From a virus: DNA of 37,062 bases. The notes beneath the pieces are model-generated. The model searched no databases, had not been told where the DNA came from, and worked only from the letters and a program-made list of their open reading frames with translations. The first letter of the stretch is position 1; each line of letters opens with the position of its first letter. The translations under genes and the position numbers were made by a program. The stretch is taken from positions 1-37,062 of IMG/VR virus record IMGVR_UViG_3300045944_000553; one strand, 5' to 3'. Below, piece after piece: positions 1-37,062 of the stretch.

Positions 1-2
1 AG

Positions 3-56
3 ATTGCCAACATTGCCAACATTGCCAAGTCTGCCAACCTTGCCACCATTGCCAAC
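3..56. repeat. Six tandem 9-bp repeats
   Basis: Six head-to-tail 9-mers close to ATTGCCAAC fill this stretch; units 1, 2 and 6 are identical and the others differ by one to three bases. They begin at the stop codon of the leftward primase-helicase gene and run to the window edge. They could be iteron-like binding sites next to a replication gene. On the minus strand they could also code for a Leu-Ala-rich peptide (ATG at 47-49) that leaves the window. The array may continue beyond base 1. Confidence 0.85.
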
Positions 57-1849
57 TACTCATCGTCCTCCTCTTCCATCCCTGGATAGCGGTCCCATGG
101 TTCAAATTGTGGCAACCGCCAATACCAGAGATTTTTCTCTCGATCTTTACTGCTGAGAACGCCGAGTGCCGCTTTGGCGCGATTGAGCGTCCGCTCGGGA
201 ATGCCCAGCGCCTCGGCGGCCGCGGTGACCACCGTTGCCGGGTGCGGCCCATCCCGCAAATAGTCCTTGAGCCATTGCATCGCATTCTGACGCTGATGCT
301 GGCGCTTGTTCGGCTGGATGGCCGCCAGGCTATCCGCGTCGAGTTCGCAGACGCCGCACCACCGAAAGACATCATCGAGCAACTGAAACGTTTGGGATTT
401 GCCAAACGGCGCGAGGGAGTTCTTGCTCTGGGCGATGACCCTGATGGTGGGATCATCAGGCGATTCGCCCAGCGCCAGGACCGAGCGGGCCGTGGCCGTG
501 AAGTCGATACTGCCCTGGCCGCGGTACATGGCCTTGCCGCCCCCGCTCTTATTCCAGTGGCGGATGACCACCATGGCGCAGTGCTGGCGTTCGGCCACGA
601 GCCCGAGCTGCCGCATGAGGGGCCGCACTTCATTGGCGCGGTGCATGTCCACCTCGGCGCCGAGGAAGGCGGAGAGCGGGTCCAGGATCACCAGGCGTGC
701 CTTAAAATCCCGGACGGCCTCTTCCAGTAAGGTGAGATTCGCCATGGAGAACGGATGCATCTCCTGCTCATCGGCGGTCCAGCCCAGCACCGCCTTGATA
801 TGCTGCAGATCCGCGCCCATCTTGGCGGCCCGGGGCACTAAGGTATCCCCATAGCCGTCCTCCGCCGTGATATAGAGGGTGGTAGCCGGATCACGCAGCC
901 CGCCCATGATCTGCCCATTGGAGGCTGGTAAGCCGGTGCCGAGCGAGAGGGCTGTGGCAATAGCGAGCAGGAGGTAGGTCTTCCCTAAGCCTGGATCGCC
1001 CTCAAGAATGGTGAGCTTCCCGGTGGGAATATACGGATGCCAGAGCCAGTCGATGTGCTCGATCGGAATATCCGCAAAGGCCACGACCACCATGTGCGGG
1101 GCGGTGAGCACTGGCTTGGCATGGGCCGTGAAGGCAATCAGTTCCTCCTTCGTGTGCCCTGCAGCAAACCAGTCGGTGACATCGCCGCGCTCGGGCAATC
1201 CAGGCAGCTCGACACGGTGTAAGCGCTGCACGTACCCTGCCAGGCGCGTGGCAACCAGGTCCGCATGGTGGCGGCCGGCGGCATCGTTATCCGGCAGCAG
1301 AATGACGAGCGCATTCTTGAGGGCTACCGAGTAACTATCGTCCCACTTGCCGGCGCCCATGGGATTGGAGGTCGCGACGAAGCCATGCCGCCGCAGCGTC
1401 TCGACATCCTTTTCCCCTTCCACAAGATACACGGGCATACTGGCACTAATCGCCTTGAGGACTTCCGGCAAGCGATAGAGGACAGGCGTAATACCCTTCA
1501 GATCGTGAATCCACTTTCCAGGATGGACGGGATCGGGCCGGCGTTGAAAAAACCTCTTCTGGGCGCCAGCCGCACGCACGGCCTGAAACAACAGATGGCC
1601 ACTGGCGTCATGGTAGGTGTAGAGAGCTTGGTACTGGGCCTCTCGCGGTGTCCGGTCGAGGTGGAGGGCATCAAAGAGGACTTTGCGATCACACCCGGCA
1701 AAACAATGAAAACAAATCTGGCCGTCCTCTTCCCACAGGTGTAACGACGTATCCGACTCGCCCTGATGCACCGGACACTTGGCCCGCCAGCCCCCTTTAT
1801 CGGTATGCGCACCCTCACATTGCTGGGCAATTTGGGCGAGGCTTGGCAT
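56..1849 (-). CDS. Primase-helicase (zinc finger, TOPRIM, RecA-like ATPase)
   Basis: 597 residues. The N-terminus has a CHC2-like primase zinc finger (C25, H28, C46, C49). A TOPRIM domain follows, with the acidic motifs VEGEKD (143-148) and LPDND (185-189). The C-terminal half is a RepA/AAA_25-type ATPase with a Walker A GDPGLGKT (284-291), a Walker B VILD (387-390) and a sensor-like IRHWNK (429-434). By family knowledge such proteins prime and unwind DNA at the phage fork. The order is like T7 gp4, but the helicase part is RepA-like rather than DnaB-like. The start has AAGGAA at 1856-1861, six bases upstream. It is divergent from the ribbon-helix-helix gene at 1963. No DNA polymerase is visible in the window, so synthesis is probably done by the host or by a gene outside it. 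Confidence 0.9.
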   Translation of the reverse strand: MPSLAQIAQQCEGAHTDKGGWRAKCPVHQGESDTSLHLWEEDGQICFHCFAGCDRKVLFDALHLDRTPREAQYQALYTYHDASGHLLFQAVRAAGAQKRFFQRRPDPVHPGKWIHDLKGITPVLYRLPEVLKAISASMPVYLVEGEKDVETLRRHGFVATSNPMGAGKWDDSYSVALKNALVILLPDNDAAGRHHADLVATRLAGYVQRLHRVELPGLPERGDVTDWFAAGHTKEELIAFTAHAKPVLTAPHMVVVAFADIPIEHIDWLWHPYIPTGKLTILEGDPGLGKTYLLLAIATALSLGTGLPASNGQIMGGLRDPATTLYITAEDGYGDTLVPRAAKMGADLQHIKAVLGWTADEQEMHPFSMANLTLLEEAVRDFKARLVILDPLSAFLGAEVDMHRANEVRPLMRQLGLVAERQHCAMVVIRHWNKSGGGKAMYRGQGSIDFTATARSVLALGESPDDPTIRVIAQSKNSLAPFGKSQTFQLLDDVFRWCGVCELDADSLAAIQPNKRQHQRQNAMQWLKDYLRDGPHPATVVTAAAEALGIPERTLNRAKAALGVLSSKDREKNLWYWRLPQFEPWDRYPGMEEEDDE

Positions 1850-1962
1850 GAATCATTCCTTCATGGTAAAATACAACTGTTCATAATTTTTGTGGATACA
1901 ACAGAATCATTATACAACTTTTTTGGTTGCAATAAAAGTGTACGCATGAAGGAGAGCCATGC
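1850..1962. promoter_or_regulatory. Divergent control region with three ATACAAC repeats
   Basis: This AT-rich stretch separates the leftward primase-helicase from the rightward ribbon-helix-helix gene. ATACAAC occurs three times in the same orientation (1871-1877, 1896-1902, 1912-1918). A candidate rightward -35 TTGTGG (1890-1895) and -10 TATACA (1911-1916) overlap the repeats, although the 15-base spacer is short. Short direct repeats are typical operators for ribbon-helix-helix repressors, so autoregulation plus control of replication is a reasonable inference. AAGGAG at 1949-1954 is the ribosome site for the downstream gene. Confidence 0.55.
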
Positions 1963-2178
1963 ATGGGCCGCCCACGAACGGACAAGAAATATGAACATCT
2001 CACGGTGCGCTTTCCTGAAGGCATGCTGGATATTCTTCGTGCGCATGGGTCCACCTATCACATGAGCCTCAATGCCGAAATTCTCTCGGCTGTCGAGGAA
2101 CGTGTGGCCGCCATCGAGAAAGCCCAGCGTGCCCGTGACGCCGGCAAAGCACGGCGCACGGTCCTGAGCACCGTCTAG
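1963..2178 (+). CDS. Ribbon-helix-helix (Arc-like) DNA-binding protein
   Basis: 71 residues. The segment HLTVRFPEGML (about 12-22) fits the N-terminal beta-strand of an Arc/CopG-type fold. Two helices follow (about 17-27 and 32-50, with SLNAEILSAVEERV), then a basic tail. Such dimers insert a two-stranded sheet into the major groove. AAGGAG lies eight bases before this ATG; the ATG at 1959 is in another frame. It is divergent from the primase-helicase across a region with three ATACAAC repeats, so it probably represses itself and perhaps replication. It is the only rightward gene among leftward ones here. Family assignment is by pattern only. Confidence 0.8.
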   Translation: MGRPRTDKKYEHLTVRFPEGMLDILRAHGSTYHMSLNAEILSAVEERVAAIEKAQRARDAGKARRTVLSTV

Positions 2179-2245
2179 CCTACGGCCTGGTGTCGCCCGC
2201 ACGGACCCTCCTGCGCAGCGCGCATGCCCGCCGCACGACGACCGG

Positions 2246-2392
2246 CTAGCGCCCCAGCGGCAACGCCTGCATCAGGGCCAGCACACAGAGTAAGATCACA
2301 CTCGCCCAGAGCGGCGTGCGCTCGGGATACGCCACACTACCAGCCGCCAGCAGGAGCGCGAGCACGGCTAAAATCGCCTGCACGGTCATCAT
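2246..2392 (-). CDS. Small two-helix membrane protein
   Basis: 48 residues. Two hydrophobic segments (about 4-20 and 29-45) are separated by a short polar turn (YPERTPLW), giving a small hairpin membrane protein. It starts at ATG 2392, overlapping the nuclease stop codon by four bases (ATGA), so translational coupling is likely. It is the last gene of a leftward run beginning at 3199. Function is unknown; a holin-like or superinfection role cannot be told from the sequence. Between its end and the gene ending at 2178 there is nothing else I can support. Confidence 0.6.
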   Translation of the reverse strand: MMTVQAILAVLALLLAAGSVAYPERTPLWASVILLCVLALMQALPLGR

Positions 2393-2781
2393 TGCAGCAC
2401 CTCCCGTATCCGCTCGATGTCTTCAGGCTTCCACAAGTAGGCCCGCGTCTGCGTCACATGACTCAGCGTCGCCAGCCACACCTCCTGCTCAATCGTGAGC
2501 GGGGCGTCCACCTTCAGTTCCGCCCAGATGACCTGGCCTGGGCATCCGTTCCGGGGCAGGCGGGCCAGCGTGAGATCGGGATAGCCTGGCCCGGGGGATT
2601 TGCGGCTGTCGTGGGGGTGAAAGACGTGCCACCCGCGTGCCTTCGCCAGCCGGATGACCGCGCCCATCAACTGTTTCTCCGTCACGGCAGGGGCCTCTGG
2701 TGGTGTGAGCACCCCGGCCCGCTGGGCGAGCGCATGGCATTGCTCGCAGAGCACCAGGCCGGTACAGCGGCAGCCGCGCAT
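2389..2781 (-). CDS. VRR-NUC (PD-D/ExK) nuclease with N-terminal zinc motif
   Basis: 130 residues. The body fits the VRR-NUC branch of PD-(D/E)xK nucleases: E35, then D69 in GPGYPDL, E88 and K90 in WAELK, and a following Q99, the usual active-site set. Family members act on branched DNA or serve in phage recombination. An extra CxC...CxxC cluster (C4, C6, C12, C15) may bind zinc. The ATG at 2781 overlaps the previous gene's stop (TGATG) and has GGGAGG upstream, so I prefer it to the GTG at 2799. It lies mid-operon between small genes. Confidence 0.82.
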   Translation of the reverse strand: MRGCRCTGLVLCEQCHALAQRAGVLTPPEAPAVTEKQLMGAVIRLAKARGWHVFHPHDSRKSPGPGYPDLTLARLPRNGCPGQVIWAELKVDAPLTIEQEVWLATLSHVTQTRAYLWKPEDIERIREVLQ

Positions 2782-2945
2782 CAGGCTTTCCCCTCCCACA
2801 CGTCATCGAGATAGGCCAGGTCAGCAGGGCTGGCGTGGCTGGACCCATACGGCCGCCAGGCGCCAACCCAGCGCGACAGCCAGTAGGCGTGCCAGAGGTA
2901 GCGCAGATGCCGCATCCCCCAGACGCGGGGCAGGGGGGTCAGCAT
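2781..2945 (-). CDS. Small hypothetical protein
   Basis: 54 residues, rich in Trp, Tyr, Arg and His in its first half (MRHLRYLWHAYWLSRW), with an acidic C-terminus. No family recognised. The start at 2945 has GGGAGGAGGAG directly upstream and overlaps the end of the zinc-finger gene at 2939. Its stop overlaps the nuclease start. The tight overlaps on both sides are the main evidence that it is translated. Confidence 0.6.
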   Translation of the reverse strand: MLTPLPRVWGMRHLRYLWHAYWLSRWVGAWRPYGSSHASPADLAYLDDVWEGKA

Positions 2946-3199
2946 GGCTCCTCCTCCCGCACGACCGGCGTACACGCCCCCGTGCCGAGCACGGCCTGCT
3001 TGTGGATCCGGTACCTGACCAATGCCTGCACGTCCCGCGCCGACAGCACCAGGGGCGTCTCGGGGGCCAGGTGTTCCCGGCGCTCCCGCGTCGCCCCGGC
3101 CATGGACGTGTCCCAGCAGTCATGACAGAGATCGGGATGTGTGGTGTGACAGTGATACTGGTGAGGGAGTGGGTCCCCACAAATACTGCATACGCGCAT
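2939..3199 (-). CDS. Small zinc-finger protein
   Basis: 86 residues. The N-terminus carries CSIC at 4-7 and CHDC at 25-28, with several His between, consistent with one zinc ribbon. The rest is basic and helical with no known domain. The ATG at 3199 (protein start MRVCSIC) has AAGGA eight bases upstream and is preferred to a TTG further out. It appears to be the first gene of the leftward operon that continues with the 54-residue protein, the nuclease and the membrane hairpin. Role unknown; nucleic-acid binding is an inference. Confidence 0.65.
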   Translation of the reverse strand: MRVCSICGDPLPHQYHCHTTHPDLCHDCWDTSMAGATRERREHLAPETPLVLSARDVQALVRYRIHKQAVLGTGACTPVVREEEPC

Positions 3200-3368
3200 G
3201 GTCCACGTTCCTTTCTGCAACCCAGGCGCAACCAGAAAATATGGAATGACAGGAAACCCTATTCTTCCAATGAGTTACGCGACAATATATGCAATCTGCC
3301 CGTTTTCAGGCCAGCACGCAGAGCCCGCCGGCACGGGCCTGGGCCGTCCACCGGACGGCCAGGGCGAG

Positions 3369-3602
3369 TCAGGAGGCTTTGGATCCGGTGTGGGGTGGCG
3401 TGGTCTGGGGCGGGCGCAGATCGAGGAGGAGCGCTTCGGGGACGCCGAGGGCCTGGGCCAGGCGCGGGATCATCGGGAGCGGCGGGTGCTGGCGTCCGCA
3501 TTCCCAATGCGAAATCGCCGCCCGCGTACAGCCGACCCGCACGGCGACCTCCGCTTGCGACCAGCCTAGGCGCTGCCGGATCTCACGTAAGCACAGGTGC
3601 AT
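3369..3602 (-). CDS. XRE-family helix-turn-helix regulator
   Basis: 77 residues. A compact Cro/CI-type domain spans about 4-62: IRQRLGWSQAEVA, then the recognition helix CTRAAISHWECG, then IPRLAQALGVPEALLL. A short Pro/Thr-rich tail follows. The ATG at 3602 sits just after AGGAGGAGG. It is transcribed leftward from a TTGTGT / TACAAT promoter (3648-3675) whose -10 box touches GTATC operator half-sites. A second HTH gene diverges at 3860, which gives a Cro/CI-like switch layout. No integrase is visible, so whether it controls lysogeny or only early transcription is open. Confidence 0.85.
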   Translation of the reverse strand: MHLCLREIRQRLGWSQAEVAVRVGCTRAAISHWECGRQHPPLPMIPRLAQALGVPEALLLDLRPPQTTPPHTGSKAS

Positions 3603-3638
3603 ACCTCCTCCTCTCCGCTCACGGGGATGATATGTAGG

Positions 3639-3831
3639 GTATCGCGTATTGTACACCTTTATCGCCCCTACACAATCCCACCGCGCCCAAAAAATGCCCA
3701 GAAAACAGGGCACTGCCCCGCTTTCTAGGCACCATAAGGATACATAACGTATCGAGAGATTTGTGGTAAAGACTCCTTGTGGAATGATTTATCTGTACGG
3801 TAGACTCTCCTGTGTGATACGGTGCATATCA
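3639..3831. promoter_or_regulatory. Divergent regulator control region with GATAC/GTATC operators
   Basis: Leftward promoter: -35 TTGTGT (3670-3675) and -10 TACAAT (3648-3653), spacer 16. Operator-like half-sites GATAC/GTATC recur. GTATC is at 3639-3643, GATAC-ataac-GTATC forms a palindrome at 3739-3753, and TGATA...TATCA forms another at 3815-3831. A possible rightward promoter (TTGTGG near 3773, TAGACT near 3801) lies between the palindromes. The shared motif suggests that one of the two flanking HTH proteins binds all sites. Confidence 0.6.
3689..3712 (-). terminator. Leftward intrinsic terminator
   Basis: Read on the minus strand, a 5-bp stem TGCCC/GGGCA (3708-3712 with 3695-3699) and an 8-nt loop are followed at once by six T (3694-3689). 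It lies between the two divergent HTH genes, upstream of the leftward promoter at 3648-3675. It could stop leftward transcription that runs antisense through the 3860-4288 gene from the 4305-5792 operon. Confidence 0.55.
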
Positions 3832-3859
3832 TGTTGTCGCGAGGAGAGGAGCGGGCACG

Positions 3860-4288
3860 GTGGCGGGGCGTGGGCGCAAAGAGGGGACACCGGTGGAGTC
3901 ATGGAGCAAGATTTTTGGGGCGCAGGTGCGCCTCAAGCGGGTGCAGATGGGCTTTCACACGCAGCAGGCGCTGGCGGAGCATCTCGGGTTTGCGACGCAC
4001 GGCACGATCTCGCAGATTGAGATGGGCAACGTCGTGGCGAATTTCGATGTGGCGTGTCAGCTGGCGTCGTTTCTGGGCATTTCCCTCGATGCCATTGTGG
4101 GGACGGGGGCGGCGCCGGCGGGGGCGCGCCAGGAGTGGTATGCGGACATGTTTATGATGCGGCTGCCCGGGAAGGTCCACGAGCTCTGGAGTCGGGAGGC
4201 GCAGCAAGAGATCATCACGCGGACGGTCGAAGCGATGGGACGGGCGATGCGGGAGACGATGGGCGGCCCGGACGCGGGGCGGGGGTGA
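3860..4288 (+). CDS. XRE-family regulator with C-terminal extension
   Basis: 142 residues. An XRE-type domain spans about 18-80: FGAQVRLKRVQMGF, TQQALAEHLGF, GTISQIEMGN, then VACQLASFLGISLDAIVG. The C-terminal 55 residues are helical and charged and may serve for dimerisation. It starts with GTG at 3860, nine bases after a GAGGAGAGGA run. It is divergent from the 77-residue HTH gene and convergent with the leftward gene ending at 4305. With its larger size it is the better repressor candidate of the pair, but this is inference. Confidence 0.8.
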   Translation: MAGRGRKEGTPVESWSKIFGAQVRLKRVQMGFHTQQALAEHLGFATHGTISQIEMGNVVANFDVACQLASFLGISLDAIVGTGAAPAGARQEWYADMFMMRLPGKVHELWSREAQQEIITRTVEAMGRAMRETMGGPDAGRG

Positions 4289-4304
4289 GCCGCCCCGGGG
4301 GTGG

Positions 4305-4664
4305 TTAGCGCAGCAGGGTCCGCAGTCGGACGTGCAGGGGCCGCTGTCGCAGAGCTGTGAGGATCGCGGCCGTTTTCTCCTGCACGGCCGCCTCGTGGAG
4401 TTGCCGAGCTCTCCACAACTCAATATTCTGCTCACGCAGCAAGGCGTCGCGCGCCTCACGCTCGGCCGTCCAGCGTTCCGTGTCGCGGAGCATCATGCGC
4501 ACAAAGGTGGTGGCGAACCAGAGCATCACGCCGCCGAACAGGCCGGCGCTGGCCCGAGGAGACAGCCATGCCGACGTGTGCGGCGTCAGGCCCAGGGCAT
4601 AGGCTAGCATGCCCAGGACAAAGACCACCAGAAACAGGAGAATGGGAGCAAGGACGAGCAGCAT
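4305..4664 (-). CDS. Membrane protein with two N-terminal helices
   Basis: 119 residues. Two hydrophobic segments (about 2-26 and 38-58) are followed by a long charged helical region (RDTERWTAEREARDALL, then LWRARQLHEAAVQEK) that could form a coiled coil, ending in a basic tail. GGAGATCCG precedes the ATG. It is the last gene of a leftward operon running from 5792. No homologous family recognised; the N-in membrane anchor with a cytoplasmic coil is an inference. Confidence 0.65.
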   Translation of the reverse strand: MLLVLAPILLFLVVFVLGMLAYALGLTPHTSAWLSPRASAGLFGGVMLWFATTFVRMMLRDTERWTAEREARDALLREQNIELWRARQLHEAAVQEKTAAILTALRQRPLHVRLRTLLR

Positions 4665-4675
4665 CGGATCTCCTT

Positions 4676-5041
4676 TCAGGCCAGGTGGACCTCAATCACG
4701 ACACTCTCAGTGCCACAGGTAAAGACCAGCGTGGCGGGCTGCGCGTCAGCCATGCTGCGCAGGACCTGGCGACTGGCGACGCCCATGGCCGTCCAGAGAA
4801 ACATCTGCACGTCCTCCTGGCCGCTGGCATAGAGCAGATGCCCATCGACGTACACGGCATAGATCGGTGGGCGGCTGTCACCACTCGCCTGTTTCCCTCG
4901 GACCCGCAGGAGGGCCTGCTGGAGCGTCTCACGCCTGGTGTCCGGCAGGGAGCACCAGAGGGCGCACCCCCCACCGATCAGCAGGGCCAGCAGGATGCAG
5001 AGAAAGAAGAGCGGTAAGATGATCTCGAGCATGAGGCTCAT
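4676..5041 (-). CDS. Membrane-anchored hypothetical protein
   Basis: 121 residues. One strong transmembrane segment (about 5-28, LEIILPLFFLCILLALLIGG) is followed by a soluble domain with alternating strands (IYAVYVDGHLLYAS, TLVFTCGTESVVIEVHLA). The ATG at 5041 overlaps the upstream gene's stop (ATGA), with GGAGGG upstream. It is part of the leftward operon 5792-4305, in which two neighbouring genes also encode membrane proteins. Function unknown. Confidence 0.65.
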   Translation of the reverse strand: MSLMLEIILPLFFLCILLALLIGGGCALWCSLPDTRRETLQQALLRVRGKQASGDSRPPIYAVYVDGHLLYASGQEDVQMFLWTAMGVASRQVLRSMADAQPATLVFTCGTESVVIEVHLA

Positions 5042-5472
5042 GTGATTGGTCCCTCCCAGCGCGCCTGCCGCTCCCAGGACCACTCCGCGCGCATCGGCCG
5101 CCCTTCGCGCTGCGCTGCCTCGAACTCATCGTGCACCTCACTCCAGCGCCGGGACTTCTCGCGCTTCTCGGCTTCTTCCTGGCAGTACGTGTCGTATTCC
5201 GTGGTACAGATGCGCGCAATCCTGAGCAGGGCCTGGCCCGCCTCCATCCACTCCTGATTCACGGGCGCTGCGGCGCGCAGCTTGTCGAGGGCCTCGCCAC
5301 AGATGCCGGCGATGACGCGGTACAGGTCCATCGCACGGTCGGTGCCATCGAGCAGGCCGAGACGACTGTGGCGGACCTGGGACAGGTTGAGGGCCATCTG
5401 TTTGGCCCGCTGCACGAGCATCGAGAGTTCAGACAACGGGTCGTGATGTGGGGTAAGATTGCTGTCAGCCAT
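5038..5472 (-). CDS. Hypothetical helical protein
   Basis: 144 residues, almost entirely predicted helix. The C-terminal third is strongly charged (EEAEKREKSRRWSEVHDEF) and Trp-rich near the end. The ATG at 5472 has GGAGACGCC upstream. It ends in a 4-base overlap with the following membrane protein gene, so the two are probably co-translated. A long perfect hairpin lies just upstream (5507-5541) in its leader. No family recognised. Confidence 0.6.
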   Translation of the reverse strand: MADSNLTPHHDPLSELSMLVQRAKQMALNLSQVRHSRLGLLDGTDRAMDLYRVIAGICGEALDKLRAAAPVNQEWMEAGQALLRIARICTTEYDTYCQEEAEKREKSRRWSEVHDEFEAAQREGRPMRAEWSWERQARWEGPIT

Positions 5473-5506
5473 AGCGGCGTCTCCTCTGCAGACGGTGGTG
5501 TGGTGA

Positions 5507-5541
5507 GGGCCAGGGCGTGTGTGGGACACATGCCCTGGCCC
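5507..5541. repeat. 16-bp inverted repeat with 3-base loop
   Basis: Arms 5507-5522 and 5526-5541 pair over 16 positions with a single G-T wobble and enclose GGG. It lies in the gap between two leftward genes (5589-5792 and 5038-5472), about 35 bases before the ATG of the second. No T-run follows on either strand, so it is not a standard intrinsic terminator. An RNA processing or stability element, or a protein-binding cruciform site, are possible readings. Confidence 0.85.
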
Positions 5542-5588
5542 GGCAATGATACTGCGGAGCGAGGCGGGTGTCTAAGGGGACAAAAAGG

Positions 5589-5792
5589 TTAACGGCCGTT
5601 CTCTTTGCCGCGCACCAGGTGCTCGCCAAGCTGCTGCAGGGCGATTTTCGTTTCTTCCGCGATCACCGTCATGTCCACGATGGCGGAGCGAATGTCTTCG
5701 ATCGCGGCGCCGATGCGTTCATTGACCCGGTCCTGGTGGGTCATCACCGCGCTCAGTCGCCGGAGTAAGCGTTCGACATCGGATGGTTCCAT
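5589..5792 (-). CDS. Small coiled-coil protein
   Basis: 67 residues, one continuous amphipathic helix (ERLLRRLSAVMTHQDRVNERIGAAIEDIRSAIVDM...) ending in a basic tail. GAAGGAGCC stands before the ATG at 5792. It lies just downstream of the broken end of the SWIM gene at 5834, so before the HNH insertion it was probably the next gene in the SWIM operon. No family recognised. Confidence 0.6.
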   Translation of the reverse strand: MEPSDVERLLRRLSAVMTHQDRVNERIGAAIEDIRSAIVDMTVIAEETKIALQQLGEHLVRGKENGR

Positions 5793-5833
5793 CGGGGCTC
5801 CTTCGTGGGGGAGGCGCGCTCCCCGGTGGGTGG

Positions 5834-5878
5834 TTACTGGTAGCGGGGCTGGTACGTCGTGCCCAGCTTCACGGTGAG
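5834..5878 (-). pseudogene. Displaced 3' end of the SWIM zinc-finger gene
   Basis: Read leftward, this 45-base piece encodes [14 protein letters not shown] and a stop. The intact SWIM gene at 6541-6945 ends LTIKLGATYKPSYN: nine of fourteen residues match in register and both end at the same position. The HNH gene lies between the two. I read this as the original gene end, cut off by the insertion, while the intact gene now uses an AT-richer replacement end. The HNH reading frame runs 10 bases into it. Confidence 0.8.
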
Positions 5879-6465
5879 CATGGCGGCAATGGCTCTTCCT
5901 CGGGCAGATGTGTCCAGGTGCGACGCTCGATGATGTGGTCAATCGTGCTCTTATGCACGCCAAATTGTGCGGCGATTGTTGTGCGACGTTTATCGTATTG
6001 GTAGATGCGGCGGATTTCTTGCACTTGATCATCTGTAAGTTTGGCGCTGGCGTGTCGCTCTCCGCGTACCTGATATTCAGGATGTGTCGCTCGAAGTTGC
6101 TTGTGTATCTCTGAGCCAAGATAGCCGAGATGTCCTTTGGCTTTGGCATCCTGCACATTGTCATTCGGGGTGCCAGCCCATAGATGGTGAGGATTGACGC
6201 AGGTTTTGACATCACAACGATGACAGACATACAGGCCAGGCAACAGTTCACCATAGGTCATGATATAGATAAAACGATGTGCACGAATGCCCTGACGGTG
6301 TATATGAAAATTGCCATATCCGGATGAGAGGCTGGCTTGCCAGAGCCAACAACAGGCTGTGCAGGTGGCCCCATGGCCACAACGCGACACCTTGCTCCAG
6401 AAGTGCGCGAGCAGTTTCGTGGTATCGGAGAGGTCGAGTTTCCGTCTAGAATAGGTGCCAGCCAT
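5869..6465 (-). CDS. HNH homing endonuclease (GYG-HNH class)
   Basis: 198 residues. The HNH core spans about 49-105: [44 protein letters not shown]. The zinc-like CTACCW precedes it. A C-terminal helix-turn-helix typical of phage homing enzymes ([32 protein letters not shown]) probably reads the target site. The end (PLPPCSP) is translated from the interrupted SWIM gene remnant, so the original stop seems lost. ATG 6465 is chosen because the GAAAGGA ribosome site sits in a hairpin nine bases upstream. It has the same overall architecture as the gene at 19623-20249. Confidence 0.88.
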
Positions 6466-6549
6466 GGCCGCGTATCCTTTCATACGGGGTGATGGTCAGC
6501 AGGGCGAGGGGATTGCCGTCCTCTCGCCTTGCGTTATTCCCTAATTATA
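6466..6549 (-). promoter_or_regulatory. HNH promoter and two-hairpin RNA leader (6.5 kb)
   Basis: The minus-strand -10 TATAAT (6544-6549) lies inside the last codons of the SWIM gene, with TTGGTG 17 bases upstream as -35. The leader then forms a 6-bp stem GGCGAG/CTCGCC (6523-6528 with 6503-6508). A second hairpin CGTAT/ATACG (6482-6486 with 6471-6475) follows, with loop GAAAGG carrying the Shine-Dalgarno bases. The same order is seen in four other HNH leaders of the window. Confidence 0.75.
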
Positions 6550-6945
6550 CGATGGTTTATAGGTGGCACCAAGCTTGATCGTCAGCCATACAGCCCATAC
6601 GTGTTTGCAAGGACCAGCCTGGTACGTGGCGGCTTTGCAGTCACACGTCCAAGGGCCTCGTGTCACCAGATGCGCGAGTTCTGTATCACTCTGGCTTGCG
6701 ACGAGCCATGTCCCGTCCGTCAGGGGCCACACGTCCCTGGCCTGGACGAGCGTGGCGGCCCTGGCGATGCGCGTGGCGGCCTCGGGCAGGGCCGTGACCG
6801 CCTGCCCCACCTGCGTGGCCAGCGCCGTCACCAGCGCCCGCTCACGGTCCTCGGCGGCCTGGATGTTCGCCGCTTCGATCGTGGCGTACCAGGACTGGCT
6901 GCCGTTTTTCTCTTGCTTTGTGCCGGTCGTGTGTCCAAACTTCAT
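6541..6945 (-). CDS. SWIM zinc-finger protein with replaced 3' end
   Basis: 134 residues. The N-terminal two thirds are helical (EAANIQAAEDRERALVTAL...). A SWIM-type motif CxC...CxH follows near the C-terminus (CDCKAATYQAGPCKHVW, about 101-117), a fold that binds zinc and often DNA or protein. GAGGAG stands nine bases before ATG 6945. The last 25 or so codons are AT-rich compared with the body and duplicate, in diverged form, the fragment at 5834-5878. The HNH promoter is embedded in this replaced end. Transcribed from TTGACA/TATATT at 7037-7065. Confidence 0.8.
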   Translation of the reverse strand: MKFGHTTGTKQEKNGSQSWYATIEAANIQAAEDRERALVTALATQVGQAVTALPEAATRIARAATLVQARDVWPLTDGTWLVASQSDTELAHLVTRGPWTCDCKAATYQAGPCKHVWAVWLTIKLGATYKPSYN

Positions 6946-7036
6946 CTGCCTGACTCCTCTAAGGGTCTCGGGTGGGTGTGGCGCTGGCTCTCTTCGCGGG
7001 GTCGTCAGCGCCATGCTGTCTACGTCCTACACTCTA

Positions 7037-7102
7037 AATATACAACCCTCCTTGAACGTTGTCAAATCATTCTTTGACAAATATCAAAGAAAAGTGTAAG
7101 AT
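7037..7102. promoter_or_regulatory. Back-to-back sigma70-type promoters on one palindromic operator
   Basis: Rightward: TTGACA (7074-7079), 17-base spacer, TAAGAT (7097-7102). Leftward: TTGACA (7065-7060), 17-base spacer, TATATT (7042-7037). The two -35 boxes are the arms of a perfect inverted repeat TTGTCAAA/TTTGACAA (7059-7066 and 7073-7080, 6 bases apart). A third half-site TATCAAA lies at 7082-7088. One dimeric repressor bound here would shut both directions. The XRE protein encoded just downstream (7122) is the obvious candidate. Confidence 0.85.
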
Positions 7103-7121
7103 ATATTCAAGGAGGTTGAAT

Positions 7122-7337
7122 ATGCAGCCTATTGGTGATCGTATACGTATCGAACGAGAACGCTACGGCATGAGCCAGGCCGAGCTTGCCAGGCGGATCG
7201 AGATTAGCAAGACGGCGATGAATGATATTGAACGAGGGAGAACCGCGAACCCTGGCGTGCTGCATGTGGTGGCGATTGCAGACACCTTGCATCTGAGTGT
7301 CGATACCTTGCTTGGTCGGGAGGTCTCCCATGTATAG
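7122..7337 (+). CDS. XRE-family repressor (small)
   Basis: 71 residues, essentially one XRE domain: IGDRIRIERERYGMSQAELARRI, recognition helix SKTAMNDIERGR, then VLHVVAIADTLHLSVDTLLG. AAGGAGG lies before the ATG at 7122. It is driven by the near-consensus promoter at 7074-7102, which overlaps the palindromic operator, so autorepression is likely. Its last eight bases overlap the start of the GIY-YIG-HTH fusion gene, indicating coupled expression. Confidence 0.88.
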   Translation: MQPIGDRIRIERERYGMSQAELARRIEISKTAMNDIERGRTANPGVLHVVAIADTLHLSVDTLLGREVSHV

Positions 7338-7899
7338 CGGTGGAACGATCTATGCCATTGCGGCAGAGGGGACAACGCTCGTCAAGATTGGGTCAACGAC
7401 CACAGCCGTTGACAAGCGGCTAAAGAGTCTACAAACAGGGCAGCCATTCCCCTTGTCTGTCCTCGCTGCTATCCCTGTCGATGGCGACGTGCTACGCATT
7501 GAACGGCAAGTGCATGCCTTTCTGGCCGAGGAACGGCGACGAGGAGAGTGGTTTGACATTGCCCTCGATGGTGAGTCACTTGCTGCCCTGGTCGTGCGTG
7601 CTGTGCAATTCGTGCAGCAGCAACTGGAGGAGGAACATCCGCCCCACAATCGACCATGGCCCAAGTGGCTCGGGAACCAACTCCGCAAAGCCCGTATTGA
7701 TAAATCGCTGAGTCAGCAAGAGTTATCCGCCCGTACTGGCTTAAGCCAGAAGCATCTCAGTGCCCTGGAATGTGATCAGATGATGCCCAAGTGGCCCACG
7801 ATGGTAAAATTGGCCTTAGAGTTGGATATTGACTTGAACGCCCTGGCCTGGGCATGGTCTCGCTTGCCAGCGGAGGATGCGGCGGTGCCCCATGCCTGA
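7330..7899 (+). CDS. GIY-YIG-like (MUG113/T5orf172) domain fused to XRE HTH
   Basis: 189 residues. The N-terminal domain (about 6-77) matches the T5orf172/MUG113 branch of the GIY-YIG superfamily: TIYAI, VKIGSTTTAVDKRLKSLQTGQP, IERQVHAFLAEERRRGEWFDI. The C-terminal part (about 122-175) is an XRE domain (LGNQLRKARIDKSLSQQELSARTGLSQKHLSALE). GGGAGG lies before the ATG at 7330, which overlaps the stop of the preceding repressor gene. Related domains occur in phage anti-repressors and selfish nucleases. Whether the Tyr/Arg/Glu set here is catalytic is not certain. Confidence 0.8.
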   Translation: MYSGGTIYAIAAEGTTLVKIGSTTTAVDKRLKSLQTGQPFPLSVLAAIPVDGDVLRIERQVHAFLAEERRRGEWFDIALDGESLAALVVRAVQFVQQQLEEEHPPHNRPWPKWLGNQLRKARIDKSLSQQELSARTGLSQKHLSALECDQMMPKWPTMVKLALELDIDLNALAWAWSRLPAEDAAVPHA

Positions 7900-8185
7900 C
7901 GACTTCACCCCCGATGATGCCCTGGACGCCGTGGCCCACCTGGCCCGTTCCCTTGACCGCGTGGCCACCAGTAGCGCGCGCGCGGCGGGGGCCAGTGAAC
8001 AGACGCTCGTCGTCGTGACCGACCTGGCCCGGACCCTCCGTCGGACCCTGCCGCTTGCCTGGCTGTGTACAGCCATCGCGCTCTTCACGCTCGCCTTCGT
8101 CGCCTGGTCCACGGTGCAGCTCGTGCGCGAAGGCCGCGTGCACCACGAGCGCATGCAGCGGGACCACCAGGTGCAGCAACGCTAG
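7892..8185 (+). CDS. Single-pass membrane protein
   Basis: 97 residues. A helical N-terminal segment (LDAVAHLARSLDRVATSS) is followed by one transmembrane segment (about 53-77) and a short charged, His/Gln-rich C-terminus. The ATG at 7892 overlaps the stop of the fusion gene by eight bases; the ribosome site is weak, so translation may depend on coupling. It lies at the end of the regulator cassette, just before the late-gene leader. Function unknown. Confidence 0.55.
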   Translation: MPDDFTPDDALDAVAHLARSLDRVATSSARAAGASEQTLVVVTDLARTLRRTLPLAWLCTAIALFTLAFVAWSTVQLVREGRVHHERMQRDHQVQQR

Positions 8186-8194
8186 CGCGCGGGC

Positions 8195-8223
8195 TTGACA
8201 CGGCGCCCGCCCCGCCGTACGCT
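8195..8223 (+). promoter_or_regulatory. Candidate rightward late promoter
   Basis: A perfect -35 TTGACA (8195-8200), a 17-base GC-rich spacer and -10 TACGCT (8218-8223, fits TAnnnT) lie just after the membrane protein gene. The next strong element downstream is a terminator at 8317-8379, about 90 bases beyond the expected transcript start, ahead of the terminase genes. The -10 box is weak, so this is tentative. Confidence 0.4.
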
Positions 8224-8316
8224 GCGGCGCACACGCACACCGCGGAGAGGGGCGCGCGCTCCGGAGCCCAACATTTCTATTTGACCTCCACGCTTTTGTC
8301 ATTTATCCTCTTGCGC

Positions 8317-8379
8317 AGCAGTAGTCTAGCGAGTGGTCGCGCCACGCCTGCGACCCCTTGAGAGGCTACTGCTTTTTTT
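8317..8379 (+). terminator. Two-tier hairpin terminator before the terminase operon
   Basis: The outer stem AGCAGTAG/CTACTGCT (8317-8324 with 8366-8373) is followed by seven T (8373-8379). An inner stem GGTCGC/GCGACC (8335-8340 with 8350-8355) sits within the loop. The gene-free stretch 8186-8489 also holds the candidate promoter at 8195-8223 and a GC hairpin CCGCCGG/CCGGCGG (8449-8455 with 8466-8472) just before the terminase small-subunit start. Nothing else is seen there. Confidence 0.75.
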
Positions 8380-8489
8380 GCCTTAGCCTCTCCTCGGCTA
8401 GCCTACCTGCACCTTCCTTTCAAGGGGAATCGTTAGATCCTGCTCGCGCCGCCGGTCTCCACATGCCGGCGGTGTCGGGGGACGCGCGC

Positions 8490-9077
8490 ATGCCGCTCAA
8501 CGACAACCAGCGCACCTTCATCGCCCGCTACCGCGCCACCACGCCGCGTAACGCCACGCGCGCCTACGAAGCGGTGTACAAAGCCCGCGGCGAGGCGGCC
8601 CGCAAGAATGCCTCCGAGTACCTGACAAAACCCGACATCCGTGCCGAGATCGACCGACTGGACGCGGAGGACCTGCGCGACCTCGGGATCACCGCGGCCG
8701 CGGTGCTGCGCGAGATCGCCCGCCTGGGCTTCAGCGACGTGCGCCAGCTCTACGACGACACGGGGGCCCTCAAAGCACCACACGCGCTGGACGACGACGT
8801 GGCTGCAGCGGTGAGTAGCGTCGAGGTGGTCAGTTACGTCAACGAGGACAGCGGCGAGCCCCTCCTCACCCGCACGCACAAAATCCGCCTCTGGAACAAG
8901 GAAGGGAGCCTCACCCTGCTGGCCAAACACTTGAAGCTCATCTCTGACAAGGTGGAACTCGGCGCGGAGACCCTCGCCCAACTCGCCCGGCTGCTGGACC
9001 GCCTGCCCGACACCGCCCTGCACGAGCTGGTGACGCCGAACGGAGAGGCCGCACCCTTACCGCACCGGGAGCGCTAA
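8490..9077 (+). CDS. terS: Terminase small subunit
   Basis: 195 residues. The N-terminus fits the Terminase_2 (TerS) family: LNDNQRTFIARY, ATRAYEAVYKA, KNASEYLTKPDIRAEIDRL, the DNA-binding helical region that recognises the packaging site. The middle and C-terminal parts (VLREIARLGFSDVRQLYDD, LWNKEGSLTLLAKHLKLI) are also typical of this family. It starts at ATG 8490, seven bases after GGGGGA; upstream in-frame codons lack a ribosome site. It lies one base before the large subunit gene. Confidence 0.9.
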   Translation: MPLNDNQRTFIARYRATTPRNATRAYEAVYKARGEAARKNASEYLTKPDIRAEIDRLDAEDLRDLGITAAAVLREIARLGFSDVRQLYDDTGALKAPHALDDDVAAAVSSVEVVSYVNEDSGEPLLTRTHKIRLWNKEGSLTLLAKHLKLISDKVELGAETLAQLARLLDRLPDTALHELVTPNGEAAPLPHRER

Positions 9078-9078
9078 C

Positions 9079-10632
9079 ATGGCCACCCTGCCCTTTCCCG
9101 TCACCCCCGGCGTGCAGCGCCTCGCCCGCGTCATGCTCGAGCGCCGCCAGGCCGCTGACCGCCTGCGGCAGTTCCAGCCGCTGCCCAAACAACTGCCCTT
9201 CATCCGCGCCGTCCTCACCGACGCGGCGCCGTGGGAGCACTGGTACTGCGCGGCGAATCGCGCCGGCAAGAGTGCCGCCGGGGCCTACTGCGGGGCCACG
9301 CTGGCGCGCTTCGGGCCGGACGATCCCCGGCCGGCCATCGGTCCGTCCGCCGTGGTCTATGACCGCGCGACGTCCGGGTGGGTGGTGGGCCCCGATTTCC
9401 CGACCCTGCGTGACGTGCTCATGCCGACCTATTTTGACAACGGCTATCTCTCGCCCACGCAGGACATCGGCCCGTTCATCCCGGCGAGTGAGATTGCGCA
9501 TTGGAGCTGGGACAGCCAGGTGCTCAAGCTGAAAAATGGGTCGCTCCTGGGCTTTAAGTCGAACGAACAGGACACCGTGAAATTCGCCGCCGCCGGGAAG
9601 GATTGGGTGCACTTCGACGAAGAGCCCAAGCGCACCGGGTATGAGGAAGTGACGCTGCGCGTCGCGGGTGGGCGCCACCTGCGCATCTTCGGCACGGCCA
9701 CGCTGTTGCCGCCGGAAGGCGTTGTGGGCGGTATTAGCTGGATTTATGACGACATCATCCAGCCGTGGCAAGCGCGCCAGCGGACCGATGTCGCGGTGTA
9801 CGGCGCGTCCATCTACGATAACCCCTACATCCTGCCCGAAGAGATTGCGCGGCTCGAAGCCCGCTACCCGGTGGGCTCGCTGCAACGGCGCATCCGGCTG
9901 GAAGGCGAGTGGCTGCCGGGGATGACGGGCGTGCCGGTGTACGGCTCCTTTGAACGTGAAGTCCATGTGAAACGACAGCCCGCGTTATCCCCGAATCGGC
10001 CCTTATTATTCGCCCTGGACTTCAATGTTGATCCGTTTGTGGGCATTGTGGGACAACAGGACCGCACACGTTTCTCCATCGTGCGAGAGTTCGTCTTAGA
10101 GCCTGGCTCTATTCCGCAGATGGTAGAGGCTTTCCGCAGTGCCTATCCAAGTCATGCACACGAAATATGGCTCTACGGCGACGCCACAGGTGGCGCGCGG
10201 CATGTGCAGGAAGGCAAAAGTGATTGGCGGGTGGTGTTAGAGTACTTCAAAACCTATCCGAGTCCCATTAAGTTGCGTATACCCGACGCCAATCCGCCGG
10301 TGCATGCGCGCATTAACGCCGTCAATATGGCGCTGATGGACGAATTTGGGGCGTCGCGGTTGTATATTGACCCTGCCTGTGTCGAACTCATTGCTGATCT
10401 TGAACGGGTTATTAGTGATGGCCGTGGTGGCATTCTGAAGAGCTACAGCCAACGCGACCCCTACAGTAAACGTACGCATTTATCGGACGCACTGGGGTAC
10501 CTCATCGCCCACGCCGCGCCGGTGGGATCGGCCTCGCTTGCCGGCGTCCGGCGGCGCCAACAGATCCCACGTCCCGCATATGGCAATCAGGTTCCAGGGA
10601 GGACCTCACAGGCTATCGCGCATCGCAGGTAA
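9079..10632 (+). CDS. terL: Terminase large subunit
   Basis: 517 residues, Terminase_6-like. The ATPase half has a Walker A-like CAANRAGKS (57-65) and a Walker B HFDEE (178-182). The nuclease half has ALDFNVD (312-318), GDATGG (about 364-369) and SDALGY near 470, the acidic residues of an RNase H-like fold. It packages DNA into the prohead. From about base 9955 on, the nuclease half is visibly less GC-rich than the ATPase half and uses codons such as TTA and ATT, a boundary that faces the HNH gene at 10613. The last 20 bases overlap that HNH gene on the other strand. Confidence 0.95.
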   Translation: MATLPFPVTPGVQRLARVMLERRQAADRLRQFQPLPKQLPFIRAVLTDAAPWEHWYCAANRAGKSAAGAYCGATLARFGPDDPRPAIGPSAVVYDRATSGWVVGPDFPTLRDVLMPTYFDNGYLSPTQDIGPFIPASEIAHWSWDSQVLKLKNGSLLGFKSNEQDTVKFAAAGKDWVHFDEEPKRTGYEEVTLRVAGGRHLRIFGTATLLPPEGVVGGISWIYDDIIQPWQARQRTDVAVYGASIYDNPYILPEEIARLEARYPVGSLQRRIRLEGEWLPGMTGVPVYGSFEREVHVKRQPALSPNRPLLFALDFNVDPFVGIVGQQDRTRFSIVREFVLEPGSIPQMVEAFRSAYPSHAHEIWLYGDATGGARHVQEGKSDWRVVLEYFKTYPSPIKLRIPDANPPVHARINAVNMALMDEFGASRLYIDPACVELIADLERVISDGRGGILKSYSQRDPYSKRTHLSDALGYLIAHAAPVGSASLAGVRRRQQIPRPAYGNQVPGRTSQAIAHRR

Positions 10633-11173
10633 GGAGCCATGGTTGCACAGGGCCTGGAATGGGCCGAACCCATTTCTTGCGGTTGCATGAGTGGCAGGAA
10701 GCTACGACGTTCCAGAGGGTGTGGTTGCCACCATCGATAATCGGTGTGATGTGGTCAATGCACAGGATGTGGGTGCCGTGATGACACTCTGCACATTCCG
10801 GCTTGTAGTACGGACAATAGGCGCAGACCCCATGGGCCATGGTGAGAACAAACACGCGTTGGCGTGCGGTAAAATCCCGCCGAGTAACGCGTTTATGGCG
10901 TGCACGACGTTGTTGTTGCGCATTGCGAGCGGCTTCAGGGTGGCGTTTTGCCGAGGCTTTTTTGATGGCTTTCCGCTCGGGGGTTGTATTCAAGACAAGG
11001 ATGTCATCGCGGTTGGCGTAGTAGTACGTCAGGCCCCGCTGGCGGCGATCCGCCAGGTGGCGTACGTAATTACGGCGATTGGATGCTTTGGTAGCTTCAG
11101 GATGAGCGGCACGCCATTGTCTCGCATAGCGGCGGCCGCGCGCACGACGCTTCTCAGGGTCTTTGTACGGCAT
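10613..11173 (-). CDS. HNH homing endonuclease (HPE-repeat class, 10.6 kb)
   Basis: 186 residues. The N-terminus is very basic and helical (MPYKDPEKRRARGRRYARQW), with repeated HPE/RAR units that probably bind DNA. The HNH core follows: CAYC, CAECH, CIDHITPIIDGGNHTLWNVVASCHSCNRKK. It belongs to the same family as the genes at 24673 and 31423. Those end in PVQPLLL, whereas this one reads PVQPWLL and then runs five codons further into terminase sequence, so its own stop was lost at the junction. GGAGG lies nine bases before ATG 11173, in a hairpin. It is antisense to the packaging genes and inserted between terL and the zinc-ribbon/portal pair. Confidence 0.88.
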   Translation of the reverse strand: MPYKDPEKRRARGRRYARQWRAAHPEATKASNRRNYVRHLADRRQRGLTYYYANRDDILVLNTTPERKAIKKASAKRHPEAARNAQQQRRARHKRVTRRDFTARQRVFVLTMAHGVCAYCPYYKPECAECHHGTHILCIDHITPIIDGGNHTLWNVVASCHSCNRKKWVRPIPGPVQPWLLTCDAR

Positions 11174-11302
11174 GAGGACCAACCTCCGGTTGTTGGTTCC
11201 GGTTTGGGTGTGTGGCAACGCGCCGGAAACGCGCTTTCGGGGTCGACTCCCTAGCCACACGCCGTGAGTGTAGCACACGGCTGTGTATGTGTAATTATAC
11301 CA
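11174..11302 (-). promoter_or_regulatory. HNH promoter and structured RNA leader (11.2 kb)
   Basis: The minus-strand extended -10 TGG-TATAAT lies at 11302-11294. The leader holds an outer stem GTGTGGC/GCCACAC (11254-11260 with 11210-11216). It encloses a GGG/CCC arm and a CGCG/CGCG hairpin with loop TTTCCGG (11219-11233), giving a three-way junction. Last comes the Shine-Dalgarno hairpin ACCAAC/GTTGGT (11192-11197 with 11178-11183), whose loop AACCGGAG contains GGAG. The leader at 32 kb has the same fold with compensatory changes. Confidence 0.8.
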
Positions 11303-11316
11303 AATTGGCGTAGGTA

Positions 11317-11502
11317 ATGGCACAACTTCCTGATCACGACTCGTGTAAAAAGTGCGGCGATGACCTCTTCGGCTTCGTGCGAGCGATCGGCGTGTGCGGC
11401 AGGTGTATGCAAATGCCACCACTGCCCACGTCCGTGCCCAGGCCGACGTATACCCTGTACACCCCCAGGGCCGTGAAGGAGCGCGTGTGGCAGAGACCCT
11501 AG
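11317..11502 (+). CDS. Small zinc-ribbon protein
   Basis: 61 residues. Two knuckles, CKKC (10-13) and CGRC (27-30), form a likely zinc ribbon; the C-terminal half is Pro-rich and basic. It overlaps the portal start by 16 bases, so it is read together with it. The ribosome site is poor (GTAGGT). The HNH cassette lies just upstream and may have replaced its natural leader; the first codons are more AT-rich than the rest. Function unknown. Confidence 0.6.
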   Translation: MAQLPDHDSCKKCGDDLFGFVRAIGVCGRCMQMPPLPTSVPRPTYTLYTPRAVKERVWQRP

Positions 11503-13598
11503 CGATGGCGGCCATGGGCGATCCAGGCCTCGACGTCGCGCCTGCGATGCCGATGCTGGAGGAGGACCTCCCCCTGGAGGAGGAGCCGCTCCTCACGGAT
11601 GCCCAGGTGCTGCGGGCGGTCAGGGCCTACAAGGACGAAGCAAGGCAGGCCAGAGAGACCCGTATCAGAAGAAACGAACAAAATTGGTTGGCGTACTACG
11701 GCGAGAGTGACTACTCCAGTAAACTCCCCGGCCAATCCCGCCAGGTCGTGCCCAAAGTCTCCGAAGCCGTCGAATCGTTAGCGGCGTTTGTGAAGCGTTC
11801 GTTGACCGAATTTGGCTCGTGGTTCTCGGTGAAAGTCCCGACCGCCTCCCCCATCCCCGAGACGGTCGTGCAAAAGGCGATTCAGGTGGTCCTGGACCAG
11901 CAGCAGCAACTCGATGAAGCCCGCCTGAATTTCCCCACGCTCATGTCCGATGCCATGAAGGTGGGCAGCCTCGGCTCGCTGATGATCTTCAAGGTGAGTC
12001 ACTACCCGTACCTGAAGCGGCGCTTTGTGGCCGAGCGCGGGATGCCGCTCCCGCCGGTCCCTGGCCTGCCACCCGTCCCCCCGCCTCCCGAGCAGCTCGT
12101 GCCCATCGAGCAGCCCATGTCCGCCGTGGTGATCGACCTCATCCCGCCGGAAGACTACTACCCCGACCCCTCTGGCCGAGGCCTGTACGTCATTCACACG
12201 GTCGAGCGCGACCTGGAGGAAGTGCAGACGATGGCCGACCAGGGCGCCTATGATCCGGAGGTCGTCGCCCAGATCGCCAGCGATTTCCAGGAGCAGGAGT
12301 TCCAGAGCTTTCGCGCCTGGTCGCGCAACCAGGACCAGAGCAGTCCGCCCGCCTTCCGTAAGAAGGTGGTGCTTGATGAGTGCTGGGCGACGTTTCTGGA
12401 CGACACCGGCCGGGCCGTGCTGCGCAACGCCGTAGCGACCATTGCCAATGATCACTACGTCATCCGCAAGCCCGTCCCCAATCCGTACTGGCACCAGCAA
12501 TCGCCCTTCGTCGCCGCGCCGCTCATTCGCATTCCCTTCAGCGAGTGGCACAAGGCCGTACAGGACAATGCCGTGGCGCTCAACAACGCGCAGAACGAAC
12601 TCCTGAACCTGATTATCGACGGCGGCTACGAGGCGGTCTGGGGCGTGCGGCAGCTCCATCTCGACTGGCTGGAGGACCCGACCCAGGTGCAGGACGGCAT
12701 CGCCCCTGGGGATACGCTCCTCTTGCGCCAGGAGGTGCCGGCGAACGCCAAAGTGCTGGAGCGCGTCACCACCGGCGGCGTGCCGCAGGATGCGCTGGCG
12801 GTGTACAACATCCTCGACCGCGAGTATAACGCGGCCGCCATGGTCAATGATGTGAAGATGGGCATGCTCCCCGAGAAGGCCGTGAAAGCCACCGAGATCG
12901 TCGCCTCTGAGCAGCACCAGGCCAGCACGTTCGATGGCATCGTGAAGGACATCGAGGACACCCTCATCGAGCCGCTGCTGTGGAAAATCTGGCTGACCGT
13001 GCTGCAATTCCTCGATGATTTCAGCGCCAGCGAGGTGATTGCGGCGATTGGCGAGCGCTGGGCCTACGTCCTCTCGTCCATGTCGCCGGCGCAGCGCTAC
13101 GCGACGTTCGCGGGGGTGTGTCAGTTCCAGGCCAGCGGCTTGAGCGCGACGCTCGCCCGGGGCAAGGACCTGCAAAAACTGCTGGCGTTCGTCGATGTGG
13201 GCATGCGCTCGCCGTTTTTGGCGCAGACGTTCCTCGAGAACTACAGCGCCAAGAAGTATCTCGATCGCATCCTCCAGACGATGAACCTGGACCCGGAGAG
13301 CTTAGAGCTGTCGCCCGAGGAAAAGGTGAAGCAGATGTCCCAGATGGCGCAGCAGCAGGCCATGGGCCAGCAGGCGCAACCAGGGGGTGGTCCGGAGCAA
13401 CCCGGCGAGGGCATCCCTGGCGTCGGCCCCGGCACGCCCCAGGGGGGCAGGAGCATCCAGGGCAGCCCCATGCCCCCCGAGGGACGCGGGGCGCCAGGCC
13501 AGGGGCCAGGGCCCGCCGGACCGCCAGGGGGCCAGCCGAGTGTGCCGATGCAACCGCAGCCGGCGGCGCCACAGCAACCACCAGTTTTTCGAGGCTAG
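11487..13598 (+). CDS. Portal protein
   Basis: 703 residues. Position after terminase, size and composition fit a podovirus-type portal (head-tail connector). Supporting stretches are RRNEQNWLAYYGESDYSS, the long helical stem region and ALNNAQNELLNLIIDGGYEAVWG. A Pro/Gly/Gln-rich low-complexity tail covers about the last 80 residues. The twelve-subunit ring it should form is the DNA gate and terminase dock. The GTG at 11487, with GAAGGA six bases upstream, is preferred; the in-frame ATG at 11394 lies inside the zinc-ribbon gene. Confidence 0.85.
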   Translation: MAETLAMAAMGDPGLDVAPAMPMLEEDLPLEEEPLLTDAQVLRAVRAYKDEARQARETRIRRNEQNWLAYYGESDYSSKLPGQSRQVVPKVSEAVESLAAFVKRSLTEFGSWFSVKVPTASPIPETVVQKAIQVVLDQQQQLDEARLNFPTLMSDAMKVGSLGSLMIFKVSHYPYLKRRFVAERGMPLPPVPGLPPVPPPPEQLVPIEQPMSAVVIDLIPPEDYYPDPSGRGLYVIHTVERDLEEVQTMADQGAYDPEVVAQIASDFQEQEFQSFRAWSRNQDQSSPPAFRKKVVLDECWATFLDDTGRAVLRNAVATIANDHYVIRKPVPNPYWHQQSPFVAAPLIRIPFSEWHKAVQDNAVALNNAQNELLNLIIDGGYEAVWGVRQLHLDWLEDPTQVQDGIAPGDTLLLRQEVPANAKVLERVTTGGVPQDALAVYNILDREYNAAAMVNDVKMGMLPEKAVKATEIVASEQHQASTFDGIVKDIEDTLIEPLLWKIWLTVLQFLDDFSASEVIAAIGERWAYVLSSMSPAQRYATFAGVCQFQASGLSATLARGKDLQKLLAFVDVGMRSPFLAQTFLENYSAKKYLDRILQTMNLDPESLELSPEEKVKQMSQMAQQQAMGQQAQPGGGPEQPGEGIPGVGPGTPQGGRSIQGSPMPPEGRGAPGQGPGPAGPPGGQPSVPMQPQPAAPQQPPVFRG

Positions 13599-13606
13599 GA
13601 GGCCGT

Positions 13607-13963
13607 ATGGCAGAGAAGCCAGCCGTGGTCATGATCGTCAGCGGCAGGGGAGGTGTCCCCACGATCCCTGAGCCGATGCAGGGAAAGCCCGGGCTCCACG
13701 ATTGCGCAGGAGAGTGCACGGGGGCCATGTATGGCTACCTGGGCACGACGATGACGCCTTCGGCCATCCGCGAGGGCCATAACCCTGGCAAGTCGAAGAG
13801 CCAGAAGAAGCTCGATGCGGCGATGTCGGAGGTGATGCACAACACGCCGTCCACTGTGATGCGGGCGGACGTGTCCCCTGAGCGCAAGCAGAAGATGAAG
13901 GTCGCGATTGCCTATAGTAAGGCACGGCAGGCAGGCGCGAGGCTTCCACGTAAAGGCAAGTAA
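13607..13963 (+). CDS. Small basic head-module protein
   Basis: 118 residues. The N-terminal half has a possible metal pair (DCAGEC, about 32-37). The C-terminal half is basic, with two similar segments, KSKSQKKLDAAMSEV and KQKMKVAIAYSKARQAG, reminiscent of small conserved phage proteins of the KSKSQ..AIA type. AGGAGG stands just before the ATG. It lies between portal and scaffold; role unknown. Confidence 0.7.
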   Translation: MAEKPAVVMIVSGRGGVPTIPEPMQGKPGLHDCAGECTGAMYGYLGTTMTPSAIREGHNPGKSKSQKKLDAAMSEVMHNTPSTVMRADVSPERKQKMKVAIAYSKARQAGARLPRKGK

Positions 13964-14215
13964 ATGCGCGAGCTAGAAGAACGCTTTCAGGCCTGGTGCC
14001 AATGGCAAATTGGCAACTGTATGCGCGGGGAGCAGATTGTGGACAGCGCCAAGAAATACGAGTTTCTCGTGAAGTCCATTCACGGCAACCTCGAACTCAT
14101 CGGGATGCTCATTGCCGAGGTGCAGAAGCTGAACCGACGCTCTACCGAGGGCTTCGAGCGTATTGACCTGCCTGGAGGGCGGTCCATCCGGGGGGAGGTG
14201 CGCCGTGACGGATGA
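13964..14215 (+). CDS. Hypothetical helical protein
   Basis: 83 residues, mostly helical (ELEERFQAWCQWQIGNCMRGEQIVDSAKK), with a basic C-terminus. The ATG follows the previous stop codon directly, with AAAGG upstream within the previous gene. Its end overlaps the next gene. Location suggests a minor head or assembly role; no family recognised. Confidence 0.6.
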   Translation: MRELEERFQAWCQWQIGNCMRGEQIVDSAKKYEFLVKSIHGNLELIGMLIAEVQKLNRRSTEGFERIDLPGGRSIRGEVRRDG

Positions 14216-14498
14216 GTCCCGCCGGCTGGCGCCGCCGGTGCCGTGGGAGGGGGAAGGGACCGTGCTGCGGCTCCGCGACCTGGCGTGTGCGACCTGGCCG
14301 GCCGGGACGCGCTATGAAGTCCTGAGCTCGATCCCTGGGGACTTTGGGCGGGAGCGGGTCGTGGCCTGGGTGGAGACGGCGCGGGCGGAGACGCCCCTCC
14401 AGCCGTATGTGCCAGGGCAGTTCCAGGTCGATGTGCCGCGCGCGTGTGTCGTGCGATGCCGGGAACTGGTGCCTGGGGAGGGGGCGCGCGGTGGGTGA
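14205..14498 (+). CDS. Hypothetical protein
   Basis: 97 residues, with beta-type segments (GTVLRLRDLACATWPAGTRYEVL, FQVDVPRACVVRCREL). GTG start at 14205, preceded by GGGGGAGG; it overlaps the previous gene by 11 bases and the next by 8. No family recognised. The dense chain of overlaps 13964-14748 supports translation of all its members. Confidence 0.6.
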   Translation: MTDESRRLAPPVPWEGEGTVLRLRDLACATWPAGTRYEVLSSIPGDFGRERVVAWVETARAETPLQPYVPGQFQVDVPRACVVRCRELVPGEGARGG

Positions 14499-14562
14499 AC
14501 TCGTCGTGCTGGCGGCGGTGGTCCTGGTGGGCACGGTGCTGTGCTGGGTCTGGTGGAGTTAG
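14491..14562 (+). CDS. 23-residue membrane micropeptide
   Basis: Starting at GTG 14491 and overlapping the previous gene by eight bases, this frame encodes MGELVVLAAVVLVGTVLCWV and three more residues (WWS). It is one transmembrane helix with an aromatic end. GGGGAGG lies upstream. Very short membrane peptides are real in phages, but length alone gives little statistical support here. Confidence 0.4.
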   Translation: MGELVVLAAVVLVGTVLCWVWWS

Positions 14563-14565
14563 CGT

Positions 14566-14748
14566 ATGGCTGAGGACGTGTCGGTCGCCAAGGTGCTGGA
14601 CGGGGCCCAGGGCTGCACGGTGGTGCTGGTGCTGGGGTGGGACGCCCAGGGCGGCCTGTACGCCGCGACCTCGACCGCAGACAGTGGCGTCGTATGGGAC
14701 CTGATCCACACGTTTACGACGTACATCGAGAGTGGACGGTATGGCTGA
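14566..14748 (+). CDS. Small hypothetical protein
   Basis: 60 residues, neutral, with two strand-like segments (CTVVLVLGWDAQGGLYAATS) and a short helix near the end. GGAG lies eight bases before the ATG. It overlaps the next gene by eight bases. No family recognised; it is part of the run of small genes between portal and scaffold. Confidence 0.55.
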   Translation: MAEDVSVAKVLDGAQGCTVVLVLGWDAQGGLYAATSTADSGVVWDLIHTFTTYIESGRYG

Positions 14749-14986
14749 CGCGCTGCCCCCCATCCCGGTGCATCGCCTGGAGCCGTACGTGTCGGCCCGC
14801 ATCCAGGGGATTCTCGACCGCTTGATCCCGCGCTACTGGGCGCACGAGGTGACGACGCAGGAACTCTACGGCGCCATTGGGGCGATTGCCGAATTGCACG
14901 CCTTGCTGGCCGATGTGCAGCGCCAGCAGCGCCAGAGCGAGCAGGGACCGCGCGATAGTCACGGGATTACGTACGAAAGGAGGTAG
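14741..14986 (+). CDS. Small helical protein
   Basis: 81 residues, helical throughout (SARIQGILDRLIPRYWA, TQELYGAIGAIAELHALLADVQRQQRQ). The ATG at 14741 overlaps the preceding stop, and the gene ends just before the scaffold gene. No family recognised; context suggests head assembly. Confidence 0.6.
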   Translation: MADALPPIPVHRLEPYVSARIQGILDRLIPRYWAHEVTTQELYGAIGAIAELHALLADVQRQQRQSEQGPRDSHGITYERR

Positions 14987-14988
14987 CT

Positions 14989-15771
14989 GTGGCTGAGTAC
15001 CAACCGCCACCGGAGGTGGACGCCCCGGCAGAGATCGACTTTCAGGAGGAGGTCACGCCTCCCGCAGCCCCCGTGCGTCCACGGCGCGGCTCCCGGGAGT
15101 ATCCCACGCCCCCGCCTCCCCCCCGGGAGCGTATCAGTGTGGGCGAGCGGGAATACGAGGTCGACCCCGGCGTGGCGGCCTACGTCAAGCAGATGGAGCA
15201 GGCCTACGGGCGCTTAGAGCAGATCGAGCGGCATGCGCAGGACCAGGCGGCCTGGCGCGAGGGCGTGCAGCGGGCCGTGGTGGGCGAGCAGCCCGCGCCG
15301 CAGGATGAACTCGAGACGCTGTGGTTCTCGAATCCCAAAGAAGCCGCGCGGCGCCTCACCGAGCAGGTCACGAGCCAGGTGGAGTCCCGCTATCAGGCGC
15401 GGGAGTCGATGCAGGCCTTCTGGGGCACGTTCGAGGGCGAGTATCCCGAACTGGTCCCGCAACGCAAGCTCGTGCAGTACCTGCTGGCGACCGAGCCGGG
15501 CTTAGGGACGCTCCCGAACTCGCCGGACGGCCGCGCGCAGCTCGCCAAAGCGGCGCGGGAGTGGAGCCTCAGCGCCATGCAGGGGGCGAGGCAGAGCGGC
15601 ACGGTCCCCGCCCGCCAGTCGGTGCCGCCGGTGGAGACGGGGACGCGGCGCCGCAGTGCGCCAGCGCCCCGGCAGGAGCCGGCGCAGCCGCAGTCGATGA
15701 CGGAGTTTCGGCGGCAGCGCCGGGACCAGCGCCGCCAGCATCAGCTCCGCCTGGTGCAGGGCGGGAATTAG
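14989..15771 (+). CDS. Scaffolding protein
   Basis: 260 residues. It has an acidic, Pro-rich N-terminus, a central helical coiled-coil region (about 70-180) and a strongly basic C-terminus (FRRQRRDQRRQHQLRL), the usual plan of a phage scaffold that contacts coat protein through its basic tail. It starts with GTG after AAAGGAGGT, and sits directly before the major capsid gene, where scaffolds are normally found. Assignment rests on position, charge pattern and length, not on a sequence match. Confidence 0.75.
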   Translation: MAEYQPPPEVDAPAEIDFQEEVTPPAAPVRPRRGSREYPTPPPPPRERISVGEREYEVDPGVAAYVKQMEQAYGRLEQIERHAQDQAAWREGVQRAVVGEQPAPQDELETLWFSNPKEAARRLTEQVTSQVESRYQARESMQAFWGTFEGEYPELVPQRKLVQYLLATEPGLGTLPNSPDGRAQLAKAAREWSLSAMQGARQSGTVPARQSVPPVETGTRRRSAPAPRQEPAQPQSMTEFRRQRRDQRRQHQLRLVQGGN

Positions 15772-15804
15772 CGTCACGTATGTGACTAGAAAGGTGAGGG
15801 CTAC

Positions 15805-16764
15805 ATGGCCGAAAACACGTGGACCGGTTCGGTCGTTGATGGGGTATTAAAAAATCACTTCATCTCGCAACAGATCATGTACGCCTCGGTGGCCGAGTCG
15901 AAGTTTGACATGTTCGCCACGGAAGTGGACGATTACGGCCTGCACGATGGCGAGAGCGCCACGCTGACGCGCATCTCCAACATTACGGAGCCGCTCGACG
16001 GCACGCTCATTGAGACGCAGCGTATTCCGGAAGACGATTTTCGCATTGGCGCCGTGCAGGTGCCGGTGCGCGAAATGGGCCGCGCCATTCCGTATACGGA
16101 GTTGCTGCGCGACTTCGCCCACTTCAACCTGGACAACGCCATCCAGCGCAAGTTGCGCCAGCAGATGACGCTCATTCTCGACACGATGTACGCGAAGGCC
16201 TGCAAGGCGAGCTTACTGCGCTATGCCCCCACCGGCACGACCGCCACGCCCACGTCCTCCTTCACGACCACGGGGACGTTTGGCGCCGTGGCCTCGCGCT
16301 CGCTGATGGTGTACGACCTGGAGGAGCTGGCGACGATCCTCTACGACACGTACCAGGCGGAGCCGTATGAGGGGGATGACTATATCGGTATATTCAGATT
16401 TAGAAGTCTTATGACTGTGAGGCGTGATCCTGCCTGGCAAATTTGGCATCAATATACTGATCCGCAAGCCAAGTATAACGGCGAGACGGGACGCATCGAG
16501 AGCATCCGCTTGATCGAGACGAACCACGCGCAAGCCCTGGCCTACGTGGGCACGGGCAACGTGCTCGGGGAAGGCGTGGTGTTTGGCGCGGACGCGTACT
16601 GCATGGCTGAGAGCGTGACGCCAGAACTGCGGGCAGGGATCCCACAGGACTATGGCAGGTCAAGAGGAATTGCGTGGTACGGTCAGGTGGGCGCTAAGCT
16701 TGTGTGGAGCGCAGACAGCAGCAATCCCGGAGAAAGTAACCTGGTGTACATCGGTTCTCAATGA
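15805..16764 (+). CDS. Major capsid protein (N4-gp56-like)
   Basis: 319 residues. The start MAENTWTGS, the segment IEVTRISNITEPLDG-like core (TLTRISNITEPLDGTLIE), RDFAHFNLDNAIQRKL and the C-terminal YGQVGAKLVW fit the HK97-fold N4-gp56 coat family. It forms the icosahedral shell. Two tracts differ in base composition from the rest: 16379-16480 (ATA, AGA, TTA codons) and about 16640-16764, the gene's 3' end. The second faces the HNH gene at 16879. The coding frame is intact. Confidence 0.85.
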   Translation: MAENTWTGSVVDGVLKNHFISQQIMYASVAESKFDMFATEVDDYGLHDGESATLTRISNITEPLDGTLIETQRIPEDDFRIGAVQVPVREMGRAIPYTELLRDFAHFNLDNAIQRKLRQQMTLILDTMYAKACKASLLRYAPTGTTATPTSSFTTTGTFGAVASRSLMVYDLEELATILYDTYQAEPYEGDDYIGIFRFRSLMTVRRDPAWQIWHQYTDPQAKYNGETGRIESIRLIETNHAQALAYVGTGNVLGEGVVFGADAYCMAESVTPELRAGIPQDYGRSRGIAWYGQVGAKLVWSADSSNPGESNLVYIGSQ

Positions 16765-16847
16765 ACTAGTACACTATTAATAATAAGCATACAGGCAGAT
16801 TTATTTGTCAAATTGGTATGTATTCATGGTGTGTAGACTCCTGTGCA

Positions 16848-16856
16848 TGGTATAAT
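16848..16856 (+). promoter_or_regulatory. Extended -10 promoter of the zinc-finger HNH gene
   Basis: TGG-TATAAT lies 23 bases before the ATG at 16879, so the leader can only be about 15-20 bases and has no room for the two hairpins seen before the other HNH genes. AAAGGAGG follows as ribosome site. The same TGG-TATAAT-type box precedes HNH genes at 11.3 kb and 20.3 kb. The stretch 16765-16847 is AT-rich with no gene seen. Confidence 0.65.
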
Positions 16857-16878
16857 TTTATCATGAAAGGAGGGCCAT

Positions 16879-17826
16879 ATGCCCCATGATACAACATGTC
16901 CGATTTGTGGTACAGCCATGCGTGTTCCTGATCGTACTACACGTGATCAGGCGCATTATTGTTCACGGGCGTGTGCCAATAAGGCACGGCGCAAACATAT
17001 CCCGCTCGAAGGGACGTGTAAAGTGTGTGGCGCTGTCTTTGTCTACGTGGAAAATCCTGCATTGCCCGGTCGCGGCCAGTATTGTAGTCGTGCCTGTGCC
17101 AATGAGGGCCAACGGGTGCATCGTACTGCATTGTGTGTGCACTGTGGCACCACGTTTCCCCTGTTGTACAAAACGCCGCCAAAGCCCGGCAGTGGGCAAT
17201 ATTGTTCGATGACCTGTGCGAGGGCTGCACGGACGGAGAAAGTACGGGTGGATCGTATCTGCCTCGTCTGTGAGCAACCATTCTGGGTCTACGAAAGTCA
17301 GTTGCGCCGGGAAGGGCCTGGGCAAAAAGGTGTCTTTTGCTCGCGCGCATGTGCGGTAAAAGGCCGCCAGAAGAACACCTATAACAATACCACGCGCCGG
17401 CGGACGGCGACGTATCAGTATCATCGCCGTGGGTATGTTATGGCCTATGCCCCAGATCATCCAAGTGTGCAGGAACGGATCAAGCGTGGTAGTCGGCATT
17501 ACTATGTGATGGAGCACCGGCTTGTAATGGAACAGGCCCTCGGACGATATTTGCATCCCTGGGAGAATGTGCATCACAAGAATGGCGTGCGCCATGATAA
17601 TCGTCTGGAGAATCTCGAAGTGTGGGTGAAAGCGCAACCTGCAGGGCAGACGAATGAGTATCTCGATTATGTGCTCATCCTCTTGCGGCAATTGCGAGAG
17701 GCAGGGATACGCCCGGAGGGATGGCCAGGCACGCAAGCTCCAGGGCCGTTTGTTGTCGCCATACCCGCACCTGTCCATCCTGAGCAACTCGGCTTTCTGC
17801 TGCCCCAACCGGAGGGCACGCACTAG
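16879..17826 (+). CDS. HNH endonuclease with four N-terminal zinc ribbons
   Basis: 315 residues. Four similar zinc ribbons in tandem use C7/C10/C28/C32, C47/C50/C69/C73, C86/C89/C109/C113 and C128/C131/C154/C158, each ending CS..CA or CA. An HNH_3-type core follows ([45 protein letters not shown], about 186-249) and then a Pro-rich tail. AAAGGAGG lies before the ATG. It is the only HNH gene in the same direction as the virion genes and lacks the hairpin leader. It lies between the capsid gene, whose 3' end is AT-rich, and a pair of paralogous head genes. Confidence 0.85.
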
Positions 17827-17836
17827 GAGTATGCCT

Positions 17837-18253
17837 ATGGGCTATGCCACTGGAACGTTTACGCAACCCGTGATTGCCGCTGCGGACCTCAGCGCTACGG
17901 GTGACAAGGCCACCTGGACCCCTACTGGTCTGCCGGCCACGCTGCGCCGCCTGGCGGTCATCGTCACGACTGCAGTGACCACGCCGGCGGCCGTCGTCTC
18001 GCTCGATCTGCGCCCCACCGCTGGCAGTAACACCGGGCGCGTCACGGGCGGCGTCGGGACCCTTACCGTGCCAGCGAGCAGCCCGCTCGGGCGCGTCGTC
18101 TACAAAGCCCTGAACAGTACGCTCCTCCCTGGCCAGGAGGTCGTCGTCAACGTCACGGTTGCCGCTGGCGCGGGCGTGGTCGATGTGCGTCTGGACCTGG
18201 TGCCGGTCTCCGACACGCCCCTCAACAACCCGCGCATGGTCGCCAGCGCGTAG
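17837..18253 (+). CDS. Head/decoration-like protein, paralogue 1
   Basis: 138 residues, beta-rich with many small and Thr/Val residues. It is a paralogue of the next gene: both share TW.(P/V)TGL, (T/K)(L/I)RRL(A/S)(V)(I/V)VTTA, LDLR.TAGS-type, TGRVT.GVGTLT.P and a final MVASA. ATG 17837, with AGGAG seven bases upstream, is preferred over ATG 17831. Placement after the capsid gene suggests a capsid-decorating or head-fibre role, which is inference. Confidence 0.65.
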   Translation: MGYATGTFTQPVIAAADLSATGDKATWTPTGLPATLRRLAVIVTTAVTTPAAVVSLDLRPTAGSNTGRVTGGVGTLTVPASSPLGRVVYKALNSTLLPGQEVVVNVTVAAGAGVVDVRLDLVPVSDTPLNNPRMVASA

Positions 18254-18267
18254 AAAGGACGGATGCC

Positions 18268-18687
18268 TTGAGCTATTCGCACACCATGCACGACACGCTC
18301 ATTGCCTCGGCGGTGGCCTTGACGCCGACGGGTGCCAAGGGCACCTGGCCGGTCACCGGGCTCGCCAAAACCATTCGGCGGCTCTCGGCCGTGGTCACCA
18401 CCGCGACGACGGCCGCCGACCCGTGTATCCTGTCGTTCGATCTCCGCGTCACGGCCGGGAGTGATACCGGCCGCGTCACGGCGGGCGTCGGCACGCTCAC
18501 GCTTCCCGGCGGCACGGTGGCCGGGACCGTCGTGTATAAAAACGTCAATGTGACCGTGCGTCCAGGCCAGGAAGTGGTGCTGACGGCGACGGATGCCACA
18601 GCGGCAGGCGTCGCCACGGTGGGGATGACCGTCGAGGAAGCCTGGGAAACACCCGCGAATGTGGCGGCGATGGTCGCCAGCGCCTAG
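18268..18687 (+). CDS. Head/decoration-like protein, paralogue 2
   Basis: 139 residues. Similar along its whole length to the preceding protein (VVTTATTAADPCILSFDLR, TAGSDTGRVTAGVGTLTLP, VVYKNVNVTVRPGQEVVL, final MVASA), so the pair arose by tandem duplication. It starts with TTG at 18268, eight bases after AAAGGA; the nearby ATG at 18262 is followed at once by a stop. Beta-rich, no catalytic motif; probably an external virion protein. Confidence 0.65.
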   Translation: MSYSHTMHDTLIASAVALTPTGAKGTWPVTGLAKTIRRLSAVVTTATTAADPCILSFDLRVTAGSDTGRVTAGVGTLTLPGGTVAGTVVYKNVNVTVRPGQEVVLTATDATAAGVATVGMTVEEAWETPANVAAMVASA

Positions 18688-18695
18688 GAGGTTGT

Positions 18696-19058
18696 ATGGC
18701 CGAGGAAGCCCCTGCCGCCCTCGCCCCCGAGGAAGAGGCGGCTGCGATGCTGTACAGTGTGTACCGCCTTCAGGTGGGCGGGGTGAACGAAGCCGGGCTT
18801 GGCATGCCAGCCTGGGCGGACCTCTCTATCCCCTTGCACAACGCCTGGATGGCTGTGGCGGAGGCGGCCAGTGGTGGTGCGCCCCCTGTGCAAGCGCCAG
18901 CCCCATCCGCCGGGCTGTGGACGCAGGAGGACCTGGAGCAATTGACCGTCAGCGACTTGCGCGAACTGGCCACGACGGGGGGCGTCAGCGTGGCGTCGAG
19001 TGCGACCAAGCAGCAGCTCATTGATGCGCTCCTGGCCAGCCAGGCGGCCTCACCGTGA
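18696..19058 (+). CDS. Hypothetical protein with SAP/Rho-N-like C-terminus
   Basis: 120 residues. An Ala/Glu-rich N-terminus and a Pro/Ala linker lead to a C-terminal helix-turn-helix-like unit LTVSDLRELATTGGVSVASS, followed by TKQQLIDALLAS, which fits the short Rho-N/SAP-like fold often found in phage head proteins. AGGAGG stands before the ATG. It overlaps the next gene by four bases (GTGA). Exact role unknown. Confidence 0.65.
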   Translation: MAEEAPAALAPEEEAAAMLYSVYRLQVGGVNEAGLGMPAWADLSIPLHNAWMAVAEAASGGAPPVQAPAPSAGLWTQEDLEQLTVSDLRELATTGGVSVASSATKQQLIDALLASQAASP

Positions 19059-19615
19059 GCGCGCCGGCGTTCTCTCTGCGGGTCCACGTCTACGAAGACA
19101 ACCGCCAGGACGGGACGCGCACGCTGGTGGCCTATACGCCGTTCCTGCGCCTCGGGGCCCCGTCAGGCAGTGGGCATGCCGGGGAGGTGTGTTACCTCCA
19201 GCACGGCTATGTCTATGGCGAAGGGGGTGATCCCTACGACGTGGAGGACCTGCCGGACTGGTTCGGGGCGGCCCTGGCCGCGCTGACGCCGCAGGCGCGG
19301 GTGGATGTGGGGTTTACCGCAGATCGGGTGCAGTGGTACACCGGTGGGGACGGTCCAAACGACGTGTGGCCGTCGTCAGGGGAGGCGGCAGCGCCGGTGC
19401 CCGTGCTGCCGTCGTCACCGACGTTCCCGCCGGGCTTCAAGCCTGACCAGTGGGTGCTGGGATTTCTCTGTTCGCGCCAGCACGACTACGCGGACACGGG
19501 GCGGAGCCGCTACAACAAACAGATGAAGTGTGTGGACTGTGAGGCGCTGCGGAAGCACGTCAAGCCGAAACAGGCCAAGGCTCCAGAGGCCAAACACCTC
19601 ATGGCGACGACGTAA
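19055..19615 (+). CDS. Hypothetical protein with C-terminal zinc-ribbon-like motif
   Basis: 186 residues. The N-terminal domain is beta-rich (FSLRVHVYEDNRQDGTRTL). A Pro-rich linker follows, then a C-terminal segment with C, H and CVDC (LCSRQHDY, MKCVDCE) that could bind one metal. GTG start overlapping the previous stop. It ends eight bases before the convergent HNH gene. No family recognised. Confidence 0.6.
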   Translation: MSAPAFSLRVHVYEDNRQDGTRTLVAYTPFLRLGAPSGSGHAGEVCYLQHGYVYGEGGDPYDVEDLPDWFGAALAALTPQARVDVGFTADRVQWYTGGDGPNDVWPSSGEAAAPVPVLPSSPTFPPGFKPDQWVLGFLCSRQHDYADTGRSRYNKQMKCVDCEALRKHVKPKQAKAPEAKHLMATT

Positions 19616-19622
19616 CGGGGCG

Positions 19623-20249
19623 TCAGTTGTCAGGGACATGTCGCCAGGTCTTGCGGTGGATGATGGAGGAAATGGCGCTATGCGATACGCCGAACATGTC
19701 GCCAATGGCTTGTTGACTCAAGGTCCCATTGCGCTGTAGATGACGGATTTCCCTGACCTGCTCCGCAGTCAGTTTGGCGAATGTGGTCTTTTCTCCGCGA
19801 GGGACTCTTTCAGGATGAAGGCGAGCGCCACTCTTTGCACCACGGGGGATACGTTCTGGGCGCGTATGCACCCAATGACGGCCTTTGCGCACCATGTCTT
19901 GCATATTGTCGGTGCGTGTGCCAAGGAACAGGTGGACAGGGCGGACACACGCTGGTGTATCGCAGCGGTGGAGCACCCACAATCCATCAGGAATAGGGCC
20001 AAAGGTCAGTTCATAGGCGAGGCGATGGACCAGGATGGCTTTCGAGTCAACAGTTATGGTGCCATAGCCAGCCGTACTGTGCGAGCCCATCCACAGCCAG
20101 CAGGTGTCTGTAATCTTGACCCGCGCCCACAAGCGTTCGACAAGGCTCATATGTTTGAGCCTGGCAAAGTGGGAAAGTTTCCACGCCCGACCCGGCGCGC
20201 ATACCTCTTGGCAACCGCAGGAACACCATCTATCTTTGTTCTCAGCCAT
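19623..20249 (-). CDS. HNH homing endonuclease (GYG-HNH class, 19.6 kb)
   Basis: 208 residues. It has an N-terminal Cys cluster (CSCGC), then the HNH core GYGTITVD, VHRLAYELTFG, VLHRCDTPACVRPVHLFLGTRTDNMQD, and a C-terminal homing-type HTH (FAKLTAEQVREIRHL, FGVSHSAISSII, KTWRHV). It is the same class as the gene at 5869-6465. It is antisense to the virion genes, in the gap between two small rightward genes, and appears to break neither. ATG 20249 follows GAGG, which sits in a hairpin loop. Confidence 0.88.
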   Translation of the reverse strand: MAENKDRWCSCGCQEVCAPGRAWKLSHFARLKHMSLVERLWARVKITDTCWLWMGSHSTAGYGTITVDSKAILVHRLAYELTFGPIPDGLWVLHRCDTPACVRPVHLFLGTRTDNMQDMVRKGRHWVHTRPERIPRGAKSGARLHPERVPRGEKTTFAKLTAEQVREIRHLQRNGTLSQQAIGDMFGVSHSAISSIIHRKTWRHVPDN

Positions 20250-20345
20250 GACATCTGCACCTCGTATGCAGCATGGAGTGGTCAGAGCCCTGGTGGTGTA
20301 TCAGCACTGCCAGGGCTCGTTTGTGTAGATGGATAAATTGTACCA
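20250..20345 (-). promoter_or_regulatory. HNH promoter and two-hairpin RNA leader (20.3 kb)
   Basis: The minus-strand extended -10 TGG-TACAAT lies at 20345-20337. The leader has a perfect 9-bp stem GAGCCCTGG/CCAGGGCTC (20310-20318 with 20285-20293). A 5-bp hairpin CTGCA/TGCAG (20267-20271 with 20255-20259) follows, with loop TACGAGG exposing the Shine-Dalgarno bases, and ATG five bases further on. The layout matches the leaders at 6.5, 11.2, 25.4 and 32.1 kb. Confidence 0.8.
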
Positions 20346-20374
20346 TTGATGCGCTCTAGAGTACAGGAGTAGCT

Positions 20375-20614
20375 GTGTCGATTGCGAACATGCCCGCAAA
20401 CGCAAGAAGTCAGGTGCTCCACGACGTGCTGCAGCAGCGACTCCAGGTGCTGCAGACTGAGCAGCAAGCCGACCTCACGCGCGCGCAGACCTTAGAGGCA
20501 CAGCGCCAGCAGCTTGTGGAGGCGTGCCTGCGTCGGGCTGGGGCCATCGCCGAGCTTGAGGCCCTGTGTCAGCCGATTGTCGCGACAAAAGTGGAGGAGG
20601 ACGGCCGTGGCTGA
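20375..20614 (+). CDS. Small coiled-coil protein
   Basis: 79 residues, a long amphipathic helix rich in Gln and Leu (SQVLHDVLQQRLQVLQTEQQADL, TLEAQRQQLVEACLRR). GTG start after AGGAG. It overlaps the next gene by eight bases. Likely a minor structural or assembly protein; no family recognised. Confidence 0.6.
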   Translation: MSIANMPANARSQVLHDVLQQRLQVLQTEQQADLTRAQTLEAQRQQLVEACLRRAGAIAELEALCQPIVATKVEEDGRG

Positions 20615-21884
20615 CACCATAGGCGTTGCCACCGACACCATCATCGCCCGCAGTCCCATCGTCACGCCTGGCCCTGTCAGTTGCGAACTCTGGCGCACCC
20701 TCATGTACCGCATGGGGGAAAACCCGGATACGTCGCAGTGGGGTCCCGCGGCCCTGCACTACCTGAACCGGGCCTATTGGTCGTTCTGTCGCGGCGGTGG
20801 GGAGTTTGAGGAAGGCGCGCACGAGGACTGGCCCTGGCTGCGCAAAGTCCCCCCCGGCGTGATCATCCTCGAACCGGAGCGCTCGACGCTGGCGGATGGC
20901 TCGACGGCGGGCGTGGTGCGGGGCTCGCAGACCGTTGGCCTGAGTGTGCCGCCGGACGTCTCGTGTCTCGGCTGGCAATTCCGCGTCGTCGATCACCAGG
21001 GCTCAGACATCTTCCGCGTCATCAACCATGCGCCGGGCCATGCGACGCTCATCCTCGATGCGCCGTATACGGGCCACACCACCACGACCGCCCGCTACTG
21101 GCTCCGGCAGTTCGACTATCCCCTGGCGGCTGATGTGCTCCACCTCATCGAACCCCTGCACACGGATCGCCTGGCCGACGATGCCGAGGTCCCGTACACG
21201 ATCCGCCTCACCAGTGACGTCGGCCTCAGCGAGCAGTGGCCCAAGGATGACTGGTCGAGCGGCGTGCCGACGCAGTGTGCGCTCATTGGCGTGCAACTCT
21301 GCCCGGATGTGCTCGCGACCCCCCTGGCTCCTGCGGGGGTCGGCACCCAGCTCCTGCGGTTCAACCGCTGTCCCAACGTCACCACCGGCCCGCTCCGCGT
21401 GGAGTATCCCTACACGTTCCTCCCCCCGCCGCTGACGCAGATGACCGGCGTGTGTGACGAGGTGCCGGTGCTGCCGCCCCCGCTGCGCTGGTCGCTGGTG
21501 GACCTGGCGCTGTACTTCGCCATGCTGGACCGCAACGACACGCGGGCCGATGGGTATGTCATCTTAGGGAAGGGCGGGATTCGGACCGCGCAACGGCAGC
21601 AGCGGCATCAGATGGCGGTAACGGGCCAAGGGGTCGGCCGGTTGCGGCTGCGTCGTGGGGCCTGGGGACACCGCCGACCGCTTGTCATGGCGCCAGCACC
21701 GGCGGGAGCGGGTCCTGCGGGACCCCCAGGCCCGCAGGGCCTGCCAGGGCAGACCGGACCGCCAGGGCAGACCGGACAGGCGGAGCAATGGCATAGTGGC
21801 GTGGGACCGCCCCCACCAGGGCTGGGCTCGCCTGGCGACTGGTATCTCGATACGGCGACAGGCCAGGTGTACGAACTCCAATAA
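20607..21884 (+). CDS. Head-tail adaptor-like protein with collagen-like tail
   Basis: 425 residues. The main part (about 1-360) has a helical start (PVSCELWRTLMYRMGENPDTSQW, ALHYLNRAYWSFC) and a long beta-rich region; size and place suggest a tail-tubular/adaptor role, without a clear match. A short collagen-like stretch of about eight Gly-X-Y triplets (near 369-392) follows, then a terminal QWHSGVGPPPPGLGSPGDW and YLDTATGQVYEL module, which is common at the ends of phage fibres. GTG start at 20607 after GGAGGACGG. The collagen unit may have come from the neighbouring collagen gene. Confidence 0.65.
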   Translation: MADTIGVATDTIIARSPIVTPGPVSCELWRTLMYRMGENPDTSQWGPAALHYLNRAYWSFCRGGGEFEEGAHEDWPWLRKVPPGVIILEPERSTLADGSTAGVVRGSQTVGLSVPPDVSCLGWQFRVVDHQGSDIFRVINHAPGHATLILDAPYTGHTTTTARYWLRQFDYPLAADVLHLIEPLHTDRLADDAEVPYTIRLTSDVGLSEQWPKDDWSSGVPTQCALIGVQLCPDVLATPLAPAGVGTQLLRFNRCPNVTTGPLRVEYPYTFLPPPLTQMTGVCDEVPVLPPPLRWSLVDLALYFAMLDRNDTRADGYVILGKGGIRTAQRQQRHQMAVTGQGVGRLRLRRGAWGHRRPLVMAPAPAGAGPAGPPGPQGLPGQTGPPGQTGQAEQWHSGVGPPPPGLGSPGDWYLDTATGQVYELQ

Positions 21885-21893
21885 GGCGCGCGT

Positions 21894-22664
21894 ATGGCAT
21901 GGACGCAGCAGGCAACGATCATCGGGCCGCAGGGCGTGCCAGGGCCGCCAGGGAGTCAGGGACCGCCAGGGACGACGGGGCCTGCGGGCCCCCCAGGCCC
22001 GCAGGGTCCGCCTGGCGTCCAGGGTGATCCTGGCCCGACCGGGGCGGAGGGGCCTCCTGGCCCGCAGGGCAACCAGGGCAGTGCGGGCACGCCGGGGGCA
22101 CAAGGTCCTCCCGGCACGCAGGGACCACCAGGCCCCACGGGACCAGCCGGGTCGCAGGGCGAGGTGGGTCCCGCCGGGACGACCGGGCCGCAAGGGCCAC
22201 CAGGGGCCACGGGTGAAACCGGCCCCCAGGGACCTGCTGGACCTACGGGCTCGCCAGGGCCCCAGGGACCGCAGGGCGACGTGGGACCGCAAGGCCCCCC
22301 AGGGACGCCGCTGCCCTACACTGAGACCACGGCCGTCCTCACGGCCACGGGCTTTAGCGGCACGGCGCCCAGCGGCACGGCTGTCATCACCCAGGTGGGG
22401 AAGCTCGTGACGGTGGAGCTGCCAGCCCTGACGGGGACGAGTAACGCGCAGACCTGGACGCTGACGGGCCTGCCGGCGGCCTACAGTGTGCCCAGGACGC
22501 AGTGGCTCGTGGTGCTGGTCACGGATGCCGGGCTGCCGCGCGAGGGCCTGCTGCATGCGACGGGGACGACGCTGACGCTGTACCCGAATGCGAGTGCGAA
22601 TAGCTGGAGCGTGACCGGCACCAAAGCCTGGCAGGGGTGTGTCCTGCACTACAGGATTCCTTAG
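21894..22664 (+). CDS. Collagen-like fibre protein
   Basis: 256 residues. After [10 protein letters not shown] there are 43 uninterrupted Gly-X-Y triplets (about 11-139), rich in GPP, GPQ and GPA, which should form a trimeric triple helix. The C-terminal 115 residues are a beta-rich domain ([40 protein letters not shown]), probably the trimeric tip. It is predicted as an external virion fibre or whisker. The very GC-rich repeat is prone to length change by recombination. It lies ten bases after a gene that ends in a related collagen-like tail. Confidence 0.85.
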
Positions 22665-22674
22665 GAGAACGGGC

Positions 22675-24243
22675 GTGGCTTTCGCGGGCGTCGTGTGTGA
22701 AATCCCCTTGGCGCAGACCGGCGTTGTGGGTGTCGAGAACCCAACTATTATGCTGCCGTCTGACCTCGTGGATGCAAACTATGTGTCCTATTATGGACAA
22801 GTCTTAAGAAAATACGGCGGGCAAAGCCCCTATACTCCTACGCCCCTGGGTGCGACCATCCTCAACGGCTGGGACTTTTTTCCGACCTCGACCGTGCAGC
22901 GGGAGATTGTCTTCCTCGGCACCGGCGTGGTGAAAAAGGACAGCGGCACGGGCACCTTCCCGGACACGCTCGCGAGCGGCCTCGCTGTGAGTCAGCCGAG
23001 CCAGTTTGTGGAGGCCGGTGCCGAAGCCACGGGGCGCCCGCGCAAGCTCTTCCTGTTCACCGGAGGCAGTCCCGTGCAGGTCCTGGCGGGCGATGGCGCC
23101 ACCATGACCGCGCTCAGTAAGCCCGCCGCCGACTGGACGGGCGCGAACCAGCCGTTGTGCGGCGCTGTCCACGCCAATCGCCTGTGGGCCGCTGGGAACC
23201 TGAGTGATCCGCACCGCGTGTACTACTCGCAGGTGACGGATCACGAGGATTTTGTCGATACGACCAACGCGGGCTCGCTGACGGTGTTTCCCGGCGAAGG
23301 GGATCGCATTACTGGCCTGTTCTCCTACCGCGGCGTGCTGATTGTCGGCAAAGCGCCACGCGGCATCTATGTGATCGACACGACCGGCATTCAGCCGACG
23401 ACGTTTGGCGTGGATCGGCTGTCGCGCGGCATCGGCCTGGCCACCGGCAACGCCATGACGCAGGTGGATAACGATGTGCTCCTGCTCGACACGGCGGGGA
23501 ATATGCAGGCGCTGTCGGCCGTGCAGGCGTTAGGCGATCTGACCACGCTGACGTTTGGCCAGGAGGCGGCGCTGGCGAATTATCTCACCGGCAAGCTCAA
23601 CACGGCGCAGGTCCACTGGGCGCGCATGGTGTACTACGGACTCAAGCGTGAGGTGCACTGTGCGGTCCCGCTCACCGGGGAGACGACGAACACGGGCCGC
23701 CTGGTGGTCGATTATAACGGCCCCAGCAGGCCCAGGTTTCGCCTCGCACGCCCCGAGTCGTGTGTCGCGCTGTGGCTCAAGCATCTGGGCTTGGGCGGCC
23801 CCCTGAAGCCGTTACGTGGGGGGACGGACGGACTGGTCTGGGAGCTCGATCAGGACACGCCCTCGCCAGCCGGGGTGCCAGGGAGTAGCGCGCGCGTGCT
23901 CACGCCGCAAATGGACATGGGACATCTTGATCCAGGGTTGGCGGCGCGGGTGAAGCAGGGGTTTTACCTGGAGCTGGTGACGGCGCTGCTCGGTCCGTGG
24001 AACCTGGATATCGACGTGTACTGGGACGGGCGCAAGCACCAGCAACTGGCCTTCACGATGCGCAACGCCCACGGCTTGCCGACGGATCAGGCGGTGCATC
24101 TCCAGCAGCGCTTGCTCGGGTCAGGACGGCGGGTCCAGTTTGACGTGAAGCAGACGGTGGGGGGACAGAGCTTTGCGGTCTATCGTTTATACATGGCGTT
24201 TAGCGCGCTCGACCACAGGCCCAATGAGGTGTACTGGACGTGA
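22675..24243 (+). CDS. Tail protein (nozzle/hub-like)
   Basis: 522 residues. Beta-rich with repeating strand pairs, e.g. GAVHANRLWAAGNLSDPHR, YYSQVTDHEDFVDTT, ITGLFSYRGVLIVGKAPRGI, as in the beta-propeller-like tail nozzle (tubular B-type) proteins of short-tailed phages. This role is inferred. GTG 22675, with GGAG nine bases upstream, is the best start. Bases about 22739-22850 (TILPSDLVDANYVSYYGQVL-like region) are clearly more AT-rich than the rest, including TTA and AGA codons, with no HNH gene next to them. It overlaps the following GNAT gene by four bases. Confidence 0.6.
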   Translation: MAFAGVVCEIPLAQTGVVGVENPTIMLPSDLVDANYVSYYGQVLRKYGGQSPYTPTPLGATILNGWDFFPTSTVQREIVFLGTGVVKKDSGTGTFPDTLASGLAVSQPSQFVEAGAEATGRPRKLFLFTGGSPVQVLAGDGATMTALSKPAADWTGANQPLCGAVHANRLWAAGNLSDPHRVYYSQVTDHEDFVDTTNAGSLTVFPGEGDRITGLFSYRGVLIVGKAPRGIYVIDTTGIQPTTFGVDRLSRGIGLATGNAMTQVDNDVLLLDTAGNMQALSAVQALGDLTTLTFGQEAALANYLTGKLNTAQVHWARMVYYGLKREVHCAVPLTGETTNTGRLVVDYNGPSRPRFRLARPESCVALWLKHLGLGGPLKPLRGGTDGLVWELDQDTPSPAGVPGSSARVLTPQMDMGHLDPGLAARVKQGFYLELVTALLGPWNLDIDVYWDGRKHQQLAFTMRNAHGLPTDQAVHLQQRLLGSGRRVQFDVKQTVGGQSFAVYRLYMAFSALDHRPNEVYWT

Positions 24244-24701
24244 GCCCCACACGCGATTTTCCCCCACCCCCGCCGGTCCGGCAGACGGCGCCCATCGTGT
24301 ACCGCCTGGCGACGCAGGCCGACTATGCCCGCTGCCACGTCCTGGCGCGGGAGGTCGGGTACGACGGTGGCAGCTACGGGTGGCCCACCATGCTCGTCGA
24401 GCGTGATGGGACCCTGCTGGGCTTTGCGGCGAGTCGGTACGATGGCACGCGCCTGGTCCTGGGGCCGGTGGTGATGCAGCCGCAGCTCCGCACGAAAGGG
24501 CTGCTCATGCTGCGGGCCGTGTTGGGGCTCGAAGCGGTCTATACGCAGGCGGGGATTACCTCATACCTGCTCGGCTCCAGTGACCCTGGCGTGCAGCGGG
24601 TCATCGAGGCGTGGGGGTGTCCACGGATCGGCACGCAAGGCGATGAGGTGTGGTATCAGCGCGATCTGACACCTACAGCAACAGTGGCTGGACAGGTTTG
24701 A
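24240..24701 (+). CDS. GNAT-like acetyltransferase, C-terminus altered by insertion
   Basis: 153 residues. The fold order fits GNAT: IVYRLATQADYARCHVLAREV, the beta strands MLVERDGTLLGFAASRYDG and LVLGPVVMQPQLRTKGL (the usual acetyl-CoA site region), then RVIEAWGCPRIG and VWYQRDL. GTG start overlapping the tail gene (GTGA). The reading frame runs on for about ten codons into the 3' end of the HNH gene at 24673, so the original stop was probably lost at insertion. In tail modules such enzymes are small domain proteins of unknown substrate. Confidence 0.7.
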   Translation: MSPTRDFPPPPPVRQTAPIVYRLATQADYARCHVLAREVGYDGGSYGWPTMLVERDGTLLGFAASRYDGTRLVLGPVVMQPQLRTKGLLMLRAVLGLEAVYTQAGITSYLLGSSDPGVQRVIEAWGCPRIGTQGDEVWYQRDLTPTATVAGQV

Positions 24702-25350
24702 GGACTGGGCCGGTCTTTTTCTTGGAGTTGCAGGAGAGACACGCGGGAACCACGTTGTGCTTCGTGTGACTGCCGCCTTTACTGAGCGGCGTGAGATGGT
24801 CCTGCGTGAGCCGTTGCATCTGGCGACCACAATAGACGCAGCAGTGGCTGTAAGCGATCTTGATTTCTTCCCACTGTGCAGCGGTGAGGTCGCATACTGG
24901 AGCATTCTTTTTACGGGCTTTGTGGCTTTTGACATAGGCACGATTTTTGTCAGGATTGGCCTTGAACCATGCTTGATGACGCGCGGCTACTTGTGCCTTA
25001 TGCATGGCGTGGTAGAGACGACGGGTTGTGCGTCGTTGTTCGGGATGGGCCTCGGCCCACGCCTTGGCGCGCGCGATTTGTTCCTCACGGTGTGCAGCAT
25101 AATGTGCACGACGTAAGGCACGGTAGTGCTCTGCATGCGTCGTATGATAGCGGTGATCTTTGGCACGTACTTGTGCGAGATGTTCCTGGCGATAGGTGGC
25201 ATCATAGGCTTGACAATGGGACGCATTGGCAGCGCGCCAGGCACGGGTTTGTGTGTTGAGCCGTTCTTTGTGGCGCGCATAGTACTTCGCCCAATAGGCA
25301 GCTTTCTGGGCTTTGCGTTCTTCGGGCGTGCGTTGAGACTTGCGTGGCAT
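24673..25350 (-). CDS. HNH homing endonuclease (HPE-repeat class, 24.7 kb)
   Basis: 225 residues. The N-terminus is a long basic helical region with repeats (SQRTPEERKAQKAAYWAKYY, AHREEQIARAKAWAEAHPEQ). The HNH core follows: CCVYCGRQM, LTQDHLTPLSKGGSHTKHNVVPACLSCNSKKK, ending PVQPLLL as in the gene at 31423. ATG 25350 follows AGGAGGTGTT, which sits in a hairpin. It is antisense to the tail genes and inserted between the GNAT gene, whose stop it removed, and a gene whose usual start codon is missing. Confidence 0.88.
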   Translation of the reverse strand: MPRKSQRTPEERKAQKAAYWAKYYARHKERLNTQTRAWRAANASHCQAYDATYRQEHLAQVRAKDHRYHTTHAEHYRALRRAHYAAHREEQIARAKAWAEAHPEQRRTTRRLYHAMHKAQVAARHQAWFKANPDKNRAYVKSHKARKKNAPVCDLTAAQWEEIKIAYSHCCVYCGRQMQRLTQDHLTPLSKGGSHTKHNVVPACLSCNSKKKTGPVLKPVQPLLL

Positions 25351-25464
25351 AACACCTCCTATACGGTGTAGTGGAGTTGGGTGCTGATGTATAGGCACCA
25401 GCGTTGCCAGAGCTGATCAGGCTCTACCCAACCCGGTGCCAATGTAGCATATACTATGATTATA
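25351..25464 (-). promoter_or_regulatory. HNH promoter and structured RNA leader (25.4 kb)
   Basis: The minus-strand -10 TATAAT (25464-25459) has GGG before it. The leader folds as GGCACC/GGTGCC (25435-25440 with 25394-25399). Nested inside are GTTG/CAAC (25429-25432 with 25403-25406) and AGAGC/GCTCT (25421-25425 with 25409-25413). Then comes the Shine-Dalgarno hairpin ACACC/GGTGT (25365-25369 with 25352-25356), loop GTATAGGA. The order is as in the other four leaders, with different stem sequences. Confidence 0.78.
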
Positions 25465-25563
25465 CCCTATCATAGTCTTAAATGAAAGGGTACTACAATT
25501 TCAAAATCCAAGCCACCACGTCCATCGGCCCAGGAGCTGTCGCTCCTGGAGTCGCAGAAATCG

Positions 25564-26742
25564 ATGCTTGATTTGCAGCGGCAGCAACTGCAAAAACAAC
25601 AGTCACAGCAAGATTTGTTAGCCCCTGTCATGTACGAAACCATGGGGATCAGACCCCAGTACAATGATCAGGGGCAGATCACTGGCTATTCCAGATTTGA
25701 GACCCCGGAACAGGCCCTCTATAAAGAGCAAGTGGAGGCCATGCGGCGCCAGCAGCCCATGCAGGAGCGGCTCCAGGAGCAGTACCTGACGCTGGCGGAG
25801 CAGCAGGCCGAGTGGCAGCGCCAGCAGCAGGCGTGGCAGGCGGAACTCGCCCCGCAGCTCAAAGAGCAGACCCTCCAGCAGACGGCCATGCAGCAGCAGA
25901 TGCTCGAGTATCAGCAGGCGCAGCTCGCCCAGGAGCAGGACCGCCAGCGCCTGCAACCGCTGCTCTATGAGGCCTCCGGCGTGCGGCCCATCTATGACGA
26001 GAGCGGGAAAATCACGTCGTTTGCCCTCACCGAAGAGGCGCAAGCGCGCAAGGACTACGAGAATCAGCTCCTCGAACATCAGCGCAAGGCGCTCGCGGGG
26101 GAACTCCCGGTGGACCCGACGCTCGAGCGTGCGCTGACGGAAGGGGAGCAGCAGCTCCGGGCGCAGCTCCAGGCGCAGCTCGGGACGGGGTATGAGACCA
26201 GTACGCCGGGGATTCAGGCCCTCGAACAGTACCGCCAGCGGGCCGCCGAAGCCCGCAGCACCGTGGCGCATGGGCAACTCACGAGCGGGCAGTCGCTCCT
26301 CCAGACGCAGACCGCGATGAACCAGGAGCAGATGGCGCGCGCGACCCGGGGCGGTACGGGCCTGATCGGCAACTACGGCTTCCAACCGGTCTCCTTTGGT
26401 GCGCCCGTGCAGGCGCCGACGCAGAGTCTCTTCCAGGCCGGGAGTCCAGCGGCCGCGGCGACCGGGTATCAGGGCGCCTTACAAGGGCAATTCGGCACGC
26501 TTGGGGAATATGCGAAGCTGGCGCAGGGCTTTGGCCAGATGGCCGGCGGGCTGGGGCTGCAGCGGCAACGGGATGCGGCCCTGGAGCAACAGTACCGCCA
26601 GGAGTATAGCGGCCAGATGGGGCAGATCGGCGCCGCAGCCGGGGCGATCATTGGCTCGGTGTTCGCGCCCGGGGTCGGGACGGCGGCGGGGGCGAGCCTG
26701 GGCGGCCTGGCGGGCGGGTATGCCGGCCGCAGCATGTATTGA
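25564..26742 (+). CDS. Internal virion protein-like, Gln-rich coiled coil
   Basis: 392 residues from the first ATG. Long Gln/Glu-rich helices (QRQQLQKQQSQQDLLAP, QQQMLEYQQAQLAQEQ) alternate with two similar units, YETMGIRPQYNDQGQITGY and YEASGVRPIYDESGKITSF. The C-terminus is a Gly-zipper-like hydrophobic stretch (GAIIGSVFAPGVGTAAG). This suggests an ejected protein that contacts membrane. The frame is open back to 25483, and ATT at 25498, seven bases after AAAGGG, would add SKSKPPRPSAQELSLLESQ, a typical start for such proteins, so the true start may be this ATT. The first 200 bases are AT-rich. Confidence 0.75.
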   Translation: MLDLQRQQLQKQQSQQDLLAPVMYETMGIRPQYNDQGQITGYSRFETPEQALYKEQVEAMRRQQPMQERLQEQYLTLAEQQAEWQRQQQAWQAELAPQLKEQTLQQTAMQQQMLEYQQAQLAQEQDRQRLQPLLYEASGVRPIYDESGKITSFALTEEAQARKDYENQLLEHQRKALAGELPVDPTLERALTEGEQQLRAQLQAQLGTGYETSTPGIQALEQYRQRAAEARSTVAHGQLTSGQSLLQTQTAMNQEQMARATRGGTGLIGNYGFQPVSFGAPVQAPTQSLFQAGSPAAAATGYQGALQGQFGTLGEYAKLAQGFGQMAGGLGLQRQRDAALEQQYRQEYSGQMGQIGAAAGAIIGSVFAPGVGTAAGASLGGLAGGYAGRSMY

Positions 26743-26753
26743 GGAGGACAGGG

Positions 26754-29165
26754 ATGGCCTGGCCCTATGACGACGAGAGCACGGGTCCTTACGGCAGTGT
26801 GTCACAGGTGCCGACCGGCGCATGGTTTGGCGTGGATACCACGACCGGGGCGTGGCAGCGGCCTGGGGAACCGACGCTGGGCGCGGTGAGCGGCACGGAT
26901 CTCGGTCTCGGCCTCGATCTGACGACGCCCTGGCCAGGCGCGGGGCAGGGCTACGGCGTGCAGGCCCCAGGAACACCCGCCATTGGCCAGGTGACCGGGC
27001 TCGGCACACCCCCCAGGGCCACGCCGAGCGCACTGCCGCGTCCGCCAGGGCGGGAGCCCCTCAGTGCCTTCCTGCCGCAACCACCTGGCGTGTGGGAGAG
27101 CATTGCGCGCGGGGTGGGGATGGCCACGCCGCAAGGCCGCCAGATCCTCCAGGGCTATGACCAGCAGCAGCAGCATGGGCTGACGAACCGCCTGGCGCTG
27201 CGCCGGCAGCAGCTCCTGGAGGAGCAGGAAGCGCGCCAGGGGGTGAAAGACGAGTACACCACCCTCGTCGAGATCAGTAAGCTCAAAAATAAAGCCTTGC
27301 GCAACATGCAGTTTGATCGGTTTGCGGCGCGGGCAGCCGAAGCGGGAAAGGCCTTGCCCCCCGATTTCATCGAGGCCTACAAGAAGTCGTCCCTCGCCGA
27401 AGGCGAAGGGATTGCGCAGGCCTACGGGCCGCTCCTGGAAAAGGCGGGGTTCAATCCCACGCAGGTGTCGGCCATTCTCGAAGGCGGGGACCTGGAGACC
27501 ATCAAGGGCCTCTTAGAGGGCGGCTTAAAGGTGAAGAAGGCCGGGCAGGAGGAGGAAGAGGCGCAGGCCTTACAGCGCATCCAGGCCGGCGGCACGCTCG
27601 GGGAGGTGAGTGGTGTGCAGGCGCCTGCGGTGCCGCCCGCAGCGGACCAACGGCCGCGGGGCTATGTCGAAGGGCAGACCACCCAGCCCATCATCGGCAG
27701 CGAGAAGCTCACCCCGACGTTCACGGCGAAAGTGACAGAGGTGGCCACCCGTCTCAACATGAACCCGCAGGACCTCCTGCGCATCATCAGTTTTGAGACC
27801 GGCGGGACCTTCAACCCCGCTGAGCGTAACCGTGCTGGCAGTGGGGCGACCGGCCTGATCCAGTTTACCAGAGAGACGGCCAAAGCCTTAGGGACGACCA
27901 CGGACGCGCTGGCGAAGATGAGTCCGGAAGAGCAACTCGACTACGTGGAGAAGTACCTGACGCCGTACAAGGGCAAGCTCGGCAACCTGAAAGATGCCTA
28001 TCTGGCGGTGCTCAAGCCCGCCGCACTGGGGCAAGGACTCGATGCCCCGCTGTTTACCAGGGACAAGGACGGGCTGGCGTACCGGCAGAACGCGGGGCTG
28101 GACACCAGTGGCAAGGGCCAGGTGACCGTCGGGGATGCGCTCGCGGCCGTGATGCGCACGACCACCGGAGGCGGGACCCTGCCCGCCGCGCCTGATACCC
28201 GTATGCAGGTCGCGGGTCCTGGCGCACCAGCCCCCACGACGCCCGCCCCGTCTGCGGCGGACAGTGCGGACCTGACGCGCCTGAAGCAGGCGATTGCCGC
28301 CAAGCGGGGGCAAATCCAGCAGCTCTCAGGCCTGTCGTCGGAGCGTGCGAATAAAGTGGCCGATAACATGCGCGCGGACCTGAAGATCCTCCAAGACCAA
28401 CACGACCGGCTGGAAGATCGGCAGATCAAGGCGCGGGAGCAGGCCGGCGAACCGCAACGGGCGCTGGAGAAGCAACAGGTGCTGCAACCAGGGGAACTGG
28501 AGAAGGCGCGCGAGGCGCGGGCACTCACGCCGATCCCCGAGACGGCGCAAAAGTCGCTGGCGGCCAATAAGTCTATCTACCGCTCCATCGGCAAGGTCGA
28601 ACAATATTTCCGCGAAGGCACGGACCTGCCGGAGGACTTTGTGAATCAGGTCGCGCAGGATGCCCCGGGGATTCGTGCAGCACTCCAGGCCGACCCCAAA
28701 GGCGCCACGGGCATTCTCGAGCAATGGGAGACCAAGCTCAAGGCGGCGGCGAAAAATGACCCGAACGCCAATCGCTTTCTCGCTGCACTGGCCAATATGC
28801 GCGACCTCGTCATCCGGGAGCGCTCCGGCGGGTCCGTGACGGGCAACGAGTTGGAACGGGCCATGGGTGCCTTTATGGGCTCCTTGCCGAACATCAACCA
28901 GGCGTTTTCGCTCTTCGTCCAGAATCTCGCGAACATTAAAGAAACGGTGGTGGATGAACTGGTGACGGCAGGCGCCTCGGCGCGGCCGTTGGCCGGCGGC
29001 AAGGCGGTCTATGGCTCGCTGCCGAAAGAAGTCCGCGACGCCATTGACGCCTACGAGCGTGGGGAGGAGCCGCCGAAGGCCACGAGGACGTCTGCGACGA
29101 CGACCGTCACGAAACCCCCGCCTGGCGCCAAGCTGGGCGGCCCCGTGACCATCGTGCAGCCGTAA
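26754..29165 (+). CDS. Virion protein with lytic transglycosylase domain
   Basis: 803 residues. A lysozyme-like/SLT domain lies at about 320-450: LNMNPQDLLRIISFETGG with catalytic-type E348, then GSGATGLIQFT, and EQLDYVEKYLTPYKG. It is flanked by long helical, charged regions and a Pro/Ala linker near 490. This fits an ejection protein that opens peptidoglycan during DNA entry, as in the internal cores of short-tailed phages. GAGGAGG before ATG 26754; two codons after the previous stop. The final 40 residues are Thr/Lys/Pro-rich and probably flexible. Confidence 0.82.
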   Translation: MAWPYDDESTGPYGSVSQVPTGAWFGVDTTTGAWQRPGEPTLGAVSGTDLGLGLDLTTPWPGAGQGYGVQAPGTPAIGQVTGLGTPPRATPSALPRPPGREPLSAFLPQPPGVWESIARGVGMATPQGRQILQGYDQQQQHGLTNRLALRRQQLLEEQEARQGVKDEYTTLVEISKLKNKALRNMQFDRFAARAAEAGKALPPDFIEAYKKSSLAEGEGIAQAYGPLLEKAGFNPTQVSAILEGGDLETIKGLLEGGLKVKKAGQEEEEAQALQRIQAGGTLGEVSGVQAPAVPPAADQRPRGYVEGQTTQPIIGSEKLTPTFTAKVTEVATRLNMNPQDLLRIISFETGGTFNPAERNRAGSGATGLIQFTRETAKALGTTTDALAKMSPEEQLDYVEKYLTPYKGKLGNLKDAYLAVLKPAALGQGLDAPLFTRDKDGLAYRQNAGLDTSGKGQVTVGDALAAVMRTTTGGGTLPAAPDTRMQVAGPGAPAPTTPAPSAADSADLTRLKQAIAAKRGQIQQLSGLSSERANKVADNMRADLKILQDQHDRLEDRQIKAREQAGEPQRALEKQQVLQPGELEKAREARALTPIPETAQKSLAANKSIYRSIGKVEQYFREGTDLPEDFVNQVAQDAPGIRAALQADPKGATGILEQWETKLKAAAKNDPNANRFLAALANMRDLVIRERSGGSVTGNELERAMGAFMGSLPNINQAFSLFVQNLANIKETVVDELVTAGASARPLAGGKAVYGSLPKEVRDAIDAYERGEEPPKATRTSATTTVTKPPPGAKLGGPVTIVQP

Positions 29166-29174
29166 GGAGTCGGT

Positions 29175-30776
29175 ATGCCTATCATGGATGTACCGCTGAG
29201 GGATGCACAGAATAACCCGCTAGGCACCTGGCGCGTGGAGGCGACAGACCCGAAGGAAGCCACGGCCAAGGCGTTGCGGGGTGAGGGGACCCTGCTTGGC
29301 CCTGATGTCCCGCGCCCTGGGCCTGGCGAGAACCCGGTGATCGCCCCCCCGAAGCCCTCGCCTCCAGACGCCACGGTGTATATCCCCCCAGGGCCGCCGA
29401 AGAAGACCGAGACCCCCATGCTCGCGCCGGTGTTCGATTGGGCCGTGGAGAAGGTCGCCCCAGCCACCTGGGACGTGGCCAAACCCGCCATTTTGCCCAC
29501 CACCCTCGGCGCGGCCTTCAACTATGGGGGTGGGGCCGTACCCGGGCTGAACGCTCTCCCGCCGCAGGCCAGGGAAAGCATTGGCTCAGTCGTGGGCACG
29601 GGCATCAACATGCTGACGGGTGTTGAGGAACCCTCGCTCTCAGGCCTGGCCCTGTCGGCCGTGAGTCCTGGGGCGACACGTCGAGGGGCGCGGGCCGTGA
29701 CGAGCGTCATCCCTGGGGTGCCGGCCGCACGGGCGACGGGACTGCTTGAGGAAGCGCGCGGGTTATCCACTGGCATGCGCCAGGGCCTGACGCAGGAGGG
29801 TATTGACGACCTGTTTGCCTCGGCGCGCCAGTCTGGTGTGCGCGTGGCCATGCCAGAGACCAGGACCATGCTCAATACCCTGATCGCGGGAGAAGCCGAG
29901 CAACCGCGCGCGTGGCAATTCGCGAGTGTACGCGATAGCAGCACGGAACTCCAGGGCATGCTGGCGAATACGGCCTCGCAAGGCGGCCCGCCCCTCGCGC
30001 AACTGGACGCCTGGCGGCGACGCCTCGGCGCCAGAATCAACGTCACCAAGGATACCGAAGAACAGCAGGCGTTACGGGCGCTCTATGGCTCGGTCCTGAC
30101 GGACCTGGAGGCGGCTGCTGACCAGGTCGGCGGGGATGCGGCCCTGGCCCTGCGCAATGGCATTAGCCAGTCGAGGCGGATGTTTTCCGCCGACGATTTG
30201 CACGATCTCGTGGAAGGAGCCACCTCGAAGGAGCGCGAAGGCGATCTCCTGCGCCGAGTGGATTTTGGCGGCATCAAAAAGACCTTAGAGCGGCCACGAA
30301 CAGAACAGCAGACGCTCCTGAGTCAATTTCTCGCGGAGCATCCCGAGGAACGCGCGGACCTCATGGACCTGCTGGATGATATGAACCGGCGCAACGTCAA
30401 GCTGTTGCCTCCCCCGGGCTCCACCTTTGGCTCTGGAGGCGTGCTGGCGCGGGGTGGGGCCGGCTATTTAGCGGCCAAAGGGATCAATGCGGTCGCAGGG
30501 AGTGAGATCCTTGATCCGCAGACGACCGGCGTGGCGGTGGGGGCCGGCTCGGTCGTCCTCTCGAAGCTGATGATGACGCCAGCGGGGCGGAGTGCCATCC
30601 GGCAGATGTACGCGGAGACCGGCACGCTGAACGTGATGCAGCTCCTCACGCAGTTCGGTGGACAGACGGCACGGGCGAACCTGGGACCGCCCGCCGTGGA
30701 CCTTGCGCAACGGGTCAGTACGCGGGCCACGGGCTTTCCAGGGTATCCGACGCCTGACGAACGGCAGCAGCCTTAA
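29175..30776 (+). CDS. Virion/ejection-type protein
   Basis: 533 residues. The N-terminus (PIMDVPLRDAQNNPLGTW, EATDPKEATAKAL) resembles short beta-helical starts of phage virion proteins. A Pro-rich linker, a Gly/Ala-rich hydrophobic stretch (about 110-150, 170-190) and long helices follow, then another Gly/Ala-rich region near 415-460 that could insert in membrane. AAGGAG before the ATG. It follows the transglycosylase protein in the order expected of ejection proteins. It overlaps a small convergent gene by four bases. Confidence 0.65.
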   Translation: MPIMDVPLRDAQNNPLGTWRVEATDPKEATAKALRGEGTLLGPDVPRPGPGENPVIAPPKPSPPDATVYIPPGPPKKTETPMLAPVFDWAVEKVAPATWDVAKPAILPTTLGAAFNYGGGAVPGLNALPPQARESIGSVVGTGINMLTGVEEPSLSGLALSAVSPGATRRGARAVTSVIPGVPAARATGLLEEARGLSTGMRQGLTQEGIDDLFASARQSGVRVAMPETRTMLNTLIAGEAEQPRAWQFASVRDSSTELQGMLANTASQGGPPLAQLDAWRRRLGARINVTKDTEEQQALRALYGSVLTDLEAAADQVGGDAALALRNGISQSRRMFSADDLHDLVEGATSKEREGDLLRRVDFGGIKKTLERPRTEQQTLLSQFLAEHPEERADLMDLLDDMNRRNVKLLPPPGSTFGSGGVLARGGAGYLAAKGINAVAGSEILDPQTTGVAVGAGSVVLSKLMMTPAGRSAIRQMYAETGTLNVMQLLTQFGGQTARANLGPPAVDLAQRVSTRATGFPGYPTPDERQQP

Positions 30777-30991
30777 CGGGTGCGGCTATCGTAGCCGGAA
30801 TACCCCCGCAAGGGCGGCTCTGGTCGGAGAGGACGGTGCGACTGCCTAGCCTTGCTCTTGAGCCACAGGTCCAGGCGCTCGAGGGGTGGAGAGGTCCACC
30901 GGAAGACCACGCCGAAGACGCTGAAGACGAGACGGAAGCCGTACCAGGTCACAGCCCAGACGCCTATAAGGGAGAAAAGTTGATCGAGCAT
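30773..30991 (-). CDS. Single-pass membrane protein (lysis candidate)
   Basis: 72 residues. One transmembrane region at about 4-33 (LFSLIGVWAVTWYGFRLVFS) is followed by a basic cytoplasmic tail. AGGAGG lies before the ATG at 30991. It follows another small leftward membrane gene (31001-31258), and the pair sits between virion genes read in the other direction. Holin or spanin-like roles are possible; there is no specific motif. Confidence 0.6.
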   Translation of the reverse strand: MLDQLFSLIGVWAVTWYGFRLVFSVFGVVFRWTSPPLERLDLWLKSKARQSHRPLRPEPPLRGYSGYDSRTR

Positions 30992-31000
30992 GGCAGCCTC

Positions 31001-31258
31001 CTAGCGCACGGGCAGGCGTTGCAGGACCTGCCACATCCAGTTGGCCTGGAGGATGTTGAGGGCCACGACGGCGGCAAAGCCGATGCCGAGTACCCACTGG
31101 ATGATGGTCATATGGGTGCGCAAACTGTCGAGGCGTTCGGTCAAGGAGAGCATCCGGGTTTCCCCGGTGGCGATCACGGTCGCTGCCGCCCGGGCGTCAG
31201 GCTCGGGCGTGCCGGCAGCCAGCAGGGCAAAGTAGGTTTCGCTATTGATCAGACTCAT
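31001..31258 (-). CDS. Small protein with C-terminal membrane anchor
   Basis: 85 residues. A helical N-terminal half (SETYFALLAAGTPEPDARAA, LSLTERLDSLRTHM) is followed by one C-terminal transmembrane segment (about 52-74), the order seen in XhlA-type and other tail-anchored phage proteins. AAGGAGG stands before ATG 31258. It is first in a two-gene leftward unit with 30773-30991. A lysis function is inferred from size and topology only. The stretch 31259-31404 has no gene I can support. Confidence 0.6.
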   Translation of the reverse strand: MSLINSETYFALLAAGTPEPDARAAATVIATGETRMLSLTERLDSLRTHMTIIQWVLGIGFAAVVALNILQANWMWQVLQRLPVR

Positions 31259-31404
31259 CACAACCTCCTTACAGGTGTGAGGGTGTTGGGGTGGTTGCCG
31301 TAAGGAGCACCCACGCGGCTCATGACTTCCGCTGCCCCAACGGCAAGACATTCTACCATAACTTATCGACACGGTGGGAACAAAACTTGAGTAGAAAGTA
31401 TCGC

Positions 31405-31425
31405 TATGGCCTTACCAAAATTCTA
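31405..31425 (+). pseudogene. Displaced original start of the fibre gene
   Basis: These 21 bases encode MALPKFY, exactly the first seven residues of the intact fibre protein at 32166. Three codons differ and all three changes are synonymous (GCC/GCT, TTA/CTT, TAC/TAT). The HNH stop codon overlaps its last three bases. An AAAG ribosome-site-like sequence lies upstream. I read it as the original start, cut off when the HNH cassette entered after codon 7 and brought its own copy of the start. Confidence 0.8.
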
Positions 31426-32034
31426 CAACAGCAACGGCTGTACGGGAATCGGGGGCGGGCCAGTGTACTTCCGGTTATTGCACGACTTGCAGGCCCCGAT
31501 GACATTGTGCAGCGTGTGGGCACCGCCTTTGGAGAGGGCCAAAATGTGGTCCTGGGTTAATTTGCCCTTACAGCGCTTGCCGCAGTACGCGCATCGGTGG
31601 TCCTGGTGGGCCTGGATGAGCAGCCATTGCTCGTGGGTCAGTGTGGCATCGGCACCATGCATGCGTGCACGACGACGGTTGGCATACACCACATGCAGGT
31701 CAGGGTGTGCCTGATAGTAGGCTTTGTTGTAGGCATTGTTTTGCTCACGGCGGTTGAGACGATTGCGCTGTTGGCGCACCTTATCTTCTTCAAGATGTGC
31801 AGTATAGTAACGTTGATTCCTGGCGTGAGTAATCTCTGGATGGGCCTGACGATACGCACGATTATAGGCCAGAATCGCTGCCTTATGGCGTTGCTTAAAG
31901 CGTTTGCGCGTTTCCTTGATCTGTGCGGCATTCTTTTGACGCGAGGCAGCATCACGGGCATGGCAGAGTTCAGGATGTGCTTGACGAAAGGCTTTTTGCT
32001 GCGCACGTCGAGCCGCAGGGTCTTTGTATGGCAT
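31423..32034 (-). CDS. HNH homing endonuclease (HPE-repeat class, 31.4 kb)
   Basis: 203 residues. The basic N-terminus has repeated units (MPYKDPAARRAQQKAFRQA, AYRQAHPEITHARNQRYY). The HNH core follows: RCAYCGKRC, LTQDHILALSKGGAHTLHNVIGACKSCNNRK, ending PVQPLLL. It is closely related to the genes at 10613 and 24673. ATG 32034 follows GGAGG, located in a hairpin. It is antisense to the fibre gene, which it interrupts after codon 7; the fibre frame is restored on the far side. Confidence 0.9.
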   Translation of the reverse strand: MPYKDPAARRAQQKAFRQAHPELCHARDAASRQKNAAQIKETRKRFKQRHKAAILAYNRAYRQAHPEITHARNQRYYTAHLEEDKVRQQRNRLNRREQNNAYNKAYYQAHPDLHVVYANRRRARMHGADATLTHEQWLLIQAHQDHRCAYCGKRCKGKLTQDHILALSKGGAHTLHNVIGACKSCNNRKYTGPPPIPVQPLLL

Positions 32035-32143
32035 GGGTCCATCCTCCGTCGATGGGTCCGGTTGTGTGTGAGGCAACGCGCCGGAAACGCGCTTATCGGG
32101 TTGCAATCCCTAGCCTCACGGCTGCAAGTATACTCTAAGTATA
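32035..32143 (-). promoter_or_regulatory. HNH promoter and structured RNA leader (32.1 kb)
   Basis: The minus-strand -10 TATACT (32143-32138) is preceded by AGGG. Outer stem GTGAGGC/GCCTCAC (32113-32119 with 32068-32074), an inner GGG/CCC arm (32108-32110 with 32098-32100) and the hairpin CGCG/CGCG with loop TTTCCGG (32077-32091). The Shine-Dalgarno hairpin is CCATC/GATGG (32051-32055 with 32039-32043) with loop GACGGAG. Compared with the leader at 11.2 kb, the outer stem and the Shine-Dalgarno stem both differ by paired changes. Confidence 0.82.
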
Positions 32144-32165
32144 CCCTATGACTGGATAAACTACC

Positions 32166-33230
32166 ATGGCTCTTCCAAAATTCTATAAAGTTTGCCAAGA
32201 TCAAAACGGAAATATAGTACCACAAGTACTATGTAGCGTCTTTAACCATGGCACAGCCGTGCTGGCGTCTCTCTACAACGATGACGCGGGGACCGTGCCC
32301 CTCAGCAATCCCATGACCAGCGATGCGCAGTACGGCTCGTTCAAGTTCTACGTGAATCCCGGCCATTATGATCTCACGTTCACCAAGCCGGGTTACACCT
32401 TTGAGCCGATCGACGATATGCAGGTGCCGGCCGATACCGTGACGCTGGGCACCATGGCGACGCAGAACGCCAATGCGGTGGCGATTACGGGGGGCACGAT
32501 TGCGCTGCTGGCGGCGGCTGGTGGGGCCGTTCGGGTGGACGATGCGGGGGCCAGTGCGCAGGTGGCATTGCGCAGTCTCGTCACTGTCGGCGCGAGTAAA
32601 TATAACGTGTTGGCTGACGGGACGGCGCAAAACACCTTTATTGGCAACGTCGGCCTGGGCACTTTCACCCCGAGCTACCCGCTCGATGTGACCGGCCAGG
32701 CGCGCATCACGGGGACGCTGGGGATTGGGACGGCGCCGAGTGCCAGTTATCACCTCTACATGGTGCGCAATAAAGCCAGCGTGCATGGCCTCGTCTTTCA
32801 GCCGACTGGCAGCGATGCGGGGACGAATGAGGTCATGTTCCTCAACGTTGCTGGGACGATTGTTGGCAGCATTCAGAGCACCGCCGCCGCGACAAGCTTC
32901 AACACCTCATCCGATGCCCGCCTCAAACACGCCATCGCCCCGCTCAGCGGCTCGCTCGCCGTGCTCGCCGCGCTGCGTCCCGTGGCGTTCAGATGGAACG
33001 CGGATGACAGCGTGGGGCATGGCTTCCTCGCGCATGAATTACAGGCGACGATTCCCGAGGCTGTCAGTGGCCTGCCAGACGAGGTCAACCCCGATGGCTC
33101 GGTGAAACCACAACAGGTGGATCACTCGCGCTTAGTGCCGTGGCTCACGGCGGTCTGTCAGGAGCTGGCGCAGCAGGTGCAGGTGCTGACGCAGCGGGTG
33201 AGTACGTTGGAAGAACAACTCGGTCTCTAG
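32166..33230 (+). CDS. Tail fibre with S74 intramolecular chaperone
   Basis: 354 residues. The N-terminal domain (about 1-90) is beta-rich (SVFNHGTAVLASLYNDDAGT, FKFYVNPGHYDLTFTKPGY) and should attach to the tail. The middle is a repeated-strand shaft. The C-terminus is a Peptidase_S74 chaperone (SSDARLKHAI, with S249 and D250; LRPVAFRWN, GFLAHELQATIPEAV), ending in a coiled coil. It trimerises the fibre and then cuts itself off. The first 80 bases are AT-rich against a GC-rich body and lack a strong ribosome site, consistent with a replaced 5' end. Confidence 0.88.
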   Translation: MALPKFYKVCQDQNGNIVPQVLCSVFNHGTAVLASLYNDDAGTVPLSNPMTSDAQYGSFKFYVNPGHYDLTFTKPGYTFEPIDDMQVPADTVTLGTMATQNANAVAITGGTIALLAAAGGAVRVDDAGASAQVALRSLVTVGASKYNVLADGTAQNTFIGNVGLGTFTPSYPLDVTGQARITGTLGIGTAPSASYHLYMVRNKASVHGLVFQPTGSDAGTNEVMFLNVAGTIVGSIQSTAAATSFNTSSDARLKHAIAPLSGSLAVLAALRPVAFRWNADDSVGHGFLAHELQATIPEAVSGLPDEVNPDGSVKPQQVDHSRLVPWLTAVCQELAQQVQVLTQRVSTLEEQLGL

Positions 33231-33241
33231 GAGGCACGACC

Positions 33242-33529
33242 ATGCCGCTCTCCACGTTGGAACATGATACCTTGAGCAAGAGCTTTGCGATCTCCAAGCA
33301 ACTGCTGGCCGACATCCAACCGAAGCTCGCCAGCCTGAACGAGATCTACAACGCCGCGGGCACCGGCGTCGGCTCGACCTTGACCCAGGCGGAACTCGAT
33401 GAACTGCCCGAACTGAGCGGGTTGCAGAAGACCACGGTGGATGATGCCCTGTTTGCCATGAGTGGGATACTGACAAGCCTGACCAATGCGCAGGCGGCGC
33501 TGAACCAGATGGCAGCCCGCTTCCTCTAG
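33242..33529 (+). CDS. Small helical protein
   Basis: 95 residues, helical (HDTLSKSFAISKQLLADIQPK, TVDDALFAMSGILTSLTNAQ) with a short Gly/Thr loop at 39-47. AGGAGG precedes ATG 33242, twelve bases after the fibre stop. Possibly fibre-associated or assembly-related; no family recognised. Confidence 0.6.
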   Translation: MPLSTLEHDTLSKSFAISKQLLADIQPKLASLNEIYNAAGTGVGSTLTQAELDELPELSGLQKTTVDDALFAMSGILTSLTNAQAALNQMAARFL

Positions 33530-33546
33530 CACGAAAGGCGGGCACC

Positions 33547-33786
33547 ATGGCCCTCCCCGGCCCCGAGTCCGCCCGCGGCTGGCTTGGCGTGCTCTACCCC
33601 CTGATGGAGCGCGGGGGCGGCGTGCTGGCGCTGGCTTTCTTACTGATCGGTGGAAGCATCGTGTGGTTTTTGATTGGGGCGCTTGAAAGGTCTGTGGTCA
33701 GAAATCATCAGTTGGTCGAGCGTTTGCAGGGCTGCATGAAAGAACAGGTGGAACTGGTGCTCCGATTGCGGGAGCACCAGCAGTAA
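33547..33786 (+). CDS. Single-pass membrane protein (holin candidate)
   Basis: 79 residues. One transmembrane segment at about 25-45 (GVLALAFLLIGGSIVWFLIG), then a charged helical tail (VRNHQLVERLQGCMKEQVELVLRLREHQQ). GAAAGGCGGG before the ATG. It lies after the fibre genes, where holins often are. No endolysin other than the virion-linked transglycosylase is visible, so the assignment is weak. Confidence 0.5.
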   Translation: MALPGPESARGWLGVLYPLMERGGGVLALAFLLIGGSIVWFLIGALERSVVRNHQLVERLQGCMKEQVELVLRLREHQQ

Positions 33787-33788
33787 GC

Positions 33789-34067
33789 CTACAGTTGCCC
33801 CGCAAAAACTTCCATTGCTTGCTCTAAGCGGCGAAGATAGGCGAGGTTACGCTTGCTCGCCTTGTCCGACAAACGGTAGCGGTGCCCAGGGAACACCTCG
33901 ACTTGATCGCAAATGCCCATGCCAACGAGCCGATGGGTGTGGAGACTGGCATTGCGTAGCGACATACCTAGTGCAGCAGAAATCTCTTTGTTCGTCTGCC
34001 ATGTGTTCAACGTTTTCAGGTGATGATAGACCCTGACTTGATTGATGCTGACTTCTAGTTGCTCCAT
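33789..34067 (-). CDS. Winged-helix DNA-binding regulator
   Basis: 92 residues. It fits a winged helix-turn-helix: VYHHLKTLNTWQTNKEISAA, the recognition helix SLRNASLHTHRLVGMG, then a wing with FPGHRYRLSDKA. GGAGG lies before the ATG. Transcribed leftward from the TTGACA/TAGCAT promoter just upstream, which overlaps repeats of TAGCACATGCTA type, so it is probably self-regulated. It is less GC-rich than its neighbours, which suggests a separate origin. Confidence 0.75.
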   Translation of the reverse strand: MEQLEVSINQVRVYHHLKTLNTWQTNKEISAALGMSLRNASLHTHRLVGMGICDQVEVFPGHRYRLSDKASKRNLAYLRRLEQAMEVFAGQL

Positions 34068-34141
34068 TGTTCCTCCATGTATGTGCTAACCAAAGATAAC
34101 CAATGCTAGCACATGCTAAGAGGATATGTCAATCATGTCAA
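34068..34141 (-). promoter_or_regulatory. Promoter and operator of the winged-helix regulator
   Basis: -35 TTGACA (34141-34136) and -10 TAGCAT (34118-34113), spacer 17. A second TTGACA (34130-34125) also lines up with a TAGCAT nearer the gene at 18 bases. The palindrome TAGCACATGCTA (34107-34118) and a related ATGTGCTAACCA (34081-34092) flank the start region and are likely repressor sites. Confidence 0.65.
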
Positions 34142-34459
34142 GTGTTTTGTGCACGGCGAGCGCACGCCATAAGGAGCGCCGATGCCTCCCTCTCGCACAG
34201 AAATCCTGTTTACGCTCGCGCTGATCTTGCTGCTGGCCGTGGCCCTGACCATCGTCCTGCGGCCCACACGACAGACCACGACGGTCTTGTACGCGTCGCC
34301 TACGGGCGCAGGGTCCTCCTGCGCCGTGCGTATCGCCACAATAAGCGGGGATGGCTGGCGTGTGTCATACTGCGCCCCGCTGAAATTCTTATACCAGCAA
34401 TCCGTGCAGATGTCGTCCGTGCCGTGGGCCGTGAGCCCGCAAATGGTGCAGTCAATCAT
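34133..34459 (-). CDS. Small zinc-ribbon protein, C-terminus probably altered
   Basis: 108 residues. CTIC (4-7) and CTDC (18-21) form a short zinc ribbon near the start (MIDCTICGLTAHGTDDICTDC). From about residue 45 the frame runs antisense through the broken beta-helix gene start at 34182-34330, so this part is probably not original. ATG 34459 overlaps the stop of the beta-helix gene (ATGA) and has GGAGGG upstream, so translation is well supported for the N-terminal part. Confidence 0.6.
   Translation of the reverse strand: MIDCTICGLTAHGTDDICTDCWYKNFSGAQYDTRQPSPLIVAIRTAQEDPAPVGDAYKTVVVCRVGRRTMVRATASSKISASVNRISVREGGIGAPYGVRSPCTKHLT
34182..34328 (+). pseudogene. Truncated start of a second beta-helix protein gene, inverted
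   Basis: AAGGAG and an ATG at 34182 open a frame coding an N-terminal hydrophobic segment and LRPTRQTTTVLYASPTGAGS. This matches the start of the protein at 34456-35898 (LRPTPRTAPLVLYASPTGTG) after the same hydrophobic anchor. After about 34328 the similarity stops and the frame continues only as antisense of other genes to 34628. The two starts face each other as an imperfect inverted repeat, with identical blocks TCCTGCGGCCCAC (34255-34267, 35834-35822) and GGTCTTGTA (34283-34291, 35802-35794). Confidence 0.7.
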
Positions 34460-35898
34460 CGCGTGCCCTCCTGTGGCTGGCAGGTCAGCGTCACGGCTCC
34501 AGGCACACTGGGTACCGTACCAGTACACGTCATCGCCCCTGGCTGTGGCGGCTGCGGCGGGACAGGCTGGCGGTCACTGCGGCAGTGGTCTGGGATCACC
34601 CCCAGCAGGCTTTCGACAACGCCAGTGACACTGACCTCTGGCGCCCCGCTGGCGATCCGTGCCTGACGGATTCTGTGTTCCATTGGCCATGGCCAATTCG
34701 GCTTATTCGTCAGCACGCCCGCTTCTACCTGGTAACACAGCCCCGGGAGGGCGGTATACACATTGGCCCCGCCCATCGCCTCGGCCAGCGAGCGTCCCTC
34801 CCTGAACCCTGGCATCGTCCACCCTGAGCCCTCCTGGTTGACGCTCGGCGTGCTTGAGACGCCCACGCAGCGCTCGCACACGTTGTCTTGCTCCGGCGTG
34901 AGCGAGCCGCTACTGCTGCGAAACAGAAACGGCTTGACGGTCGTATGGTCACTGCCGACCAGGGCGACGACATCGCGGAACGTCATCTGTGAACCACAGT
35001 CTGCCGTCGCGAGTTGCCCCAGACGCGCGCCCGCGCCGTTTGACAGATAGAACAGGCTCCCGAGGAGCGTGAGATTGGCGCGCATGTCCGTCTCCTGGCA
35101 GCCGTAGAACATGCGAAAGATGCCCTCGGCATCGCCCACCGTGCCCGTTTCGCGCCATGTCCCGATGACGTTTTCCCAGATCTGCCCCCGCGAGCGATAG
35201 CCACCCTGATACACGTTGTTCGGCTTACTCACGCCCTCCGGGTGGTCGTTCCATTCCCCCCAGCAGCGGCGGCAGCCACTCCCCTGCATGTCCTGGTTCG
35301 GCGCTTGCGACTGGCTGAACTCGAACAGCTTGCGCATGTTCGTGCCCCAGGCGGCACAGTCGATGCACACCTGGTCGATGCCCGGGCCACTCATACTGAT
35401 GCCCAGGCTGTCGGCCTCGCCACTGGTGCCCTCGTAGGCGATCACCCGCACGAAGCGCACATGGTTGGCGCGGGAGCGGAAGATCGCTTCTGTGCCATTG
35501 GTGCCGTTTACGCCCTCCACGCGCCACCAGTCGTTGCCGGTTTGCAGGAACACGGCGAAGCCCGTATGCTCCGCGTCTATAGTTACCTGGCCGTCGTTGA
35601 GCGCTTTGACCGTGATGGGCTTGTCGGCGGTGCCAGCCAGGGTATCTGGCGGGTCTATGGCTCCCCCTTGCGAGCGCTTATACGTGCCATCGCGCAAGAG
35701 GAGCGTCGCCCCTGGCTGCATGCGCGGCCAGGCGTCCGCCACCCGGCAGGGCGCGGTCTCGCTGCACGCGGTACCTGTGCCCGTGGGCGAGGCATACAAG
35801 ACCAGGGGCGCGGTGCGGGGCGTGGGCCGCAGGAGCAGCGTGGCGAGCACGACGAGGACGAGCAGGGCGAGCAGGGCAGTGTGGGTGCGGGTTAGCAT
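34456..35898 (-). CDS. Membrane-anchored right-handed beta-helix protein
   Basis: 480 residues. A signal/anchor segment (about 8-24) is followed by a stalk and a long beta-helix-like region typical of pectate-lyase-fold and pectin-binding proteins: ATLLLRDGTYK, ITVKALNDGQVTIDAE, GFAVFLQTGNDWWRVEGVNGT, HVRFVRVIAYEG. Many Cys pairs in 180-330 suggest an exported protein. The C-terminus is Pro-rich. A secreted or surface polysaccharide-acting or binding protein is likely; substrate unknown. It overlaps the methyltransferase gene by seven bases at its start and is inverted relative to the truncated copy at 34182. Confidence 0.7.
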   Translation of the reverse strand: MLTRTHTALLALLVLVVLATLLLRPTPRTAPLVLYASPTGTGTACSETAPCRVADAWPRMQPGATLLLRDGTYKRSQGGAIDPPDTLAGTADKPITVKALNDGQVTIDAEHTGFAVFLQTGNDWWRVEGVNGTNGTEAIFRSRANHVRFVRVIAYEGTSGEADSLGISMSGPGIDQVCIDCAAWGTNMRKLFEFSQSQAPNQDMQGSGCRRCWGEWNDHPEGVSKPNNVYQGGYRSRGQIWENVIGTWRETGTVGDAEGIFRMFYGCQETDMRANLTLLGSLFYLSNGAGARLGQLATADCGSQMTFRDVVALVGSDHTTVKPFLFRSSSGSLTPEQDNVCERCVGVSSTPSVNQEGSGWTMPGFREGRSLAEAMGGANVYTALPGLCYQVEAGVLTNKPNWPWPMEHRIRQARIASGAPEVSVTGVVESLLGVIPDHCRSDRQPVPPQPPQPGAMTCTGTVPSVPGAVTLTCQPQEGTR

Positions 35899-36488
35899 AG
35901 GGGCATCTCCAGGTGCGAGCGCAGTTGGTATCCAAGCCAGGCCGTATACGCCGGCGGAATAGACTGCCGTGCTTCCGTCTTATTCATCCACTGACAGCCC
36001 ATCGCGTCGGCATAGGCCCGTTCGCCTTTGTGCATGAAGGGGAGCAACCCCCGGTGCTGACAGGGTGGCAACAGGGCAAAGAGGGGCAGCGACAGCATAA
36101 ACCAGCGGTGGCGCTGCACCCGCAGCCCGAACTGCGAACCACAGAGTTGCACGTCGCAGCGCATCGGTGCTCCTGGCACATTCTCAATGACCCAGGGGAC
36201 GCCGGTGTCATCAAGGAGCGCCCTGGTGGCAGGGAGCAGGTCCGGGTGTGTCTGCGGGGTGCCACGCCAGCGCGTGACGTTCGCATAGCGCTGGCAGGGG
36301 GGGCTGGCGTGGATACAATCGTACTTCCTCCCATGCTGTGCCAGGTAGGCCAGGGCATCAGCCTGGACGAATGCATGCCCGGGATAGCGCGGTTGGGGCA
36401 GATGGTCGATGCCGGTCACGACGAACCCTGCCTGCATGTAGCCTGCGGCTGCCCCACCTGCCCCTGCAAAAAGATCAAGCAACTGCAT
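35892..36488 (-). CDS. Compact DNA cytosine-C5 methyltransferase
   Basis: 198 residues. Cytosine-C5 motifs are in order: DLFAGAGGAAAGYMQAGF (motif I, 5-22), ASPPCQRYANVT (motif IV with C65 as nucleophile), WVIENVPGAP (motif VI with E102) and VQRHRWF (motif VIII, 124-130). The target-recognition part is very short, so the enzyme is smaller than usual stand-alone methyltransferases. By family it transfers methyl groups from AdoMet to cytosine and would protect phage DNA. AAGGAGACCCC precedes the ATG. No cognate restriction enzyme is seen. Confidence 0.92.
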   Translation of the reverse strand: MQLLDLFAGAGGAAAGYMQAGFVVTGIDHLPQPRYPGHAFVQADALAYLAQHGRKYDCIHASPPCQRYANVTRWRGTPQTHPDLLPATRALLDDTGVPWVIENVPGAPMRCDVQLCGSQFGLRVQRHRWFMLSLPLFALLPPCQHRGLLPFMHKGERAYADAMGCQWMNKTEARQSIPPAYTAWLGYQLRSHLEMPLC

Positions 36489-36588
36489 GGGGTCTCCTTA
36501 TGCACGCGGTTCTCCTCTCGCTCCTCGTGCCTCGGTATGCTACCATACCCCCCGCTGCGCCTCGTCGGCGTGGCAGCCAGTGCATCGA

Positions 36589-36625
36589 CCCGCCTGGTGT
36601 CCGGCATGCGCCAGGCGGGGGGGGG
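36589..36625. repeat. 9-bp inverted repeat with adjacent G9 run
   Basis: CCCGCCTGG (36589-36597) and CCAGGCGGG (36611-36619) pair perfectly around a 13-base loop, and the second arm runs into nine consecutive G (36617-36625), ending one base before the stop of the gene at 36627. No T-run follows in either direction. It may act as a transcript-end structure or simply be slippage-prone sequence. Confidence 0.7.
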
Positions 36626-36626
36626 C

Positions 36627-36893
36627 TCAGGCTTTCTGCCGATGGCGGGCTGTTTCCTCTATCAGCCACGCACTTACCTCTGTCAAGCAGGCCTCTTCCC
36701 ACACGGTGTTGGACCTGGTAAAGAGCGCGTACTTCCGCCAGCGGGCGTACCAGCGGATTTCTGCGAGCACCAGGCCGTCGTGCGTGACCACCTCAAAAAT
36801 ATCAGTCTTGCGTCTTGCAGGGCGCTGCGTGCGCATAACCTGGCACCAGCGGTCCTTATAGGCAACCTGGCCGGGCGTGGAGGTATCAGGCAT
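36627..36893 (-). CDS. Hypothetical protein, TPGQ-type
   Basis: 88 residues. The start MPDTSTPGQVAYKDRW resembles the start of the next upstream gene (MPNPLTPGQLAYEAFW), a motif found in small conserved phage proteins. The rest is mixed strand and helix, with basic and aromatic residues (TDIFEVVTHDGLVLAEIRWYARWR). GGAGGACGCCG before ATG 36893, which overlaps the upstream gene by eight bases. Function unknown. Confidence 0.6.
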   Translation of the reverse strand: MPDTSTPGQVAYKDRWCQVMRTQRPARRKTDIFEVVTHDGLVLAEIRWYARWRKYALFTRSNTVWEEACLTEVSAWLIEETARHRQKA

Positions 36894-37062
36894 CGGCGTC
36901 CTCCTCATGCATCGCCAGCACGGCCTGCGCGGCAGCCTCCCAGGCCTCGACCTGGAGGGCGGTGATCCCCCCGTAGGGCGTCTGCAACTCGCCATAGCGC
37001 GGGGCCAGCACACGCCAAAAGGCCTCGTAAGCCAGCTGGCCAGGGGTGAGTGGGTTAGGCAT
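36886..37062 (-). CDS. Hypothetical TPGQ-type small protein, start at window edge
   Basis: 58 residues. The ATG is exactly the last three bases of the window, so the ribosome site is not visible and an earlier start cannot be excluded. The N-terminus MPNPLTPGQLAYEAFWRVL and the later ALQVEAWEAAAQAVLA fit a small phage protein family. It shares the TPGQ.AY...W start with the next gene, suggesting duplication followed by divergence. Confidence 0.55.
   Translation of the reverse strand: MPNPLTPGQLAYEAFWRVLAPRYGELQTPYGGITALQVEAWEAAAQAVLAMHEEDADA

Follow-up and report, generated by a model that had tools for sequence, protein, structure and literature searches.

The virion structural gene at 25498..26742 (plus strand) of an uncultured phage, represented by IMG/VR record IMGVR_UViG_3300045944_000553, very probably starts at the ATT codon at 25498..25500 (plus strand), judging by comparison with related genes, and would then encode a protein of 414 amino acids. 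The whole of this record (positions 1 to 37,062) was analysed and is here referred to as the window. Comparison with relatives places the start at this codon, indicates that the loss of ATG is shared by the clade to which the window belongs, and separates this loss from the HNH endonuclease gene upstream. It is considered likely that the ATT start is an inherited trait of the clade that acts as a weak, IF3-sensitive throttle on the synthesis of the virion protein.

The stop codon of the gene occupies 26740-26742. An earlier note on this DNA, made from its letters alone, had taken the frame to be open back to 25483; the long open frame is real, but its boundary is 25486, since 25483..25485 (plus strand) is an in-frame TGA. 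The same note had pointed to AAAGGG seven bases before ATT, to the lack of ATG, GTG, and TTG before 25564, to a poor ribosome site before the ATG found there, and to an AT-rich beginning, all of which hold. AAAGGG, the Shine-Dalgarno site of the proposed start, lies exactly at 25485..25490 (plus strand), i.e., 7 nt ahead of ATT. No canonical start is in frame across 25486-25563, and the first one, the ATG at 25564..25566 (plus strand), follows 22 codons after ATT. The one Shine-Dalgarno-like sequence upstream of this ATG, GGAG, is distant (~11-12 nt away), and the GC content is 0.43-0.53 over ~25400-25700 and 0.56 by 25750, versus 0.65-0.72 deeper in the virion gene. Between the TGA at 25483 and the second residue of a KSKPP block that is conserved in the clade lie seven codons (AAG GGT ACT ACA ATT TCA AAA), among which ATT, aligned with the ATG of the family, is the sole plausible initiator. 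The 22 codons at 25498..25563 (plus strand) are skipped by standard gene calling.

Close relatives in IMG/VR were found on three contigs, namely, L002 (80% identity over the aligned protein) and L003 and L004 (64%); three differently designed scans gave these same contigs and no further close clade members in IMG/VR. L003 and L004 represent two separate metagenomes. At the position aligned with ATT, L002 has TTG (7887) behind AAAGGAG, with the N-terminus LGKSKPPKASRQELQLMESQ, and both L003 and L004 have ATC (7842) behind AAGGAG, with the N-terminus IKKSKPPKPSASEIAL. The window residues that follow (ATT), SKSKPPRPSAQELSLLESQ, are homologous to both, and the clade shares a gap-free pattern of a start codon, one variable residue, and then KSKPP. 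The conserved residues are encoded by differing codons (TCC, AGT, or TCG for Ser; AAA or AAG for Lys; CCA or CCG for Pro), which fits a translated sequence. L003 and L004 also contain in-frame canonical ATG/GTG codons further upstream (ATG 7794), and these are without good Shine-Dalgarno sites.

Searches with the neighbouring virion gene, followed by searches with a conserved part of the virion gene itself, yielded a wider family. A tree of 24 proteins groups the window, L002, L003, and L004 in a single clade (support 100/100), and these four are the only members without an ATG start; the other 20 all carry ATG at the aligned position, preceded by a Shine-Dalgarno site (MGGGVKVPGPSQEE is an example of their N-termini), and ATG is likewise found there in some other relatives outside the tree. 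In the ATG relatives, the distance from the start to a P-S/T motif is mostly 9-12 residues (13-14 in a few), into which the ATT fits. A profile of the first ~62 residues, built from ATG-starting relatives only, matched the window frame with E=3.7e-21; the alignment begins at the Ser right after ATT, and other frames gave no score. This profile homology was used in place of dN/dS for the 22-codon extension, because synonymous sites were saturated in the comparison with L003 and the stretch is too short for a useful ratio. The alignment with homologues, which the earlier note had named as the place where the extra 22 residues might turn out to be lacking, gave an N-terminus of this length in the homologues examined. 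The view that these residues look like a natural N-terminus, and that ATT is a possible start, is borne out as well: by homology, the extra 22 residues are the true conserved N-terminus of the protein, and, by the same comparison, the clade as a whole has lost ATG. As the TTG of L002 is an ordinary alternative start, AT[T/C] is present in just two lineages, and ATT, ATC, and TTG need several separate substitutions, whatever the ancestral codon was.

No relatives were found in GTDB genomes. Among GenBank phages, the window protein had no match, and a distant relative used as query gave no more than a short match at its C-terminus, to a Bradyrhizobium phage. The window frames were also scanned against 11 contigs, and the rows, mostly out-of-frame shadow ORFs, were judged by eye; among the matches listed, the virion gene was the only evident coding frame with homology clearly past its first canonical start, and no clear case of another near-cognate start in the same phage was seen.

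It is improbable that translation starts at ATG 25564 and that the upstream 22 codons are the remnant of an N-terminus that was lost after insertion of the HNH gene. This codon is the first canonical in-frame start, with GGAG upstream (-5.9 kcal/mol, spacing 11), and a Met at its position is also present in L002 (7953) and L013; however, L003 and L004 have no aligned Met, the position serves as start in no family member examined, and the 22 codons retain family residues via different synonymous codons. A protein begun at Met 25564 would continue LDLQRQQ... and would lack SKPPRPSAQELSLLESQK, the peptide encoded upstream. The extension contains the family motif P-x-P-S as well as 12 residues at the beginning of the first predicted helix. 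In the AlphaFold model, which is poor overall (pTM 0.29), this helix comprises residues 11-48 at fair confidence; since ATG 25564 corresponds to residue 23, a start at this codon would cut the helix and remove the N-terminal motif. The remnant reading is also contradicted by the loss of ATG in relatives without the HNH gene, and ATG 25564 is rejected as the main start.

Very little probability is given to a sequence or assembly error by which a true ATG was recorded as ATT: the two codons differ by one base and ATT at 25498 is seen in one assembled record only, but relatives of the same clade are without ATG too, and the two independent metagenomes agree on ATC. Some other entry to the frame, i.e., a frameshift from the out-of-frame ATG 25482 (MKGYYNFK...), readthrough of TGA 25483, or splicing of an intron that holds the HNH gene, is extremely unlikely. 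ATG 25482 does lie a few codons upstream in a different frame, and HNH genes are often intron-borne; yet this ATG has no evident Shine-Dalgarno site, is followed by no known slippery sequence, and is absent from relatives, while no Rfam match worth considering was obtained for an intron or structured RNA around the HNH gene, which is located on the opposite strand. No tRNA genes were found either.

The HNH gene (24673..25350, minus strand) is a free-standing endonuclease gene of 225 aa, recognised by Pfam HNH (E=2.1e-11) and PHROG HNH families. An acetyltransferase-like gene upstream is convergent with it, and the virion gene points away from it. TATAAT at 25459..25464 (minus strand), noted by eye, is a possible -10 element of an HNH promoter, and a scan for sigma-70 promoters and terminators over 24600-25700 returned none. 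According to the earlier note, the HNH cassette took the place of the gene start and left a non-standard initiator; ATT would then be an accident of the junction. Several observations would suit this proposal: the AT-rich cassette ends just ahead of the Shine-Dalgarno site, this site is the weakest in the family, and another HNH gene of the window occupies the start of the gene for a protein beginning MALPKFY and is flanked by copies of this start. Nevertheless, it is quite unlikely, given that ATC occupies this position in L003 and L004, where no HNH gene precedes the virion gene (an ORF with an HECRH motif and a weak eCIS-core match overlaps the start there), and that L002 has TTG behind a third, unrelated small ORF. 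Since the upstream DNA differs in every version and ATG is missing in all of them, the comparison indicates that the loss of ATG is independent of HNH. The cassette was probably inserted later, directly upstream of the virion gene, and it may have weakened the ribosome site without creating the unusual start. Alignment with two other HNH cassettes of the window, made for the borders, gave just a 21-nt promoter-like match, and the relatives recovered included no version of the window's own allele that lacks HNH.

Approximately six HNH-like genes are present in the 37-kb record, namely, at 5869-6483 (-), 10613-11596 (-), 16879-17826 (+), 19623-20249 (-), 24673-25350 (-), and 31423-32106 (-), of which the gene at 24673 was profile-checked and the rest were judged by eye. 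They are mostly on the strand opposite to the virion genes, and most are preceded by a GTATAAT-like sequence (GTATAAT/GTATACT). The 5' flanks of two of them (11140-11261 and 32001-32120) share 82% identity over ~120 bp, a similarity which suggests that a cassette spread within the phage. At the MALPKFY gene, similar copies of the gene start, ATGGCCTTACCAAAATTCTA and ATGGCTCTTCCAAAATTCTA, are found on both sides (31406-31430; 32150-32200) of the HNH gene (31423-32034, minus strand), as if the latter had been inserted just inside the gene and the start had been rebuilt. The acetyltransferase-like gene (24240-24701) overlaps the 3' end of the neighbouring HNH gene (from 24673), and its final residues (about TPTATVAGQV) appear to be derived from the HNH cassette when compared with L003. 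In L002 (2626-12201), replication-type genes, not tail genes, precede the virion gene and the SLT-bearing gene next to it, which, in terms of gene order, is strong mosaicism upstream of the virion-gene start codon.

Predicted Shine-Dalgarno duplexes amount to -4.5 kcal/mol in the window, -8.7 kcal/mol in L002, and -8.8 kcal/mol in L003/L004, with a spacing of 5-6 nt, and the window duplex is the weakest of the 28 loci compared. Equally good sites were found at 15% (window), 2.8% (L002), and 2.6% (L003/L004) of random positions of the same contigs; because ~15% of random positions match the window site, the Shine-Dalgarno sequence alone is not strong evidence for the start, and the aligned position is. 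A hairpin is predicted over the Shine-Dalgarno site at 25463..25492 (plus strand; arms 25463-25473 and 25482-25492; -11.0 kcal/mol), and one equally stable was obtained in 12 of 500 shuffles. The predicted pairing partner of the Shine-Dalgarno sequence is UACCCU, in the HNH promoter region. An alternative predicted hairpin at 25453..25476 (plus strand), with perfect 8-nt arms (25453-25460 and 25469-25476; -10.8 kcal/mol), is mutually exclusive with the first, and two such near-equal states could, according to these predictions, serve as a switch of the ribosome site. A near-cognate start without a strong Shine-Dalgarno sequence may give very little protein output. The further suggestion of the earlier note, namely, reduced translation of this gene, is thus plausible in view of the weak duplex and the predicted hairpin, and it is taken here as something that we infer and not as an observation.

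The window protein is rich in Gln and for the most part helical, and its C-terminus gave a weak match to a glycine zipper. PHROG matches to phrog_6121 (virion structural) were obtained for 12 of the 23 family members and to phrog_4287 (DNA ejection) for 3, and the window protein itself matched neither at E<=0.01. In the next gene, a match to a transglycosylase SLT domain falls slightly short of the Pfam cut-off (E=0.00054). The gene order accordingly reads tail tube genes (named by analogy, on weak PHROG virion/tail matches), virion gene, and transglycosylase-bearing internal protein, which resembles the order of the T7 internal virion genes (gp14-like core proteins) by analogy only, with no membership claimed. 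On the weak PHROG matches of relatives and this gene order, the product is probably a low-copy virion protein of the DNA-ejection type. A PDB sequence search with the window protein gave no match, and a fold search with the low-confidence helical model gave no useful structural match. An internal duplication at 25615-26050, LLAPVMYETMGIRPQYNDQGQITGY and LQPLLYEASGVRPIYDESGKITSF, is common to the clade, and distant relatives apparently contain one copy; according to sequence and model, the duplicated module consists of a helix and then a short Y...G-x-R/K-P-x-Y...G-x-I-T stretch. The near-identical L003 and L004 differ in the copy number of a 23-residue repeat, QQPTQEALQQQYLTLAQQQAEYA, around 8001-8400.

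The first two bases of AUU and AUC can pair with the initiator anticodon, and the third is mismatched. With reconstituted components, nothing but Watson-Crick pairing was accepted at the first two positions, and IF3 discriminated against weak pairs at the third (PMC10158994). Start codons outside ATG/GTG/TTG are subject to repression by IF3 (PMC5472188), and in Staphylococcus aureus, conserved AUU/AUA starts reduce expression (PMC13009471). As near-cognate starts are discriminated against by IF3, the clade gene would be translated at a low rate. In the explanation favoured here, AAAGGG (25485-25490) would direct the ribosome to ATT 25498, which the initiator tRNA would read as fMet; a small phage clade would have lost the ATG of the family and inherited ATT, ATC, or TTG at the same position; and the near-cognate start would act as a translational throttle that matches a low synthesis rate to the need for a low-copy protein. 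We infer the sensitivity to IF3, the role in dosage, and the order in which the events took place. It is a more speculative and rather doubtful possibility that the lineage was selected to keep a near-cognate, IF3-sensitive AUU/AUC/UUG on the virion gene through deep divergence and repeated upstream replacement, as dosage control of an ejection component, and that the phage carrying HNH adds to this control through an RNA hairpin with two states, formed in part by the HNH promoter region, which would open and close the ribosome site. The ATT/ATC/TTG of the clade versus the ATG of its relatives would offer a natural series on whether the proportions of virion parts are set through start-codon strength. 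Gene calling that allows only ATG, GTG, and TTG as starts drops 22 conserved residues in the window gene, and comparison of N-termini across metagenomic phages can recover such non-canonical starts.

A limited literature search turned up no phage virion gene described as having a conserved near-cognate start. Non-canonical starts as such are of an already known kind, e.g., those of infC, pcnB, and sigR. To our knowledge, the experimentally characterised conserved cases are few (infC, pcnB, sigR, cvfC1, and ccpN) and almost all cellular. An internal AUU start was reportedly described by Nivinskas and co-workers in the T4 baseplate gene 26, which would likewise be a phage structural gene using AUU; there, however, AUU gives a shorter internal product, whereas the ATT of the window is the proposed full-length start in a clade that is non-ATG throughout. 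The infC gene, encoding IF3, starts with ATT in E. coli and ATC in Streptomyces (PMC5472188) and with AUA in S. aureus (PMC13009471), and thus resembles the phage gene in having an AT[T/C/A] start, in the variation of the near-cognate codon by lineage, and in a start that limits expression (PMC5472188, PMC13009471). It differs in that its start serves autoregulation by its own product, whereas the phage gene encodes a virion protein with no known feedback. The sigR gene of Streptomyces has a GTC start (GTT in two species) that is repressed by IF3, and here as well the balance between a protein and its partner depends on a non-canonical start that is conserved (PMC5472188); sigR is, however, a cellular regulator with experimental proof, unlike the phage gene, which is known from sequence comparison. 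Single genes held low by AUU/AUA, i.e., pcnB (AUU) of E. coli and cvfC1 (AUU) and ccpN (AUA) of S. aureus (PMC13009471), are chromosomal, and the Staphylococcus ones have strong extended Shine-Dalgarno motifs, in contrast to the weak one of the window. Lastly, the tail spike gene 21 of SPP1, a phage for which the re-annotated starts are AUG, GUG, and UUG, is also a virion gene with a non-AUG start, but its UUG (PMC6316719) is a standard alternative start.
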